A stretch of 64,000 nucleotides of DNA from Aestuariibaculum sediminum (GTDB lineage: Bacteria; Bacteroidota; Bacteroidia; Flavobacteriales; Flavobacteriaceae), in assembly GCF_014596945.1 (NCBI RefSeq), contig NZ_JACVXB010000002.1, positions 554,172-618,171 on the forward strand, written 5' to 3'. The position numbers and the translations under genes are program-made. Shown here one piece after another: positions 1-64,000 of this stretch. How positions within the stretch are numbered: the stretch's first letter is position 1; every line of letters begins with the position of its first letter. A model generated the notes under the pieces. The model did no database searches. It saw nothing but the letters and a program-made list of their open reading frames with translations, and was not told where the DNA came from.

Positions 1-1
1 A

Positions 2-436
2 GTTAATTGGCAGCATGATTTAGTTAACGGAAAATACAAGCGTAAGAAAGATTCCAAAGGTGATTTTTTACCAGAATACAATTGGGTTTGGTCGCCTATT
101 GGAGTTATAAACATGCACGAACCCGAAAAATGGGGTTATGTCTATTTTTCATCAAAAGCGATTGGAGAAACCGATAGTTTTGAAATTCCTAAAGATGAAA
201 AAATTAAATGGGCATTGTTTAGCCTTTACCGGGCACAACGAGCCTATAAAAATGAACATAAAGTATGGGCATCAAACTTCAATGATCTTAACAATTCGGA
301 AATTGTAATAGATGGAGAAACTTTAAAACCTTCCTTAGAAAATCATTCTACAGGTTATAATATTTCTATAAAAAGTCCTTTTTCAGGAAAAACAATAATT
401 ATTACAGAAGATGGGACATTAAAAATGAAGCCCTAA
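2..436 (+). CDS. Carbohydrate-binding family 9-like protein, C-terminal part
   Basis: The reading frame is open from the first bases, so the gene starts upstream of the window and only its last 144 codons are present. The segment WVWSPIGVINMHEPEKWGYV, just before and after base 113, is the typical end of the CBM9-like domain found in secreted Bacteroidota proteins; the tail after it is less conserved. Such proteins are thought to bind sugars at the cell surface and have no known catalytic role in this form. It is followed after 57 bases by a GH18 gene on the same strand and is probably part of the same glycan-use operon. Family assignment is from motif memory; what the missing N-terminal part holds is unknown. 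Confidence 0.7.
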   Translation, partial: VNWQHDLVNGKYKRKKDSKGDFLPEYNWVWSPIGVINMHEPEKWGYVYFSSKAIGETDSFEIPKDEKIKWALFSLYRAQRAYKNEHKVWASNFNDLNNSEIVIDGETLKPSLENHSTGYNISIKSPFSGKTIIITEDGTLKMKP

Positions 437-493
437 TAATATTCAAAAATAGTTCTTAAAAACCATGATAATGGTTTAATAAAAGTTTAATAC

Positions 494-1669
494 ATGTTAC
501 AGTATAAGAGTCTAAAAAAAATATTTAAATCTAGCGCTTACTTTTTGGTATTTGCAGTATGTTTTTCATGTGTTAATGGCGAACATAAAAATGCACCAAC
601 TCAAGAGACACAAGATAGACATGTTGATGACTTAAAATTAATAGGTTATGTGGCTGGTTATGAGGATTTCGATCCTGCTAATGTGGATGCTTCGAAATTA
701 ACACACATCAATTATGCTTTTGCTAATATTGTTGATGGGAAGGCTAAATTTGAATTAGATATTGACTCGCTGAAAATTACAAAGTTAATAGGTTTAAAGG
801 CGAAAAACCCCGATTTAAAAGTATTGTATTCTGTAGGTGGTTGGGTTTGGTCTGACAAATTTTCGCATATAGCAGCGACTTCTCAGGCGCGAAACAGGTT
901 TGCTAAAAGTTGTGTGGCACTTATTCAAAAATACGGATTTGATGGTGTAGATTTAGATTGGGAATACCCAGGACAACGAGGAGAAGACAATGCATTTCGC
1001 CCTTCCGATAAGGTCAATTTCACACTTCTATTAAAATCGATTCGCGAAGCTTTAGAGATTTTTGGACAAACAAAAGGGAAACATTACTTGTTAACTATCG
1101 CGAGCGGTGCTGATCAGGCTTATATTGATCATACCGAATTAGGAAAGGCACACCAGTATCTCGATTTTATAAATGTTATGTGTTACGATTACTACCATGG
1201 ATGGTTTTTTCAAACTGGACATCATGCCAATCTTTATCCTTCAGATGGTGAGCTTTTTGATGGGAATAGTGGTTTAGAAGCTGTTAATAGACATATAGAA
1301 GCGGGAGTTCCGGCGCATAAATTAGTTATGGGAATACCTTTTTATGGTAGAATGTGGGAGAAGGTTAACCCTGAAAGCAACGGGTTTTATCAGTCAGCAA
1401 TGTCAACGGGAATGATTATACCATATTGGGGTATCATTGAAAAGATTAAGACAGGCGAATACGAGAAACTATACGACGAGTCGGCAAAAGCTTCCTATTT
1501 ATGGAATGCAAAGGATAGTATTTTCATTTCATGGGAAACACCTAAAGATATTAAATTAAAAACCAATTTTATAAAGAACAAAGGACTTGGAGGTGCTATG
1601 TTTTGGGAATATAGTTTAGATTATAATCAGGAACTTTTAAACACCTTGCACGGTAGTATGAAGCAGTAG
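494..1669 (+). CDS. GH18 chitinase-like glycosidase, lipoprotein
   Basis: A 391-residue enzyme expected to hydrolyse beta-1,4 bonds next to GlcNAc by substrate-assisted catalysis. The GH18 signature DGVDLDWEYPG lies at residues 150-160, with E157 as the acid; the SxGG motif is at 113-116 (SVGG) and a substrate-binding MCYDYYHGW motif lies further on. A hydrophobic N-terminus ending in FSC (Cys26) indicates a lipoprotein, probably surface or periplasmic. The DWEYP form is that of true chitinases; endo-beta-N-acetylglucosaminidases of the EndoH/EndoF type usually read DxEY without the Trp. Its neighbours (GH92, GlcNAc-asparaginase, GH20) suggest N-glycans, so the substrate could be either the chitobiose core or chitin oligomers. 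Family is firm, substrate is inference. Confidence 0.88.
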   Translation: MLQYKSLKKIFKSSAYFLVFAVCFSCVNGEHKNAPTQETQDRHVDDLKLIGYVAGYEDFDPANVDASKLTHINYAFANIVDGKAKFELDIDSLKITKLIGLKAKNPDLKVLYSVGGWVWSDKFSHIAATSQARNRFAKSCVALIQKYGFDGVDLDWEYPGQRGEDNAFRPSDKVNFTLLLKSIREALEIFGQTKGKHYLLTIASGADQAYIDHTELGKAHQYLDFINVMCYDYYHGWFFQTGHHANLYPSDGELFDGNSGLEAVNRHIEAGVPAHKLVMGIPFYGRMWEKVNPESNGFYQSAMSTGMIIPYWGIIEKIKTGEYEKLYDESAKASYLWNAKDSIFISWETPKDIKLKTNFIKNKGLGGAMFWEYSLDYNQELLNTLHGSMKQ

Positions 1670-1716
1670 AAAAAACGTAACAAACAACAACCTAACCTAA
1701 TAACTAACTCAATTTT

Positions 1717-2838
1717 ATGAAATCAAAACTAACAATATTGGCTTTAGCCCTATTACTAATGGGATGTGGCCAAAATAAAAAGACTACAGATGAATCTGAC
1801 ACTTCAAGTGTTTCCGTAGTCACAGAAAAGGAGGTCTTTGAATTCGGGGTTTGGACTACGGCAAGCCATAAAAAATCAGATGAAGATTATTTAAAAGAGT
1901 TTGAAAAATATAAAAATGGTGGGATTGATGAAGTCTTAATCAATACAGGCACCGATCCCAAGTTGTTAGAGCGTATTGTACCACTAGCGAAACAAAATGG
2001 TTTAAAAGTACATGCTTGGATCATGGCTATGAACCGTCCTGGAGATACTATTGCATTAAAACACCCCGATTGGTACATGGTAAGCAAGGAAGGTAACTCA
2101 TGTTTCGACACAAGACCCTATGTAGGGTATTACCAATGGCTTTGCCCAACCAGAGAAGCCTCTAGAAATCATGTGTTAGGGTTAGTGGAGGGCTTAGCAA
2201 AGGTAGAAGGAATAGAAAGTGTTCATTTGGATTATATTCGTTTTCCAGATATCTTTTTGCCTATTGGTTTACTGCCTAAATACAATTTAGTACAAGATGA
2301 AGAATTACCGGAATTCGATTTTTGCTATTGCGAAGCATGTATTAGTGCCTTCGAAAAAATACATCACAAAAACCCATTAGAGAGTAAAAATACAGCTATT
2401 GACATGGAATGGAAAAACTTCAGACTTAATGCGATTAAAGCCGTAGTTGATGAAGCCTATCAAATAGCTCACAATAACAACAAAAGGTTAACAGCAGCGG
2501 TATTCCCTTATCCCGAAATGGCAGACCATATGGTACGTCAGCGTTGGGATAAGTGGGATATTGACGAAGTATACCCCATGATTTATCATGGTTTTTATAA
2601 TGAAGAACTAGATTGGATTGGTTATGCTACAAAACAAGGGGTAACCGATGTGGAAAGTGAAAGTATTTCCTTGAACACAGGAATATATATACCAGATTTT
2701 AAATCAGAAAAAGACCTAAAACAAGCCATTATTTACGCTAAAGAAAATGGAGCAAAAGGAGTATCTTTCTTTGACGGCAATGCCATTAGCGATGTTTTTT
2801 TTCAAGTCATAAAAGAGACAAAGGCAAGTTTTAAATAG
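1717..2838 (+). CDS. Putative glycoside hydrolase of GHL10 type, lipoprotein
   Basis: A 373-residue lipoprotein (lipobox LLMGC, Cys17). The fold looks like a TIM barrel of the family 10-like group: a strand with GIDEVLINTG near residue 70, then HAWIMAMNRPG near 100, and the HLDYIRFPD motif near 170, which in this group carries the likely acidic active-site residue. The FCYCEACISAF stretch (cysteines near residues 200-210) resembles a structural metal or disulfide site. Members of this group are annotated only as putative glycosidases; no substrate can be named. The short 47-base gap from the GH18 gene and 10-base gap to the GH92 gene place it in the operon. The leader just upstream is rich in AACCTAACCTAATAACTAAC. 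Confidence 0.65.
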   Translation: MKSKLTILALALLLMGCGQNKKTTDESDTSSVSVVTEKEVFEFGVWTTASHKKSDEDYLKEFEKYKNGGIDEVLINTGTDPKLLERIVPLAKQNGLKVHAWIMAMNRPGDTIALKHPDWYMVSKEGNSCFDTRPYVGYYQWLCPTREASRNHVLGLVEGLAKVEGIESVHLDYIRFPDIFLPIGLLPKYNLVQDEELPEFDFCYCEACISAFEKIHHKNPLESKNTAIDMEWKNFRLNAIKAVVDEAYQIAHNNNKRLTAAVFPYPEMADHMVRQRWDKWDIDEVYPMIYHGFYNEELDWIGYATKQGVTDVESESISLNTGIYIPDFKSEKDLKQAIIYAKENGAKGVSFFDGNAISDVFFQVIKETKASFK

Positions 2839-2848
2839 AAATATTATT

Positions 2849-5089
2849 ATGAAGCGATTTGGTTTAATAGTATTGGCAAGTGCAATGATTTTTATGAGTT
2901 GCACAAAAACCGAAACGGTTAATCCAGTGTCATTAACTTCATTTGTGAATCCTTTTATAGGAACAGATGGTCCTGGTAATACGTATCCGGGAGCTACAGT
3001 ACCATTTGGGATGGTTCAGCTTAGTCCAGATATTGGTATAGGTGGCTGGGATCGAATTGCTGGATATTTTTATCAGGATTCAATAATCACTGGTTTTTCG
3101 CATACGCATTTAACAGGTACTGGTGCTGGTGATCTTTACGATATTTTAGTAATGCCAACTAATAGCCGTTTCAATAAACGCATTGAAGCTAATAATTTCA
3201 AACCATTTTCTAAATTTTCACACCAAAAGGAATCGGCATCACCTGGATACTATCAGGTAGATTTATTGGATTATGGGATAAAAGCAGAATTATCAGCGAC
3301 AGCAAGAACAGGTATTCATAAATATACCTTTCCAAAGGATACGTTAACTCAAATTCATGTGGATTTGGGGTATGCTCTTAACTGGGATGCGCCAACCGAT
3401 ACCTTTATAAAAGTTGTAAATGATAGTGTGATCCAAGGCTACAGAAAATCAACAGGTTGGGCAAAGGATCAACGTATTTATTTTGAAATACAAGTTTCTA
3501 AACCATTTAAATCCTATCAACTCTATTCAAATGATTCTTTAATAAGCCATCAGGCGAAAGGAAAAAACACTAAAATTATTTTAAACTACAGTACTCAAGC
3601 AAATGAGGTTGTGGTTTTAAGAACGGGTCTCTCTACGGCAAGCATCGATGGCGCTCACCAATCCTTAGAAAAAGAAGCAAAGCATTTCAATTTTGAACAA
3701 TATAAAGCCGATGCCAAGGCTATTTGGGAAAAACAACTTGAAAAAATAGAGGTAGTAACAAATAATACCACTAATAAACATATTTTCTACAGTATGTTAT
3801 ATCAATCTATGTTAGCGCCAACCTTATTAAGTGATTATAATAATGAGTATAAAGGTGCTAATGATATAACAATGACCGCTAATGGATTTAATCGTTATGA
3901 TACGTTTTCGTTGTGGGATACATTCCGCGCTGCACATCCTTTGTATACAATATTGCACCCTGATCGCGTATCCGATATGATTTATTCCTTGTTAGCACAT
4001 TATAGTGAAACAGGTTTGTTACCTGTATGGTCTATGCAGGGAAATGAAACCAATATGATGATTGGAAATCATGCGATTCCTGTTATTGTAGATGCATATT
4101 TTAAGGGTATTAAAGGAATAGACGCCGATCTGGCTTACGAGGCTTGTAAAATTAGCTCTATGGTTGATAGCCGTCAATTAGATGCCTATAAAACTTTAGG
4201 ATATGTTCCAGTTGATGATGAACATGAAAACTGGTCTGTTTCTAAAACTTTGGAATACGCATATAATGATTGGTGTGTTGCCCAGTTCGCAAAGGCTTTA
4301 AACAAAACCGATGATTATAATTATTTTTTAAAACGCTCTGAAAATTGGCGAAATGTTTATGATCCTGAAAGCACTTTTATGCGTCCTAAATTTAATAATG
4401 GTATCTTTGTAGAACCCTTTGTTCCTAAAGAATACACGACTTACTTTTGTGAAAGTAATGCCTGGCATTATATGTGGTCGGTACCGCAAAATGTAGAAGG
4501 TTTAATTCAAGAGTTGGGAGAAGATGCTTTCGATAAAAAACTAGATTCGATGTTTTCTTTGGCGCCACTACCAACCGATAAACTACCCATTTTTAGTACT
4601 GGGATGATTGGCCAGTATGCCCACGGTAATGAGCCAAGTCACCATGTAGCGTATTTGTATGATTATATTGGTAAACCATGGAAAACCCAGGAGAGAGTTA
4701 GGCAAATTTTGAATACACAGTATAAAAATGAACCTAAAGGACATTGTGGTAATGAAGATTGTGGGCAAATGTCATCTTGGTATGTATTAAGTAGTTTAGG
4801 GTTTTATCCTGTAAATCCGGCACAAGGAATTTACGCATTTGGTTCGCCAATCTTTGATAAAGCGATAATACATTTAGAATCTGGTAAGGATTTTGTGGTA
4901 GAAGCTGAAAATAGCTCAAATGAGAATAAGTTCATTCAATCCATTATATTAAACGGAAAAGAAATTCATCGAAATTATATAGAACATAAAGAGATTATGA
5001 ACGGAGGTCAACTCCGATTTGTGATGGGGTCGAAACCTAATAAACAAACAAAATATAGCATGGCGTTATCGTCGAAGATTTACAAATAA
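2849..5089 (+). CDS. GH92 exo-alpha-mannosidase (first of three), lipoprotein
   Basis: A 746-residue calcium-dependent inverting alpha-mannosidase of family GH92, which trims mannose from high-mannose N-glycans or mannans. The N-terminal signature FVNPFIGTDGPGNTYPGATV begins near residue 31, after a lipoprotein signal ending in FMSC (Cys18). Other family motifs are ETNMMIGNHAIPVIVDAY, the likely general-acid segment CESNAWHYMW, GNEPSHHVAYLYDY and the metal/base segment CGNEDCGQMSSWYV near the C-terminus. Length is normal for the family. Linkage specificity (alpha-1,2, 1,3 or 1,6) cannot be read from sequence by eye. It lies between the GHL10-like gene and the asparaginase gene, with gaps of 10 and 7 bases. 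Confidence 0.93.
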   Translation: MKRFGLIVLASAMIFMSCTKTETVNPVSLTSFVNPFIGTDGPGNTYPGATVPFGMVQLSPDIGIGGWDRIAGYFYQDSIITGFSHTHLTGTGAGDLYDILVMPTNSRFNKRIEANNFKPFSKFSHQKESASPGYYQVDLLDYGIKAELSATARTGIHKYTFPKDTLTQIHVDLGYALNWDAPTDTFIKVVNDSVIQGYRKSTGWAKDQRIYFEIQVSKPFKSYQLYSNDSLISHQAKGKNTKIILNYSTQANEVVVLRTGLSTASIDGAHQSLEKEAKHFNFEQYKADAKAIWEKQLEKIEVVTNNTTNKHIFYSMLYQSMLAPTLLSDYNNEYKGANDITMTANGFNRYDTFSLWDTFRAAHPLYTILHPDRVSDMIYSLLAHYSETGLLPVWSMQGNETNMMIGNHAIPVIVDAYFKGIKGIDADLAYEACKISSMVDSRQLDAYKTLGYVPVDDEHENWSVSKTLEYAYNDWCVAQFAKALNKTDDYNYFLKRSENWRNVYDPESTFMRPKFNNGIFVEPFVPKEYTTYFCESNAWHYMWSVPQNVEGLIQELGEDAFDKKLDSMFSLAPLPTDKLPIFSTGMIGQYAHGNEPSHHVAYLYDYIGKPWKTQERVRQILNTQYKNEPKGHCGNEDCGQMSSWYVLSSLGFYPVNPAQGIYAFGSPIFDKAIIHLESGKDFVVEAENSSNENKFIQSIILNGKEIHRNYIEHKEIMNGGQLRFVMGSKPNKQTKYSMALSSKIYK

Positions 5090-5096
5090 AAGAATC

Positions 5097-6113
5097 ATGT
5101 CAAACAGAAGAAATTTTATAAAAACATCCGTTTTAGGAACACTTGGAGCCTCAACCTTAATAAGTTGTAAAGAAGAATCAAAAGCTAGTGCAATTGCACC
5201 CGAAACTTCGGTAAAAAAAGGTAGCAAACCATTAATTATTTCAACATGGAATCACGGGTTACCAGCTAATGAAGAAGCATGGAATCAACTTAAAGCAGGA
5301 AAATCCAGCTTAGATGCTATTGTTGCTGGTGTCGGAATTCCTGAAGCAGATCCTAAAGTGCGAAGTGTGGGCTACGGTGGTTTTCCTGACCGTGAAGGTA
5401 AAGTTACGCTAGATGCTTGTATTATGGATTCTAATAGCGATTGTGGATCGGTATCTTTTCTTCAAAATATTAAACACCCGATAGCGGTAGCTCAGCGTGT
5501 TTTGGAAAATACACCTCATGTTATGTTAACTGGTGAAGGTGCATTACAATTTGCTTTGGAAGAAGGTTTTAAGGAAGAAAATCTATTAACTGAAGCCTCA
5601 GAAAAGGATTGGAAAAACTGGTTGGAAAAATCGAAGTATCAGCCTGTAATTAATATAGAAAATCACGATACCATAAGTATGTTGGTTATCGATGAGAATG
5701 GCGATATTACCGGAGGTTGTACTACAAGTGGAGCAGCTTGGAAAATGCATGGTCGTGTGGGAGATTCTCCTATTATAGGCGCAGGATTATTTCTAGATAA
5801 TGAAGTCGGTGCCGCTGCCGCAACAGGATTAGGAGAAGCCGTAATTCGTACTGCCGGAAGTGCAATGGTTGTCGAGTTAATGCGTCAAGGAAAGTCACCA
5901 AATGAAGCTTGTAAAGAAATTGTAGAGCGCATTTACAATAAGCATAAAAATCACAAGGATATGGAGTATCTTCAAGTTGGTTTTATAGCAGTGAATAAAA
6001 ATGGAGAATATGGAGGTTACAGTTTACGTTCAGGATTTAACTATGCGGTTTATGATGAAGAAAATGGAAACAGAATGGAAGATTCTAAATTTAAAATGAC
6101 CTGGGATAATTAA
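5097..6113 (+). CDS. N4-(beta-N-acetylglucosaminyl)-L-asparaginase (glycosylasparaginase)
   Basis: A 338-residue Ntn-hydrolase that cleaves the bond between asparagine and the first GlcNAc of an N-glycan. The proenzyme self-cleaves before a threonine that becomes the nucleophile; the expected site is the Asp191-Thr192 pair in NHDTISMLV. Downstream GGCTTSGAAWKMHGRVGDSP and the GAGLFLDNEVGAAAATGLGE segment match the substrate-binding region of the family. The N-terminus NRRNFIKTS followed by a hydrophobic stretch and ISC (Cys24) suggests Tat export, possibly as a lipoprotein. Its presence inside a cluster with mannosidases and hexosaminidase is the strongest sign that the locus targets N-linked glycans. 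It begins 7 bases after the GH92 stop codon. Confidence 0.9.
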   Translation: MSNRRNFIKTSVLGTLGASTLISCKEESKASAIAPETSVKKGSKPLIISTWNHGLPANEEAWNQLKAGKSSLDAIVAGVGIPEADPKVRSVGYGGFPDREGKVTLDACIMDSNSDCGSVSFLQNIKHPIAVAQRVLENTPHVMLTGEGALQFALEEGFKEENLLTEASEKDWKNWLEKSKYQPVINIENHDTISMLVIDENGDITGGCTTSGAAWKMHGRVGDSPIIGAGLFLDNEVGAAAATGLGEAVIRTAGSAMVVELMRQGKSPNEACKEIVERIYNKHKNHKDMEYLQVGFIAVNKNGEYGGYSLRSGFNYAVYDEENGNRMEDSKFKMTWDN

Positions 6114-6147
6114 TAGCTAAAAAAACATCAAAAACAAACATAAACAA

Positions 6148-8481
6148 ATGATAAAAATCAATTATTTAAAAACTATGGTTCTCGGTATGGGACTTTTGGT
6201 GGCTTCTTGTCAATCCAAACAAGTTCAGTTTACTGAGGCTGATATTCAAATAATTCCTAAGCCAGCTCAAGTAACATTAAATTCAGGTAGTTTTGAATTT
6301 AATGGTGATACAAAAATAGTAGTTAGTAGCGATGAACAATTACAAGCTTCAGAAGTATTGTTACAAGCATTACAATCGGCTGCAAATTTAAAGTTGGAGG
6401 TGGTAAAAGAGAAACCAGCTACAAATTACATTACCTTTAAAACTAATGAAACTTTAGGTAAAGAAGCTTACAATTTAACTGTAGCCAATGGTTTTATTGA
6501 AATAGAAGCAAACGGTTTTTCTGGAGAACTTTATGCCATGGAAACCTTACGTCAATTATTACCATCAAAAATAGAAAGTAATTCTGTTGTTGAAGGAACA
6601 GACTGGATTATTCCAAATATTAGTATAACAGACGAACCTCGATTCGAATGGCGTGGATTGATGTTAGATGTTTCGCGTCATTTTTTTCAAAAAGAGTATG
6701 TTTTAAAAACGATAGATCGTTTAGCATACCTTAAAATGAACACTTTACATTTACATTTAGTAGATGACCAAGGGTGGCGTATTGAGATTAAACAATATCC
6801 AAAACTTACCGAGGTAGGGGCGTATCGAGTAGATCAGGAAAATAAAGCTTGGAATGCAAGGCCTACACCAGAATTGGGAGAGAAAGCAACATATGGTGGG
6901 TTTTACACACAAGATGATATTAAAGAAATTGTAGCCTATGCTCAAAAACGAGGTATTAATGTAGTGCCTGAAATAGAAATGCCAGCCCATGTTACAAGTG
7001 CTATCGCGTCTTATCCTGAGTTTTCTTGTTTAGAAAAACCAGTGATGGTACCATCAGGAGGTTTATGGCCGATTACCGATATTTTCTGTGCAGGAAAAGA
7101 TTCTACTTTCGAATTTTTACAAAACGTATTAATGGAAGTAATGGAGTTATTCCCATCTAAATATATTCATGTTGGTGGAGATGAAGCCACTAAAACCAAT
7201 TGGAAAACGTGTCCGCATTGTCAAAGCCGAATGAAAACTGAAGGACTTGAGAATGTAGAAGAATTACAAAGTTATTTCATAAAAAGAATGGAGCGCTTTG
7301 TAAGTTCAAAAGGACGAATATTAATTGGTTGGGATGAAATTCTTGAAGGCGGTTTAGCACCTGGAGCAACAGTTATGAGTTGGCGCGGTGTTAAAGGTGG
7401 ATTAGAGGCTTCGGCTGAAGGACATGATGTGGTTATGACACCTGGTTCTCATTGTTATTTCGATCATTATCAAGGGCCAATGGATTCTGAACCCTTAGCT
7501 TGGGGTGGTTACTTACCGTTGTCTAAAGTGTATCAATTTGATCCTGTGGTTGAAGAGATGACTGAAGAGCAAGCGAAACATGTACTTGGAGGTCAGGCTA
7601 ACTTATGGTCAGAATATATCCCGACTACAGACCAATCTGAATATATGATTTTTCCTAGAGTTGTTGCCCTCTCTGAAACACTTTGGAGTCCTAAAGACAA
7701 TAGAAACTGGGATGAATTTACACCACGTTTAGAAAATATGTTAGAGCGGTATGAATACCAAGGTATAAATTATGCGAAAAGCGCATACACTCTTAGGGCT
7801 AATGCTACAGTTAATGATACAACAAAAGTTGTGGCAATTTCTCTTAACAATGAATTTCCTAATCCTGATATTCGTTATGTATTGAACGATGGGGTGTTAG
7901 ACAAAGATGCTATTCAATATACCGGACCAATTGAAATTAATAAAACAACAACGGTTAAAGCTTCATTATTCGAAAATGGAAAGCCGGTTGGAAAAGTGTT
8001 TGAAAAAACATTTAACTATCATAAAGCTGTAAGTAAACCTGTTGAGTATTTAACTAAGTACAGCGATAGTTACAAAGGAGCGGGAACTACAAATATGGTA
8101 AATGTATTGCGAGGTACAAAAAACTTTCATGATGGCCAGTGGCAAGCGTGGATTGGTAATGATATGGAATTGATTATCAATTTAGAAGCATCTGAAGAAA
8201 TAAGTGAGGTAACTGTAGGTACTATGGAAAGTCAGGGACCTGGAATATATTTCCCAACTAAAATAGAAGTGTTTACATCTAATGATGAAGGTAAGACTTT
8301 CAACCGTGTTGGTGTTATTGAAAGACCCGCTGAAGTTAGCGGAAATGTGGAGCTAAAAGATTTCACCATAGCGTTCGAAAAACAAAAAGCAACTCATGTA
8401 AAAGTGGTAGCAGAAAGTTTGAAAAAAACACCTAAAAATGGTTCAGGTTGGTTATTTGTCGATGAAATTATAGTTAACTAA
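6148..8481 (+). CDS. GH20 beta-N-acetylhexosaminidase with C-terminal binding modules
   Basis: A 777-residue exo-enzyme that removes terminal GlcNAc or GalNAc. It has a lipoprotein signal (LVASC, Cys21), an N-terminal GH20b domain (about 30-160), and a catalytic barrel with HLHLVDDQGW at 201-210 and the catalytic pair Asp345-Glu346 in HVGGDEA. From about residue 550 there is a chitobiase-type C-terminal segment and then a discoidin-like domain, ending in SGWLFVDEIIVN. The same two-part C-terminal module occurs in the proteins encoded at 14753 and 15548. It probably removes GlcNAc from complex N-glycan antennae or chitobiose released by the GH18 enzyme. Family is certain; natural substrate is inference. 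Confidence 0.94.
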   Translation: MIKINYLKTMVLGMGLLVASCQSKQVQFTEADIQIIPKPAQVTLNSGSFEFNGDTKIVVSSDEQLQASEVLLQALQSAANLKLEVVKEKPATNYITFKTNETLGKEAYNLTVANGFIEIEANGFSGELYAMETLRQLLPSKIESNSVVEGTDWIIPNISITDEPRFEWRGLMLDVSRHFFQKEYVLKTIDRLAYLKMNTLHLHLVDDQGWRIEIKQYPKLTEVGAYRVDQENKAWNARPTPELGEKATYGGFYTQDDIKEIVAYAQKRGINVVPEIEMPAHVTSAIASYPEFSCLEKPVMVPSGGLWPITDIFCAGKDSTFEFLQNVLMEVMELFPSKYIHVGGDEATKTNWKTCPHCQSRMKTEGLENVEELQSYFIKRMERFVSSKGRILIGWDEILEGGLAPGATVMSWRGVKGGLEASAEGHDVVMTPGSHCYFDHYQGPMDSEPLAWGGYLPLSKVYQFDPVVEEMTEEQAKHVLGGQANLWSEYIPTTDQSEYMIFPRVVALSETLWSPKDNRNWDEFTPRLENMLERYEYQGINYAKSAYTLRANATVNDTTKVVAISLNNEFPNPDIRYVLNDGVLDKDAIQYTGPIEINKTTTVKASLFENGKPVGKVFEKTFNYHKAVSKPVEYLTKYSDSYKGAGTTNMVNVLRGTKNFHDGQWQAWIGNDMELIINLEASEEISEVTVGTMESQGPGIYFPTKIEVFTSNDEGKTFNRVGVIERPAEVSGNVELKDFTIAFEKQKATHVKVVAESLKKTPKNGSGWLFVDEIIVN

Positions 8482-8537
8482 AACCTGAAAATTTTAAGGC
8501 ATTTTTATTCAAATAAATTCAAAATAAAAACATACAA

Positions 8538-9872
8538 ATGAAATACATAAAACGCTATATCGCTTTAGGATTGTTTTTATCCTTATTAGCTTTCAAAAAT
8601 GAGGCTCAGGCACAAGAGCAAAGTAAAGAAGACCGTATGGCCTGGTTTAAAGATGCCAAGCTGGGCATTTTTATTCACTGGGGTATTTATGCTGTAAACG
8701 GAATTGACGAATCATGGTCATTTCATAATGGATATATTTCGCATGAAGATTACATGCAGCAATTAAATGGTTTTACAGCCAAAAAATACGATCCTGAATA
8801 TTGGGCTAAACTTATAAAAGAAAGTGGCGCAAAGTACACCGTAATTACCACAAAACACCATGATGGCGTTGCCTTATGGGATACGAAGCAAAGTGATTTA
8901 AACGTGATTGATAAAACACCTGCTAAAAAAGATGTCTTAACCCCATTTGTAAAAGCCGTAAGAAATGAAGGTTTAAAATTAGGGTTATATTATTCTTTAT
9001 TAGATTGGTCATATCCAGATTACCCTAATTTTTTAAGAGACAAAAAACGTTATAAAGAGGACCCCAAGCGTTGGGATAAATTTACCAAATTTAATTTCGG
9101 ACAATTAAAGGAGCTTACGGCTTATAACCCGGATTTATACTGGTTTGATGGCGATTGGGAACAATCTGCAGAAAAATGGAAAGCAAAAGAGATAAGAGAA
9201 ATGCTTTTTAAGGCGACACCATCAACTATCATTAATTCCAGATTACAAGGTTACGGCGATTATGCTACACCAGAACAAGGTGTGCCTGTAAATAAGCCAA
9301 AAGACAAATATTGGGAATTATGTATGACTATGAATAACTCATGGGGGTATCAACCAAACGATACAAAATACAAAAGCGTAAATCAAATCATTCGCATTTT
9401 TGTAGATTGTATAAGTATGGGTGGAAACTTATTATTAGATATTGGCCCGAAAGCCGATGGCACGATACCAGAGGAACAAATAGATATTTTAAAAGGTCTG
9501 GGTAAATGGACAAATAAACATGCTGCCGCTATTTATGGTACGCGTGCAGGAATTCCTTTTGGACATTTTAATGGTTATACAGCCTTATCAAAAGATAAAA
9601 CCATATTATATCTGTATGTAGATAATAAACCAAATGGACCGCTATTAATAAAAGGTTTAAAGAATAAGGTGAATCGTGCTTGGGTAGTAGGTAACGGAAC
9701 CAAATTGAAGACCGATGTGGTTGGTAAACTGTATTGGAGTAAAGTTCCTGGATTATTATATATTGATTTACCAGAAGAGGTGCAGGATGAAAATGTTACA
9801 GTAATTGCGCTTCAATTAGATGGAGAAGTTGATTTATACGGAGAATCAGGACAAGTTATAGAAAGTAATTAA
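8538..9872 (+). CDS. GH29 alpha-L-fucosidase (first)
   Basis: A 444-residue retaining alpha-L-fucosidase with an N-terminal signal peptide ending near AQAQ (residue 26). GIFIHWGIYAV (43-53), TTKHHDGVALWDT and the nucleophile segment YWFDGDW (Asp204) are the GH29 signatures. GGNLLLDIGPKADG follows in the second half, as usual. It would remove core or antenna fucose, which blocks glycosylasparaginase when attached to the first GlcNAc. It stands 12 bases before the DUF1553 gene, so the five-gene cytochrome block directly follows it in the same transcript. Confidence 0.93.
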   Translation: MKYIKRYIALGLFLSLLAFKNEAQAQEQSKEDRMAWFKDAKLGIFIHWGIYAVNGIDESWSFHNGYISHEDYMQQLNGFTAKKYDPEYWAKLIKESGAKYTVITTKHHDGVALWDTKQSDLNVIDKTPAKKDVLTPFVKAVRNEGLKLGLYYSLLDWSYPDYPNFLRDKKRYKEDPKRWDKFTKFNFGQLKELTAYNPDLYWFDGDWEQSAEKWKAKEIREMLFKATPSTIINSRLQGYGDYATPEQGVPVNKPKDKYWELCMTMNNSWGYQPNDTKYKSVNQIIRIFVDCISMGGNLLLDIGPKADGTIPEEQIDILKGLGKWTNKHAAAIYGTRAGIPFGHFNGYTALSKDKTILYLYVDNKPNGPLLIKGLKNKVNRAWVVGNGTKLKTDVVGKLYWSKVPGLLYIDLPEEVQDENVTVIALQLDGEVDLYGESGQVIESN

Positions 9873-9884
9873 AATAAAAATTCC

Positions 9885-12239
9885 ATGAAAACTGAAAACA
9901 ACAATAAAGGGTGGAAATTGATAGCATATTTTTTAGTGCCTTTTATTGTTGTTTTATTGTTTAAATATTTTATTCAATCACCCAATTCGGTATATCAAGA
10001 TATTGGAGAAAATAATGCTTCGGAAATAAGTAATAAAAATAAAGCAATAATCAGTAAATTACCTGATACCGTAGATTTTATTTTTCATGTAAAACCCATT
10101 CTTTCAGACCGTTGTTATTTATGTCACGGGCCAGATGAAGGAACTAGAGAAGCCGGATTAAGATTAGATACCAAAGAAGGCGCTTTTGCGGCTATAGGGG
10201 AACATTTAGACAAATATGCCATCGTACCAGGGGATGTAGAATCAAGTTTGTTGGTAAGTAGAATTCACAGTGAGAATCCCGAGCAAATTATGCCTCCAGT
10301 GGCTTCAAATTTAAGTTTGTCGGATTATGAAAAGCAGCTACTCACCAAATGGATAGAACAAGGCGCTGTTTGGAAAGACCATTGGGCGTTTGTGCCTCCT
10401 CAAAAAAAAGACAAACCAAAAATTTCTAATCCCGAATGGGCCACCAACGAAATAGATTTTTTTATAGCAAAACGTTTGGAACAGGAAGGTTTGTCGCCTT
10501 CCGAGCCAGCTTCGAAAGAAAAATTAATTAGGAAATTATATTTCGATTTAACCGGGTTGCCTCCAACCATTGATGATATAGACGCCTTTTTAAATGATAC
10601 AGATAGCAATGCTTACGAAAAAGTTGTAGATAAAGTTTTAGCTTCACCTGCTTACGGAGAGCGTATGGCTGCCAGTTGGCTCGATGTAGCCAGATATGCT
10701 GATACTCATGGTTATCAAGACGATTTGGAACGTGTTATGTGGCCTTGGCGCGATTGGGTTATTAGTGCTTTTAATAAAAACTTACCATATAATGATTTCA
10801 TAGTTTGGCAATTGGCAGGGGACTTGTTACCTGATGCTTCCTTGGAACAAATATTAGCGACTGGTTTTAATCGAAATCATAAAATTACTCAGGAAGGCGG
10901 CGTAATCGACGAAGAGTATCGCGTAGAATATGTTAAAGATAGAACCAATACCACGGCAAAAGCACTTTTAGGATTAACGCTGGAATGTGCTCAGTGCCAT
11001 GATCACAAGTATGATCCTATATCGCAAAAAGAATATTACGGTTTCTATAGTTTTTTCAATAAGTTAGATGAAAAAGGTCGAATCGAATATAACGAAATAC
11101 CTAAACCCAATATAAAAATTACACCAAAGGAGGTAGAAGAGGTATTGTCTTTTGTAAAATTACCTGATTCTGTTAAAGCCGTCAATTTGATGGTTATGAA
11201 GGATGACGCGCCTGAACGTAAAACCTATCTTTTAAAGCGCGGGCAATATGATGCTCCTGGAGAAGAAGTGGAACTGCAAACACCTGAAGTGGTATTAAAT
11301 TTTTCAGATACATTACCCCAAAATAGATTAGGCCTGGCTAAATGGCTTTTTAGTGATGAAAACGCATTGACGGCAAGAGTTGCTGTTAATAGAATGTGGC
11401 AACAAATATTTGGTGTGGGTATTGTTTCTACTTCCGATGATTTCGGAAATCAAGGCGCTTTACCATCGCATCCCGAATTGTTAGATTGGTTGGCAGTTAC
11501 TTTTAAAGAAGAAGACTGGGACATGAAACGTATGTTTAAGCGTATGGTAATGTCTAGTACATATAAACAAACATCCAAGGTTACACCTCAGTTACTTGAA
11601 GCAGATCCCGATAATGTGCTTTTAGCAAGAAGTTCTCGTAATAAGCTAACTGCAGAAATGATAAGAGATAATGCATTAGCAGTTAGTGGATTATTAGTAA
11701 ATAAAATTGGAGGCCCTAGTGTTAAACCGTATCAACCGCCTGGATTATGGGCAGAAACCACTTCCGGACAAGGGTTAACAAAATATATCCCTGATACGGG
11801 AGAAGGACGATATAGAAGAAGTCTGTACACCTTTTGGAAGCGCACCTTGCCTCCACCATCAATGTTAACCTTTGATGCTCCTACACGTGATTTCTGCGAA
11901 GTTAAACGTCAAAAGACAAGTACTCCATTGCAAGCATTGGTTATGCTTAATGATCCACAAATAATGGAAGCCTCAGAGTTTTTGGCAAAAAAGTCATTAA
12001 AGTCGAATTCGCAATCCGATGAAGAACGTATACAGAATATCTTTAGAAAAATAACATCACGTTATCCAGATGACAAGGAAATTGAGGAATTGTTAAAATA
12101 TCTCGTTTACACAAAAAATAATTACGAACCAGCAAACAGTGATCTATCTCAAAACGAGGCACCTTCTGTTGATGTTTATGCATATACTGTATTAACAAGT
12201 TTAATTTTCAATTTAGACGAAGCTGTAATTAAAGGATAA
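9885..12239 (+). CDS. PSCyt1-DUF1549-DUF1553 cytochrome-like protein
   Basis: A 784-residue membrane-anchored protein (hydrophobic segment at about 11-30) of the three-domain type common in Planctomycetes. The first domain (PSCyt1) has a haem-binding CYLCH at residues 77-81 and the matching IMPPV methionine segment near 135. The DUF1549 domain (about 185-385) holds a second conserved site, CAQCH at 368-372, in the context [11 protein letters not shown]. The DUF1553 domain (about 485-740) contains the [15 protein letters not shown] segment. The CxxCH sites suggest a c-type, possibly dihaem, periplasmic protein; the reaction is unknown. It is followed 4 bases later by its usual partner, a DUF1501 gene. 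It sits in the middle of a glycan-use operon, which suggests a redox step on a sugar; that is inference. Confidence 0.85.
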
Positions 12240-12243
12240 TATC

Positions 12244-13701
12244 ATGGAAGAATTATCAAAACATTTTTTAAATAATAACAGAAGACACTTTTTAAAGAAG
12301 CTTGGCCTAGGAATAGGGGGGCTTGCTGCTGCGTCTTTGTTAGATCCTTTTAATTCTGTATCAGCAAATAATATTCCAGACGAACTGGCTTTAAAATTGC
12401 CTCATTTTGCTCCCAAAGCAAAACGCGTTATATATTTGTTTCAAAGTGGTGGTCCTTCTCAATTAGAATTGTTCGATTATAAGCCTTTGTTGGATAAATT
12501 ACGTGGTCAAGATTTACCGGACTCAGTTAGACAAGGACAGCGTTTAACAGGGATGACCTCTGGACAAGATAGTTTTCCATTAGTAGGAAGTCAATTTAAA
12601 TTCGATCAATACGGCGAATCGCGCGCTTGGGTAAGTAGCTTAATGCCTTATACAGCAAAAGTAGTCGATGAGCTTTGTTTTGTAAAATCGATGTATACCG
12701 AAGCGATTAATCATGATCCCGCTATTACTTTTTTTCAAACAGGTTCGCAGCAAGCGGGACGCCCTAGTATGGGGTCCTGGATGAGTTATGGACTAGGAAG
12801 TTTAAATGAAAATCTGCCAACTTTTACCGTATTGTTATCGCGTGGAACAGGTCGACCAAATGGTCAACCATTGTATTCCAGACTTTGGGGGAATGGCTTT
12901 TTAAGTTCTTTGCATCAAGGGGTTCAATTTAGGTCTGGTAAAGATCCGGTATTATACTTAAAAGACCCAGAAGGTATGTCTAGAAGTGACCGCAGAAAAA
13001 TGTTAGATCACCTTAGTGAGTTAAATCATAAACAGGAAACCGAATTTGGAGATCCAGAAATTAACAGCAGGATAGCACAATATGAAATGGCCTACCGTAT
13101 GCAAACTTCTGTCCCGGATACGATGAATATAGATAAAGAACCAGAACACATCATTCAAATGTATGGTACCGATGCGTTGGTTCCAGGTACATATGCCGCT
13201 AATTGCCTATTGGCAAGACGTTTAGTAGAACGCGATGTAAGGTTTGTTCAGTTGTATCATATGGGTTGGGATCAGCATAATAATTTACCCACGCAAATTG
13301 AAAAGCAAGCCAAAGATGTCGACCAGGCCACGGGTGCTTTAATAATGGATTTAAAACAGCGTGGTTTATTGGAAGATACTCTAGTGGTATGGGGTGGCGA
13401 ATTTGGTAGAACAAACTACAGTCAAGGGGTATTAACAGAATCCAATTACGGTCGCGACCATCACCCAAAATGCTTTACCATGTTTATGGCAGGTGGCGGG
13501 GTAAAACCGGGGTTTACGTATGGTGAAACCGATGATTTTGGATATAATATTGTTAAAGACCCAGTACACGTGCACGACCTACAAGCTACAATTATGCATT
13601 TAATGGGTGTAGACCATACTAAATTTACGTTTAAACATCAAGGACGTCGCTTCAGACTTACCGATGTGTCTGGTCATGTTGTAAACGATTTAATCGCTTA
13701 A
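12244..13701 (+). CDS. DUF1501 domain protein, Tat-exported
   Basis: A 485-residue protein with a twin-arginine start ([16 protein letters not shown], from about residue 11), so it is expected to fold in the cytoplasm and be exported by Tat. The DUF1501 family is related to the alkaline phosphatase/sulfatase superfamily; visible family segments are [31 protein letters not shown] near residue 157, DQHNNLPTQ and the GGEFGRT motif near 380. The reaction is not known. DUF1501 and DUF1549/1553 genes are regular neighbours in Planctomycetes, Verrucomicrobia and some Bacteroidota; here the gap is 4 bases. A function together with the upstream cytochrome-like protein is likely. Confidence 0.85.
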
Positions 13702-13712
13702 TTTTTTTAATC

Positions 13713-14756
13713 ATGAGTCGAAGAGCATTTCTTAAACAATCGTCATTAGCATCGTTAGGCATTTTAACAAGCCCGTTATATTCAAGTGCCTTTTCTTTTA
13801 AGCCCAATAAAGACGTTATTATTGGTCATAATTCGCATCAATATAAAGTAGATATGGCTTGGGGTAATTTAAATGCTAATGTAACACCGGTTAAAGATTG
13901 TCATGAGATGGTTCAGGACTCTAAAGGCCGTATCGTTTTACTTACCAATCATACTAAAAACAATGTAATTATTTATGATAAATCAGGAAAGTTTATTTCC
14001 AGTTGGGGAACGGAATTTCCTGGAGGGCACGGACTAACATTGGTAAAGGAAAATGGTGAAGATTTCCTGTTAATTACCGATTATGAACGCCATCAGGTTA
14101 TCAAAACCACCATTGATGGTAAAAAAGTATTCGAAATTGATTTTCCTTCGGAAACAGGCTTGTATGAGCGTAAAGAACAATTTAAACCTACAGAAACGAC
14201 TGTATTGCCTAATGGCGATTTTTATGTAGCCGACGGTTATGGAAGTCAGTATATTACGCATTACAATCACAAAGGTGAACTGTTAAATATTTTTGGAGGA
14301 AAGGGAACAGAAAATGGGCAATTTTTAAATGCTCATGGTATTTGTTACGATAATAGAGATAAAAATAATCCATCGCTTTTAATTTCGGCTCGATCGATGA
14401 ATATTTTAAAACGATTCGATTTAAAAGGCAACTTCCTGGAATCTATTCCTGTTCCTGGTGCACTTATTTGTAGACCGGTTATTCATAAAAATGATATTTA
14501 TTTCGCCGTATTAAAATCGAAAAATGCACCCAATAGTGATTCAGGATTTTTATTGATTATGAATGAGAAAAATGAAGTGGTATCTTGTCCTGGAGCTACA
14601 GCACCTTCTTATGCTAACGGTAATTTAGATGAATTATATCAAACGGTTAGATTGTTTCAGCATCCTCATGATGTGTGTATTGATGATGATGAAAACATGT
14701 ACGTAGCACAGTGGAATTCAGGACAAACCTATCCTATAAAATTAACGCGCGTATGA
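13713..14756 (+). CDS. NHL-repeat beta-propeller protein, Tat-exported
   Basis: A 347-residue protein starting SRRAFLKQS, a Tat signal, followed by repeated beta-propeller blades. Recognisable NHL-type repeats include GKFISSWGTEFPGGHGLTLV near residue 95, DFYVADGYGSQYITHYN near 170, GELLNIFGGKGTENGQFLNA near 190, and a last repeat FQHPHDVCIDDDENMYVAQW. The His and Asp residues at blade starts resemble those of peptidylglycine amidating lyase-type propellers, but no catalytic set can be proved. It may be a binding or lyase partner of the DUF1501/cytochrome proteins. Its stop codon overlaps the next start (ATGA at 14753), so the two genes are probably translationally coupled. Confidence 0.75.
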   Translation: MSRRAFLKQSSLASLGILTSPLYSSAFSFKPNKDVIIGHNSHQYKVDMAWGNLNANVTPVKDCHEMVQDSKGRIVLLTNHTKNNVIIYDKSGKFISSWGTEFPGGHGLTLVKENGEDFLLITDYERHQVIKTTIDGKKVFEIDFPSETGLYERKEQFKPTETTVLPNGDFYVADGYGSQYITHYNHKGELLNIFGGKGTENGQFLNAHGICYDNRDKNNPSLLISARSMNILKRFDLKGNFLESIPVPGALICRPVIHKNDIYFAVLKSKNAPNSDSGFLLIMNEKNEVVSCPGATAPSYANGNLDELYQTVRLFQHPHDVCIDDDENMYVAQWNSGQTYPIKLTRV

Positions 14757-15541
14757 GGTTAGTTATTTGGATATTTTGCTTGTTGCTCATGAATTGTGCT
14801 TCTAAAGAAAATAAAGCTTATTTGCAATCGAAAGAAGTGCAATTGGTACAGCCTAGAGTTATAGCAAATAGTGTTTTAGTAGATTCCTTTGTAATTATCA
14901 AGGCTAGTTTAAAGGTAGATGGAACAACCATATTCTACACCTCAAATGGTGATATGCCTAATGAATCATCTAATAAATACCAAGACCCAATTAAAGTATC
15001 AAATCCAGGGTTGTATAGGTTTCGAGCGTATCATCCAGATTGGAAATCTAGTGACATTGCAGAACTTAAAATATATAAGAAAGGTAAGCAAGCCGAGTCG
15101 ATAATTTGGCATACCCAGGCCAGTAATAAATACCCTGGATTAGGCGAAAAAACAGTTATAAATGAAAATAAAGGATTATTAAATTTCACTGATGCCCAAT
15201 GGGTTGGTTTTGACACCTTAGCTTCAGCAACGGTGTGTTTCAAAGAAAAAACGTATTTAAAATCTGTAGATATAAGCTTTTTAATAGATACGGGTTCTTG
15301 GATTTTTCCACCTGAGGAAGTCTCTGTTATTATTAATGGAGATGCGGAATCCATGAAAACAATACAACTAAATAAAACCGAATCTTCAAGCGAAATATCT
15401 AATAAAACAATTAAGATTCCACTCGAAACAGAAGTGAAAACCTTAAAAATTAATGTCCAAAATATAAGGTCCATCCCAGAGTGGCATGAAGGTAGAGGAA
15501 CGAGTGCTTGGCTGTTTATGGATGAATGGTTATTTAACTAA
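14753..15541 (+). CDS. Lipoprotein with FN3-associated and discoidin-like domains
   Basis: A 262-residue lipoprotein. I chose the ATG at 14753, which overlaps the upstream stop as ATGA and gives a proper lipoprotein signal (IFCLLLMNC, Cys15); an in-frame GTG at 14711 would bury that signal. The first half resembles the FN3-associated/chitobiase C-terminal domain (TTIFYTSNGDMPNESS) and the second half a discoidin-like domain, ending in WHEGRGTSAWLFMDEWLFN. Both parts have close counterparts at the C-termini of the GH20 enzyme (6148) and of the product of 15548. No catalytic domain is visible. A role as a surface or periplasmic glycan-binding subunit is inferred. Confidence 0.75.
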   Translation: MRLVIWIFCLLLMNCASKENKAYLQSKEVQLVQPRVIANSVLVDSFVIIKASLKVDGTTIFYTSNGDMPNESSNKYQDPIKVSNPGLYRFRAYHPDWKSSDIAELKIYKKGKQAESIIWHTQASNKYPGLGEKTVINENKGLLNFTDAQWVGFDTLASATVCFKEKTYLKSVDISFLIDTGSWIFPPEEVSVIINGDAESMKTIQLNKTESSSEISNKTIKIPLETEVKTLKINVQNIRSIPEWHEGRGTSAWLFMDEWLFN

Positions 15542-15547
15542 ATATAT

Positions 15548-17680
15548 ATGCTAAAGGCTATTAAATATAAAAAACAATCTTTGGTGTTAGTAGCATTTTT
15601 GTTGCTTTCAAGCGTAGCTGGTGCACTAAATAGTGATGATGTACCGAGAATTGTTTTGGCTTTTGGCCGGTTACACCCTTTAATTTTACATTTGCCCATA
15701 GGGGCGTTGATCCTTACTTTTTTTCTAGACGTTGCAGGTAGAATTCGAAAAAATTATCCAAAGCAAACCATAACGCTCGCTTTAGGTTTTTCTGCGGTGT
15801 TTTCAATAATTGCATGTGTTTTTGGGTACTTTTTGTCCTTAGAAGATGGTTACGGCGGTTCAACCCTTGATATCCATTTTTGGACAGGAATAACTACTGC
15901 AGGGTTAATAACTACACTTTATAGCTTATCTAAAAATGAAACAGGAAACGTTAAACGGTTGGTTTTTCCATTGTTTCTCATAACATTAGTGGTAATGAGT
16001 ATTGCAGGTCACTATGGGAGCGTATTAACCCATGGTGAGGATTTTCTAACAGAATACATTGAAGCTCCTAAAAAGCAAGAAACTATCGAAGTTATTGATA
16101 GTTTGAATATGTACGACCATGTGGTTCTAAAAATTTTAGATGATAAATGTATACAATGCCATAACGAAACAAAGCGAAAAGGTGGTTTGTCTTTAGCTTC
16201 TAAAAAAGATATTTTAAATGGTGGCGATTCAGGTCTAGCCATTCGTTTAGGGGTTTCAGAAGAAAGTTTACTTTATAAGCATATAATGCTACCAGTTTCA
16301 GATGAAAATCATATGCCTCCAGAAGGTAAACCACAACTTACTAAAGATGAATTATGGATCATTAAATATTGGTTAGACCAAAGTGAAGTTATTGATAATA
16401 AAGTAGTAAAACTTAAAAAAAATGATACTTTAAATCGATTACTTAAAGATTACTTGGTTGTAGAAGAACGTCACATTGCCGAAGCAAGTATTGAAGCTGT
16501 TCAAGATGCTGAATCAGAGGGGTTTTTAGTTAGAAAACTGGTGCCGGCAAATCCAGAATTATGGGTAAAATTTAAAAAGGACACCATAACTAAAAAAAAC
16601 ATAAAAACGTTACAGGATTTAAAAGAGCAAATTATAGAATTGGATTTAAGTCAGACTAACTTAACCGATGCGTTAGCAAAGGAGTTAAAAAAACTAGAAA
16701 ACTTAGAAAAGCTCGAATTAACTCACACTCAAATTACCGATAAAACCTTAAATGTTTTGAAAGCTTTACCAAGGCTTAAAGTGTTAAACCTTGTCGGTAA
16801 TCAGGGAATAACAGGTAGTGGTTTAAAAGCTTTATTGGAGACGGAACAAATTGAAACCGTTTACGTTTGGAATACTGGTATAGACAGGTATGTTGCAGAA
16901 GACTTGAGTCGAAATTTAGACGTTAAAATAAATACGGGAGCCTGGGATTATGCGGAAACGGCACAATTAGGAATACCAGAATTACATGTTTCAAAAGATT
17001 TATTTTTAGATACTTTAATGTTAAAATTAGAAACTAACATTAAAGATGTTGCTATATTTTATAATCGAAACAATTCAGAACCTGATAGTACTTCGACACC
17101 GTATACTCGACCTATAGTGTTAGATTCTAGCACGACACTTACATATAAGGCTTATAAAAAAGGCTGGAATACAAGTGATGTCGGCAGTAAAACATTTTAC
17201 AAAGTAAATCATAAGGTAATAGATTATACTTTGTTGCATCAACCAGATGAAAAATACCCAGGAGCCTCAAAATTATTCGATTTTCAATTGGGATCAACAA
17301 ACTTTAAAGATGAAAAATGGGCTGGTTTTTTAGGAAAAGATATTGATGCGGTAGTTGATTTTGGTAATGAAGCATCACTAAATAAAATATCAGTTTCCTG
17401 TTTGGCACTTCCAAGAGATTGGATTATGTTACCAACCGAAATAACCTTATTTGTATCAAATAACAAGACAACGGGTTTTAAACAGGTCGCTTCAAAAGCA
17501 TTAAAACGCAGTTTAACATATGATGATAACGTGTTTATTCAAAATTTCAGTTTAGAATTTCAAAAAACTGAGGGACGTTATTTTAAAGTATTAATTAAAA
17601 GCCCTAAAGAATTACCAAATTGGCATGAGGGTGCCGGAAATCCGCCATGGATATTTGTTAGTGAACTTATGTTTTGGTAA
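15548..17680 (+). CDS. DUF2231 membrane protein with c-type haem site, leucine-rich repeats and C-terminal binding module
   Basis: A 710-residue multidomain protein. Residues about 35-165 form a four-helix DUF2231 domain with conserved histidines (HPLILHLPIG at 43-52, H110, GHYG at 154-157, THGEDF at 161-166) that may hold a b-type haem. A PSCyt1 domain follows with CIQCH at 201-205 and an HMPPEGKPQLT segment. Residues about 340-450 are leucine-rich repeats (LSQTNLTDALAKELKKLENL). The end, from about 490, is the FN3-associated plus discoidin-like module also seen in the GH20 enzyme, ending WHEGAGNPPWIFVSELMFW. It could pass electrons from the periplasm to the membrane while holding a glycan; that is inference. 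The gap from the upstream gene is 6 bases. Confidence 0.8.
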   Translation: MLKAIKYKKQSLVLVAFLLLSSVAGALNSDDVPRIVLAFGRLHPLILHLPIGALILTFFLDVAGRIRKNYPKQTITLALGFSAVFSIIACVFGYFLSLEDGYGGSTLDIHFWTGITTAGLITTLYSLSKNETGNVKRLVFPLFLITLVVMSIAGHYGSVLTHGEDFLTEYIEAPKKQETIEVIDSLNMYDHVVLKILDDKCIQCHNETKRKGGLSLASKKDILNGGDSGLAIRLGVSEESLLYKHIMLPVSDENHMPPEGKPQLTKDELWIIKYWLDQSEVIDNKVVKLKKNDTLNRLLKDYLVVEERHIAEASIEAVQDAESEGFLVRKLVPANPELWVKFKKDTITKKNIKTLQDLKEQIIELDLSQTNLTDALAKELKKLENLEKLELTHTQITDKTLNVLKALPRLKVLNLVGNQGITGSGLKALLETEQIETVYVWNTGIDRYVAEDLSRNLDVKINTGAWDYAETAQLGIPELHVSKDLFLDTLMLKLETNIKDVAIFYNRNNSEPDSTSTPYTRPIVLDSSTTLTYKAYKKGWNTSDVGSKTFYKVNHKVIDYTLLHQPDEKYPGASKLFDFQLGSTNFKDEKWAGFLGKDIDAVVDFGNEASLNKISVSCLALPRDWIMLPTEITLFVSNNKTTGFKQVASKALKRSLTYDDNVFIQNFSLEFQKTEGRYFKVLIKSPKELPNWHEGAGNPPWIFVSELMFW

Positions 17681-17704
17681 AATGAAGAAGACAAACTAAA
17701 TAAA

Positions 17705-20041
17705 ATGATGTATAAAACAAAATTAAAATATATAACAGGATTTATCCTTGCCATAAGCTTATCTTGTCAAGAGGAGGCGAAAATCGCTCCTGAGCAACAA
17801 TTAATAACGCAAAATCTGGCAGATTATGTAAATCCGTTGATGGGTACTGACTCGGACTTTAGTTTATCCAATGGCAATACATACCCGGCTATTGCAACGC
17901 CTTGGGCTATGAATTTTTGGACGCCACAAACCGCGAAAATGGGAAATGGTTGGACATATAGTTACGATGCAAAAACCATTCGAGGAATTAAGCAAACACA
18001 TCAGCCTAGTCCATGGATCAACGATTATGCTGCGTTTTCGTTAATGGCGGTGACAGGTGATCTAAAATACCAGGAAGATGAAAGGGCTTCTTATTTTTCT
18101 CATAAAGCTGAAACCGTAAAACCGTATTATTATTCGGTGTATTTAGCGGATTATGATGTTGTTGCAGAAGTAGCGCCCACCGAACGTGCAGCACATTTTA
18201 AATTCACTTTTCCAGAGGCAGATCGGTCTTACCTGCTTTTAGATGCATTTTATAAAGGTTCTATGGTGAAAATAATTCCGGAAGAACGTAAAATTATTGG
18301 TTATTGCAGAAACAATAGCGGTGGTGTGCCAGAGAATTTTCATAATTATTTTGTAGCTGAGTTTGATAAAGATTTCGAATTAACAAGCACCTGGGCTGAT
18401 GACTGGAAACTCTTAGAAGATGTGTCTCAAAGTGAAGGTGAGCATGTTGGCGCTATAATTGGTTTTAAAACTAAAAAAGGAGAAGTAGTTCACGTTAAAG
18501 TAGCGTCGTCTTTTATAAGTTTAGAACAAGCACAATTAAATTTAGATAGAGAAGTTGGTTCAGATACTTTTGAACAAACAAAGGAAAAAGCAAAACAGAG
18601 TTGGAATGAGGAACTAAACAGAATACAAATTGAAGATGATAACCTGGATCATATTAAAACATTTTACTCGTGTTTATATCGTGTGTTATTATTTCCTAGA
18701 AAATTCTATGAGTTTGATAAAAATAATGAAATAGTACATTACAGTCCGTATAACGGAAAAGTTTTACCGGGTTATATGTTTACCGACAATGGATTCTGGG
18801 ATACTTTCAGAGCTGTTTTTCCTTTCTTTAACATGATGTACCCAGAATTGAATAGCCATATTATGTCTGGGTTGGCAAACACGTACAAGGAATCGGGTTG
18901 GTTGCCAGAATGGGCGAGTCCCGGGCATCGTGATTGTATGATAGGCTCTAATTCAGCTCCAATTATCGTTGACGCATTTTTAAAAGGAAACGTAAATGAA
19001 AAAGATACCGACATCTTATTTGAAGCCATTTTAAAAAACGCTACAGTATCTGAGGGCAGACCAGTAAATTCGGTAGGACGTGCGGGATTAACATATTATA
19101 ATTCATTAGGCTATGTGCCTTATGATATTGATATTAACGAGAATGCCGCAAGAACATTAGAATATGCTTACGCCGATTTTACCATTTCAGAAATGGCTGA
19201 AAAATTGGGTAAAACAGATATTGCTAAAAAGTATCGCGAAAAATCAATGAACTACCATCATTTATTTGATCCAGTAACAGGTTTAATGCGTGGCAAAAAT
19301 GAAGATGGTTCGTTTCAATATCCTTTTAACCCGCTAAAATGGGGAGATGCTTTTACCGAGGGTAACAGTTTACATTATACATGGTCGGTGTTTCAAGATG
19401 TTCAAGGTTTAATTAATTTGATGGGAGGTAATAAGGCATTTATAGAAAAGCTTGATAGTGTTTTTACCATGCCCCCTAAATTCGACGATTCGTATTATGG
19501 TTTTACCATTCATGAAATTAGGGAAATGCAAATCGTAAACATGGGTAATTATGCTCATGGAAATCAGCCTATTCAACATATGATTTATCTATATAATTAC
19601 GCTGGTGCACCTTATAAAACACAGGAACGTATTCGTGAAGTTTTAACCAAATTATACGCTGCGACTCCAGATGGATATTGTGGCGATGAGGATAATGGAC
19701 AAACATCGGCATGGTATGTGTTTAGTGCTTTAGGTTTTTATCCTGTAACGCCAGGTGTAGACCAGTATGTTATAGGTAGCCCGTTGTTTAATAAAGCAAC
19801 ACTTCATTTAAAAAATGGAAATACATTTGAAATTATTTCTGAAAATAATTCCGATACTAATTTTTATATCGATTCTGTAAATTTAAATGGAACAGCCTAC
19901 AACAAGAATTTTTTGAAAGCTGATGAGATTCAAAAAGGAGGAATTTTAAAATTCAAATTATCAAATAAAGCAAATAAAGCGTGGGGTAGCCAACCAGAAC
20001 AAGTACCTTATTCGCTAACAAACTCAATTAAAACAAAGTAA
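17705..20041 (+). CDS. GH92 exo-alpha-mannosidase (second), lipoprotein
   Basis: A 778-residue GH92 member with a lipoprotein signal (AISLSC, Cys21). The opening motif reads YVNPLMGTDSDFSLSNGNTY, a longer loop than in its two paralogues. Later motifs are HRDCMIGSNSAPIIVDAFLK, the likely acid segment TEGNSLHYTWSVFQD, GNQPIQHMIYLYNYAG and CGDEDNGQTSAWYVFS. Asn-Gln replaces Asn-Glu in the GNxP loop of the other two copies, so it may prefer a different mannose linkage or a modified mannose. It directly follows the cytochrome block and precedes a fucosidase by 8 bases. Family is firm; linkage is not readable. Confidence 0.92.
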   Translation: MMYKTKLKYITGFILAISLSCQEEAKIAPEQQLITQNLADYVNPLMGTDSDFSLSNGNTYPAIATPWAMNFWTPQTAKMGNGWTYSYDAKTIRGIKQTHQPSPWINDYAAFSLMAVTGDLKYQEDERASYFSHKAETVKPYYYSVYLADYDVVAEVAPTERAAHFKFTFPEADRSYLLLDAFYKGSMVKIIPEERKIIGYCRNNSGGVPENFHNYFVAEFDKDFELTSTWADDWKLLEDVSQSEGEHVGAIIGFKTKKGEVVHVKVASSFISLEQAQLNLDREVGSDTFEQTKEKAKQSWNEELNRIQIEDDNLDHIKTFYSCLYRVLLFPRKFYEFDKNNEIVHYSPYNGKVLPGYMFTDNGFWDTFRAVFPFFNMMYPELNSHIMSGLANTYKESGWLPEWASPGHRDCMIGSNSAPIIVDAFLKGNVNEKDTDILFEAILKNATVSEGRPVNSVGRAGLTYYNSLGYVPYDIDINENAARTLEYAYADFTISEMAEKLGKTDIAKKYREKSMNYHHLFDPVTGLMRGKNEDGSFQYPFNPLKWGDAFTEGNSLHYTWSVFQDVQGLINLMGGNKAFIEKLDSVFTMPPKFDDSYYGFTIHEIREMQIVNMGNYAHGNQPIQHMIYLYNYAGAPYKTQERIREVLTKLYAATPDGYCGDEDNGQTSAWYVFSALGFYPVTPGVDQYVIGSPLFNKATLHLKNGNTFEIISENNSDTNFYIDSVNLNGTAYNKNFLKADEIQKGGILKFKLSNKANKAWGSQPEQVPYSLTNSIKTK

Positions 20042-20049
20042 TCAAAATT

Positions 20050-21528
20050 ATGAAAAAGACGCTTTTAGTTATTACAGCATTTGTTTCTATGCAAATGTTT
20101 TCGCAAGCTATTTATGAAGATGAACGCTATGTACCAGAAACAGATCCTTTGGTATTAGAAAAATTAGATGAATGGCAAGGATTAAAGTTTGGATTATTAA
20201 TGCACTGGGGAACATATAGCCAATGGGGTATTGTAGAGTCTTGGTCGTTATGTCCTGAAGAATATGGATGGTGCGAGCGTAAAAAAGGAAGTAATCCAGA
20301 TAACTATTTCGAGTATAAGAAAGAGTACGAAGCATTGCAAACAACGTTTAATCCAACCAAGTTCGATCCAGATAAGTGGGCAAAAGCAGCTAAAAATGCT
20401 GGTATGAAATATGTAGTTTTTACAACGAAACATCACGACGGCTTTAGCATGTTCGATTCCAAGTATACAGATTATAAAATAACATCACCTAAAACGCCGT
20501 TTTCAACGCATCCTAAGGCAAATATTGCAAAGGAAATTTTTAATTCATTTAGAAATGAAGGGCTTTGGGCTGGTGCTTATTTTTCTAAACCAGACTGGAA
20601 TGTTGATAGTTATTGGGATCCAAAATATCCACCTAAAGACAGAAACGTAAATTATTCACCAACTGAAAACCCAGAGAAGTGGAACGAATATGTTGAGTTT
20701 ACCCATAATCAAATTATGGAATTATTAACCGATTACGGTAAAATTGATATTCTTTGGCTAGACGGTGGCTGGGTTGCGAAATCGCCAAAAGCTGAAATTA
20801 ATGAATGGTATAAACACACTATGGAAAATAGTGAAGATGGTTATTTAAAACATCGTATGGTTAACCAGGATATAAAAATGGATGATTTAGTCGTTAAGGC
20901 TCGCAAGCAACAACCAGGTTTAATTGTTGTTGATCGTGCCGTGCACGGAAAGAACCAAAACTATTTAACGCCAGAGAATCGCGTGCCAGAAAAAACATTG
21001 CCTTACCCATGGGAGTCATGTATTATTTCTGGAGGAGGATGGTCTTATACACCAAATGCTAAATATATGAGTGCAAGAGAAGGTATTCAAATGTTAGTAG
21101 ATGTGGTAGCTAAAGGGGGAAATCTTTTACTTAATATAGCACCAAGTCCTGAAGGTGAGTGGCAGCAGGGAGCTTACGATTTATTAGAGGCTTACGGTAA
21201 TTGGATGGACGTAAATAGTTCGGCAATTTATGGAACTAAACCTATAGCCCCTTTCAAAGAAGACAATATTTGCATGACGCAAAATGAGAAAGGAAATGTA
21301 TTTTTAATGTATTTAGCTGAAGAAGGTGAAAAGACGATTCCTGCCGAGGTTTTTGTGAAATCACTAACGCCCAAGCGAGGAGCTAAAATTACCATGTTAG
21401 GATCTAATAAAAGACTAAAATGGGAAAAACAAGCTGAAGGATTTAAGGTGATTATTCCTGAAAGCTTAAGATCAAATCTACCGTCAAAACATGTTTGGAC
21501 ATTGAAGGTAGAAGCAGTTAACCAATAG
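20050..21528 (+). CDS. GH29 alpha-L-fucosidase (second)
   Basis: A 492-residue GH29 enzyme with a short signal peptide (about 1-20). Motifs are FGLLMHWGTYSQWG at 47-60, TTKHHDGFSMFDS at 125-137 and ILWLDGGWV with Asp238 as nucleophile. It differs from the first GH29 by an insertion after residue 65 (CPEEYGWCERKKGSNPDN) with two cysteines that may shape the pocket, so the two enzymes probably cut different fucose linkages. It is the last gene before the hairpin terminator at 21550, so it ends the first long transcription unit. Confidence 0.92.
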   Translation: MKKTLLVITAFVSMQMFSQAIYEDERYVPETDPLVLEKLDEWQGLKFGLLMHWGTYSQWGIVESWSLCPEEYGWCERKKGSNPDNYFEYKKEYEALQTTFNPTKFDPDKWAKAAKNAGMKYVVFTTKHHDGFSMFDSKYTDYKITSPKTPFSTHPKANIAKEIFNSFRNEGLWAGAYFSKPDWNVDSYWDPKYPPKDRNVNYSPTENPEKWNEYVEFTHNQIMELLTDYGKIDILWLDGGWVAKSPKAEINEWYKHTMENSEDGYLKHRMVNQDIKMDDLVVKARKQQPGLIVVDRAVHGKNQNYLTPENRVPEKTLPYPWESCIISGGGWSYTPNAKYMSAREGIQMLVDVVAKGGNLLLNIAPSPEGEWQQGAYDLLEAYGNWMDVNSSAIYGTKPIAPFKEDNICMTQNEKGNVFLMYLAEEGEKTIPAEVFVKSLTPKRGAKITMLGSNKRLKWEKQAEGFKVIIPESLRSNLPSKHVWTLKVEAVNQ

Positions 21529-21549
21529 AATAATATATTATATAATTTA

Positions 21550-21596
21550 AATAGGTGTCTGCTAAACGTCCTGTTTCGGTGGATGCCTATTTTTAT
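21550..21596 (+). terminator. Hairpin terminator after the first glycan operon
   Basis: A 10-bp stem with two G-T pairs (21550-21559 with 21582-21591) encloses a 22-base loop and is followed by a T run. It closes the unit ending with the second fucosidase. The first possible ATG of the GH3 frame (21583) lies inside the stem, which argues for the later start at 21619. Confidence 0.7.
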
Positions 21597-21618
21597 CTTT
21601 AATATTCATTTACACACT

Positions 21619-24042
21619 ATGATTCTAAAAAAAATAATTTCTGTTATTATTATTGTTTTGCTTGTTAATTTCAAGCTAGATGCTCAGGAATTTGTATTAA
21701 AGAAAAAATCACCTAAAATATATCATAAAGAGTATATTGATTTCAATAAAAATAAAAAGAAGGATGTTTACGAAGACGTAAATGCACCTTTAGAGCAAAG
21801 AATTGCTAATTTATTGAATTTGATGTCTCTTGATGAAAAAACCTGCCAAATGGCAACACTTTACGGTTTTGGAAGGGTGCTTAAAGACGAATTGCCTAAC
21901 CCTGATTGGAAAAATAGAATCTATAAAGATGGGATTGGAAATATCGATGAACATTTAAATGGGCTTGCTTATCATAAAAGTGCGCAAACACAATATTCCT
22001 GGCCACCATCAAATCATGCAAAAGCTATTAATGAAGTGCAACGGTTTTTTGTTGAAGAAACGAGATTAGGTATTCCTGTAGATTTTACAAATGAGGGGAT
22101 TAGAGGACTTTGTCACGATGGGGCTACCAGTTTTCCTGCTCAAATTGGAATTGGAAGCACATGGAATAAAAATTTAGTTTCGAAAATTGGAGAAATAACA
22201 GGAAAAGAAGCAAGAGCCCTGGGATATACGAATATATATTCTCCGATTTTAGATTTAGCTCGAGATCCTAGGTGGGGTAGAACCGTAGAGTGTTACGGAG
22301 AAGATCCGTATTTAGTTTCGCAATTAGGGTTGGGTATGGTTCAATCACTACAAGCACAGGATGTTGTGTCTACAGCTAAACATTTTGCCGTTTATAGTGC
22401 GCCTAAAGGTGGTCGCGATGGTGATGTAAGAACCGATCCACATATTACCGAACGCGAAATGCACGAGATATATTTAGAACCGTTTCGTACTGTTGTTCAA
22501 GAAGGAGGACTTAAAGGCGTAATGTCTTCATACAATGATTACAATGGTATACCTGTGAGTGCTAGTCATTATTTTTTAACAGAACTTTTACGTGATAACT
22601 GGGGTTTTAATGGCTATGTTGTTTCTGATAGTTGGGCCGTTGGAGGGTTAAAAGGTCGCCATCACATTGCTGAAGATTTTAAAGAAACCGTATACTTATC
22701 AGTAATGGCTGGTTTAAATGTACGTACTAATTTCACACCTGCTGAAGATTTTATCTTACCCTTACGCGAATTAGTCAATGAAGGTAGGATTCCTATGGAA
22801 ATTATCAATGAGCGCGTAAAAGATGTATTACGTGTAAAATTTGAATTAGGGTTATTCGATGAGCCTTATGTAAATCATGTTAAAGAAGCAGATGCTATAG
22901 TTCATAATACAGCGAGTGAAAAAATAGCACTACAGGCATCACGCGAATCTTTAGTGCTTTTAAAAAATTCAGAAAGCCTTTTACCAGTAGATTTAAAGTC
23001 ATTGAAAAACATATTGGTTACAGGGCCGAATGCCAAAGCCATAAACCATTCTATAAGCCGTTATGGCCCCTCTAATATTAAAGTGCAATCGGTTTACGAT
23101 GGGATAAAAAATATAACAGGAAATCAAGTCAATGTAGATTTTGCTCAGGGCTGCGATTTTTACGATAAAAACTGGCCAAAAAGTGAGTTATATCAAATGT
23201 CTCCAGATAATGTTCAACAAAAATATATCGATGAAGCTGTGGAAAAAGCAAAATCATCTGATTTGATTGTGGTTGCTGTAGGTGATAACGAAGATACTGT
23301 TGGAGAATCGAAATCGAGAACATCTTTAAATTTACCTGGAAACCAATTAGATTTGGTTAAAGCACTTTACGAAACAGGAAAACCAATTGTTGTTGTTTTA
23401 ATTAATGGTCGCCCGATGAGTATTAACTGGATTAATGATCATATTTCATCGGTTATTGAAGCATGGTTCCCTGGTGAATATGGCGGACAAGCCATTGCAG
23501 AAACTATTTTCGGATTATATAATCCAGGAGGAAAATTACCAATTACGTTTCCAAGAACGGTGGGACAAATTCCGTTTAACTTTCCATTCAAACGCAGTTC
23601 TCAAAAGGGACAGGGTAAAGAAGACGTCGGTCAAACCCGCGTCAATACAGCGCTATATCCGTTTGGCTATGGTTTAAGTTATACCACGTTTGAGTATAGT
23701 GATTTAAAAATTTCATCTGAAAAGACTTCTCGTGATTTTAGTCAAATTGCAATTTCATTTAAAGTCAAAAATACAGGAAATTATAAAGGAGATGAAGTTC
23801 CTCAATTATATATTCAGGATGAGTATGCATCTGTTGTTACTTATGAAAAATTACTTCGTGGCTTTGAACGTATAACTTTAGAGCCAGGTATGGAAAAGGA
23901 AATTACAATAACTTTAAAGTCTTCGGATTTATCGTTATTAAATGTAAATATGGAGCGTGTTGTCGAGCCTGGTGTATTTAAAGTTTTTGTTGGAACTTCT
24001 TCAGAAGACATTCGGTTAACAGGTGAGATTGTAATTAATTAG
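21619..24042 (+). CDS. GH3 exo-beta-glycosidase (beta-glucosidase/beta-xylosidase type)
   Basis: A secreted two-domain GH3 enzyme of 807 residues from the chosen start, which gives the signal peptide ILKKIISVIIIVLLVN ending near LDAQ; the ATG at 21583 falls in a terminator stem. The segment DPRWGRTVECYGEDPYL, KHF, and the nucleophile in GYVVSDSWA (Asp337 in this numbering) define the first domain; the C-terminal domain has GESKSRTSLNLPGNQ and ends with a fibronectin-like fold. The motif set is closer to the beta-xylosidase/beta-glucosidase branch than to NagZ hexosaminidases. In this locus it might remove core beta-1,2-xylose from plant- or alga-type N-glycans; that is only an inference from context. 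Confidence 0.88.
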   Translation: MILKKIISVIIIVLLVNFKLDAQEFVLKKKSPKIYHKEYIDFNKNKKKDVYEDVNAPLEQRIANLLNLMSLDEKTCQMATLYGFGRVLKDELPNPDWKNRIYKDGIGNIDEHLNGLAYHKSAQTQYSWPPSNHAKAINEVQRFFVEETRLGIPVDFTNEGIRGLCHDGATSFPAQIGIGSTWNKNLVSKIGEITGKEARALGYTNIYSPILDLARDPRWGRTVECYGEDPYLVSQLGLGMVQSLQAQDVVSTAKHFAVYSAPKGGRDGDVRTDPHITEREMHEIYLEPFRTVVQEGGLKGVMSSYNDYNGIPVSASHYFLTELLRDNWGFNGYVVSDSWAVGGLKGRHHIAEDFKETVYLSVMAGLNVRTNFTPAEDFILPLRELVNEGRIPMEIINERVKDVLRVKFELGLFDEPYVNHVKEADAIVHNTASEKIALQASRESLVLLKNSESLLPVDLKSLKNILVTGPNAKAINHSISRYGPSNIKVQSVYDGIKNITGNQVNVDFAQGCDFYDKNWPKSELYQMSPDNVQQKYIDEAVEKAKSSDLIVVAVGDNEDTVGESKSRTSLNLPGNQLDLVKALYETGKPIVVVLINGRPMSINWINDHISSVIEAWFPGEYGGQAIAETIFGLYNPGGKLPITFPRTVGQIPFNFPFKRSSQKGQGKEDVGQTRVNTALYPFGYGLSYTTFEYSDLKISSEKTSRDFSQIAISFKVKNTGNYKGDEVPQLYIQDEYASVVTYEKLLRGFERITLEPGMEKEITITLKSSDLSLLNVNMERVVEPGVFKVFVGTSSEDIRLTGEIVIN

Positions 24043-24063
24043 AATAATTAGTAAAAGTTTTAA

Positions 24064-26319
24064 ATGAAAATATTTAGTAAAATGATAAAGTGCAAACCAA
24101 TAAAAACTTTGGCCACAATTTGTTTGAGTGTTTGGGGTATTACAACCAGCCAGGCACAGGAGCCAGCCGATTATGTTAATCCGTTTATTGGGACATCCAA
24201 TTTTGGAGCAACATATCCGGGACCAATTGCACCTCGTGGTATGGCAAGTGTAAGTCCGTTTAACGTATCAGGTTCTAAAAATGCTTTAGAAAAGGATAGT
24301 CAATGGTTATCAAATCCTTATGTAAACGAAAACACCTTTTTAACAGGATTTTCTCATGTTAATTTAAGTGGCGTAGGTTGTCCCGACTTAGGTGTTTTGT
24401 TGCTAATGCCGACCACAGGTAAGTTGGAAACTAATCATTTAAAATATGGTACGACTTATAAAAATGAAGTAGCTAAAGCGGGATATTATAGTATTGATCT
24501 TGATAAGTATAATACGAAAGTAGAATTAACGGCTTCAGAGCATGTTGGTGTAAGTAAAATTACTTTTCCAAAAGGGCAATCTAATATTTTACTTAATTTG
24601 GGTTTAGGTCTTACTAACGAACAGGGTGCCATGGTAAAAATTGTATCTCCTACCGAAATTGAAGGCGTGCGTACCGTGGGGTCATTTTGTTATAACAGCC
24701 CGGAAGATGCTTATCCAGTTTATTTTGTTGCAAAATTTTCGAAACCAGCTGAGCGTTACGGCGTTTGGAACACACCTGCCAAATATGATGGTGTAGAAGC
24801 ACAATGGATGGGGTATAACGGGAAAACACGTATTATGGAAAATGCTACACGAACGGTAGTTGGTGATAGTATAGGTACGTACTTTTCGTATAATTTTGAA
24901 AAGCCCGAAACGGTTGAAGTAAAAATAGGTGTGTCGTATGTAAGTATTGAAAATGCTAGAGAAAATCTTAAAGCTGAAACCAAAGGACAGTCATTTGAAA
25001 CCATTTATAATGAAACTTATAATAAATGGAACAAATTACTTTCCAGAATTAAAGTTGAAGGTGGCTCCAAAGACGATAAAACTATTTTTTACACCGCTTT
25101 ATATCATACATTGATTCATCCTAATATGCTTAATGATGTTAATGGGGAGTATCCTGAAATAAAAACGGGTAAGATAGGGAAAACATCAGGCTCACGGTAT
25201 ACAGTATTTTCGTTATGGGATACCTATAGAAATTTACATCAATTAATGTCCTTGGTTTATCCAGAGCAGCAAATTGATATGGTAAACAGTATGTTAAGTA
25301 TGTATGATGAAAACGGATGGTTACCAAAGTGGGAACTCAATTCTACAGAAACCTTTACCATGGTTGGTGATCCAGCTAGTATTGTTATTACCGATACCTA
25401 TTTAAAAGGGATAACCAATTTTGATGTAGAAAAAGCCTATGAGGCCATGATAAAAAGTGCTGATCAGCTTGAAAATAATCCGTTAAGACCAGGATTAAGC
25501 GATTATATTGAAAAAGGATATTTAACAACCGATAGCAATGGTCCGGTATCGACGACTCAGGAATATAATATAGCAGATTATGCTATAGCACTGATGGCAA
25601 AAGCTTTAGGTAAAAAAGAAGATTATAAGCGTTTTTATAATCGTTCTTTATCTTATAAAAAATTATTCGACAATGATTTTAAGTTGCTAAGACCAAAGAA
25701 TGCCGATGGCAGTTGGTATTCTCCTTTCGATCCGGATAAGGGCGCTAATTTTGAAAAAAATGTAGGGTATATTGAAGGAAATGCATACCAATATGCATTT
25801 ATGAATCCGCACGACATTAAAGGCTATAAGAAATTAATGGGAGGCGATAAGGTTTTTACTAATCAACTACAAAAGGTTTTTGATTTAAATAAATTTGATA
25901 TGGCTAATGAACCAGACATAGCTTATCCTTTTTTGTTTAATTATGTTAAAGGGGAAGAATACCGCAGTCAGAAATTGGTAAAGCAACTTGTTGGAAAATA
26001 TTTTAAAAATGAACCAGGAGGTTTACCTGGAAACGACGATACAGGAACTATGTCCGCTTGGTTGGTGTATTCCATGATGGGAATTTATCCTGTTGTTCCA
26101 GGCGAACCAATTTACACGATTACAACGCCTATGTTTGAAAAAATCACCATAGAGCTTAATGAAACCTATTACAGTAATAAAACACTTACTATTGAACGTG
26201 ATAAAAATAGTGATGGAAAAATTAAGCGAATAGAACTTGACGGAAGAAAACTAAACAGTTATTTTATAAATCATGCGGATTTAACAGATAATAAGCATTT
26301 AAAAATAATTCAGGAGTAA
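24064..26319 (+). CDS. GH92 exo-alpha-mannosidase (third)
   Basis: A 751-residue GH92 enzyme with a classical signal peptide ending TTSQAQ (about residue 35), not a lipoprotein like the other two copies. The opening motif is YVNPFIGTSNFGATYPGPIA. Later it has FTMVGDPASIVITDTYLKG, YIEGNAYQYAFMNPHD as likely acid segment, ANEPDIAYPFLFNY in place of the GNEPSHH loop, and LPGNDDTGTMSAWLVYS. The altered loop suggests a different linkage preference. It starts 21 bases after the GH3 gene and ends before the strong terminator at 26350. A second ATG at 24082 is possible as start. Confidence 0.92.
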   Translation: MKIFSKMIKCKPIKTLATICLSVWGITTSQAQEPADYVNPFIGTSNFGATYPGPIAPRGMASVSPFNVSGSKNALEKDSQWLSNPYVNENTFLTGFSHVNLSGVGCPDLGVLLLMPTTGKLETNHLKYGTTYKNEVAKAGYYSIDLDKYNTKVELTASEHVGVSKITFPKGQSNILLNLGLGLTNEQGAMVKIVSPTEIEGVRTVGSFCYNSPEDAYPVYFVAKFSKPAERYGVWNTPAKYDGVEAQWMGYNGKTRIMENATRTVVGDSIGTYFSYNFEKPETVEVKIGVSYVSIENARENLKAETKGQSFETIYNETYNKWNKLLSRIKVEGGSKDDKTIFYTALYHTLIHPNMLNDVNGEYPEIKTGKIGKTSGSRYTVFSLWDTYRNLHQLMSLVYPEQQIDMVNSMLSMYDENGWLPKWELNSTETFTMVGDPASIVITDTYLKGITNFDVEKAYEAMIKSADQLENNPLRPGLSDYIEKGYLTTDSNGPVSTTQEYNIADYAIALMAKALGKKEDYKRFYNRSLSYKKLFDNDFKLLRPKNADGSWYSPFDPDKGANFEKNVGYIEGNAYQYAFMNPHDIKGYKKLMGGDKVFTNQLQKVFDLNKFDMANEPDIAYPFLFNYVKGEEYRSQKLVKQLVGKYFKNEPGGLPGNDDTGTMSAWLVYSMMGIYPVVPGEPIYTITTPMFEKITIELNETYYSNKTLTIERDKNSDGKIKRIELDGRKLNSYFINHADLTDNKHLKIIQE

Positions 26320-26349
26320 ATTAAAAAAATACCTTACGAAAATATTAAC

Positions 26350-26388
26350 AAAAAAGCCTACATAACAATTGATTATGTAGGCTTTTTT
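26350..26388 (+). terminator. Perfect hairpin terminator after GH3-GH92
   Basis: A perfect 16-bp stem (26350-26365 with 26373-26388) with a 7-base loop; the right arm ends in six T. It closes the GH3-GH92 unit and separates it from the SusC/SusD genes. Confidence 0.9.
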
Positions 26389-26479
26389 CTGTTAAAAACT
26401 GTATTTAATTTCAATTATATTAAATAGTATTTCATTCAGTACCTCAGAATAGTTGTTTGTCGAAAAAAAATTGCGCTCT

Positions 26480-26515
26480 GAGTTAAAAAATTGTTAATTT
26501 AACTCTTATTAACTC
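26480..26515. promoter_or_regulatory. Inverted and direct GAGTTAA repeats before susC
   Basis: GAGTTAA at 26480-26486 is followed by its reverse complement TTAACTC at 26499-26505 and again at 26509-26515, just before the SusC start at 26531. It may be a leader hairpin or an operator. I could not find a convincing TAnnTTTG promoter box in the gap, so the promoter is not placed. Confidence 0.4.
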
Positions 26516-26530
26516 AAAACTAAAAAATTT

Positions 26531-29500
26531 ATGAACCAAAAAGTATTTAAACTACTCTTTGTATTTTGTTTCTTCGGGATATTGCATGCCGGAGCGCAAA
26601 CTACAGTTTCAGGGGTTGTTACCGATGCTAACTCTGGCATACCTTTAGCGGGTGCCAATGTTATCGTTAAAGGGACAGCAAATGGGGTTTCAACAGATTT
26701 TGATGGAAACTATTTTATAGAGGTTCCGGATCAATCAACTGTATTAGTTATTTCTTATGTAGGTTACACGTCTACAGAAGTTACTGTTGGAAGCCAAACA
26801 ACAATTAATGTATCTTTAATAGAAGATACAAGCCAATTAGAAGAAGTGGTAGTAACCGCTTTAGGAATAAAAAGAGAAGCGAAAGCTCTTGGTTATTCTG
26901 TAGCAAAAGTAGATAGCGAGCGAATTCTTGCTAGTGGTACACCAGTTAACGCCTTACAGTCTCTTTATGGGTCTGCTTCGGGTGTAACAGTTGCTGCAAC
27001 AGCTACAGGGCCATCAGGAGGTATGAAAATTAACATTCGTAATGCTGTTTCTTTAGATGCTTCTTCAACAACAAGACCATTAATAGTTGTAGATGGAATT
27101 CCGATTTTCGATGAGAATTCTAATATTAACTATAATGCTAGGTCTGGTAGAGATAATGGTACAGGTATAAACGATATTAATCCTGACGATATTGAATCGA
27201 TTCAAATTCTTAAGGGAGCGAAGGCGTCGGTTCTATATGGTTATAGAGGTGCAAATGGTGTTATGTTAATAACAACCAAAAGTGGTTCTAAAAGCCGTGG
27301 TTTAGGAGCGTCGTTTTCTTTTACTAGTACTATGGAAAATGCTGCATTTTATCCAGAATTACAGGACAAATATGGTACAGGTAGAAGTGCAAGTTTAAGT
27401 GCTACCGATGATGAGGGGTATTTTCTTGACGAGAATGGAGAGCGTGCTTTAGATCCAGCGGGTGCTGCTTTCGGTCCAAAATTCGACCCTAGCGTTAACC
27501 TTAACTGGTGGGATGGGTCAGTTAGACCTTGGAGAGCTAATAAGGAATCCGTTTACGATCAATTGTTTAGAACAGGATCTCAACAAGTATCTAATGTTGC
27601 ATTAAGTGGTGGTAGCGATAAAGCTACTGCACGTTTTTCTTATACAAATACGCAGTACAGACCAATAAATGATGGGGCTAAATACACTAAAAATGCCTTG
27701 AGTTTTACGTCTTCTTATGATTTAAATGATCATATTTCATTAAAGTATTCAGGTAATTTTTATACAACAGATAACCTGAATTCTTCATATGCAAGCTCTT
27801 TTGATGCTCAAGGATCTAGATCTAGTTTAGGAGCGTACGCAAGAGATATTGATGTTGATTTATTACGTGCATCATTAGTAACTGAGAATGGATATAACTA
27901 TTTTGCTAACCCAGATCTTAATGCTAACTTTATTTCTCCAGGTAGATCTTCTGTTGTAGGAACATTATGGGATTGGACGCAAAATAAATCAATATTCAAC
28001 AGAAACCATTATGTACAATCGCTTACTGCAGATTTTACTTTTACTGATCATTTAGGATTAACACTTCTTGGTGGTTTAGATCATACGGTAGAACGTAACC
28101 AATACAAAGGTAAATTGCAAGATCCTTCGTTAATTGGTCCAAACAGTGGATCGATTTACAGAGATACAAACAGAATTATTAGAAAAAATTACGGCCAAGC
28201 CTTATTTAACTTTAACTACGATCTTTCTGAATCATTAAATTTATCAGGATTTATTGGAGGTATTGTTGAGAAATCTTATTTAGAATCAAAAGGAGCTGAA
28301 AAAATTGGTGGTTTCGTGATTCCTAACTGGTTCTCGTTTAATAATTTACCTGCTGGAGTTCAGCCTGTTTATAATTTCGATAATACAGAGGCTTTGGAAT
28401 ATTCTGGAGTTGCATCTGTACAATTTGACTGGAAGAGTCAATTATATGTAGAAGCACAAGCAAGACAACAAGAATCTTCAATTTTAGATAAAAATAACAG
28501 AAGCTTCTTTTATCCAGGTTTAAGTGCTACTTGGATTGCTTCTAGTACTTTCCAAATGCCAGACGTAATTAAGTTTTTAAAAGTAAGAGCGTCGTGGGCA
28601 GATGTAGGTCGTCCTGGTTCTGAGTATTTTGGTAATGTGAATCTTGGAGTATCTGCTTCAGGTGGTGGATTTATTTTAAATCCTCCTGGAGATTTACCTC
28701 CGATTGATGATGATTTTAATCCAAATTTAAGACCAGAAAACAAGCGTGAGTTCGAGGCTGGATTTGAAGCTTATTTGTTTGAAAACAGACGTTTAGGTGT
28801 GGATTTCTCAGTGTACCACGCGAATACTTACGACCAAATCATGAGAGTGACTGCTCCTCCAGGGTTAGGTGTTAACAATCTTAGAATTAATGCTGGAGAT
28901 GTTGCTAATACTGGTTGGGAATTGGCATTAAAAACCAAGCCTGTATTAAATGAGGATTTCCAATGGAATGTAGATATGACCTTCTCAGGTAGTAAAACAA
29001 AAGTTAGAAGATTGGATGGTGAATTACAAAGCTTAGCACTTTGGTCAACCAATGGTTTAAATGCCGTTGCTAGAGTAGGTGGTGAGTATGGTTTAATTTA
29101 CCAACAAAGAGGTAATCAACACTATATTAACCCATCTGACGATAACGATCCAAATAATGGAGAACGTATCGTAGACAACAGCGGAACAAGATATAGCTAT
29201 GCTACTAGTAGTAATAGAGTTGTAGGTAAGTTACTTCCAGATGTGTTTGGTGGAGTTTTCAGTAGATTTAACTATAAGAATTTCGGTTTAGTAATAAACA
29301 TGGATTACACTTTTGGTGCTACGTTTATTCATGAGGCTGAAACTTACATGTTAGCTTCTGGTGTATTAAAAGAAAGTTTAAAATACAGAGATGCTGAAAC
29401 TGGAGGTTTACCATATTATTTAAATGGAAGCAACAAAGTTGCAGGAACCAATCCTAATGGACCAACATATAACGATGGTGTATTATTAGATGGTGTAAGA

Positions 29501-29842
29501 GCTGATGGAACACCGAACGAAACCATTGTGGCGGCGCAAGATTATTACTACGATTCTTATTTTTCAAATGGATTTTTCCCGAAAGATAGAATCTTCAAAA
29601 GTGATTATATAGCTATTCGTAACATAGCATTAGATTACAGATTACCTGATTTATCTCAAAAAATTGGGTTAAAAGATGTTGTTTTATCTGTTTTTGCCAA
29701 TAATGTTGGTTATCTTTATAGGGCTGCACCAAATACGGTGCCTGAATCTTCTAACGGTACAGGTTGGGCTGATGGTTCGTACGGAACAACAGCATTACCT
29801 TTACAACGTACGTTTGGATTGTCTTTAAAAGGTAAAATTTAA
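26531..29842 (+). CDS. SusC/RagA family TonB-linked outer membrane transporter
   Basis: A 1103-residue outer-membrane importer of oligosaccharides, powered by TonB. After a signal peptide ending HAGAQ (about residue 22) comes a carboxypeptidase-like regulatory domain with VISYVGYTS, the TonB-box-like run LEEVVVTALG near 105-115, a plug domain with PLIVVDGIP and SIQILKGAKASVLYGYRGANGV (written here as two adjacent parts), then a beta-barrel with an aromatic C-terminus. Length is normal for SusC. It is paired with the SusD gene 11 bases downstream and supplies uptake for the sugars freed by the upstream enzymes. Confidence 0.96.
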   Translation: MNQKVFKLLFVFCFFGILHAGAQTTVSGVVTDANSGIPLAGANVIVKGTANGVSTDFDGNYFIEVPDQSTVLVISYVGYTSTEVTVGSQTTINVSLIEDTSQLEEVVVTALGIKREAKALGYSVAKVDSERILASGTPVNALQSLYGSASGVTVAATATGPSGGMKINIRNAVSLDASSTTRPLIVVDGIPIFDENSNINYNARSGRDNGTGINDINPDDIESIQILKGAKASVLYGYRGANGVMLITTKSGSKSRGLGASFSFTSTMENAAFYPELQDKYGTGRSASLSATDDEGYFLDENGERALDPAGAAFGPKFDPSVNLNWWDGSVRPWRANKESVYDQLFRTGSQQVSNVALSGGSDKATARFSYTNTQYRPINDGAKYTKNALSFTSSYDLNDHISLKYSGNFYTTDNLNSSYASSFDAQGSRSSLGAYARDIDVDLLRASLVTENGYNYFANPDLNANFISPGRSSVVGTLWDWTQNKSIFNRNHYVQSLTADFTFTDHLGLTLLGGLDHTVERNQYKGKLQDPSLIGPNSGSIYRDTNRIIRKNYGQALFNFNYDLSESLNLSGFIGGIVEKSYLESKGAEKIGGFVIPNWFSFNNLPAGVQPVYNFDNTEALEYSGVASVQFDWKSQLYVEAQARQQESSILDKNNRSFFYPGLSATWIASSTFQMPDVIKFLKVRASWADVGRPGSEYFGNVNLGVSASGGGFILNPPGDLPPIDDDFNPNLRPENKREFEAGFEAYLFENRRLGVDFSVYHANTYDQIMRVTAPPGLGVNNLRINAGDVANTGWELALKTKPVLNEDFQWNVDMTFSGSKTKVRRLDGELQSLALWSTNGLNAVARVGGEYGLIYQQRGNQHYINPSDDNDPNNGERIVDNSGTRYSYATSSNRVVGKLLPDVFGGVFSRFNYKNFGLVINMDYTFGATFIHEAETYMLASGVLKESLKYRDAETGGLPYYLNGSNKVAGTNPNGPTYNDGVLLDGVRADGTPNETIVAAQDYYYDSYFSNGFFPKDRIFKSDYIAIRNIALDYRLPDLSQKIGLKDVVLSVFANNVGYLYRAAPNTVPESSNGTGWADGSYGTTALPLQRTFGLSLKGKI

Positions 29843-29853
29843 AAAAAAACACT

Positions 29854-31842
29854 ATGAAGAATTTATTTATAAGATTGACGTTGTCAATATTACTGATTTT
29901 CAGTGTTACTAATTGTAGTGAACTGGATGATTTGTATCAAGATCCTGATGGATTTTCAAAGGCTCAAGCAGATGCCGCAGGAGTTAGTATTATTGCAGGG
30001 TACTTTACATCGCAATTAACTCGAGGATTTTTCCTTAGAGGAGAATATGGAGCTGCTTATCACCAATTAAGAAGTGGATCTCGTGTAATGGGTACTGGTG
30101 TACAATTGTACTACACTGTAGCTGATTACGGATTATCACTTGTATTAAGAGATGTTGAAAACGATTGGGGATCAAATGGATTTAATCGAACTGTTTTTAA
30201 TAAAATAAACAGTGACTGGATTAAACAGTATTTATGGGCTCAAAAGGAATACAATAAAATTGCAGAAGCAGACAGAACGACAAGTGATGAACTTTACATG
30301 AGATTACTTCACTTATTAAAAGCTGTAGCCTATCAACGTGCAATTGACCTTTATGATGAAGTACCATATTTTGAAACTGGTACTGCAGGAGCTTTAGATG
30401 GTGAAAAAGCAAGTTGGATTGGACAAGAAGAAATTTATCCAATTATTCTTGAAGAAGCCAAAGCTATAGAAGAATATTTAGCAAGTGTTACGCTTGGTTC
30501 AGCTGAGCAAACTTCATTCTCTAAACAGGATGTAATATTTGCTGGTGATATTATGCAATGGAGAAAATACATCAATTCGCTTCGTTTAAGATGGGCTATG
30601 AATGTAAGTGAGCAAATGCCTAGCTTAACATCTACAGTACTTACTGAGTTAACAAGTAAACCATTATTTGATCAGTCTGAAGATGTTGCTGGTTTAGCGG
30701 ATATTGCAATTGTTGAGCCATATAGATTACAAGTAGAGCTTGGTATTACCAGAGCTTTCAGAGAGCGTGCTGATGAGTGTCGTGCTCCAAAGCGTTTCTT
30801 AGAAGACGTAATGAACTGTATGCCAGAAGAGAAAAGTATATTGGTTAATGGTGAGTTATTATATTATTTCGAAGCTGGTGATAATGCCGAAGAAGGAATA
30901 ATGAATGGTACTGTTGATCCTAGAGTTAAATACTTATTCTCTCAAGATGTTTTAGGTCGTTATGTTGGTGCTGAAACAGGATGGGATGATGGATCTGATC
31001 CAAACAGTCATTTCAGTAAAGCTATGAGAGGTTATTATATTAACGACCCTATTATGACTGATCTTTCTGTAACTGAGATTACTTTCGGTGCTCCTGGAAA
31101 TGAAATGACAATTAAATTAAATGATGAAGCTGCAGCGGATTTAACAAAGCGTGAAGCATTTTTATTAAAAGCCTTCAGAGAATATTGTTCACAGTATAGA
31201 GATATAGGTTGGACTATCGGAACAGATAAAAACATGATTTCTGAGTATAATGTGCGTCCACAATATAATTTTGATATTCGTTATCCTACCTTACATGCTG
31301 TAGAATCTGAGTTATCATTAGCGGAGGCTGCGGTAAGAGGATTTGGTAGTGGAAATGCTGCTGATCACTATAAGAAAGCTATAGAGCTATCTTGTGCTTA
31401 CTGGTATGATAAAAACGCTAATAATGCTTACTCTCAGCAAACAACACCTGCATTCCCAAGTAATATGGATGCCTCTAGAATTGATAGAGATCGCCCATCA
31501 ATGGAGTACAGTGCTTCAGCTTATGCCGATTTTGCTGCTCAACAATTTAGCGCAATGACCGATCAGGAAAAAGTAAAAGCTATATTCGATCAATTACAGT
31601 TACATTACAATATGTTTAACTTCGAAACACCGTATACAGCGGCGCGTCGTTTAATTAAATATTTAGGAGACAATCCAGGTGCTCCATTTGAAACTTTTGC
31701 ATGGAAAGAGCGTATGCTTTATAATCCAAATATTCAAGCAACCGATCCAGAAGCTTGGGCTCAAATTAGTCAACATGATGATTTTAATTTGCCAATGTGG
31801 TTCACGGGTCGTACTACAAAATGGAACAACGTTCTTGAATAA
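29854..31842 (+). CDS. SusD/RagB family glycan-binding lipoprotein
   Basis: A 662-residue surface lipoprotein (SVTNC, Cys21) that forms the lid over its SusC partner and captures the glycan. The helical region with LLHLLKAVAYQRAIDLYDEV around residue 150 and the conserved middle MQWRKYINSLRLRWAMN are typical of the SusD-like group. It is somewhat longer than classical SusD (about 550). It directly follows the SusC gene. Confidence 0.93.
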   Translation: MKNLFIRLTLSILLIFSVTNCSELDDLYQDPDGFSKAQADAAGVSIIAGYFTSQLTRGFFLRGEYGAAYHQLRSGSRVMGTGVQLYYTVADYGLSLVLRDVENDWGSNGFNRTVFNKINSDWIKQYLWAQKEYNKIAEADRTTSDELYMRLLHLLKAVAYQRAIDLYDEVPYFETGTAGALDGEKASWIGQEEIYPIILEEAKAIEEYLASVTLGSAEQTSFSKQDVIFAGDIMQWRKYINSLRLRWAMNVSEQMPSLTSTVLTELTSKPLFDQSEDVAGLADIAIVEPYRLQVELGITRAFRERADECRAPKRFLEDVMNCMPEEKSILVNGELLYYFEAGDNAEEGIMNGTVDPRVKYLFSQDVLGRYVGAETGWDDGSDPNSHFSKAMRGYYINDPIMTDLSVTEITFGAPGNEMTIKLNDEAAADLTKREAFLLKAFREYCSQYRDIGWTIGTDKNMISEYNVRPQYNFDIRYPTLHAVESELSLAEAAVRGFGSGNAADHYKKAIELSCAYWYDKNANNAYSQQTTPAFPSNMDASRIDRDRPSMEYSASAYADFAAQQFSAMTDQEKVKAIFDQLQLHYNMFNFETPYTAARRLIKYLGDNPGAPFETFAWKERMLYNPNIQATDPEAWAQISQHDDFNLPMWFTGRTTKWNNVLE

Positions 31843-31869
31843 TTAATTTTAACTATAGAATTTAATAAT

Positions 31870-32208
31870 ATGAAAAAAATATTAATGTTTATACTTTCAA
31901 TTGCTTTGTTCGCTTCTTGTAGTAAAAAGAACGACGGATCAATTATAGGTACAGCTTCTGCTGCTGGAGGAGAAGTTACAGCAGGAATAACAGTTAAGTT
32001 ATATGGTGAGAACACATCATTTCTTAGAGATACGCAAACGGACAGTGAAGGTAACTTCGCATTTACAGGATTAGATTCAGGAAACTATTATATAGGAGCC
32101 ACAATCACTGTAGATGGAAATGTTTGGGATACTGGAAACAGACCTCGTATTATTTATGTAAGTGATGAAATCGTTGAAGAAGTGGCTTTAACGCTTACCC
32201 AAAAATAA
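31870..32208 (+). CDS. Small lipoprotein with one Cna-B/carboxypeptidase-like domain
   Basis: A 112-residue lipoprotein (LFASC, Cys17) with one predicted beta-sandwich domain: VTAGITVKLYGENTSF, then TDSEGNFAFTGLDSGNYYIG, typical of prealbumin-like Cna-B or carboxypeptidase regulatory domains. It follows SusD by 27 bases and ends just before a strong terminator, so it is the last gene of the SusCD unit, where surface glycan-binding proteins often stand. At this size it can only be a binding or spacer protein. Function unknown. Confidence 0.75.
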   Translation: MKKILMFILSIALFASCSKKNDGSIIGTASAAGGEVTAGITVKLYGENTSFLRDTQTDSEGNFAFTGLDSGNYYIGATITVDGNVWDTGNRPRIIYVSDEIVEEVALTLTQK

Positions 32209-32229
32209 ATAACAAGATTTCTTGATAAC

Positions 32230-32265
32230 AAAAGCACGATGTTTTATTACATCGTGCTTTTTTAT
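32230..32265 (+). terminator. Hairpin terminator after SusCD unit
   Basis: A perfect 13-bp stem (32230-32242 with 32249-32261), 6-base loop and T-rich tail, 21 bases after the small lipoprotein gene. Confidence 0.9.
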
Positions 32266-32327
32266 TTTATGGTAATACTAAAGTCTAATTAATTCTTAAA
32301 AGACTTATTTATAATTGGTATTCTATA

Positions 32328-32335
32328 TATATTTG
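32328..32335 (+). promoter_or_regulatory. Promoter -7 box for the FGE gene
   Basis: TATATTTG matches the Bacteroidota -7 consensus TAnnTTTG and lies about 50 bases before the ATG at 32384. No good -33 TTTG is at the usual distance (TTAT is there). Confidence 0.5.
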
Positions 32336-32383
32336 TTATGTGCTGTTTGCCATTCAAAATCCATGTAAGCTTAATTATCACTT

Positions 32384-33490
32384 ATGAAATTTAAATCTAA
32401 TTTGTCAATAGCAGTAATAGTTGTTTTATCAATATTATTTTTTAACTGTAAAAACGAAGTTAAAAAAGATAAAGCTATAGTAGAGAATAAAGAATCGATT
32501 GAAAAGAAAAAGAATAACGAAGCGGTTAAAACACCAAAAGGCATGGTTTGGGTAGAAGCAAAAACCTTTACGCAAGGCGCAAAACCAAACGATAAATATG
32601 CTTTGCCACGAGAAAAACCAGGACATACAGTATCTGTAGATGGGTTTTTTATAGATGCTACAGAAGTTACCAATAAACAATTTAAAGCATTTGTAGATGC
32701 TACAGATTACATAACCGTTGCTGAAAGACCCATATCGTGGGAAGATTTGAAAAAGGAGTTACCAGAAGGAACGCCTAGACCTCATGACTCCGTGCTAAAA
32801 CCAGGAAGCTTGATTTTTAATAAAGATGTTAAACAGGTAGCGAATATGGTAAATTATGAGCAATGGTGGCGTTGGCAAACAGGAGCAGACTGGAAACACC
32901 CCGAAGGGCCAGAAAGTTCTATTAAAGGAAAAGATAATTACCCAGTTGTTCATATTGCCTTAGAAGATGCTTTGGAGTATTGTAAATGGGCTAACAGAAG
33001 GTTGCCTACAGAGGCAGAATGGGAATCAGCTGCTCAAGGTACAAATAGAGAAAATGTATATACTTGGGGCGATGATTTTAATGTGTTAGACAGTCATGCT
33101 AATACTTGGCAAGGGGTATTTCCGGTAAAAAATGAACCTACCGACGGGTTCGAGTTTATAGCTCCGGTTAAATCTTACGATCCAAATTCTATAGGGATTT
33201 ACGATATGATGGGTAATGTTTGGGAAATAACAAGCGATTTATTTAATGAAAATTATTACGCTGAAATAAATCCGAATGACGTTTTAAATAATCCGAAAGG
33301 AGCTAAAGTGGGGTATAGTATAGGTAAGCCATACATTGAAGAAAACGTAATAAAAGGGGGGTCGTTTTTATGCAATGCTTCGTATTGTGCTAGTTTTAGA
33401 ATTTCTGCTAAAATGGGTATGGAACCTAATTCAAGTTCCGATCATATAGGATTTAGAACGGTTGCTACCCCAGATATGCTTAAAGAATAA
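32384..33490 (+). CDS. Formylglycine-generating enzyme (sulfatase activator), lipoprotein
   Basis: A 368-residue member of the FGE-sulfatase family that oxidises a cysteine in sulfatases to formylglycine. GMVWVEAKTF and the TNKQFKAFVDAT stretch are family landmarks; RLPTEAEWESAA is at about 206-217. Both active-site cysteines of true FGE are present, Cys330 and Cys335 in KGGSFLCNASYCASFR, so this looks catalytic and not just a binding relative. A lipoprotein signal (FFNC, Cys22) puts it outside the cytoplasm. No sulfatase gene lies in the window, so its clients must be elsewhere. It has its own promoter box after the SusCD terminator. Confidence 0.88.
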   Translation: MKFKSNLSIAVIVVLSILFFNCKNEVKKDKAIVENKESIEKKKNNEAVKTPKGMVWVEAKTFTQGAKPNDKYALPREKPGHTVSVDGFFIDATEVTNKQFKAFVDATDYITVAERPISWEDLKKELPEGTPRPHDSVLKPGSLIFNKDVKQVANMVNYEQWWRWQTGADWKHPEGPESSIKGKDNYPVVHIALEDALEYCKWANRRLPTEAEWESAAQGTNRENVYTWGDDFNVLDSHANTWQGVFPVKNEPTDGFEFIAPVKSYDPNSIGIYDMMGNVWEITSDLFNENYYAEINPNDVLNNPKGAKVGYSIGKPYIEENVIKGGSFLCNASYCASFRISAKMGMEPNSSSDHIGFRTVATPDMLKE

Positions 33491-33494
33491 AAAA

Positions 33495-33530
33495 CCCAAA
33501 TTAAGAACTTAATCCAAATTTGGGCATCTT
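33495..33530. terminator. Weak hairpin terminator after FGE gene
   Basis: CCCAAATT at 33495-33502 pairs with AATTTGGG at 33517-33524; an inner TTAAG/CTTAA pair is also possible. The T-rich tail is on the minus-strand side, so it may work better in that direction. Confidence 0.45.
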
Positions 33531-33576
33531 TAACTAACTAATAAAAACTAATCTTTCTTTTTCTGCAATTTTAGGT

Positions 33577-33602
33577 TACTGTTTTTTTTAAACAGTAGTC
33601 TT
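33577..33602 (+). terminator. Short hairpin in the FGE-DUF3667 gap
   Basis: TACTGTTT at 33577-33584 pairs with AAACAGTA at 33590-33597 around a five-T loop. It could be a second terminator for the FGE transcript or a leader hairpin of the next gene. Confidence 0.35.
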
Positions 33603-33709
33603 TTAATAGTTATCAATTAATGTGCCAAAAACACTATTGATTAAAAATTAATAAAAATTATTTAGCCGTGTTTTTATTTTTACTATTTTAAAGACGAAAA
33701 AGAACATAA

Positions 33710-34687
33710 ATGGGAAATGCTTTTGAAACTTGTAAAAATTGTGAAAAATCATTTAAACAAGGTTTTAGTTTTTGTCCTTACTGCGGACAGAAAGCAAATG
33801 ATCAATTAACGGTCTCAGTACTTTTCTATAACACGATAAGCAATTATTTTTCTGTAGACGCTCGATTTTTTAAGAGTTTTATTCCTTTGATGTTTAAGCC
33901 TGGTTATTTGGCCAGTCGTTTTGTGGAGGGTAAACGTTTGTTGTATCTACATCCTGCCCAGATGTATTTGTTCATCTCCGTCGTTTTTTTCTTTCTATTT
34001 TCATTTATTAGTAGAACACAGGTGGAAAAGGTAAATAATGTCCTGTCATCTAATGAAATTCCAGTAATTGTTCATGATAGTTTAAAACGCCAAGTTATAG
34101 ATTCGCTAAAACACGTTGAAACTACAGAGTATATTCTGAAAAATGAATTTTCATTTAACGAACGAAAGGTAGATTCTTTAATAGCTATTAATGCTCCTGA
34201 TGAACAAATATATGAAGCCATGGGGATGGAGGCTGACGTTGGTTTTTTTAGAAAGAAATTATACGTACAGATTTTAAAATTTTACAAACAACGAAATGGC
34301 GGTTCTTTGCTAGAGGCGTTTTATGATAGTGTGCCAATAGCTATGTTTTTTTTGTTGCCTATTTTCGCTTTTATTTTAAAACTTTTGTATTTTAAATCTA
34401 TACCGTTTTCATATCATCTCGTCTTTAGTCTTTATTTTTTCGCTTTTGTTTTTATGGTTTTTAGCCTGTTGGTACTAATAGATTTAATTTGGGAACCTCA
34501 TTCATGGATAAATTTATTGGTAATACTGTTAATTACTATATATTTTTATATTGCTGTACTACAGTTTTATAGGCGAAATAAATTAAATAGTTTATTTAAG
34601 AGTTTTATTGCGTTGTTCAGTTTTGTACTTATGGTCGTTCCCTTGGCAATAGTATTTATGTTTATGGCTGCGTTTTTCTTATACTAG
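33710..34687 (+). CDS. DUF3667 zinc-ribbon membrane protein
   Basis: A 325-residue protein with an N-terminal zinc ribbon (Cys8, Cys11, Cys22, Cys25) and conserved text FVEGKRLLYLHPAQMYLFIS leading into the first membrane helix (about 83-105). A long soluble loop (about 105-205) and three to four further helices follow up to the C-terminus. This is the DUF3667 pattern, common in Bacteroidota and of unknown function. It is convergent with uvrA, whose stop lies 14 bases away, and seems to be a single-gene unit. Confidence 0.8.
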   Translation: MGNAFETCKNCEKSFKQGFSFCPYCGQKANDQLTVSVLFYNTISNYFSVDARFFKSFIPLMFKPGYLASRFVEGKRLLYLHPAQMYLFISVVFFFLFSFISRTQVEKVNNVLSSNEIPVIVHDSLKRQVIDSLKHVETTEYILKNEFSFNERKVDSLIAINAPDEQIYEAMGMEADVGFFRKKLYVQILKFYKQRNGGSLLEAFYDSVPIAMFFLLPIFAFILKLLYFKSIPFSYHLVFSLYFFAFVFMVFSLLVLIDLIWEPHSWINLLVILLITIYFYIAVLQFYRRNKLNSLFKSFIALFSFVLMVVPLAIVFMFMAAFFLY

Positions 34688-34701
34688 AGCTTTAGAAAAT
34701 A

Positions 34702-37485
34702 TTAATCCAATTTTGTTTTTAAATACTTGCCAATTTCAGATTCCGTTTTTACGATGTCTTCTGGTGTTCCTGACGCTACTAAATGTCCGCCATTCTCACC
34801 TCCATTAGGCCCTAAATCAATAATGTAATCCGCGCATTTAATAAGTTCAATATTATGCTCTACCACAATTATCGAGTGTCCTATTTCTATTAAAGCATTA
34901 AAGGATTTTAGTAACTTTTGTATATCGTGAAAATGTAATCCCGTTGTTGGTTCATCAAAAATGAAAAGTGTCTTTTCTTTATTACTTCCTTTACCTAAAA
35001 ACGACGCTAACTTAATGCGCTGTGCCTCACCACCTGAAAGCGTTGACGAACTTTGTCCTAAAGTAACATAACCCAGACCAACATCTTGTAGTGGTTGGAG
35101 TTTGTTTTTAATTTTTGTTTCATTATTTGCTTCAAAAAAAGCAATGGCATCATCAATAGTTAAGTTTAAAATATCATCGATATTTTTGTTTGCAAATTGA
35201 ACTTCAAGCACCTCTTTTTTAAAACGTTTTCCTTTACATGTTTCGCATTCTAGGTGGACGTCAGCCATGAATTGCATTTCAATTGTTACTTCACCTTCAC
35301 CCTTGCAAGTCTCACAACGTCCGCCATCTACATTAAATGAAAAGTGCTTCGGCTGGTAGTTTCTTAACTTACTTAATTTTTGTTTCGAAAATAAAGATCG
35401 AATATCATCGTAAGCCTTAATATATGTAACCGGGTTCGATCTAGATGAACGCCCTATTGGGTTTTGATCTACGAATTCGATATGCTTAATATTACTATAT
35501 TGACCTTCTATACCAGTAAATTGACCTGCTTTATCACTAAAATCAGTGAGTTTCTTTTGTAGGGCAGGATAAAGTATTTTTTTTACCAAAGTACTTTTAC
35601 CACTTCCTGAAACCCCTGTAACAACGGTAAGCATGCTTAGTGGAAATCGTACATCTATATTTTTTAAATTATTTTCTCTAGCACCTAATACATCAATATA
35701 ATACTTTGAAGCGCGTCGTTTTGAAGGTGTTTCAATCTTTAACTGTTCATTTAAATATTGCGCTGTTAATGATTTAGAATCAAGTAGTTGTTTGAAGTCT
35801 CCTGTAGCGACAACTTCACCTCCAAAAGTGCCAGCTTCTGGTCCAATATCAATAATGGTATCAGCGGCTTTCATAATGTCTTCATCGTGTTCGACAACAA
35901 TAACAGTATTTCCTAAATCACGTAATTGTTTTAGAACTAAAATAAGTCGTTCGGTATCCTTTGGGTGTAGCCCGATACTTGGCTCATCCAGAATATACAT
36001 AGATCCCACCAAACTACTACCTAATGAGGTTGCTAAATTAATACGCTGACTTTCTCCTCCAGACAACGTATTTGATTTACGATTTAATGTAAGATAATCT
36101 AGTCCCACATTAGATAAAAAAGACAATCTGTTATTGATTTCTTTTAGGAGTCTATTTGCTATTTTGAGATCATGCTCTGATAATTCTAAATTTTTAAAAA
36201 AATCCGATAGTTTATCTAAAGGCATTTCTACCAAATCGGTAATTGTAGCTCCTTCAATTTTTATGTAATTAGCTTCTTTTCTTAAGCGTTTACCGTTACA
36301 GGCTTTACAGGTTGTTTTTCCGCGGTAACGCGATAGCATAACGCGATTTTGAATTTTATAGGCTTTAGATTCTAACTCCGTAAAAAAAGCGTTTAACCCT
36401 TCAAAATATTGATTGCCATCCCAAATTAGTTGTTTTTGACTGTCGTTTAATTGAAAATAAGGTTTGTGAATTGGAAAATCGAATTTATGTGAATTATTAA
36501 CCAATTGATCTCTATACCAGCTCATACTTTCGCCACGCCATGGAAAGATTGCATTTTCGTAAATAGAGAGACCTGTGTTAGGAATTACTAAATCTTCATC
36601 AATGCCTATTATATCGCCATAGCCTTCACATTTAGGGCAGGCTCCATATGGGTTATTAAAGCTAAATAAGTGGACATTAGGCTCTAAAAAGTTCATGCCA
36701 TCTAACTCAAATCTATTACTAAAATGACGAAGATTATTGTTAGACAAGTTTTCAATTAGGCATTCTCCTTTACCTTCAAAAAATGCCGTTTGGATAGCAT
36801 CGGCAAGTCTGTTAAAAAAATCGTCGTCATGCTTGATTATTATTCTGTCAACAACCAATAATATGCTGTCGTTTTCAGAAATAGATTCTATTTCATCAAT
36901 GCGAACGACTTCATTATTAATTTTCACCCTCGCATAGCCCTGCTGTCCTAAGGTTTTAATTTTTTCTTCAATATCACGGCCTTCTTCTAAATGAATTGGC
37001 GCGAGTAATAAAAGTTTCTCGCGTTCTGGAAATGATTTTAAGTATTTCAGTACATCTGTAACCGTATCCTTTTTAACTTCCTGCCCAGAAATAGGTGAGT
37101 AGGTTTTGCCTATTCTGGCAAATAATAATTTTAAATAATCGTAAATTTCTGTACTCGTCCCAACTGTAGATCTCGGATTTGTAGAGTTTACTTTTTGCTC
37201 AATGGCTATTGCGGGAGCTATTCCTTTTATATAATCGACCTTTGGTTTGTTTAACCGGCCTAAAAACTGCCGTGCATAACTCGATAAGCTTTCTACATAT
37301 CTTCGTTGTCCTTCTGCATATAGCGTATCGAAGGCCAGGCTAGATTTGCCTGAACCTGAAAGCCCTGTAATGACAACCAATTTATTTCTCGGAATTACAA
37401 CATCAATATTTTTTAAATTGTGCAATTTAGCACCTTTAATAATTATGTTTTCTTTTGGGTTTACTTCAGAAATTATGGTGTTCAT
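34702..37485 (-). CDS. uvrA: UvrA, excinuclease ABC subunit A
   Basis: The DNA-damage recognition ATPase of nucleotide excision repair, 927 residues. Two ABC modules are visible: Walker A GLSGSGKSS near residue 41 and GVSGSGKST in the second half, with LSGGESQRI and LSGGEAQRI signatures. Zinc-finger cysteines are in CPKCEGYG, CKACNGKR and CETCKGEGEV. I chose the ATG at 37485, giving NTIISEVNPKENIIIKGAKL and then HNLKNIDV at the expected distance; the earlier ATG at 37512 would lie inside the likely -7 box. The gene is a single unit, convergent with DUF3667. Confidence 0.97.
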   Translation of the reverse strand: MNTIISEVNPKENIIIKGAKLHNLKNIDVVIPRNKLVVITGLSGSGKSSLAFDTLYAEGQRRYVESLSSYARQFLGRLNKPKVDYIKGIAPAIAIEQKVNSTNPRSTVGTSTEIYDYLKLLFARIGKTYSPISGQEVKKDTVTDVLKYLKSFPEREKLLLLAPIHLEEGRDIEEKIKTLGQQGYARVKINNEVVRIDEIESISENDSILLVVDRIIIKHDDDFFNRLADAIQTAFFEGKGECLIENLSNNNLRHFSNRFELDGMNFLEPNVHLFSFNNPYGACPKCEGYGDIIGIDEDLVIPNTGLSIYENAIFPWRGESMSWYRDQLVNNSHKFDFPIHKPYFQLNDSQKQLIWDGNQYFEGLNAFFTELESKAYKIQNRVMLSRYRGKTTCKACNGKRLRKEANYIKIEGATITDLVEMPLDKLSDFFKNLELSEHDLKIANRLLKEINNRLSFLSNVGLDYLTLNRKSNTLSGGESQRINLATSLGSSLVGSMYILDEPSIGLHPKDTERLILVLKQLRDLGNTVIVVEHDEDIMKAADTIIDIGPEAGTFGGEVVATGDFKQLLDSKSLTAQYLNEQLKIETPSKRRASKYYIDVLGARENNLKNIDVRFPLSMLTVVTGVSGSGKSTLVKKILYPALQKKLTDFSDKAGQFTGIEGQYSNIKHIEFVDQNPIGRSSRSNPVTYIKAYDDIRSLFSKQKLSKLRNYQPKHFSFNVDGGRCETCKGEGEVTIEMQFMADVHLECETCKGKRFKKEVLEVQFANKNIDDILNLTIDDAIAFFEANNETKIKNKLQPLQDVGLGYVTLGQSSSTLSGGEAQRIKLASFLGKGSNKEKTLFIFDEPTTGLHFHDIQKLLKSFNALIEIGHSIIVVEHNIELIKCADYIIDLGPNGGENGGHLVASGTPEDIVKTESEIGKYLKTKLD

Positions 37486-37509
37486 AGGCTTGTAAAAGAA
37501 ATAATTCAA

Positions 37510-37517
37510 CAAAGATA
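37510..37517 (-). promoter_or_regulatory. Promoter -7 box for uvrA
   Basis: On the minus strand this reads TATCTTTG, matching TAnnTTTG. It lies about 25 bases before the uvrA start at 37485; the -33 element is weak. Confidence 0.5.
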
Positions 37518-37861
37518 GTATAAGTATTTTTTCTTATGAATATTATATAACTTAAATGAAGGGGTATTCGATATTATTTGCGTAACAATTAGATATGTTA
37601 ACCTTATAACATACAGTCAAAATCAAGAATATTGAAAAAGCAAAAAATGAACGTATATTAACAAAGTAAGGAATTACTTTTCTAAAGATATATTAAAAAT
37701 TTATGACATTTTTTTTGTTTTAGGAACGATTGTTGTTATATTTGAGTCTATTAATCAATGTTTTAAAAATTAACTTTATAGCCTATAGCATAACATTACT
37801 TTAAAAATTTATAACCCCAAAAGCTCAGAAGTGTGCTTCTTTGCGATTAAAAGTAATGATT
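37518..37861. other. Intergenic region between uvrA and the sigma factor gene
   Basis: About 340 bases of AT-rich sequence between divergent genes. It holds the uvrA -7 box at one end, the sigma gene promoter at 37714-37744 and a small hairpin (AGAAG at 37827-37831 with CTTCT) in the leader. I see no ORF or RNA gene in the rest. Confidence 0.6.
37714..37744 (+). promoter_or_regulatory. Promoter of the sigma factor gene
   Basis: TTTG at 37714-37717, 19 bases, then TATATTTG at 37737-37744: an exact match to the Bacteroidota housekeeping consensus TTTG-N19-TAnnTTTG. The predicted leader is about 110 bases. Confidence 0.8.
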
Positions 37862-38446
37862 ATGAAATACGAAAACATTGAAGATTCCCTATTAGTTAGT
37901 AATTATATAAAAGGCGATGAATCGGCGCTTGAAATTCTTGTTAACAGGCATAAACAAAAAATTTACAGTTTTATTTTTTCAAAAGTTTACGATAGAGATG
38001 TGGCTGAAGACATATTTCAGGACACTTTTATAAAAGTAATTCGTACATTAAAACGCGGAGCTTATAATGAAGAGGGGAAGTTTTTACCTTGGGTTATGCG
38101 TATTTCTCATAATTTGGTGATAGATTATTTTAGAAAAAACAATCGTATGCCAAAATTCGATAATACCGATGAATTTAATATTTTTTCTGTATTAAGTGAT
38201 AAGAGTTTAAATGCTGAATCCATCATTATAAAAGATCAGGTTGAGAATGATGTACGGCGTTTAATAGAAGAGTTACCCGACGACCAAAGACAAGTTCTTA
38301 CCATGCGTATTTATGATGATTTAAGTTTTAAAGAAATTTCAACCAAAACAGGGGTGAGTATAAATACAGCATTAGGGCGTATGCGCTATGCTTTAATTAA
38401 TCTTAGAAAAATTATTGATAAACATAATATTATTTTAACCAATTGA
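37862..38446 (+). CDS. ECF-type RNA polymerase sigma factor
   Basis: A 194-residue sigma-70 family factor with region 2 (ILVNRHKQKIYSFIFSKV, then EDIFQDTFIKVIRTLKRG, PWVMRISHNLVIDYFRK) and region 4 (LPDDQRQVLTMRIYDDLSFK, then EISTKTGVSINTALGRMRYA). I chose the ATG at 37862 (KYENIEDSLLVSNYIKGDE); a start at 37856 is equally allowed and the TTG at 37841 is unlikely. No anti-sigma gene with a membrane helix is next to it; the next gene is a 48-residue soluble protein, probably in the same transcript. Region 2 is unusually well suited to a constitutive housekeeping-like ECF, but its target genes cannot be inferred. Confidence 0.92.
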   Translation: MKYENIEDSLLVSNYIKGDESALEILVNRHKQKIYSFIFSKVYDRDVAEDIFQDTFIKVIRTLKRGAYNEEGKFLPWVMRISHNLVIDYFRKNNRMPKFDNTDEFNIFSVLSDKSLNAESIIIKDQVENDVRRLIEELPDDQRQVLTMRIYDDLSFKEISTKTGVSINTALGRMRYALINLRKIIDKHNIILTN

Positions 38447-38503
38447 TGCAATAAACTGATTTTTGCCTCGTTATAGATTTAAATTAACTTTTAAATTAAT
38501 AGC

Positions 38504-38650
38504 ATGGCAAAACTTTACTCAGAGAATTCTTTAAAAAAAAACAACGTTATCGAACCACGAGAAGAAACGATTAAATTTCTTCTCAACTATTCAAAGGCTT
38601 TAAGTGTTATAAATTGTAATAAAAAGAAGTTTGAAGCGCTTCTTAATTGA
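38504..38650 (+). CDS. Small conserved-looking 48-residue protein
   Basis: A short gene starting MAKLYSENSLKKNNV and ending KKKFEALLN. The middle (EETIKFLLNYSKALSVI) should form one helix. It starts 57 bases after the sigma gene stop and ends just before a strong hairpin terminator, so it is positioned as the last gene of the sigma transcript. I recall similar short proteins next to sigma or nth genes in other Flavobacteriaceae, but cannot check. No membrane helix or known domain. It might be a sigma partner, or unrelated; function unknown. Confidence 0.7.
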   Translation: MAKLYSENSLKKNNVIEPREETIKFLLNYSKALSVINCNKKKFEALLN

Positions 38651-38655
38651 GTTAG

Positions 38656-38690
38656 AAAAGTCCTAATAGCAGAATTAGGACTTTTTTTGT
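38656..38690. terminator. Bidirectional hairpin terminator overlapping the nth stop codon
   Basis: A perfect 12-bp stem (38656-38667 with 38674-38685), 6-base loop and T run. On the + strand it ends the sigma/48-residue transcript. The stop codon of the convergent nth gene (38675-38677 on the complement) lies within the right arm. Confidence 0.85.
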
Positions 38691-39337
38691 TTGTTATAAT
38701 AGTCGTTAATAACAGACTTTCGTCCAATAGTTTTAGTGATAATATCTTTGTCTAAATCCCATCCTCTTGCAGGGGAATACTCGCGTCCATACCAAATTAT
38801 TTGAAGATGTAAATCGTTCCATAAAGCTTTAGGGAATAAACGCTTAGCGTCTTTTTCGGTCTGTGCAACACTCTTTCCATTACTAAAGTTCCACCGGTAC
38901 ATTAACCGATGAATATGAGTGTCTACAGGAAATGCTGGTATACCAAATGCTTGCGATAATACCACACCAGCAGTTTTATGCCCAACAGCTGGCAGCGCCT
39001 CTAAGTCTTCAAAATTTTGTGGTACTTCACCATCATGCTTTTCGATTAATATTTTAGATAACCCATGAATTCCTTTACTCTTCATAGGCGATAAACCAAC
39101 AGGTTTAATTATTTCTCTAATTTCATCTACCGTCAATTTCACCATATCGTAAGGATTGTCGGCTTTTTCAAAAAGTAGCGGCGTGATTTGGTTAACACGA
39201 ACATCGGTGCTTTGAGCAGACATTAATACCGCAATTAATAGGGTGTAAGGATCCTTGTGATCTAAAGGAACTGGTATGGTTGGGTATAATTCTTTTAAAG
39301 TGTTTATTGTAAATTCTATTTTTTGTTCCTTAGTCAT
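38675..39337 (-). CDS. nth: Endonuclease III (nth) without iron-sulfur cysteines
   Basis: A 220-residue base-excision DNA glycosylase/AP lyase. The helix-hairpin-helix LPAVGHKTAGVVLSQAFG contains the catalytic Lys121, and PVDTHIHRL contains Asp139, matching the essential Lys/Asp pair. Most members, including E. coli Nth, end with four cysteines holding a 4Fe-4S cluster. Here the corresponding end reads WYGREYSPARGWDLDKDII and there is no cysteine anywhere in the protein, so the cluster is absent. The enzyme core looks intact, so activity is still expected. Convergent with the sigma operon. Confidence 0.93.
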   Translation of the reverse strand: MTKEQKIEFTINTLKELYPTIPVPLDHKDPYTLLIAVLMSAQSTDVRVNQITPLLFEKADNPYDMVKLTVDEIREIIKPVGLSPMKSKGIHGLSKILIEKHDGEVPQNFEDLEALPAVGHKTAGVVLSQAFGIPAFPVDTHIHRLMYRWNFSNGKSVAQTEKDAKRLFPKALWNDLHLQIIWYGREYSPARGWDLDKDIITKTIGRKSVINDYYNKQKKS

Positions 39338-39419
39338 AAATTGTATTTTTGTGCATAGACAAAGTTAATATTATTGTATAAGCTTTGTAGAAGATTAAAT
39401 TTATAAATATTTACAAGAT

Positions 39420-39875
39420 ATGAATACTTTAAAAGTAGGAGATACGGTTCCAAATTTTTCATCTCAAGACGAAAATGGAAATATAGTAACACTTAATGAT
39501 TATAAAGGAAAAAAGTTAATAGTATTTTTTTATCCAAAAGCGAGCACACCAGGTTGTACAGCCGAAGCTTGTGATTTAAGAGATCATTATGAGGTTTTAC
39601 AAGAAAAAGGATACGAGTTGCTTGGTGTAAGTGCAGATAGTGCAAAGCGTCAGAGTAATTTCAAGAATAAATATGAGTTCCCTTTCTCTTTATTGGCTGA
39701 TGAAGATAAAACGGTGATAAATACATTTGGAGTTTGGGGGCCGAAAAAATTCATGGGCCGTGAATACGACGGTATTCATCGTATGACATTTATTATTAAC
39801 GAACAAGGTGTTGTGGAGCGTGTTATAGACAAAGTAAAAACAAAAGCTCACGCAGCCCAAATTTTAGAAGCTTAA
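39420..39875 (+). CDS. bcp: Bcp-type thioredoxin-dependent peroxiredoxin
   Basis: A 151-residue thiol peroxidase reducing hydroperoxides. FYPKASTPGCTAEACDLRD contains the peroxidatic Cys46 and a resolving Cys51 five residues later, the atypical two-cysteine form of Bcp/PrxQ. GVSADSAKRQSNF and the C-terminal MTFIINEQGVVERVI segment are typical. It stands alone, divergent from nth, with a hairpin terminator 20 bases after its stop. Confidence 0.95.
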   Translation: MNTLKVGDTVPNFSSQDENGNIVTLNDYKGKKLIVFFYPKASTPGCTAEACDLRDHYEVLQEKGYELLGVSADSAKRQSNFKNKYEFPFSLLADEDKTVINTFGVWGPKKFMGREYDGIHRMTFIINEQGVVERVIDKVKTKAHAAQILEA

Positions 39876-39894
39876 TTTGAAGTTGTCTAAAAAT

Positions 39895-39932
39895 AAAAGA
39901 AGCTGCTTCTTTTAAAAACAGCCTCTTTTGGT
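39895..39932. terminator. Bidirectional hairpin terminator after bcp
   Basis: AAAAGAAGCTG at 39895-39905 pairs with CAGCCTCTTTT at 39919-39929 with one mismatch. On the minus strand the stem is followed by a T-rich run, so it can also end a minus-strand transcript coming from the repeat module at 39965-40140. Confidence 0.65.
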
Positions 39933-39964
39933 ACTAACTAAACTAAAACTAACTATATTGATTT

Positions 39965-40026
39965 GATAGATTTGGGGACTATCATGTAATGGTAAATCTG
40001 GATTTATTAAAAATGGTAAGCATGGG
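39965..40026. repeat. Three direct iterons, module A
   Basis: GATAGATTTGGGG (39965), GGTAAATCTGGA (39991) and GGTAAGCATGGG (40015) repeat with steps of 26 and 24 bases. The consensus is close to GGTAGATTTGGG and the same element recurs at 40345-40428. Confidence 0.6.
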
Positions 40027-40101
40027 TTTAACTATTATTAATTAGTTAATTACAACTATACAATATTAATGAAACCTTTCAATTAAGTTGTGATATTTTT
40101 T

Positions 40102-40140
40102 ATCGAAAACGTTTTAGATTTTAACTAAAACGTTTTCGAT
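40102..40140. promoter_or_regulatory. Paired AAAACGTTTT operators, module A
   Basis: A perfect 16-bp inverted repeat (40102-40117 with 40125-40140). Each arm is itself built around the palindrome AAAACGTTTT, and the two palindrome centres are 21 bp apart. AAAACGTTTT-type palindromes are typical operators of LacI-family regulators; no such regulator gene is in the window. Confidence 0.6.
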
Positions 40141-40263
40141 ACAATTGATTATTAGGTATTTAAATCATTCTTCGCTTATCTTTTGCTGTAAACTTCATTT
40201 ATTGAGAAAACTTTTTTTTACGTGCTTGACATTGTATAAGTACCTCGATTTTGTAGGATGATG

Positions 40264-40302
40264 CAAAAAAAAAGAAGCTGACTTTTTCAAGACAACTTCT
40301 TT
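40264..40302 (-). terminator. Minus-strand terminator of the small secreted-peptide unit
   Basis: Stem 40271-40282 with 40291-40302 (one G-T pair, one mismatch), 8-base loop. On the minus strand it is followed by nine T. It ends a minus-strand transcript running from about 40760 through the gene at 40434-40685 and the iterons. Confidence 0.7.
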
Positions 40303-40344
40303 AACTACTGACTTAACTGAAACTAAATATATGTGTATTTTAAA

Positions 40345-40428
40345 GATAGATTTGGGGCAATATATATAAGGTAAATTAGGGCTATATATATTAGTAGATT
40401 CGGGTATATATAAAATGGTTGATTAGGG
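40345..40428. repeat. Four direct iterons, module B
   Basis: GATAGATTTGGGG (40345), GGTAAATTAGGG (40370), AGTAGATTCGGG (40393) and GGTTGATTAGGG (40417), steps 25, 23 and 24 bases, separated by TATATATA-rich spacers. They lie directly after the stop codon of the minus-strand gene at 40434, so they would be transcribed as CCC-containing repeats. Confidence 0.65.
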
Positions 40429-40433
40429 CGATT

Positions 40434-40685
40434 TTACATTACTTTCATAAATCTTTTAACAACTGTTCTGTATTTTTCGTGCAAACTTTGAGTTTTTACT
40501 TTGTTATCTTTTTCTAAAGTAGCAACTGGAATTAGTTTACTATTATCAAATTCACTTAACGAATAAGTAACTGTTGTGCTAGAGCTTAAAGAAGTAATAT
40601 TTGATTTTGTTTTTCCTCCTCCATCTGAAATTAAGTATACTGATAGGAGCGTGGTTAAAATGATTTTATGTATTGAAATTAGCAT
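40434..40685 (-). CDS. Small secreted protein, unknown
   Basis: An 83-residue ORF with an N-terminal hydrophobic signal (LISIHKIILTTLLSVYLI), then a Ser/Thr-rich stretch (SNITSLSSSTTVTYSLSEFD) and a basic C-terminus (HEKYRTVVKRFMKVM). I recognise no family. Support for it being real: a -7 box TAAATTTG 85 bases upstream, a strong terminator downstream and paired operators before the promoter. Alternatively the transcript may be a non-coding RNA. Confidence 0.5.
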   Translation of the reverse strand: MLISIHKIILTTLLSVYLISDGGGKTKSNITSLSSSTTVTYSLSEFDNSKLIPVATLEKDNKVKTQSLHEKYRTVVKRFMKVM

Positions 40686-40769
40686 GACTTTTAGGGTTAA
40701 ATTTGTTTTACTGCTTATTTACATTTAAATAATTTATTAATTATTACGTTGTAATTAATTTTCGTTAGT

Positions 40770-40777
40770 CAAATTTA
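40770..40777 (-). promoter_or_regulatory. Promoter -7 box for the 40434-40685 gene
   Basis: Reads TAAATTTG on the minus strand (TAnnTTTG consensus). The predicted leader is near 78 bases. The operator pair lies 35-75 bases further upstream, a place fitting an activator or an upstream repressor site. Confidence 0.5.
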
Positions 40778-40812
40778 CTTAATAGGAGGAGGTGAAATCG
40801 CAGATTTTTTTT

Positions 40813-40847
40813 CGAAAACGTTTGGGATTTTTACGGAAACGTTTTCG
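40813..40847. promoter_or_regulatory. Paired AAAACGTTTT operators, module B
   Basis: CGAAAACGTTT (40813-40823) and AAACGTTTTCG (40837-40847) form an inverted pair; palindrome centres are again 21 bp apart, as in the pair at 40102-40140. The spacing, equal to two helical turns, is conserved although the bases between differ. Confidence 0.6.
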
Positions 40848-40991
40848 GAGATATTTCGATGATATAGATTGAAAGAAATATACAACAAAATACTTAAAAC
40901 TTTTATGTACTATTTGAGATGTATTTTCTTAAAAATTCATCAATGAGTGGAGTATTTCTAGTTTAATACCTTGTATTATTGAGAATTGGGC

Positions 40992-41024
40992 AAAAAAAAA
41001 TCGTCTATAATGACGATTTTTTTG
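40992..41024 (-). terminator. Terminator of the 41047-42510 gene
   Basis: AAAAATCGTC at 40996-41005 pairs with GACGATTTTT at 41012-41021 around TATAAT; T run on the minus strand after the stem. It is 23 bases after the stop codon of the minus-strand gene. Confidence 0.8.
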
Positions 41025-41046
41025 TTTTTAATTATGCAATTTGATT

Positions 41047-42510
41047 CTATTTTCTTTTTCTTATTAAAGTTAAAGGCTTTCTAGAATACCCGAAAAGTCT
41101 GTAATCTTTAATTAATTCGGCAGTGCCCTCCGGAACCATGTCTTCCCATCCGCTTTCGCCATCTGCAATTTTTCTAAGAATTTCGCGAGAGAATATATTC
41201 ATAATTGAAGAATCATATTCTTCTATGTCTATAACTTTACCATTGTATTTAAAGAATTTGTACAATTCTTTCATACGAGGGTACACTTTTAAATTTTCAC
41301 TGGTAATTAATTCGCCCGTTTCTTGGTCATACATAGGGTATAAATAGACCTTTAAATCTTTAAAGAATAATTTTCCGAAAGCTTCCAGTATACCGCCACT
41401 TAAATGGCGATAATATTTTTCATCAAATATATCTACTAGATTGCTTACACCCATTGCTAATCCCATTCTGGCTTTTGTGTAGTTTGAGAAGTACTCTACC
41501 ACTTTATAGTATTCCTGAAAGTTTGATATCATTACAGAATGCCCAAGCGCACAAAGCAAATCTGCTCTATCTATAAAATCTTGCTCATCAATTTCACCTT
41601 CGGCTCTAAGGTTTGAAAGTGTAATTTCAAAAACAACTTCGGTTTTCTCTTTATCTACCTTGTTTTCTTTTATAAACATGTTGTATGATTTCTCATACAT
41701 TTCCATATTTACTTTAGTTACGGGTCTAAAACTTCCGCGAAGGGCTAAAATATTTTTCTTGTAAAATACTTTAGCTGGTAAAACATTGGTTCCGTCTGGA
41801 CCGAACATTACCGCATCGGTCATGCCATTTTTCACTAATTGCAAACTCATCAAACGGTTGTCTACATTTTTAAAAACAGGCCCTGAGAAGTTTATAGTAT
41901 CAATTTCTAAGCGGTCTTTATCTAAATGATCGTACAAATAGCGGAGTAACTTTTTAGGTTCGTTGTATTTATAAAACGCACCGTATATTAAGTTAGTTCC
42001 TAATATACCAAGTGTTTCTTGTTGTAATCGAGCATCGGTTTCTTTAAATCGAAGGTGTAATATAATTTCATTATAATCGCCAGTTGATTCTACCTGATAC
42101 TTTATACCTACCCATCCATGGCCTTTAAATTGTTTGGCAAAATCGATAGTTGCCACCGTATTGGCATAGGTAAAAAATATTTTATTTGGATTTTTTTCAC
42201 GTGTTAATCTGTTTTCCATAAGATTCATCTCATGGCTTAACATTTTTCTTAGTCTGGCTTCGGTAACATAACGTCCATCATCTTCGGCTCCGTAAATGGC
42301 GTCACTAAAATCCTTATCATAAGCAGACATCGCCTTAGCTATTGTTCCTGAGGCTCCTCCAGCTCTAAAAAAATGTCTACAAGTTTCTTGCCCAGCACCT
42401 ATCTCGGCAAATGTTCCGTAAATGTTTTCATTCAAGTTAATTCGGAGGGCTTTCGATTTTAACGAAGGAATATCATCAAATTCTCTATCACCTTTTATGT
42501 GTATTTCCAT
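41047..42510 (-). CDS. Conserved protein of unknown function
   Basis: A 487-residue soluble protein, starting MEIHIKGDREFDDIPSLKSK. The ATG at 42510 is preferred: the frame stays open to 42669 but that extension overlaps the divergent MBL gene and its promoter. Recognisable segments are NENIYGTFAEIGAGQETCRH near residue 25 and ATIDFAKQFKGHGWVGIKYQ near 130. Close relatives in Bacteroidota are, from memory, sometimes labelled nicotinate-nucleotide adenylyltransferase, but I see no HxGH nucleotide-binding motif to justify it. The NSMV-like region DAVMFGPDGTNVLPAKVFYK and a C-terminal SSIMNIFSREILRKIADGES are conserved-looking. Function cannot be stated. Confidence 0.8.
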   Translation of the reverse strand: MEIHIKGDREFDDIPSLKSKALRINLNENIYGTFAEIGAGQETCRHFFRAGGASGTIAKAMSAYDKDFSDAIYGAEDDGRYVTEARLRKMLSHEMNLMENRLTREKNPNKIFFTYANTVATIDFAKQFKGHGWVGIKYQVESTGDYNEIILHLRFKETDARLQQETLGILGTNLIYGAFYKYNEPKKLLRYLYDHLDKDRLEIDTINFSGPVFKNVDNRLMSLQLVKNGMTDAVMFGPDGTNVLPAKVFYKKNILALRGSFRPVTKVNMEMYEKSYNMFIKENKVDKEKTEVVFEITLSNLRAEGEIDEQDFIDRADLLCALGHSVMISNFQEYYKVVEYFSNYTKARMGLAMGVSNLVDIFDEKYYRHLSGGILEAFGKLFFKDLKVYLYPMYDQETGELITSENLKVYPRMKELYKFFKYNGKVIDIEEYDSSIMNIFSREILRKIADGESGWEDMVPEGTAELIKDYRLFGYSRKPLTLIRKRK

Positions 42511-42539
42511 AGGTTTTACGGTTATTTTCAATAAAAGAG

Positions 42540-42569
42540 TAAAGATATTAAATAACTGTACGAAACAAA
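42540..42569 (-). promoter_or_regulatory. Promoter of the 41047-42510 gene
   Basis: On the minus strand TTTG (42569-42566), 18 bases, then TATCTTTA (42547-42540), one base off TAnnTTTG. The start codon at 42510 is 30 bases downstream, supporting the chosen start. Confidence 0.5.
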
Positions 42570-42579
42570 AAAACATTCT

Positions 42580-42587
42580 TACTTTTG
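42580..42587 (+). promoter_or_regulatory. Promoter -7 box for the MBL-fold gene
   Basis: TACTTTTG matches TAnnTTTG and stands 19 bases before the TTG start at 42607; the -33 element is weak. Confidence 0.5.
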
Positions 42588-42606
42588 TGATAAACTTAAG
42601 ATTGTT

Positions 42607-43368
42607 TTGAAGGTAACTTTTCTTGGTACAGGTACATCGCAGGGCATCCCCATAATAGGGAGTAATCACCCCGTTTGTTTAAGTAATGATTTTAGAGACA
42701 AACGATTAAGGGTGTCCATTTTAGTAGAATGGGATAGTTACACTTATGTGGTAGATTGTGGACCTGATTTTCGCTATCAAATGCTGCGTTCGGGTTGCTC
42801 GAAAATAGACGGCATTATTTTTACTCACGAACACGCCGATCATGTTGCTGGTTTAGATGATATTAGACCGTTTTATTTTAAGCAAGGCGATATTCCTATT
42901 TATGCACATAAACGAGTTATTAAATCGTTGGTTAAACGGTTTGATTATGTTTTTGAAACTAAAAATAAATATCCCGGGGCTCCAGGGGTTATAACGAATC
43001 GCATTAAAAATAAGCCGTTTCGTTTAAAAAATTTAGAAGTAATTCCTGTTAACGGAAAACATGGTAAGCTTCAGGTTTTTGGTTTTAAGTTTGGTGATTT
43101 TGCTTATTTAACAGATATGAAACAGGTTAAAGAAAAGGAAATCGAAAAAATAAAGAACATAAAAGTGTTGGTAGTTAATGCGCTACGAATAGAAGAACAT
43201 TATTCACATTTTAATTTAATAGAAGCTCTTAATTTTATAAAAAAGGTAAATCCTGAAAAAGCTTATTTAACACACATCAGTCATTTATTAGGTTTTCATG
43301 AAGAAGTTGAAAAAACATTACCAGAAAATGTATTTTTGGCCTTTGATGAATTACAAATAACTATTTAA
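42607..43368 (+). CDS. MBL-fold metallo-hydrolase (PhnP-like)
   Basis: A 253-residue metallo-beta-lactamase-fold enzyme with TTG as start codon; KVTFLGTGTSQGIPIIGS immediately follows. The metal site THEHADH has His74, His76, Asp78 and His79. The early SNHPVCLSNDFRDKR segment resembles the phosphodiesterase PhnP/RNase Z-like group, where cysteines bind structural zinc; here only one Cys is kept. Likely a cytoplasmic phosphodiesterase of unknown substrate. The next gene follows after 10 bases. Confidence 0.87.
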   Translation: MKVTFLGTGTSQGIPIIGSNHPVCLSNDFRDKRLRVSILVEWDSYTYVVDCGPDFRYQMLRSGCSKIDGIIFTHEHADHVAGLDDIRPFYFKQGDIPIYAHKRVIKSLVKRFDYVFETKNKYPGAPGVITNRIKNKPFRLKNLEVIPVNGKHGKLQVFGFKFGDFAYLTDMKQVKEKEIEKIKNIKVLVVNALRIEEHYSHFNLIEALNFIKKVNPEKAYLTHISHLLGFHEEVEKTLPENVFLAFDELQITI

Positions 43369-43378
43369 AAAAATAAAA

Positions 43379-43879
43379 ATGAAGCAAAGAATTTTCATGT
43401 ATCTATTTGTATTTGCCATGTTATTGGTTCTATTTCAGTTTGTAAACTCGAAACGTGTTTTTGAAGATATGAACAATACCATTGGCGATTATAAAGAGCA
43501 ATTACAATCGTATAAGGATTCTATTGTAAATATGCAGCATAATTTAACGGAGGTTTCACATTTTAATTTAGAAAAAAATGAAGATGCTATAAGTTATTTT
43601 GAAAACCAAGGATATAATGTTAGTGACCTTATTCCTGCTATTAAGGACGAGTTATATAAATTAAATGAAGTAAAGGATGAACATCCTATTGTGCCTTATG
43701 CGGCCTCAGAAGGAAAACGCATGATGATTAACACCATTAAATTATTAAATCATAAATGGATAATTGCCGACTTTACCGATGGTAAATACTGGGGAGAAAT
43801 GTTTATGACTTACTATATCAATGAAGATCGGAGTATCGATTTTAAAGTAGTAGAATCTTTTTTATATCCTTTTGACTAA
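43379..43879 (+). CDS. Membrane-anchored protein of unknown function
   Basis: A 166-residue protein with one N-terminal helix (MYLFVFAMLLVLFQFV, about 7-22), a short coiled coil (about 28-60, DYKEQLQSYKDSIVNMQHNL) and a globular C-terminal domain containing HKWIIADFTDGKYWGEMFM. I do not recognise the family. It probably shares a transcript with the MBL-fold gene (10-base gap) and ends 9 bases from a convergent gene. Confidence 0.7.
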   Translation: MKQRIFMYLFVFAMLLVLFQFVNSKRVFEDMNNTIGDYKEQLQSYKDSIVNMQHNLTEVSHFNLEKNEDAISYFENQGYNVSDLIPAIKDELYKLNEVKDEHPIVPYAASEGKRMMINTIKLLNHKWIIADFTDGKYWGEMFMTYYINEDRSIDFKVVESFLYPFD

Positions 43880-43888
43880 AACACCGCC

Positions 43889-44257
43889 TTATTTCATTCG
43901 GTAAGCTACACCTTTTTGCTTTTTAGTTTCACCTACATAGGAGTATTCGTAGGTATATGAACTATCTGTAGTAGTTAAAATTTTTAGATGAATATCTTTG
44001 CGTTCAGCCATATTCTTTGGATTTATGGTTCTAAACACAACTTCACAGTCATTAATCCATCTTAACGATGAGGAGTCTATTTTGCTATTATAAGTTTCTA
44101 TCTGTAATTTATCGGTGCGCTTAAATTTTGAAGTATATGTTTCACCATCAATTGTAACTTCGCTGTAAAATTCACCAGTTCTATAATCACTACAATTACG
44201 AGTTGTTTGAAAACAGCTAAACATACTCAAAAGTAAAAAGGCATAACAAAATTTCAT
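43889..44257 (-). CDS. Small lipoprotein of unknown function
   Basis: A 122-residue protein with a lipoprotein signal (LLLSMFSC, Cys15) and mostly beta strands after it (TGEFYSEVTIDGETYTSKF). Cysteines at 22 and about 70 may form a disulfide. From memory, such proteins are sometimes mislabelled DNA topoisomerase IV; nothing here supports that. It is convergent with the gene at 43379 and follows the XRE regulator in the same direction by 56 bases. Confidence 0.65.
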   Translation of the reverse strand: MKFCYAFLLLSMFSCFQTTRNCSDYRTGEFYSEVTIDGETYTSKFKRTDKLQIETYNSKIDSSSLRWINDCEVVFRTINPKNMAERKDIHLKILTTTDSSYTYEYSYVGETKKQKGVAYRMK

Positions 44258-44313
44258 GTGGACGAATTATAAGGCTTTAAAATTTAGACCAAAGGTACTA
44301 AACTATCCCAATT

Positions 44314-44733
44314 TTAATTATGATAATTTTTAAAAGTCCCATCAGAATAAAAAACAACGATACGCTCTATAGTTTTGTTATTTTCATTTTCTGAAAATAT
44401 TTTTTCTTCTGGAAGATTTTCAGGAGCCTTAGCTATCGCCTCTTTTTTTATCTTTTCAGATGACACTGGGGTAGGTTCCAATATTTTTTGCTCTTTAATT
44501 TCTTTTTTTGCAGGAAAACTGCCTTTACCATTTAGAAGCCAATATAATTCTACTTCAGGAAATGCCGACAGAATTTTTAATACAAATTCTAAACTCGGTT
44601 TATTACGCCCTGATAATATATGTGAAATGCTTGAGCGCTGTACACCTATTTTTTCAGCAAAAGAAGACGCCGATTCTCCATAAAAACGGATAACTCGCTC
44701 TAACCTTTGGGTAAATTCTTCTGTGTTTATCAT
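44314..44733 (-). CDS. XRE-family transcriptional regulator
   Basis: A 139-residue DNA-binding protein. Residues about 6-62 form a Cro/cI-type helix-turn-helix (SASSFAEKIGVQRSSISHIL, then SGRNKPSLEFVLKILSAFPE). The rest is charged, Lys/Glu-rich and probably flexible. The gap to the divergent M14 peptidase gene holds seven TACA-N2-TGTA dyads, two of which overlap TAnnTTTG boxes, so the regulator probably controls itself and the peptidase. The ligand or signal is unknown. Confidence 0.88.
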   Translation of the reverse strand: MINTEEFTQRLERVIRFYGESASSFAEKIGVQRSSISHILSGRNKPSLEFVLKILSAFPEVELYWLLNGKGSFPAKKEIKEQKILEPTPVSSEKIKKEAIAKAPENLPEEKIFSENENNKTIERIVVFYSDGTFKNYHN

Positions 44734-45067
44734 GTTAAACTTTACAATTGTATACTGAGTTACAAATGTAATAAATTATTTTAAAACGTATACATTTGTA
44801 TACTTCTTTATTAAAAAAAGTACAATTTTGTTTATATTAATACTTTAACTTAAATGACATATGTTGTTGATAATAAATATTTTACTTTCAGTTATTGTTG
44901 ATAGAACCTAGTGCTATTAATTCAGTTGATTAAACACCGTGAATCCAACGTAAACCGTGTTTACATATGTATACAATTTAATTTAACCCCTTGTTTACAG
45001 ATGTAAATTTGTTAATGTTGACAATTGTAAAATCCTAAATTCTTACATTTGCACACAAAATGTAAAC
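44734..45067. promoter_or_regulatory. Divergent control region with TACA-N2-TGTA operator array
   Basis: Dyads TACA-N2-TGTA occur at 44743, 44761, 44791, 44962 and 44996, and one-mismatch forms at 45020 and 45044. They cluster at the two ends, next to each start codon; the middle (44801-44949) has none. A further inverted repeat GTAAAC-CGT-GTTTAC lies at 44950-44964. The dyads at 44761 and 45044 contain the -7 boxes TACATTTG for the regulator (minus, 44770-44763) and the peptidase (plus, 45044-45051). The layout suggests repression of both divergent genes by the XRE protein. Confidence 0.7.
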
Positions 45068-46225
45068 ATGCAATTAGACACCATTAAACAACTCTATTCT
45101 ACCTATAAGGAAAGTGGGTTATTCAACCGTTATATTACTAACAACCATATTAAACCATTATTAGAGATCTTAAGCAACAAAATAAACATTGAAACGCTTG
45201 GTCAATCCGTTAAGGGCGAAAATATTTTTGCCTTTAAAATTGGAGATGGAGATAAACGGATTTTAATGTGGTCTCAAATGCATGGAAACGAATCTACAAC
45301 GACAAAAGCAATTTTTGATCTTACAAATACTTTATTATCCGATCAATCTAAAACAAAACACATCCTAGAAGCTTGTACCTTATATATTATTCCAATTTTA
45401 AACCCCGATGGGGCTGAAGCATATACCAGAATAAACGCTAATGAAGTTGACTTGAATAGAGATGCGCAAAATTTAACGCAACCCGAAAGCTTAGTTTTAA
45501 AATCTGCTTTCGAGAACTTTAAGCCTCATTTTTGTTACAATTTACATGGACAACGAACTATTTTCAGCGCTGGTAAGGCCAATAAATCAGCTGTTGTTTC
45601 ATTCTTATCTCCTGCACAAGACGAAGCATGCTCCTTAACACCTAATAGAAAAGTGGCAATGGAAATAATTTCAGTTATGAACGCTGCTTTGCAGCAAATA
45701 ATTCCTGATCAGGTAGGTGTTTATGATGATGCTTTTAATTTAAATTGCGTAGGAGATACGTTTCAAAGTAAAAACATCCCAACTATATTATTTGAGGCCG
45801 GGCATTTTCCAGGAGATTATGAACGCGAGAAAACGAGAGAACTGATTTATATGTCTTATCTAACGTCTCTAGACTATATTGCTAATAATGATATTACAGG
45901 AGAAAAGTATCAGTCATATTTAGAAATTCCAGAAAACGAAAAACTGTTTTTAGATGTTATTTTAAGGAATGTGAAAGTAGAAAATAGTGACGACGGGGAA
46001 GTTGTAGATATAGGGATTATGTTTCAGGAGCGATTAATTGATAAAAAAATAGTTTTTATTCCACGCATTGAAAAAATCGAAAATTTAAGTAATTTTTATG
46101 CTCATAAAACAATTCAAGCCAATGGGTTAAAGGTGTTGGGCGAAAATGGCAATGCATTAAAAGTAGGTGACGAAAACGATTTCGTTGTGGTGAATAATGA
46201 AAAAATACCAATAATTTCGAAATAA
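45068..46225 (+). CDS. M14-family zinc carboxypeptidase-like protein
   Basis: A 385-residue cytoplasmic-looking (no signal) M14 metallopeptidase. Zinc ligands His72 and Glu75 are in SQMHGNESTTTKA; NPDGAEAYTRINANEVDLNR carries the substrate-binding Arg/Asn and the third zinc ligand is the His of YNLHGQRT. LFEAGHFPGDYEREKTRE near 245 carries the likely catalytic Glu. The C-terminal 100 residues form an extra domain. It may act on peptidoglycan-type or amidated peptides; the substrate is unknown. It is probably controlled by the divergent XRE regulator. Confidence 0.88.
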   Translation: MQLDTIKQLYSTYKESGLFNRYITNNHIKPLLEILSNKINIETLGQSVKGENIFAFKIGDGDKRILMWSQMHGNESTTTKAIFDLTNTLLSDQSKTKHILEACTLYIIPILNPDGAEAYTRINANEVDLNRDAQNLTQPESLVLKSAFENFKPHFCYNLHGQRTIFSAGKANKSAVVSFLSPAQDEACSLTPNRKVAMEIISVMNAALQQIIPDQVGVYDDAFNLNCVGDTFQSKNIPTILFEAGHFPGDYEREKTRELIYMSYLTSLDYIANNDITGEKYQSYLEIPENEKLFLDVILRNVKVENSDDGEVVDIGIMFQERLIDKKIVFIPRIEKIENLSNFYAHKTIQANGLKVLGENGNALKVGDENDFVVVNNEKIPIISK

Positions 46226-46295
46226 AGCATACTAAATATGTGTTATTTTTAAAGAAAATGTACTATTTTTGGCTAATACTTAAGAATAATTAATT

Positions 46296-46775
46296 ATGGG
46301 GAAAATTAAATTAGACGAAATAGATCATCAAATCCTTGATATGTTAATCGATAACACAAGGATTCCGTTTACAGACATTGCGAAAAAATTATTAATATCG
46401 GCAGGAACTGTTCACGTTAGAGTTAAAAAAATGGAAGAACATGGTATTATAAGAGGTTCTTCGTTAATGTTAGATTACAAAAAATTAGGTTACTCTTTTA
46501 TTGCATATGTAGGTGTGTTTTTAAATAAAACATCAGAAACTAAGTTTGTATTGGAGCGAATTAATGAAATACCTTATGTAACCGTAGCACACATTACTAC
46601 AGGAAAATTTAACGTATTTTGTAAAATTCGAGCAAGAAGTACCGAGCATGCTAAAGAGGTTATTTTCTTATTAGATGATATTGAAGGGGTTTACAGAACC
46701 GAGACAATGATTTCGTTAGAAGAAAGTATTAATGATAAAAAACGATTGATGCATACCATTTTTAATGAAATGTAA
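46296..46775 (+). CDS. Lrp/AsnC-family transcriptional regulator
   Basis: A 159-residue regulator. The N-terminal helix-turn-helix (LDEIDHQILDMLIDNTRIPF, then TDIAKKLLISAGTVHVRVKK) is followed by a RAM-type ligand-binding domain (about 65-150) with VAHITTGKFNVFCKIRARST. Such proteins sense amino acids and control their metabolism. It follows the M14 peptidase gene by 70 bases and ends before a bidirectional terminator. Confidence 0.92.
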   Translation: MGKIKLDEIDHQILDMLIDNTRIPFTDIAKKLLISAGTVHVRVKKMEEHGIIRGSSLMLDYKKLGYSFIAYVGVFLNKTSETKFVLERINEIPYVTVAHITTGKFNVFCKIRARSTEHAKEVIFLLDDIEGVYRTETMISLEESINDKKRLMHTIFNEM

Positions 46776-46794
46776 TGGTATTTAAAATATTTTT

Positions 46795-46832
46795 AAAAAA
46801 AAGGTTGATTTTAGAATCAGCCTTTTTTTTGT
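46795..46832. terminator. Bidirectional hairpin terminator
   Basis: A long A/T-rich stem, 46795-46810 with 46815-46830 and one G-T pair, 4-base loop, T runs on both strands. It separates the Lrp gene from the convergent UDP-sugar dehydrogenase gene. Confidence 0.8.
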
Positions 46833-46833
46833 T

Positions 46834-48117
46834 TTATAGTCTACCGTTAACAGGTTGGGCTAGTACCCCTTTTACGTCATACAAAATACTATTTTCCGCA
46901 AGTAATGTTTTGGTGTCTATAGTTTTAAATTCATTATGCGAAACGGCCAGTACCACGGCGTCAAAAGTTTTGCTTGGTAATTTATTTATCGTTGTAAGGT
47001 TGAATTCTTCTTTCACTTCATTTGGTTTTGCCCAAGGATCAAAAATCGTTACTTCAGTGCCAAAACTTTGAAGTTGATAGATTAAATCTACAACTTTGGT
47101 ATTTCTTACATCAGGGCAGTTTTCTTTAAACGTGATTCCTAATATTAAAATGTTCGCGTCCTTAATTCGAATATCATTTTGAGCCATAAGCTTAATAACT
47201 TCTGAAGCGACATAATGCCCCATGCTGTCATTTACTCGTCTTCCAGCGAGTATTATTTCAGGATGATAACCAATTTCAATTGCTTTTTGTGCTAAATAAT
47301 ACGGGTCTACACCTATGCAATGCCCGCCAACAAGACCTGGTTTAAAAGGAAGGAAATTCCATTTCGTACCAGCTGCAGCTAATACATCGTGTGTATCAAT
47401 CTCCATTAAATTGAAAATTTTGGCTAATTCATTTACAAAAGCAATATTGATATCACGTTGAGAATTTTCTATTACTTTCGCTGCTTCTGCAACTTTTATT
47501 GAAGGAGCTAAGTGGGTTCCTGCTGTTATAACGCTGCTATAAAGTTCATCTACTTTCTTACCTATTTCAGGGGTAGAGCCGGAAGTTACTTTTAAAATCT
47601 TATCCACTGTATGTAATTTGTCACCGGGGTTGATGCGCTCGGGCGAATAGCCCGCAAAAAAATCAATATTAAATTTTAAACCACTAATTTTTTCTAAAAT
47701 AGGAACACACTCATCTTCGGTTACGCCCGGATATACAGTTGATTCATAAATAACAATATCTCCTTTTTTTAAAACCTGTGCTATAGATTCTGTTGCGCTA
47801 TAAAGAGGTGTTAGGTCAGGTTTGTTATTTTTATCAATGGGGGTAGGCACAGTCACGATATAATAGCTACAGTTATTTAAATCTTGTATGTTACTTGTTA
47901 AAAATAAACCATTGCTTTTCGGGTCTTTATTTGATTTTAAGACCTCTAATAAGTCATTCTTACTAACTTCCAGTGTTACATCATGACCAGTATTTAAGTC
48001 ATTAATACGATTTTCTTTTATATCGAAACCAATTACAGGGTATTTTGTAGCAAATAATCTTGCTAGAGGTAAACCAACGTAACCCAATCCTATAACTGCA
48101 ATTTTTTTATCCCTCAT
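46834..48117 (-). CDS. UDP-N-acetylhexosamine 6-dehydrogenase (WbpO/TviB type)
   Basis: A 427-residue NAD-dependent enzyme that oxidises UDP-GlcNAc or UDP-GalNAc to the uronic acid. The Rossmann start KIAVIGLGYVGLPLARLFA, the ESTVYPGVTEDECVP segment and the catalytic Cys267 in GGHCIGVDPYY are clear; the second dinucleotide-like domain ends near residue 420. Together with the following SDR epimerase (upstream on this strand, gap 15 bases) it matches the TviB-TviC pair that makes UDP-GalNAcA for capsule or O-antigen. The exact sugar is inferred from that pairing. Confidence 0.9.
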   Translation of the reverse strand: MRDKKIAVIGLGYVGLPLARLFATKYPVIGFDIKENRINDLNTGHDVTLEVSKNDLLEVLKSNKDPKSNGLFLTSNIQDLNNCSYYIVTVPTPIDKNNKPDLTPLYSATESIAQVLKKGDIVIYESTVYPGVTEDECVPILEKISGLKFNIDFFAGYSPERINPGDKLHTVDKILKVTSGSTPEIGKKVDELYSSVITAGTHLAPSIKVAEAAKVIENSQRDINIAFVNELAKIFNLMEIDTHDVLAAAGTKWNFLPFKPGLVGGHCIGVDPYYLAQKAIEIGYHPEIILAGRRVNDSMGHYVASEVIKLMAQNDIRIKDANILILGITFKENCPDVRNTKVVDLIYQLQSFGTEVTIFDPWAKPNEVKEEFNLTTINKLPSKTFDAVVLAVSHNEFKTIDTKTLLAENSILYDVKGVLAQPVNGRL

Positions 48118-48132
48118 TTATTGAAGTTTGTT

Positions 48133-49131
48133 TTATTTTAAATGTTTCCAATACCATGAAACAGCTTCTTTTAAGCCTGATTTTATATCGAATTTTGGCT
48201 CGTAACTTAATAATTTTTTAGCCTTATCGATTGAAGCTAGTGAGTGTGGAATATCTCCTTTTCGGGGTTCCTTAAATTTCACATCAACCTGACTAATAGT
48301 TTCGTCGTATTCTGTTAAATAGTTTTTTAAAAGTGTTACGAGTTCTAATAAAGTCGTTCTTTCTCCATAGGCCACATTGTAAACTGTATTTAAGGCAGCA
48401 TAATTCGTGGTTGCTAAAGCATTAATATTCATTTGAACAACGTTATCAATATAGGTAAAATCTCTTGAAAAACTCCCGTCGCCATTAATAACAGGTGATT
48501 CGTGCTTAATAAGTTGCTGAACAAATTTAGGTATCACCGCGGCATAAGCTCCTTCTGGGTCTTGCCGTTTTCCAAATACATTAAAGTAACGTAACCCAAC
48601 ACAGTCTAAATTATAGGTTTTATGAAAAATATCAGCGTATAATTCATTAACGTATTTAGTAATTGCGTACGGAGATAACGGTTTGCCTATTTGATTTTCA
48701 ACTTTCGGAAGCGCTTTACTATCACCGTAAGTTGACGAACTGGCTGCATAAATAAACCGTTGTACTGAACTTTCTTTTGCTGCTATCAACATATTTAAAA
48801 AACCAGAAATATTTACTTCGTTTGTTGTAATCGGATCTTTTATAGAGCGCGGCACAGAACCAAGAGCAGCTTGATGTAAGATGTAGTCTACATTAATGCA
48901 GGCTTTTTTGCAGTCCGATAAATTTCTGATGTCACCTTCAATTAAAGTGAATTTTTTATGAGATTCAAACGATTTTAAATTCGCCTTTTTTCCAGTTGAA
49001 AAATTATCTAAACAGGTAACTTTAATGTTATTTAACAATAAGTGTTCGCATAAATTTGAACCTATAAAACCAGCACCACCTGTAACGAGAATATGTTTGT
49101 TTTTTAAAAGTGTTAATTGCTGTGCCGTCAT
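48133..49131 (-). CDS. NAD-dependent UDP-GlcNAc(A) 4-epimerase (WbpP/TviC type)
   Basis: A 332-residue extended [18 protein letters not shown] near residue 18 binds NAD; the catalytic pair is in YAITK after the conserved [13 protein letters not shown] segment. [20 protein letters not shown] is characteristic of the TviC/WbpP branch. It would interconvert UDP-GlcNAc and UDP-GalNAc (or their uronic acids), feeding the dehydrogenase encoded 15 bases downstream on the same strand. It is divergent from the aminotransferase gene at 49262. Confidence 0.9.
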
Positions 49132-49261
49132 TTTTGATGTTGTTTTAAAAACGGATTAAAAATATAAATGTAATTTTAATTCCGAAACTAATTCTGTTAT
49201 TGTTTATAATTAAAAGCTAATTTAGAATTTTACATATTACTTAGCGTAATAAAATAAGTTA

Positions 49262-50389
49262 ATGGTTGCAAAAAAGAAGATATTTTTATCCCCGCCTCAT
49301 TTAAGTGGTTTAGAGCAGGAATTTATTAATGACGCTTTTATAAATAATTGGGTAGCGCCAGCAGGAAATAATATAGATACTTTTGAGGAAGACTTGCAAG
49401 CCTATTTAAACAAGCATGTTTATGTAGTAGCTTTAAATTCAGGGACTTCAGCTATTCATTTAGCCTTAAAGGAACTCGGGGTATCAGAAGACGACGAGGT
49501 GTTATGTCAGAGTTTTACTTTTTCAGCATCGGTAAACCCGGTCGTGTATTTGGGAGCTAAACCAATTTTTATCGATAGTGAACCAGATACCTGGAATATA
49601 TGTCCTGAATTACTTGAAAAAGCTATAAAGCATAGAATAGAAAATTATAGAAAACCAAAAGCTATTATAGCCGTACATCTGTATGGTATGCCCTATAAAG
49701 TTGATGAAATTAATAAAATTGCTAAATTCTATGACATCCCTGTGATTGAGGATGCTGCAGAGGCTTTGGGTAGTTATTACAAGGGAAAACCTTGTGGTGG
49801 CTTTACCGAAATGGGCGTGTACTCATTTAATGGTAATAAAATTATAACCACTTCAGCGGGAGGTGCGTTAATTGTTTCTACTGAAAGGCAGAAGGATCGA
49901 ATTATTTTTTTGTCTAATCAAGCTAAAGATGAAGCTGTGCATTATGAACACACTGAGATTGGTTACAATTACAGAATGAGTAATGTGCTTGCAGGAATAG
50001 GGAGGGGGCAGTTAAAAGTGTTACAGGAAAGGGTGGAATCAAGGCGTAAGCATTACGATTTTTACAAGGAAAACTTAAAAATATTGGGCGAGTTTGCGTT
50101 TTTAAAAGAGCCTAGTTATTGTAAATCTAACAGGTGGCTTACCTGTATGATAACCAAATCTTTTCAAATGCGAGAACACATTAGAAAAGCTTTAGCTGAT
50201 GAAAATATTGAATCGCGACCGCTATGGAAGCCAATGCATATGCAGCCGGTGTTTAAACATGCCTTAAGCTTTACTAATGGTGTATCTGAAAATCTCTTCG
50301 AAAAAGGGTTGTGTTTACCAAGTGGGTCTAATTTAAGTTCAGACGATTTAGAACGAATTGTATTAACTATTTCTAAAGCGGTAAAATAA
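49262..50389 (+). CDS. DegT/DnrJ-type sugar aminotransferase (PglE-like)
   Basis: A 375-residue PLP enzyme that adds an amino group to a 4-keto sugar nucleotide. NSGTSAIHLAL near 59-69, IEDAAEALGSYYKGKPCGG near 162-180 and the PLP lysine Lys193 in SFNGNKIITTS are the family marks. The PPHLSGLEQEFINDAFINNW opening resembles PglE and related enzymes making 4-amino sugars such as bacillosamine. The matching 4,6-dehydratase and sugar transferase genes are at 52768 and 53902 on the other strand. Substrate is inferred from these neighbours. Confidence 0.88.
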   Translation: MVAKKKIFLSPPHLSGLEQEFINDAFINNWVAPAGNNIDTFEEDLQAYLNKHVYVVALNSGTSAIHLALKELGVSEDDEVLCQSFTFSASVNPVVYLGAKPIFIDSEPDTWNICPELLEKAIKHRIENYRKPKAIIAVHLYGMPYKVDEINKIAKFYDIPVIEDAAEALGSYYKGKPCGGFTEMGVYSFNGNKIITTSAGGALIVSTERQKDRIIFLSNQAKDEAVHYEHTEIGYNYRMSNVLAGIGRGQLKVLQERVESRRKHYDFYKENLKILGEFAFLKEPSYCKSNRWLTCMITKSFQMREHIRKALADENIESRPLWKPMHMQPVFKHALSFTNGVSENLFEKGLCLPSGSNLSSDDLERIVLTISKAVK

Positions 50390-50390
50390 A

Positions 50391-50420
50391 ATAAAGCCTG
50401 TAAATACAGGCTTTATATAT
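50391..50420. terminator. Bidirectional hairpin terminator between aminotransferase and aroB
   Basis: A 12-bp stem, 50391-50402 with 50405-50416 and a very small loop, in the 33-base gap between convergent genes; T-rich on the + side. Confidence 0.75.
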
Positions 50421-50422
50421 TT

Positions 50423-51490
50423 TTAAGAAGCATAGAACTCAAAAGCATCTATGATGATTTTTTCATCTACTAAGCAATCAATTTTAGGTTTCCCTATGGC
50501 TTCCAGAAGAACGAAATTAATGTTTCCGTAATTATTCTTTTTATCGTACTTCATTAAATCCATAATAGGTTTTCTGTCATTTTTATCAATGTCTACTTTA
50601 CCATAATAGTCTATAAAGAAATCTTTTATTTTTAATGTAGTTTCCATTGGAAAACCAACCAGTTCAGATGATATATAAGCAGCCAAAATCATTCCAATTA
50701 TTATGGCTTCACCATGCAGTAATGTGTTTTTTTTAGGATCGCTTAAAAAGTGCGTTTCAATGGCATGGCCCAGTGTGTGACCGAAATTTAAAGTTTTACG
50801 CAGACCATTTTCAAACGGATCAATTTCAACAACATGTTTTTTAATTTCAACTGATTCATGAATAAGTAAATCTAAATCTTCAGCGTTTAATGCGGATAAG
50901 TCCTGGAATTTGTTCCAATATTCCTCACTACTTATTAATCCATGTTTGAGCATTTCTGCTAATCCCGACCTCATTTGGTTTTGTGGTAGTGTCGATAAAT
51001 ATTGTGTATCGATTAACACTAAATCTGGATTACTAATAACTCCAATTTGATTTTTTAAATGACCTAAATCCACGCCAGTTTTTCCTCCAACAGAGGCGTC
51101 AACCATTGAAAGTAAAGTGGTAGGCACATTTATATAAGAGATTCCTCGCTTAAATGTACAAGCAACAAAACCACCTAAATCTGTAATAACCCCACCACCA
51201 ATATTAATGAGTAAACTTTTTCTGTCAGCTCCAAGTTCAGATAAGGTGTTCCAAACACCAACGCATGTATCGATCGTTTTGTTAATTTCACCAGATTCTA
51301 TCTCGATAATTTCAATAGTAATATCCGTTTCTAACAATTTTAGAAAATTTGGAAGACAAAACTGATGTGTGTTTTCATCAACTAAAATGAATATTTTAGA
51401 ATAATTATTGTTGTTAATATGTTGATTTATAGATGTGTAGCACACTTTATTAAAATGAATAGTACAATCTCCAGCGCTAATAGAATTCAT
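50423..51490 (-). CDS. aroB: 3-dehydroquinate synthase
   Basis: A 355-residue NAD- and metal-dependent enzyme, second step of the shikimate pathway. GGGVITDLGGFVACTFKRGI and VPTTLLSMVDASVGGKTGVD (near residues 95-135) are diagnostic, as is the metal-ligand region NFGHTLGHAIETHF. Length is normal. It stands alone among sugar genes and faces proline dehydrogenase divergently. Confidence 0.96.
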   Translation of the reverse strand: MNSISAGDCTIHFNKVCYTSINQHINNNNYSKIFILVDENTHQFCLPNFLKLLETDITIEIIEIESGEINKTIDTCVGVWNTLSELGADRKSLLINIGGGVITDLGGFVACTFKRGISYINVPTTLLSMVDASVGGKTGVDLGHLKNQIGVISNPDLVLIDTQYLSTLPQNQMRSGLAEMLKHGLISSEEYWNKFQDLSALNAEDLDLLIHESVEIKKHVVEIDPFENGLRKTLNFGHTLGHAIETHFLSDPKKNTLLHGEAIIIGMILAAYISSELVGFPMETTLKIKDFFIDYYGKVDIDKNDRKPIMDLMKYDKKNNYGNINFVLLEAIGKPKIDCLVDEKIIIDAFEFYAS

Positions 51491-51590
51491 GAAAATATTT
51501 AACTTTTTTTTAAGTTGCGAAATTTAAGGAGATTTTCGATAAAATGATAACTTAGCCCGCATTATATTTATATATTTTTCAATTTTATTT

Positions 51591-52766
51591 ATGGGTGTAG
51601 AACGCATATTCGATAATACAGAAGTGGCCTTTGCGCTAAAAAGTGACTCTGAGTTAGAGCGCGCTTACTTTTTGTTTAAAATGATCTCTATAGAGCCTTT
51701 AGTTCGCATTGGAACTGCTGCAACAAATTTTGCGCTAAAAGCACATTTACCTGTAGAAGGCTTAATTAGGGCTACTGTATTCGATCATTTTTGTGGTGGT
51801 GTAAACGAAAACGACTGTTTGCCTGTAATAAATAAAATGTACGAGAAAGGTGTTAGCTCGGTTTTAGATTTTTCTGTTGAAGGAAAAGCATGCGAAGCAG
51901 AATTTGATAATGCCGTTGATGTGGTTTTGAAAATCATGGAATTTTCTAAGGAATTGAAAGCCATTCCAATTGCGGTGTTCAAACCAACGGGTTTTGGTCG
52001 TTTTTATTTATTTGAAAAATTAGGTAAAGGCGAAGCTTTAACGTCAAAGGAGCAGGAAGAATGGGATAGAGTAGTTGCCAGATTCGATGTGGTTTGCAAG
52101 AAAGCAAAAGACTATAATATCGCTGTCTTAATTGATGCCGAAGAAAGTTGGATGCAAGACGCAGCTGATAATCTCGTTACTCAAATGATGAAGAAATACA
52201 ATACAGAAAAACCGGTTGTCTATAATACACTTCAAATGTATCGCCATGACCGTATGGAATTTCTAAAACAAGAGCACAATAAAGCAAAGTCGGAGGGGTA
52301 TTATCTAGGTTACAAAATTGTGCGTGGGGCTTACATGGAAAAAGAAAATGATCGTGCTATTGAAAATGATTATTTGTCACCTATTTGCCCAAGTAAAGCA
52401 GCTACTGATGCTAATTTTGATGAAGGATTAAATTATATTTTAGATCATATTGATGACATTGCTCTGTTTGCCGGAACTCATAACGAGCAAAGTTCTTACT
52501 TGTTAATGGATTTAATGGAGGAAAAAGGATTAGAAAAGAATGATAAAAGAATTTGGTTTGGTCAGTTGTATGGTATGAGTGATCATATTAGTTTTAATTT
52601 ATCTAATCTAGGTTATAATGTAGCTAAATATATTCCTTTTGGGCCGGTAAAAGATGTGATGCCTTATTTAATTAGAAGAGCTGAAGAAAACACCTCGGTA
52701 GCAGGTCAAACAGGTAGGGAGTTAGCGCTTATAAAAAAGGAGAAAAAGCGACGAAAATCGGCATAG
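51591..52766 (+). CDS. Proline dehydrogenase
   Basis: A 391-residue FAD enzyme that oxidises proline to pyrroline-5-carboxylate. It is the single-domain type, without the aldehyde dehydrogenase half found in PutA. The barrel strands with VLIDAEESWMQDAAD, the YKIVRGAYMEKENDRA segment and the C-terminal GPVKDVMPYLIRRAEENTSV (FAD and proline site) are typical. Its stop is one base away from the stop of the convergent dehydratase gene; no terminator is visible between them. Confidence 0.92.
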   Translation: MGVERIFDNTEVAFALKSDSELERAYFLFKMISIEPLVRIGTAATNFALKAHLPVEGLIRATVFDHFCGGVNENDCLPVINKMYEKGVSSVLDFSVEGKACEAEFDNAVDVVLKIMEFSKELKAIPIAVFKPTGFGRFYLFEKLGKGEALTSKEQEEWDRVVARFDVVCKKAKDYNIAVLIDAEESWMQDAADNLVTQMMKKYNTEKPVVYNTLQMYRHDRMEFLKQEHNKAKSEGYYLGYKIVRGAYMEKENDRAIENDYLSPICPSKAATDANFDEGLNYILDHIDDIALFAGTHNEQSSYLLMDLMEEKGLEKNDKRIWFGQLYGMSDHISFNLSNLGYNVAKYIPFGPVKDVMPYLIRRAEENTSVAGQTGRELALIKKEKKRRKSA

Positions 52767-52767
52767 A

Positions 52768-53835
52768 TTAATAAATAAAACGACGCAAAATGTTTTTTAC
52801 ATCTTTTACTGTTGTATAAGGTGTAATAGATATAATATCATTAAAGTCTGCTAAAAATTTAGCAGGCTTTTTTTGGGTTTCAATTTGAAAAACTTCTGGT
52901 ATATCTGTTGATTTCATTATTTCATTTTCAGAAACCATACTCTCATTTATTTTTTCTCCAGACCGTACGCCTGAAAATTCTATGTCTACATCATGGTTAT
53001 TTGATATTTCCAATATAGCATTAGCTAGTTTTAGAATAGACACTGGTTCGCCGCAATCCAGCCACAATGTAGTATTATCTATAGATTTTTTAAAGGTATT
53101 AGATAAAATTAACTGACAGGCCTTTTTGTCTCCTATAAAAAACCTGGTCATGTTTTTATGGGTTATTTTTAAGGATTTATTTAATTCTAATTGCCTTAAT
53201 AAAACTGGAATAACAGATCCGCTAGACCCAAGAATATTGCCGAATCTAAATATTTTATAAGCTGTATTTCCTTCATATAAGGTATGGTTAATATATAACT
53301 CACAAATACGTTTTGTCATACCCATGACGTTTATTGGATCAACCGCTTTATCAGAAGAAATAAATATGAATTCTTTAATCCTATGCAATTTTGAAAAATC
53401 AACTAATTGCTTTGTTGCCAGAATATTTGTTTTAATAGCTTCGTAGGGTTGCATTTCCATTAAAGGAACATGTTTGTAAGCTGCGCAGTGATATACAATC
53501 GTTGGTTTATGCTTGTTAAATATATATTGAATGCTATCAGAGTTCGTTATGTTTGAAACTATGAGCTCTATCTTTTCTGCATTCGAATTAATTAATTCAG
53601 TATAGAGATTGTAAACCCCAGATTCTGAAAAATCCACAAGAAGGAGTTTTTTGAATTTGCAATTTGAAAGCTGTCTTGAGAGTTCTGATCCGATGGTTCC
53701 AGCAGCTCCTGTAATTAATATGGTTTCTTCTGAAAAATCTATTATTTTTTGAGGATTGTAGGCATTAATATTATGAGGGAATAAATTGGTTCTGGAGATT
53801 AATTCATTAATACAATGCGCTACGGAGGTATTCAT
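52768..53835 (-). CDS. CapD/PglF-type sugar-nucleotide 4,6-dehydratase, soluble form
   Basis: A 355-residue extended SDR. TGAAGTIGSELSRQL at about 42-56 binds the dinucleotide; YHCAAYKHVPLMEMQPYEAI, SSDKAVDPINVMGMTKRICE and the FRFGNILGSSGSVIPVL segment are those of UDP-GlcNAc 4,6-dehydratases. The usual membrane-bound family members have about 600 residues with four N-terminal helices; this one has only 40 residues before the Rossmann fold and no membrane segment. It would supply the 4-keto sugar for the aminotransferase at 49262. Upstream on the same strand is a sugar transferase gene, 66 bases away. Confidence 0.9.
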   Translation of the reverse strand: MNTSVAHCINELISRTNLFPHNINAYNPQKIIDFSEETILITGAAGTIGSELSRQLSNCKFKKLLLVDFSESGVYNLYTELINSNAEKIELIVSNITNSDSIQYIFNKHKPTIVYHCAAYKHVPLMEMQPYEAIKTNILATKQLVDFSKLHRIKEFIFISSDKAVDPINVMGMTKRICELYINHTLYEGNTAYKIFRFGNILGSSGSVIPVLLRQLELNKSLKITHKNMTRFFIGDKKACQLILSNTFKKSIDNTTLWLDCGEPVSILKLANAILEISNNHDVDIEFSGVRSGEKINESMVSENEIMKSTDIPEVFQIETQKKPAKFLADFNDIISITPYTTVKDVKNILRRFIY

Positions 53836-53901
53836 TAATTTGGTTTTTATATTACCACAAATTAGAGATAATAAAATTTTAGAGCAAATAGACTTCTTTA
53901 A

Positions 53902-54498
53902 TTATTTAAAAAAAACACTAAATATTGTACTGCTTATTATTTTTAAATCTAACAAGAAACTGCGTGTTTTCACGTATTGTTTGTTGTAGTTTAATTTATC
54001 AGACAAGATGGTTTTAATGTAATAATGTTCAGGGTTTTCAGAGGCTTTTAATAACTCTGGTTCATTCTTATACTTTAAAGAAGCTAGTCCAGTTAATCCA
54101 GGTTTTACTTGTAAGACAACTAAATCGGATGCGCTATAGTAATTAACATATTTTCTAAGTTCAGGTCTGGGTCCAACAAAACTCATGTCGCCTTTTACTA
54201 TATTAAACAATTGGGGCAACTCATCGAGTTTATACTTCCTTAAATAATAACCTAATTTGGTTATTCTGCTATCGTTATTGCCTATAGTTAAGGTTTTGTT
54301 TGAATCACTGTTGGAATACATGGTTCTAAATTTCCAGATTTCAAAATCTTTATTGTATTGTCCAACACGTAATTGTTTATATAAAATTGGTCCTTGAGAA
54401 TCTAATTTCACAAGAATACAAATAAACAAAAGGAGAGGGGTGAGTAAAACAATGGCAAGTATCGAAAACACAATATCAAATACTCGCTTTAATAGCAT
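53902..54498 (-). CDS. Initiating sugar transferase (PglC-like phosphoglycosyl transferase)
   Basis: A 198-residue membrane enzyme that moves a sugar-1-phosphate from its UDP carrier to undecaprenyl phosphate, starting a glycan. One N-terminal hydrophobic re-entrant segment (about 5-30), the WKFRTMYSNSDSN region and the KLDELPQLFNIVKGDMSFVG then PRPE block are diagnostic of the bacterial sugar transferase family; the size is that of the minimal PglC type. With the dehydratase and PglE-like aminotransferase it could start a diNAcBac-type O-glycan. The C-terminal 30 residues add a membrane-facing tail. Confidence 0.92.
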   Translation of the reverse strand: MLLKRVFDIVFSILAIVLLTPLLLFICILVKLDSQGPILYKQLRVGQYNKDFEIWKFRTMYSNSDSNKTLTIGNNDSRITKLGYYLRKYKLDELPQLFNIVKGDMSFVGPRPELRKYVNYYSASDLVVLQVKPGLTGLASLKYKNEPELLKASENPEHYYIKTILSDKLNYNKQYVKTRSFLLDLKIISSTIFSVFFK

Positions 54499-54506
54499 AA
54501 ACCAAT

Positions 54507-54857
54507 TTATTTATTATACTTAATTTGTTTTATAGTTGCAATGCTATCGCAGTTTTCAATAGTCAGAATTACGTCACTGTTTTCATAAGTACCTTCTACA
54601 ATATAAATGCCGCATGGTTTTTTATGAACATCACTATCTGAGAAATTTACATCGCCTTTTTTGAGAACGTATTGAATTGCTACAGTATCAGAATTGTTAG
54701 CGGGATAAACAAGTTGCTTTTGCCTAATATTTTTTAAAACTCTGGCATCGGGGCCATAACTGCAAGATACTTTTTTACCGTTTAAAAAGAAGGCTAAAAT
54801 GATTAATCCGAGTGAAAATCCGCCAAGATAATATCCAATACGTTGAATTAATTTCAT
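54507..54857 (-). CDS. DUF4258-like small membrane-anchored protein
   Basis: A 116-residue protein with one N-terminal helix (GGFSLGLIILAFFLNGKKV) and a small alpha/beta domain with KKGDVNFSDSDVHKKPCGIY. From memory this matches flavobacterial proteins labelled DUF4258; I cannot confirm. It lies between alanine dehydrogenase (42-base gap) and the sugar transferase (8-base gap), in the same direction, and probably shares their transcript. Function unknown. Confidence 0.65.
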   Translation of the reverse strand: MKLIQRIGYYLGGFSLGLIILAFFLNGKKVSCSYGPDARVLKNIRQKQLVYPANNSDTVAIQYVLKKGDVNFSDSDVHKKPCGIYIVEGTYENSDVILTIENCDSIATIKQIKYNK

Positions 54858-54899
54858 GTATAATTTTTAAAATGGGCTAAAGCGGAAACTGTATTTCGA

Positions 54900-56117
54900 T
54901 TAAAATATAATTAAATTAATGTCGCTATAATTTAAATTAAACCACTCGCCAACCGATTTGTTTGTTAAAATTCCGTGGTAAAAATACAACCCATTTTTCA
55001 AACCTTTATCAAATCTTATTGAATTTTCTACACCACCATCTTCTGCAATTTTTAAAAGATAAGGCGTGAAAATATTACTTATTGATAATGAGGATGTTCT
55101 AGAATAGCGTGCCGGAATATTAGGAACACAATAATGAACCACATCGTGTTTTACAAATGTGGGTTGTTTGTGCGAAGTAACTTCACTGGTTTCAAAGCAA
55201 CCTCCCATATCTATACTTACATCAATAATAACAGATCCTTTTTTCATATCCATCACCATGTTTTCAGTAACAATTACTGGAGAACGATTATTGCCTCTTA
55301 CGGCTCCAATAACGACGTCGCATCGTTTTAAGGCTTTAGTTAATATTTTGGGTTGAATGGTAGATGTATATAGTGGACGACCCAAATGGGTTTGAACCCG
55401 ACGCAATTTGGTTATCGAGTTATCAAAAATTTTAACGCTAGCCCCTAATCCTAAGGAACTTCGTGCTGCAAATTCACCTACTGTTCCTGCACCAAGAATA
55501 ACTACTTCTAAAGGAGGGACACCACTTATGTTTCCAAACATTCTGCCATTACCACTCTTGGCATCGGTTAACAATTCTGATGCTATTAAAACGGCAGCAG
55601 TACCTGCAATTTCACTTTGAGATTTTACTGCAGGGTAATTACCGTCGGCATCCCGAATAAATTCAAAAGCTAATGCTGTTATACGTTTTGCCGCAAGAGC
55701 TTCGAAATATTTTTTAGTTTGAGTTTTTAGCTGAAGTGCAGAAATTAATATAGTTTGGGGATTCATTAATTTGATTTGCTCCAGATTGGGCGGTTCTACT
55801 TTTAAAATCATAGGACAGGCAAAAACCTTTGCTGTATCTTTGGTTACTTCGGCGCCTGCCTCGCTGTAATCTTTATCACTAAAATTAGCACCATCTCCAG
55901 CACCAGATTCTAGCAAAACACGATGGCCGTTGCTTACTAGTGCAAATACGGCATCAGGAGTTAAGCAAATACGATTTTCCTGAAATGCCGTTTCTTTTGG
56001 AATTCCAATGAAAAGTTCGCCTTTTCGTTTAAAAATTTCTAAGGTTTCTTCTTGTGGTAAAAGCTGTTGTTTTGTGAAAGGAGAAAGTTGTTTAGCCATG
56101 CTTGCTGCGTAATTCAA
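54900..56117 (-). CDS. ald: Alanine dehydrogenase
   Basis: A 405-residue NAD enzyme interconverting alanine and pyruvate plus ammonia, of the branch related to transhydrogenase alpha subunits. Visible parts: FIGIPKETAFQENRICLTPD near 37-55, EAGAEVTKDTAKVF, the Rossmann motif VVILGAGTVGEFAARSSLGL near 210 and GSVIIDVSIDMGGCFETSEV. The first 35 residues are an extra N-terminal stretch as in Bacteroidota homologues. It is the first gene of a minus-strand unit continuing with the small membrane protein and glycan genes. Confidence 0.9.
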   Translation of the reverse strand: MNYAASMAKQLSPFTKQQLLPQEETLEIFKRKGELFIGIPKETAFQENRICLTPDAVFALVSNGHRVLLESGAGDGANFSDKDYSEAGAEVTKDTAKVFACPMILKVEPPNLEQIKLMNPQTILISALQLKTQTKKYFEALAAKRITALAFEFIRDADGNYPAVKSQSEIAGTAAVLIASELLTDAKSGNGRMFGNISGVPPLEVVILGAGTVGEFAARSSLGLGASVKIFDNSITKLRRVQTHLGRPLYTSTIQPKILTKALKRCDVVIGAVRGNNRSPVIVTENMVMDMKKGSVIIDVSIDMGGCFETSEVTSHKQPTFVKHDVVHYCVPNIPARYSRTSSLSISNIFTPYLLKIAEDGGVENSIRFDKGLKNGLYFYHGILTNKSVGEWFNLNYSDINLIIF

Positions 56118-56304
56118 ATCAAAAAGTTAAATTACAAATAATTTGCAAAATGGATTGAGAGAATTTAATATTTATGAAAAAATTATAAATGCCGAGTTAT
56201 TGCATTCATATTAAAATTGTTAAATCTAAAAAGTAATAAGATTTATGGTTTACTATTTAATCTTTTTAAATTAATTATATATGTTTGTAAGTAGAAACAA
56301 CACT

Positions 56305-58740
56305 ATGATTAAAAAATATTTACCTCTATTTATTTTCTTTTTTACGTTTAACTTATTTGCGCAAAACATAGTGGTTTTAGGTACAGTTTTAGACGAATCT
56401 AATAAGCCTGTAGCCTTTTCTAATGTCGTGTTAACAGAGCAAACTTCACTTCAATCAATAGGAACAACAACAGATGATTTAGGTAAATTTGAATTTGAAT
56501 TTTTAAAAGGAGGAGAGTATATACTTAATATTTCATATTTGGGATTTGAAACCTATTCAAAAGTATTTGCACTAAACGGAACCATAGACTTAGGCAATAT
56601 CATTTTATTGGAAAAGTCGGAAGTTTTAGAAGGGGTAACTATTGTTGCCAAACGCCCGACAATTAAGCGTCTTATAGATCGTACAGTTTTTAATGTTGAG
56701 AATTCAACCGTATCTAATTATAATGTATTAGAAGTTTTAAAATATACTCCGGGGGTGCTAGTGAGTGATGGGAAAATTACAGTAAAAAATTCAAATCCTG
56801 TAATATATTTGAACGACCGACGAGTGTATTTGTCTAATGATGAAGTTCAGCAGTTGTTAGAGGGTACATCGGCTCAAAATGTAAAATCAATTGAAGTAAT
56901 TACAAGTCCACCTGCAAAATACGATGCCGAGGGAGGGGCGGTGATTAATATTGTTACATCTAAAAATATTGTCGCTGGTTATAATGGAAGCGTGTTTGGC
57001 AATTATAAACAAGGCTTCGAATATCCCAAATATTCAGCGGGTACAAGTCACTTTTTTAAAACGAACAAGTTAAATACTTATTTTCATTATAATGTAAGTC
57101 CTAGAAAGGACTTTAGGCACAATAGGGAGTATGTGAATTTTAAAGATGATAATAATGTAAATAACTCCATTTGGGAAACTGATTTTAAAAGAACAAGTGA
57201 AACAGCAAATCATAACTTTGTAACCAACATTGATTATGACTTAAATGAAAATAATGTAATTAGTTTTTCTGGAAACTTATTATTAGGGCCAGAACAAAAC
57301 TCTAATAAGCATATCAATTCTGTTACCGAAATGTTTAATGCTAACTATGATTTAGATTCTCTATTTAAAACCAGAAATGATATTATATTAAATACAAGAA
57401 ATCTTGCATTAAATGTTGATTTTGTTCATGATTTTAAAAAGGAAGGAGAGAAATTAATTGTTAAAGCGCATCATACTAATTACAATCATTCCAATGTTCA
57501 GGATGTAACTTCAGACTATTTTCTTCCAAATGAGACTAATGCTTTTAGGTCAAACATTTTTCAAACCGATTCAGAACAAAAGGCACAGCTTTATACGGGG
57601 CAATTAGATTATGAACTACCTTTAAATAATGGTGTTTTTGTTGAAACTGGTGTAAAATATTCAGATATAACTTCTAATAGTGAAATTAACCAATTTGTCC
57701 TTTCTGGTAATGTGGGTAATAATCAAATAGAAGAGAGTGATACCTTTGTTTATAATGAAATGAATTATGCAGCATATGGGAGTCTTGCACAAGATTGGGA
57801 AAAATGGAGTGTAAAAGCCGGTCTTCGAGTAGAGCATAGTCGCATATCTGGAGAATTATTACTACAGAATTCTGAAAACACAACAGAGTACACTAAGTTT
57901 TTCCCTTCATTTTACTTAACGAACGATATTAACGAAAATAATCAGGTATATTTTAAATACGTTAAGCGTATAAATAGGCCAAAATATAATGATTTAAATC
58001 CATTCCGTTATTATTTAAATGATAACACCTATGTGGTAGGAAATCCAAAATTAAAACCGCAGATAGATGATGTGTTTAATTTAGGGTACACATTAAAAAA
58101 CACCTACACTTTTGAGTTGTTTTACCGTTATGAAAACGACCCATCGTTACAGTTATTTCAACAAGACAACGAAGAGGGCGTTGTTAAATATTCAAGTACA
58201 AATATTGCAAGAAACATAACATACGGATTAGATTTTATGACCTACACGGCGCTTTCAAGTCGTTGGAATTTATATGTGCTATCATCGGTTTTTTATTATG
58301 AAGGCAAATTTTTTAGCCCTTCGGATATGAATGTTTTGAACAGCAATGAGAAATGGTCTATATACGCTCAGGTTATAAATTATTTTTCTTTTTTAAAGGA
58401 TAATAGTTTAACTGCTGAAGTGTCGTATATGTATATTTCTCCTATCGTTGACGGACCTGCAATTTATAGCACGCGGCAAGGGCTTGATATTAATTTTAAG
58501 AAAGCTTTATGGAATAATAGAGCTTCCGTTAATATAGGTGTAACAGATGTTTTTAATACTCAAAATTTCACTGAAACTAACCGTTATGCGGATCAGGATT
58601 TACGATTAGAATCAAATATGGAAAACCGATTATTTGTGGTTGGCTTTAATTATAAGTTTGGGAACTATAAATTAAGCAATAATAAAAAAGAAATTGAAAT
58701 TGATGAACGTGAGCGATTAGAAAACGATTCGCGTCGTTAA
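56305..58740 (+). CDS. Outer-membrane beta-barrel receptor with carboxypeptidase-like domain
   Basis: An 811-residue outer-membrane protein of the TonB-dependent receptor superfamily, Bacteroidota outer_membrane beta-barrel type. I prefer the ATG at 56305 because it starts the signal peptide (IKKYLPLFIFFFTFNLFAQ); the ATG at 56281 adds eight residues. Residues 20-105 are a carboxypeptidase-like regulatory domain, then a plug (LEVLKYTPGVLVSDGKITVK, IYLNDRRVYLSNDEVQQLL) and a 22-strand-like barrel rich in aromatic turns. The charged tail after the last strand (EIEIDERERLENDSRR) is unusual for a barrel end. Substrate unknown; no SusD partner. Its stop overlaps that of the convergent gene. Confidence 0.88.
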   Translation: MIKKYLPLFIFFFTFNLFAQNIVVLGTVLDESNKPVAFSNVVLTEQTSLQSIGTTTDDLGKFEFEFLKGGEYILNISYLGFETYSKVFALNGTIDLGNIILLEKSEVLEGVTIVAKRPTIKRLIDRTVFNVENSTVSNYNVLEVLKYTPGVLVSDGKITVKNSNPVIYLNDRRVYLSNDEVQQLLEGTSAQNVKSIEVITSPPAKYDAEGGAVINIVTSKNIVAGYNGSVFGNYKQGFEYPKYSAGTSHFFKTNKLNTYFHYNVSPRKDFRHNREYVNFKDDNNVNNSIWETDFKRTSETANHNFVTNIDYDLNENNVISFSGNLLLGPEQNSNKHINSVTEMFNANYDLDSLFKTRNDIILNTRNLALNVDFVHDFKKEGEKLIVKAHHTNYNHSNVQDVTSDYFLPNETNAFRSNIFQTDSEQKAQLYTGQLDYELPLNNGVFVETGVKYSDITSNSEINQFVLSGNVGNNQIEESDTFVYNEMNYAAYGSLAQDWEKWSVKAGLRVEHSRISGELLLQNSENTTEYTKFFPSFYLTNDINENNQVYFKYVKRINRPKYNDLNPFRYYLNDNTYVVGNPKLKPQIDDVFNLGYTLKNTYTFELFYRYENDPSLQLFQQDNEEGVVKYSSTNIARNITYGLDFMTYTALSSRWNLYVLSSVFYYEGKFFSPSDMNVLNSNEKWSIYAQVINYFSFLKDNSLTAEVSYMYISPIVDGPAIYSTRQGLDINFKKALWNNRASVNIGVTDVFNTQNFTETNRYADQDLRLESNMENRLFVVGFNYKFGNYKLSNNKKEIEIDERERLENDSRR

Positions 58741-59279
58741 AAGTAATTTCTTAATCTATCCCAAAAGTTTTTAGGAGTCATTTTAAATTCTTCTTCTAAT
58801 TCTTCTAACGATTTATCGGCTGAATTAATTTTATTAAAAATTTGTGCACGAATCAAGTAAATAGATGGCACAATGATTGCCATAATAGGAATTAAATAAA
58901 TTAATTGATTAGAATCTACGTAATTTAAATCATCATTTAAGGTGATAAAGATTTGGTAAGCATACATAGCAATAGGAACTAAAAGCACATGATACCACCA
59001 ATGGCGACAGGTAAAAAACCAAATAAACAATAAGAATAAAGGAATAATTTTACCCGTCAATGTCCAGGCTAAAACAAATATACTCCCATAATATTTACTG
59101 TCATACCTAAATAAAAAAGTCTCCCAAACTTGTACGTCGGGAGCACTTTCATATAGGTAAAACAAATAAGGAGTCATCGCTATTAAAGTAGCAATAATAC
59201 TCCCTATAATTAAGCTTTTTTTATCCAGCCGATGGAACTTTGATTCTCCATCTTTCGATTTTTGCTGTTTGTTGTTCAT
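58737..59279 (-). CDS. Polytopic membrane protein of unknown function
   Basis: A 180-residue protein with about four membrane helices (SLIIGSIIATLIAMTPYLFY first) and a charged C-terminal tail with LEELEEEFKMTPKNFWDRL. The ATG at 59279 (MNNKQQKSKDGESKF) is preferred; the upstream extension is the out-of-frame shadow of the small gene at 59221-59364. It is probably co-transcribed with that gene. No family recognised. Confidence 0.7.
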   Translation of the reverse strand: MNNKQQKSKDGESKFHRLDKKSLIIGSIIATLIAMTPYLFYLYESAPDVQVWETFLFRYDSKYYGSIFVLAWTLTGKIIPLFLLFIWFFTCRHWWYHVLLVPIAMYAYQIFITLNDDLNYVDSNQLIYLIPIMAIIVPSIYLIRAQIFNKINSADKSLEELEEEFKMTPKNFWDRLRNYF

Positions 59280-59364
59280 CTTGGTTAACTGTATTTGCTG
59301 AGTACGCTGCAAACAACATTCCTCCAAATAGTGCAATTGCGATTAAATACTTTTTAGTTTTCAT
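59221..59364 (-). CDS. Small exported peptide, 47 residues
   Basis: Starts MKTKKYLIAIALFGGMLFAA, a clean signal peptide, and continues YSANTVNQDEQQTAKIERWR then IKVPSAG. Its last 59 bases overlap the start of the 58737-59279 gene in another frame, so translation of the two may be coupled. The presence of a good signal peptide and a basic, proline-ending tail suggests a real secreted peptide, and I recall flavobacterial peptides with a similar start and a KVRIP-like end, but could not verify. Confidence 0.55.
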   Translation of the reverse strand: MKTKKYLIAIALFGGMLFAAYSANTVNQDEQQTAKIERWRIKVPSAG

Positions 59365-59533
59365 TTTTTAAGGGATTTAATTAATTAATATACCCAAATG
59401 TAACTAAAGACTATATGGAAGTTTTTTGTGAAATGTTAAAAAAATGTTAAAATCAAATGATTTTTATTTTTTTGCTGTGGGTTTACCGTAAAACTTCAAA
59501 ATTGCGGAGTAAATGTGCTATTATCTTATAAAA

Positions 59534-59974
59534 TTATGTGCTTTTATGCTCTTTTAATGTTAATATTCTATTCTTGTCTTTTGTTATTTTTATAGTAACG
59601 GTATGGTAATTATCAGGTAATAAATCTTCAATAATATCTGGCCACTCGATTAAAATCCAATGTCCAGATTCCAGATAATCTTCAATACCAAAATTATATA
59701 CTTCTTCTATATCTTTAATTCGATACAAATCAAAATGATAAATTTTATCATTTTGTAATTCGTACTCATTCACTATTGAAAATGTAGGGCTACTTACTTC
59801 ATCCTCGCTACCTAATGCTTTAATAATGGCTTTAGTGAGGGTTGTTTTTCCAGCCCCCATGTCGCCATGAAATAATAATGTTTTACTATTAAGGCTATTA
59901 ATTAAAAGTTTAGCGGTATCATCTAAACTTTCCAGGTTATAATTTATTTCCAATACTACTAGATTAAAAAACAA
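59534..59974 (-). CDS. tsaE: TsaE, tRNA threonylcarbamoyladenosine synthesis ATPase
   Basis: A 146-residue P-loop protein that, with TsaB and TsaD, forms t6A37 in tRNAs. Walker A is HGDMGAGKTT at 36-45; SSPTFSIVNEYE (near 78) and HFDLYRIKDIEEVYNFGIED are TsaE marks. The ATG at 59974 is the only ATG; a TTG at 59953 (before EINYN) would give the usual length of N-terminus. Same direction as porX upstream, 70-base gap. Confidence 0.93.
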   Translation of the reverse strand: MFFNLVVLEINYNLESLDDTAKLLINSLNSKTLLFHGDMGAGKTTLTKAIIKALGSEDEVSSPTFSIVNEYELQNDKIYHFDLYRIKDIEEVYNFGIEDYLESGHWILIEWPDIIEDLLPDNYHTVTIKITKDKNRILTLKEHKST

Positions 59975-60044
59975 TATTACAAATTTTATACGAAAAACAC
60001 TAACACTTTGTGTATTTTATCGATAATTTCGTGTATTACATAGA

Positions 60045-61598
60045 TTATCTTGGTGAAAATATACTGATGGGTATAATCATTTCTTCAAGAGAAACACCGC
60101 CGTGCTGATACGTATTTCTATAATAGCTTACATAATGATTATAGTTGTTAGGGTAAGCAAAAAACAAATCACTTTTTGCAAATATATAAGAACTACTCAT
60201 ATTAATGGATGGCAAATGCACTTCTTTTGGGTTTTTAATAACCATTACATCTTTGTCCTCATAAGTTAAACTCCGTCCTGTTTTATATCTTAAATTTAGA
60301 CTTGTTTCTCTATCTCCAATAACTTTGGAGGGGTTTTTTACATTTATAGTCCCATGGTCGGTGGTTATTATTAATTTGAACCCTAATTGTTGCGCTTGTT
60401 GTATCATTTCCAATAGGGGTGAGTTTTTAAACCAACTGAGCGTTAGGGATCTATATGCCTTATCGTTTGACGCTAATTCCTTAACTACTTCCATTTCTGT
60501 TTTAGAGTGTGAAAGCATATCAACAAAATTGTATACCACAACTGTTAAGTCGTTGTTTTTAAATGATTTAAAGTTTTCTGCGAGTTTTTTTCCTGTTTTT
60601 AAATTTGTTATTTTATGAAATTCGTATTTTAAATAATCTAAATTTAAACGTTTAATTTGAGCGTCTAAAAAGTCCTGCTCATGTAGGTTCTTGCCGCCTT
60701 CATCGGTATCGTTTTTCCAGTACTGAGGGTATAATTTTTCCATATCGCTTGGCATTAAACCTGAAAAAATAGCATTTCGAGCATATTGAGTAGCAGTGGG
60801 AAGTATACTGAAAAAAGCTTCCTCATGGTCTTTTTTGTAGTGATTATTTATTATTGGTTCGAATACTTTCCATTGGTCATATCTTAAATTGTCTACAACA
60901 ACCAAAAGCGTAGGTTGTTCTTTGCTTAATTCTGGAACTATTTTTTCTTTGAACACCGTATGCGACATTATAGGAGCATGCGTATTCGGCAAAAACCAGT
61001 CGGTGTAATTTTTTTCTATAAATTTCCCAAATTGGATATTTGCTTCGTTTTTTTGAGATTCAAGAATTTCAAACATACTAGCGTCTTCTATGTTTTCAAG
61101 TTGTATTTCCCAATACAATAGTTTTTGATACAGATTAACCCATTCTTCATATGAATTTACCATCGACAAGTCCATAGCAATCTTTCTAAATTCCTGTTGG
61201 TAACTAGAAGTTGTTTTCTCTGAAACCAATCGAGAATGGTCTAAATTCTTTTTTAAACTTAATAATATTTGGTTGGGATTTACAGGTTTTATAAGGTAGT
61301 CTGCTATTTTACTGCCAATAGCCTCTTCCATAATATATTCTTCTTCACTTTTTGTAATCATTACAACAGGAAGGTTTTCTTGTTTTTCTTTAAGTTCATT
61401 CAGGGTCTCTAAACCGGTAAGACCTGGCATATTTTCATCTAAAAAAACAATATCAAATTTCTCCTGCTCTAAAACATCTATGGCTTCACTGCCACTTTTA
61501 CAGGTGGTTACATTATAATTTCGTTGTTCTAAAAATATGATATGAGGTTTAAGTAAGTCGATTTCGTCATCAACCCAAAGAATTTGTATTGTATTCAT
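60045..61598 (-). CDS. porX: PorX, response regulator with PglZ domain (T9SS control)
   Basis: A 517-residue protein joining a CheY-like receiver (acidic Asp10/Asp11, phospho-acceptor Asp54 in VFLDENMPG, Lys104) to a PglZ-type alkaline-phosphatase-fold domain (TATQYARNAIFSGLMPSDME, NFVDMLSHSKTEME, ITTDHGTINV). In Bacteroidota this is PorX, which with the sensor PorY controls type IX secretion genes. The receiver ends near 120 and a helical linker connects the domains. It is followed by tsaE on the same strand. Confidence 0.95.
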   Translation of the reverse strand: MNTIQILWVDDEIDLLKPHIIFLEQRNYNVTTCKSGSEAIDVLEQEKFDIVFLDENMPGLTGLETLNELKEKQENLPVVMITKSEEEYIMEEAIGSKIADYLIKPVNPNQILLSLKKNLDHSRLVSEKTTSSYQQEFRKIAMDLSMVNSYEEWVNLYQKLLYWEIQLENIEDASMFEILESQKNEANIQFGKFIEKNYTDWFLPNTHAPIMSHTVFKEKIVPELSKEQPTLLVVVDNLRYDQWKVFEPIINNHYKKDHEEAFFSILPTATQYARNAIFSGLMPSDMEKLYPQYWKNDTDEGGKNLHEQDFLDAQIKRLNLDYLKYEFHKITNLKTGKKLAENFKSFKNNDLTVVVYNFVDMLSHSKTEMEVVKELASNDKAYRSLTLSWFKNSPLLEMIQQAQQLGFKLIITTDHGTINVKNPSKVIGDRETSLNLRYKTGRSLTYEDKDVMVIKNPKEVHLPSINMSSSYIFAKSDLFFAYPNNYNHYVSYYRNTYQHGGVSLEEMIIPISIFSPR

Positions 61599-61648
61599 TT
61601 AAATGTTTTTAACAATTAATTTAATTTTAATTTGTTTAAAGAATGTCT

Positions 61649-61679
61649 TTTGCTTACAATAGGTATATCTCTATATTTG
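61649..61679 (+). promoter_or_regulatory. Promoter of the HD-domain gene
   Basis: TTTG at 61649-61652, 19 bases, TATATTTG at 61672-61679: an exact consensus match. The TTG start at 61711 is about 25 bases beyond the expected start of transcription. Confidence 0.8.
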
Positions 61680-61710
61680 TAAGACTTATTTTTAAAAGCC
61701 TTAATAAAGA

Positions 61711-62931
61711 TTGAACAAACTTAAAATATTAAACGACCCAATTTACGGATTTATTACTATTCCTAATTCCTTAATCTTCGATTTAATTCAACATAAATAT
61801 TTTCAACGTTTACGTCGAATAACTCAAATGGGAATGTCTTATACTGTGTACCCGGGGGCGCACCATACGCGATTTCATCACGCGATAGGTTGCGTACATT
61901 TAATGATGCAAACAGTGAATATACTTCGTTTTAAAGGAGTTACCATTTCTGAAGAAGAAGAGAACGGGTTGTATGTTGCTATTTTACTTCATGATATTGG
62001 TCATGGCCCATTTTCACATGCCATGGAGCATAGTATTGTAAATGGTGTTTCGCACGAAGAACTGTCCTTGCTTTTTATGCAGCAATTAAATAAAGAATTT
62101 AACGGAAGTTTAACGTTGGCAATTCAAATATTTAAAGGAGAATATCCGAGAGCGTTCATGGGACAATTAATTTCCGGGCAGTTTGATATTGATCGTGCTG
62201 ATTACCTAAAACGCGATAGTTTTTATACAGGAGTAGCTGAAGGGAATGTAAATAGTGAACGATTAATAACTATGCTTAATGTGGTTAATGATGAGTTGGT
62301 TGTGGAAGAAAAAGGAATTTATAGTGTAGAAAAATTTATTGTAGCAAGAAGACTCATGTATTGGCAGGTGTATTTACATAAAACAGGCTTGGTTGCCGAG
62401 CAACTTCTAATACGTGTACTAAAACGAGCCAAAGAATTATATAATGAGGGTTATAAGCTCCCGGCAAGCAGAGCGTTAACTTACTTTTTGGAGAATAAAA
62501 TAAGTTTAGAAGAATTTAATGATCATACCTTAGAAATATTCGCTTTACTTGATGATTACGATATAATATCTGCAATGAAAGAATGGCAATATGAGAAGGA
62601 TTTTGTTCTTGGTCATTTATGTAGTATGATTATAAACAGACATTTGTTAACTATAAAGATTAAAAAGAAAAGAATAAAGAGTGAATTGCTAGAAAGTAAA
62701 TTACAAGAAATGATGCTCAAATATAATATATCAAGAGCAGAAGCTTCTTATTTTGTATTTTCTGGCGATATTTCAAATCAAGCGTACCAATTAGAGCGTA
62801 AAGAAATTAAAATTTTAAACAAATCAGGAAAAATACAAGATTTCATAAAAGCTTCAGATCATCTAAATATAAAAGCACTTGCTAAACCAGTAACAAAGTA
62901 TTATATCTGTTATCCGAAGCAAACCTCTTAA
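61711..62931 (+). CDS. HD-domain phosphohydrolase (SAMHD1/dGTPase-like)
   Basis: A 406-residue metal-dependent phosphohydrolase, starting at TTG just after an exact promoter. DPIYGFITIPNSLIFDLIQH, FQRLRRITQMGMSYTVYPGA, HHTRFHHAIG (51-60) and the HD pair His94-Asp95 in LLHDIGHGPFSHAME are characteristic; DFDIDRADYLKRDS-like text FDIDRADYLKRDSFYTG is the third metal region. Such proteins hydrolyse dNTPs or other nucleotides. It is placed directly before lpxD, an order I remember as common in Bacteroidota. Its exact nucleotide is unknown. Confidence 0.9.
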   Translation: MNKLKILNDPIYGFITIPNSLIFDLIQHKYFQRLRRITQMGMSYTVYPGAHHTRFHHAIGCVHLMMQTVNILRFKGVTISEEEENGLYVAILLHDIGHGPFSHAMEHSIVNGVSHEELSLLFMQQLNKEFNGSLTLAIQIFKGEYPRAFMGQLISGQFDIDRADYLKRDSFYTGVAEGNVNSERLITMLNVVNDELVVEEKGIYSVEKFIVARRLMYWQVYLHKTGLVAEQLLIRVLKRAKELYNEGYKLPASRALTYFLENKISLEEFNDHTLEIFALLDDYDIISAMKEWQYEKDFVLGHLCSMIINRHLLTIKIKKKRIKSELLESKLQEMMLKYNISRAEASYFVFSGDISNQAYQLERKEIKILNKSGKIQDFIKASDHLNIKALAKPVTKYYICYPKQTS

Positions 62932-63010
62932 CGTGTTATGGTTACCACTTAGTCTAATAGCATTCTAACATTAAGCTCGGGAAGATGAAAAACATTAGCA
63001 CATTTTTTCA

Positions 63011-63018
63011 TACTTTTG
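63011..63018 (+). promoter_or_regulatory. Possible promoter -7 box for lpxD
   Basis: TACTTTTG matches TAnnTTTG and lies about 32 bases before the GTG start. No TTTG at the -33 position, so support is partial. Confidence 0.4.
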
Positions 63019-63049
63019 CCCAATAAACTGAACAAGCAAACTTTAAAGT

Positions 63050-64000
63050 GTGAAATTTACAGCAGAACAAATAGCAGGGATTTTAATGGGTGATGTCGTT
63101 GGAAATCCTAATGCTGAAGTATCTAAACTTTCTAAAATAGAAGAGGGTACTGAAGGTTCTTTAACGTTTTTAGCAAACCCGAAATACAAACAGTATATTT
63201 ATTCTACAAAAGCATCTATTACTATAGTTAATAAATCTTTTGAACCTGAAGACGATATAGAAACTACATTAATAAAAGTTGAGGATGCTTATCTGGCATT
63301 TTCTAAAATTCTGGAATATTACAATTCTGTAAAACTTAATAAAGTAGGGGTTGAGCAACCTTCGTTTATAGCAGAATCTTCTTTCTATGGAGATAATGTA
63401 TATGTAGGAGCGTTTTCATATATAGGTGAAAATGTAAGAATAGGTGATAACGTGAAGATTTTCCCTAACAGCTATATCGGAGACAATACAGTTATTGGCG
63501 ATAATACAATCATATTTTCAGGAGCTAAAATATATTCTGAAACGGTAATTGGTAAAAATTGCGTAATTAATTCTGGCGCGATTATAGGGGCTGATGGATT
63601 TGGTTATGCGCCAAATGAAGATGGTGGCTATAATAAGGTACCGCAAACTGGTAACGTTATTATCGAAGATTTCGTGGATGTTGGTGCTACAACAACTATA
63701 GACCGCGCTACATTAGGTTCTACAATTATTAGAACTGGGGTGAAATTAGATAACCAGATTCAAATTGCTCATAATGTTGAAATTGGCAAAAACACAGTAA
63801 TTGCAGCGCAAACAGGAATTGCTGGCTCCACTAAAATTGGAGAAAATTGTCAGATTGGTGGACAAGTTGGTATCGCTGGTCATATAGTAATAGGTAATAA
63901 TGTAAAAGTTCAGGCGCAGTCTGGTATAGCAAGAAAAGTAAAAGATAACGAAGTGTTACAAGGATCTCCGGCCATTACACTTAGTGATTATAATAAATCG
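63050..64000 (+). CDS. lpxD: LpxD, UDP-3-O-acylglucosamine N-acyltransferase, 3' end outside the window
   Basis: 317 codons are present without a stop; the usual length is about 340, so only the last 20-30 residues are missing. GTG start gives [20 protein letters not shown]. The N-terminal domain (about 1-100) is followed by hexapeptide repeats of a left-handed beta-helix ([20 protein letters not shown]), [15 protein letters not shown] and [19 protein letters not shown], with the likely catalytic His in IAHNVEIG. It adds the second acyl chain in lipid A synthesis. Confidence 0.96.

Follow-up and report, generated by a model that had tools for sequence, protein, structure and literature searches.

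The gap between an XRE-family regulator gene and a divergently oriented M14 peptidase gene most likely carries a real, old and conserved operator array, through which this uncharacterised regulator would repress itself by means of a DNA loop. This reading is based on sequence comparison of the window, which here means the whole 64-kb stretch of DNA analysed, with related genomes.

Dyad array and flanking genes

The start codons of the regulator gene (44733, minus strand) and the M14 gene (45068, plus strand) are separated by 334 bp, in which the dyad TACA-N2-TGTA (TACANNTGTA) occurs five times exactly and twice with one mismatch (Table 1). Exact dyads in 5000 dinucleotide-shuffled versions of the gap had a mean of 0.067 and a maximum of 3; those with at most one mismatch averaged 0.94 and attained seven once. 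The seven-dyad count of the sequence-only reading was borne out, as was its description of clustering near both start codons, with three dyads on the regulator side and four on the M14 side. The whole window contains eight exact dyads against 1.56 expected from shuffles, five of them inside the gap. With one mismatch allowed, 49 dyads against 39.8 expected are barely an enrichment, so that the signal consists in the clustering within the gap. From 204 half-counted copies we derived the dyad consensus (g)TTTACA-WW-TGTAAA(c), whose information content declines past 16 bp. Neighbouring dyads are most commonly spaced by 24 bp (25 pairs), followed by 34-35 bp (22) and 48 bp (13).

Table 1. Features of the regulator-M14 region (window positions; operators are predicted)
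Feature	Position	Strand	Remarks
Small lipoprotein-like gene	43889..44257	-	3' of regulator, kept there in many family relatives; no Pfam match
XRE-family regulator, 139 aa	44314..44733	-	HTH_3 (residues 23-66), linker, C-terminal two-strand hairpin (124-138)
Dyad, exact	44743..44752	.	Near regulator start; mainly this genus, some copies with one mismatch
Proximal operator A (predicted), exact	44761..44770	.	Minus strand reads TACATTTG, likely regulator -7 box
Dyad, exact	44791..44800	.	Proximal cluster member in this genus, GTATACA-TT-TGTATAC
Central IHF-like element, TATCAACAACATA	44860..44872	-	One mismatch to WATCARNNNNTTR as given in an excerpt of the source cited in the text; conserved in relatives
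Distal operator C (predicted), exact	44962..44971	.	
Distal operator D (predicted), exact, TTTACAGATGTAAA	44996..45005	.	235 bp from A, centre to centre
Distal operator (predicted), one mismatch	45020..45029	.	24 bp from D; extra unit of this genus
Distal operator E (predicted), one mismatch	45044..45053	.	24 bp beyond the 45020 dyad; plus strand reads TACATTTG, likely M14 -7 box
M14 zinc carboxypeptidase, 385 aa	45068..46225	+	Peptidase_M14 58.9 bits, cut-off 21.6
Lrp/AsnC-type regulator	46296..46775	+	3' of M14, also in several relatives; may be cotranscribed with M14 as the second gene

The regulator belongs to the XRE/HTH_3 family (37 bits for HTH_3 against a Pfam cut-off of 23). Residues R10, H38, R43, N44, S47, W65 and G69 are invariant in 46 aligned relatives, among which the C-terminal stretch IERIVxFYxDGxFKxY recurs. 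In the AlphaFold2 model, pLDDT values are about 87-94 for the HTH part, about 48-54 for the linker and 88 for the hairpin. Neither Pfam nor the model revealed a recognised ligand domain in addition to the DNA-binding domain, linker and short hairpin. Among small XRE regulators of solved structure, the closest HTH is that of SinR by sequence (E about 0.004) and that of C.AhdI by fold (E 0.0014, with no fold match at or below 0.001). Both matches are weak and confined to the HTH, and the conserved C-terminal hairpin motif of the regulator differs.

Membership of the peptidase in the M14 zinc carboxypeptidases is evident from its domain, the HxxE..H pattern and the catalytic glutamate. The HxxE residues (H72, E75), H160 and E243 are invariant across 33 aligned relatives; we take their metal-binding and catalytic roles to be those established for M14 enzymes. 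The AlphaFold2 model (pLDDT 94.5) matched solved M14 carboxypeptidases in Foldseek. By eye, no obvious signal peptide was seen, whereas two longer paralogues with confirmed M14 domains appear, also by eye, to carry one. The protein shares the M14 fold and intact metal and catalytic residues with the murein tripeptide amidase MpaA. Its NCBIfam MpaA score of 27, however, is far below the cut-off of 157, and MpaA (4axv) ranked 49 in the fold search. It could be a peptidoglycan or peptide enzyme. The Lrp/AsnC-type gene is strongly conserved, with 92% identity in the part of locus L061 that was seen.

Conservation of the array and its linkage to the regulator

Among 60 relatives, the regulator was found in 53 and the M14 gene in 47. 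Where both are present they are divergent neighbours in 40 of 44 genomes; in three of the other four they lie at contig ends, and in G055 they are apart. Of the 38 loci in which M14 is divergent, 36 have an exact dyad 5' of the regulator and 30 have at least two; the remaining two pair loci have one-mismatch dyads only. In total, 90 exact dyads were counted in these 38 loci against 1.33 expected from shuffles and 12 matches to the reversed pattern. This count leaves out L019, for which no start was called, and L022, which comes from the genome that also contains L075; L016 enters it as a two-base stub. Every one of 77 named Flavobacteriaceae-type loci has at least one exact dyad and a divergent M14 gene, with two or more dyads in 68 and 186 exact dyads against 28 reversed-pattern matches. 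These 77 are the usable ones of 80, L160 and L175 having no regulator open frame called and L218 being truncated. The reversed-pattern control ATGTNNACAT is thus above zero in both family sets, and inspection suggests that its matches come from the ATGTTTACAT flanks of the dyads themselves. Absence of the array from relatives with the same gene pair, which the sequence-only reading had named as a possible refutation, was therefore not what we found.

The array follows the regulator beyond the gene pair. At an E-value of at most 1e-15, the regulator was detected in 74 of 295 genomes of the class. At the class level, no M14 was seen in the fetched stretch of 61 loci, and 45 of these still have an exact dyad no more than 350 bp 5' of the regulator. 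The 45 comprise 19 of 21 nearer loci, with 51 exact dyads and 1 reversed-pattern match, and 26 of 40 more distant ones, with 43 and 0 (L284 was kept despite a misplaced start); 2 nearer and 14 distant loci have no exact dyad in that range. Conversely, no exact dyad was found 5' of 12 further HTH_3-type genes in the window's genome, compared with five for the regulator (starts chosen by script), upstream of nine M14 paralogues, or 5' of three M14 orthologues lacking an adjacent regulator (G049, G051, G055). The Flavobacteriaceae-type genome G026 (88% completeness) yielded no M14 match; its regulator is retained together with two exact dyads, and so is the Lrp gene. In genome G029 (L060, L027) a gene for a 184-aa lipoprotein-like protein separates the array from M14, and the array stays by the regulator. 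Family f25 has a RecF-like gene upstream in the same direction and no divergent gene. Its distal dyads persist at about -145 and -180, and the distal cluster is therefore not just an operator of the M14 promoter.

As in an autoregulated repressor, the dyads are linked to the regulator gene across relatives, and it is very probable that they serve the XRE regulator as operators. We propose that the array belongs to the regulator and that the distal cluster additionally serves the M14 promoter in Flavobacteriaceae and some other Flavobacteriales-type families. Judged by this distribution, M14 is a lineage-specific partner of the regulator. The regulator-peptidase pair is not the basic unit: outside Flavobacteriales-type genomes the regulator and its dyads adjoin other genes, and G026 is M14-less. 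Sensing of a peptide or cell-wall fragment, as put forward earlier, found no support: no ligand domain is recognised in the regulator, and the peptidase is not retained with it beyond some families.

Among regulator neighbours picked by eye rather than by census, nine of ten proteins tested contain M1-peptidase domains, and nine of ten further ones are a dihydroorotate dehydrogenase or PyrK-type subunit, the tenth being ZnuA. M1 aminopeptidase-type genes lie by the regulator in several families, with M14 not adjacent or M1 additional to it (L066, L069, L073, L258, L274, L276, L283, L284 and L286). PyrD or PyrK, from two different enzyme classes, follows the regulator in many distant relatives, namely L241, L246, L078, L080, L262, L266, L272 and L287, and a pyrimidine link of the regulator is possible. 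Other eye-picked neighbours are DtxR-type, HhH-GPD, DUF6580 and PRA-PH genes. In three loci of family f48 (L243, L246 and L249) the gene 5' of the array is of a metal type, coding for a DtxR-type regulator or a ZnuA-type lipoprotein. The recurrent themes are thus peptidases (M14, M1) and pyrimidine, neither of which names the signal.

The ten-base core raises the question of a different binder. The abstract of PMC7253601 gives TACANNTGTA as the core operator bound by CopR-CopY, BlaI and MecI, so that a PF03965 repressor of this type, not the XRE regulator, might occupy the array. The window's genome does contain one PF03965 gene, closely preceded by a pair of exact TACATTTGTA dyads with a spacing of 28 bp (L111, G000:C11:398500-401500, positions 1508 and 1536); these are likely to be that gene's own operators. 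It is the only PF03965 match of the genome and lies on another contig. The window regulator itself is an HTH_3 protein, and its TTTACA..TGTAAA flanks differ from the CopY flanks RNYKACANNTGTMRNY given in PMC7253601. Furthermore, 11 of 12 examined genomes that have the regulator and lack a PF03965 match keep an exact dyad upstream of the regulator; the twelfth, G044, has six one-mismatch dyads and no exact one. The dyads also track the regulator through many neighbourhoods, and a PF03965 binder is very unlikely.

Promoter boxes, helical spacing and central element

Excerpts of two papers give the flavobacterial -7 box as TAHHTTTG at -12 to -5 (PMC6847099, PMC9723704). In the gap this motif occurs at 44791-44798, 45004-45011 and 45044-45051 on the plus strand and at 44770-44763 on the minus strand. 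The 45044 copy is a plausible -7 box of M14 and the 44770-44763 copy of the regulator. Transcription is predicted to start at about 45056 for M14 (leader of about 12 nt) and at about 44758 for the regulator (leader of about 25 nt). This corrects the earlier statement on the -7 boxes; the copy at 44791 is in the wrong orientation for the regulator. Among 110 loci, TAHHTTTG can be read on the regulator strand of a proximal site in 91 and on the M14 strand of a distal site in 91. The position of dyads over both predicted -7 boxes suggests repression of both promoters, which fits the tight switch imagined from the sequence.

Since TACATTTG fits both box and dyad, and many proximal and distal dyads lie where a -7 box is expected, the motif could in principle be merely a conserved -7 box (TAnnTTTG) that is palindromic by chance. 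Operators C and D, however, lie away from any start, and the full dyad with its TTTACA/TGTAAA flanks is conserved on both arms. The exact ten-base dyad is retained at the proximal site in 79 of the 110 loci. In the same genomes it is missing at the promoters of other XRE-type genes and at M14 paralogues. A box without operator function is therefore extremely improbable. Activation of M14, or of the regulator itself, from distal dyads upstream of the -7 box, with repression only at high regulator level, would be in line with the several dyads upstream of the predicted M14 start (44962, 44996). As the most start-proximal dyads cover the -7 boxes, we regard it as quite unlikely.

The distance between the two clusters was determined with A defined as the proximal site 24-40 bp from the regulator start and D as the distal site followed by a partner some 24 bp on. 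In the 72 loci assigned out of 132, A-D distances were 202-204 bp (4 loci), 212-214 (21), 222-225 (35) and 233-236 (10). Hence 70 of 72 fall into four classes separated by steps of 10-11 bp, with outliers at 198 and 219, and in these loci the helical phase is kept between clusters about 20 helical turns apart, as a loop would require. When D was assigned by sequence alone (96 of 126 loci, 30 being skipped), the classes persisted with more scatter and an added class of 245-248. The loci are related to one another. On a quick M14 tree, in which 16 of 69 inner branches are open, at least 15 changes of distance class are required. The phase statistic on 15 reconstructed changes was 0.66 at 10.5 bp (p 0.0006 under a simple uniform null), and the test over periods of 9.5-11.5 gave p 0.0034 under the same type of null. 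The step analysis covers Flavobacteriaceae; outside this family, spacing is constant in f25 and irregular in f48. The case for a helical face kept between the clusters is good but not conclusive.

A conserved middle block was seen in an alignment of 27 gaps before any motif was named. It resembles the IHF consensus WATCARNNNNTTR, as given in an excerpt of PMC9820253. Taken by itself, the element of the window's genome is weak, the gap containing five one-mismatch matches to this consensus. Across relatives, a match with at most one mismatch near -131 on the regulator strand was found in 22 of 24 loci against 8.4 expected. The 77 named loci gave 63 such matches against 9.9 in shuffles and 19 exact ones against 0.5; as controls, the opposite strand gave 16 and flanking windows 12 and 9. 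In f25 the element lies at -119/-120 in six of six loci (0.9 expected; other strand 3/6), and in f48 it occurs without a fixed place in seven of nine (2.8 expected; other strand 5/9). Distances to the element also change in steps, being 87-90 or 98-99 bp from A to the element and 114-115, 124-125 or 134-136 bp from the element to D. Two HU/IHF-family genes are present in the window's genome. In many family members the WATCAR preferred by IHF is replaced by TTTCAG, and another HU-type protein is therefore possible.

These data bear on whether the clusters cooperate. Each dyad might act alone as a loop-free roadblock of the regulator on the two promoters, in line with the dyads on both predicted -7 boxes; moreover, the dominant spacings of 24 and 34/35 bp inside a cluster are not whole turns, and side-by-side binding needs none. 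Such independent action is at odds with the 10-11 bp steps kept between clusters, the fixed place of the central element and the persistence of the distal cluster without a divergent promoter. Taken together, we consider lone roadblocks unlikely.

Proposed mechanism and its meaning

The reading we prefer, and consider probable as a whole, is that the dyads are operators of the regulator, that both promoters are repressed, and that a DNA loop forms with a bend made by an IHF/HU-type protein. The predicted target of the regulator is TTTACAWWTGTAAA. One regulator dimer would bind per dyad, covering about 14-16 bp of (g)TTTACA-WW-TGTAAA(c). Dimers on the proximal and the M14-nearest distal dyads would cover both -7 boxes and exclude RNA polymerase, whereby the regulator would repress itself and the peptidase. 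As the clusters lie about 20 turns apart on a kept face with an IHF-like site between them, looping is most likely: dimers of both clusters would meet across DNA bent by the IHF/HU-type protein, and the loop would result in cooperative shut-off. A tetramer may form via the hairpin seen in the regulator model. The comparison itself shows the dyads, their conservation and link to the regulator, the overlap with predicted -7 boxes, the helical steps and the central element; that dimers bind, repress and loop the DNA with the help of a bending protein, under the control of an inducing signal, is our inference.

Loop-forming repressors are represented by few model systems. Like lambda CI on OR and OL, the regulator is an HTH protein with several dyads at two places and a proposed cooperative loop, and the 24-bp dyad spacing resembles the site spacing within lambda OR. 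In contrast to CI, it is a chromosomal regulator with no CI-like C-terminal domain detected and no phage genes noticed beside it, and its clusters, separated by an IHF-like site, are about 0.2 kb apart, while the OR-OL distance amounts to kilobases. The gal system of Escherichia coli (GalR and HU) is a short repression loop with a bending protein. It shares with the proposed array two operators flanking a putative bend site and a spacing that is probably phase-dependent; it differs in the protein family, in that the divergent layout here would serve two promoters, and in that the central element resembles the IHF consensus.

A search of the exact 14-mer TTTACANNTGTAAA gave six sites in the window's genome against two for the reversed pattern, and two in each of four same-genus genomes. 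The non-local sites that were fetched, exact 14-mers only, lie in varied genes or gaps; a regulon of more degenerate sites may exist. No recurrent second target was found among exact 14-mers beyond the near-identical G002 and G004, where the site is 5' of an ABC-transporter-like gene. An Rfam search of 44000-46000 found no RNA element in the gap and one sub-threshold chance match outside it. In the open-licence PMC literature we found no description of an XRE/M14/operator system, of an XRE regulator with pyrK, or of a flavobacterial looping repressor.

Tentatively, and with somewhat less than even confidence, we suggest an old autoregulatory switch of the class, in which the XRE repressor loops about 0.2 kb of DNA around an IHF/HU-type bend and the module is kept while neighbour genes (M14, M1, PyrD/PyrK, RecF-like) are swapped. 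If so, one loop would have been put to use for different genes in different lineages, and these settings would share a signal that is not a peptide. The array would offer a concrete case of looping, proposed from comparative sequence alone in an understudied group, with a site, an expected 16-bp operator, a helical phase and a putative bend site, as well as spacings that vary in nature by single helical turns. Occurrence of TACANNTGTA alone does not mean BlaI or CopY, and the binding site predicted for this regulator family may help in the annotation of many genomes.
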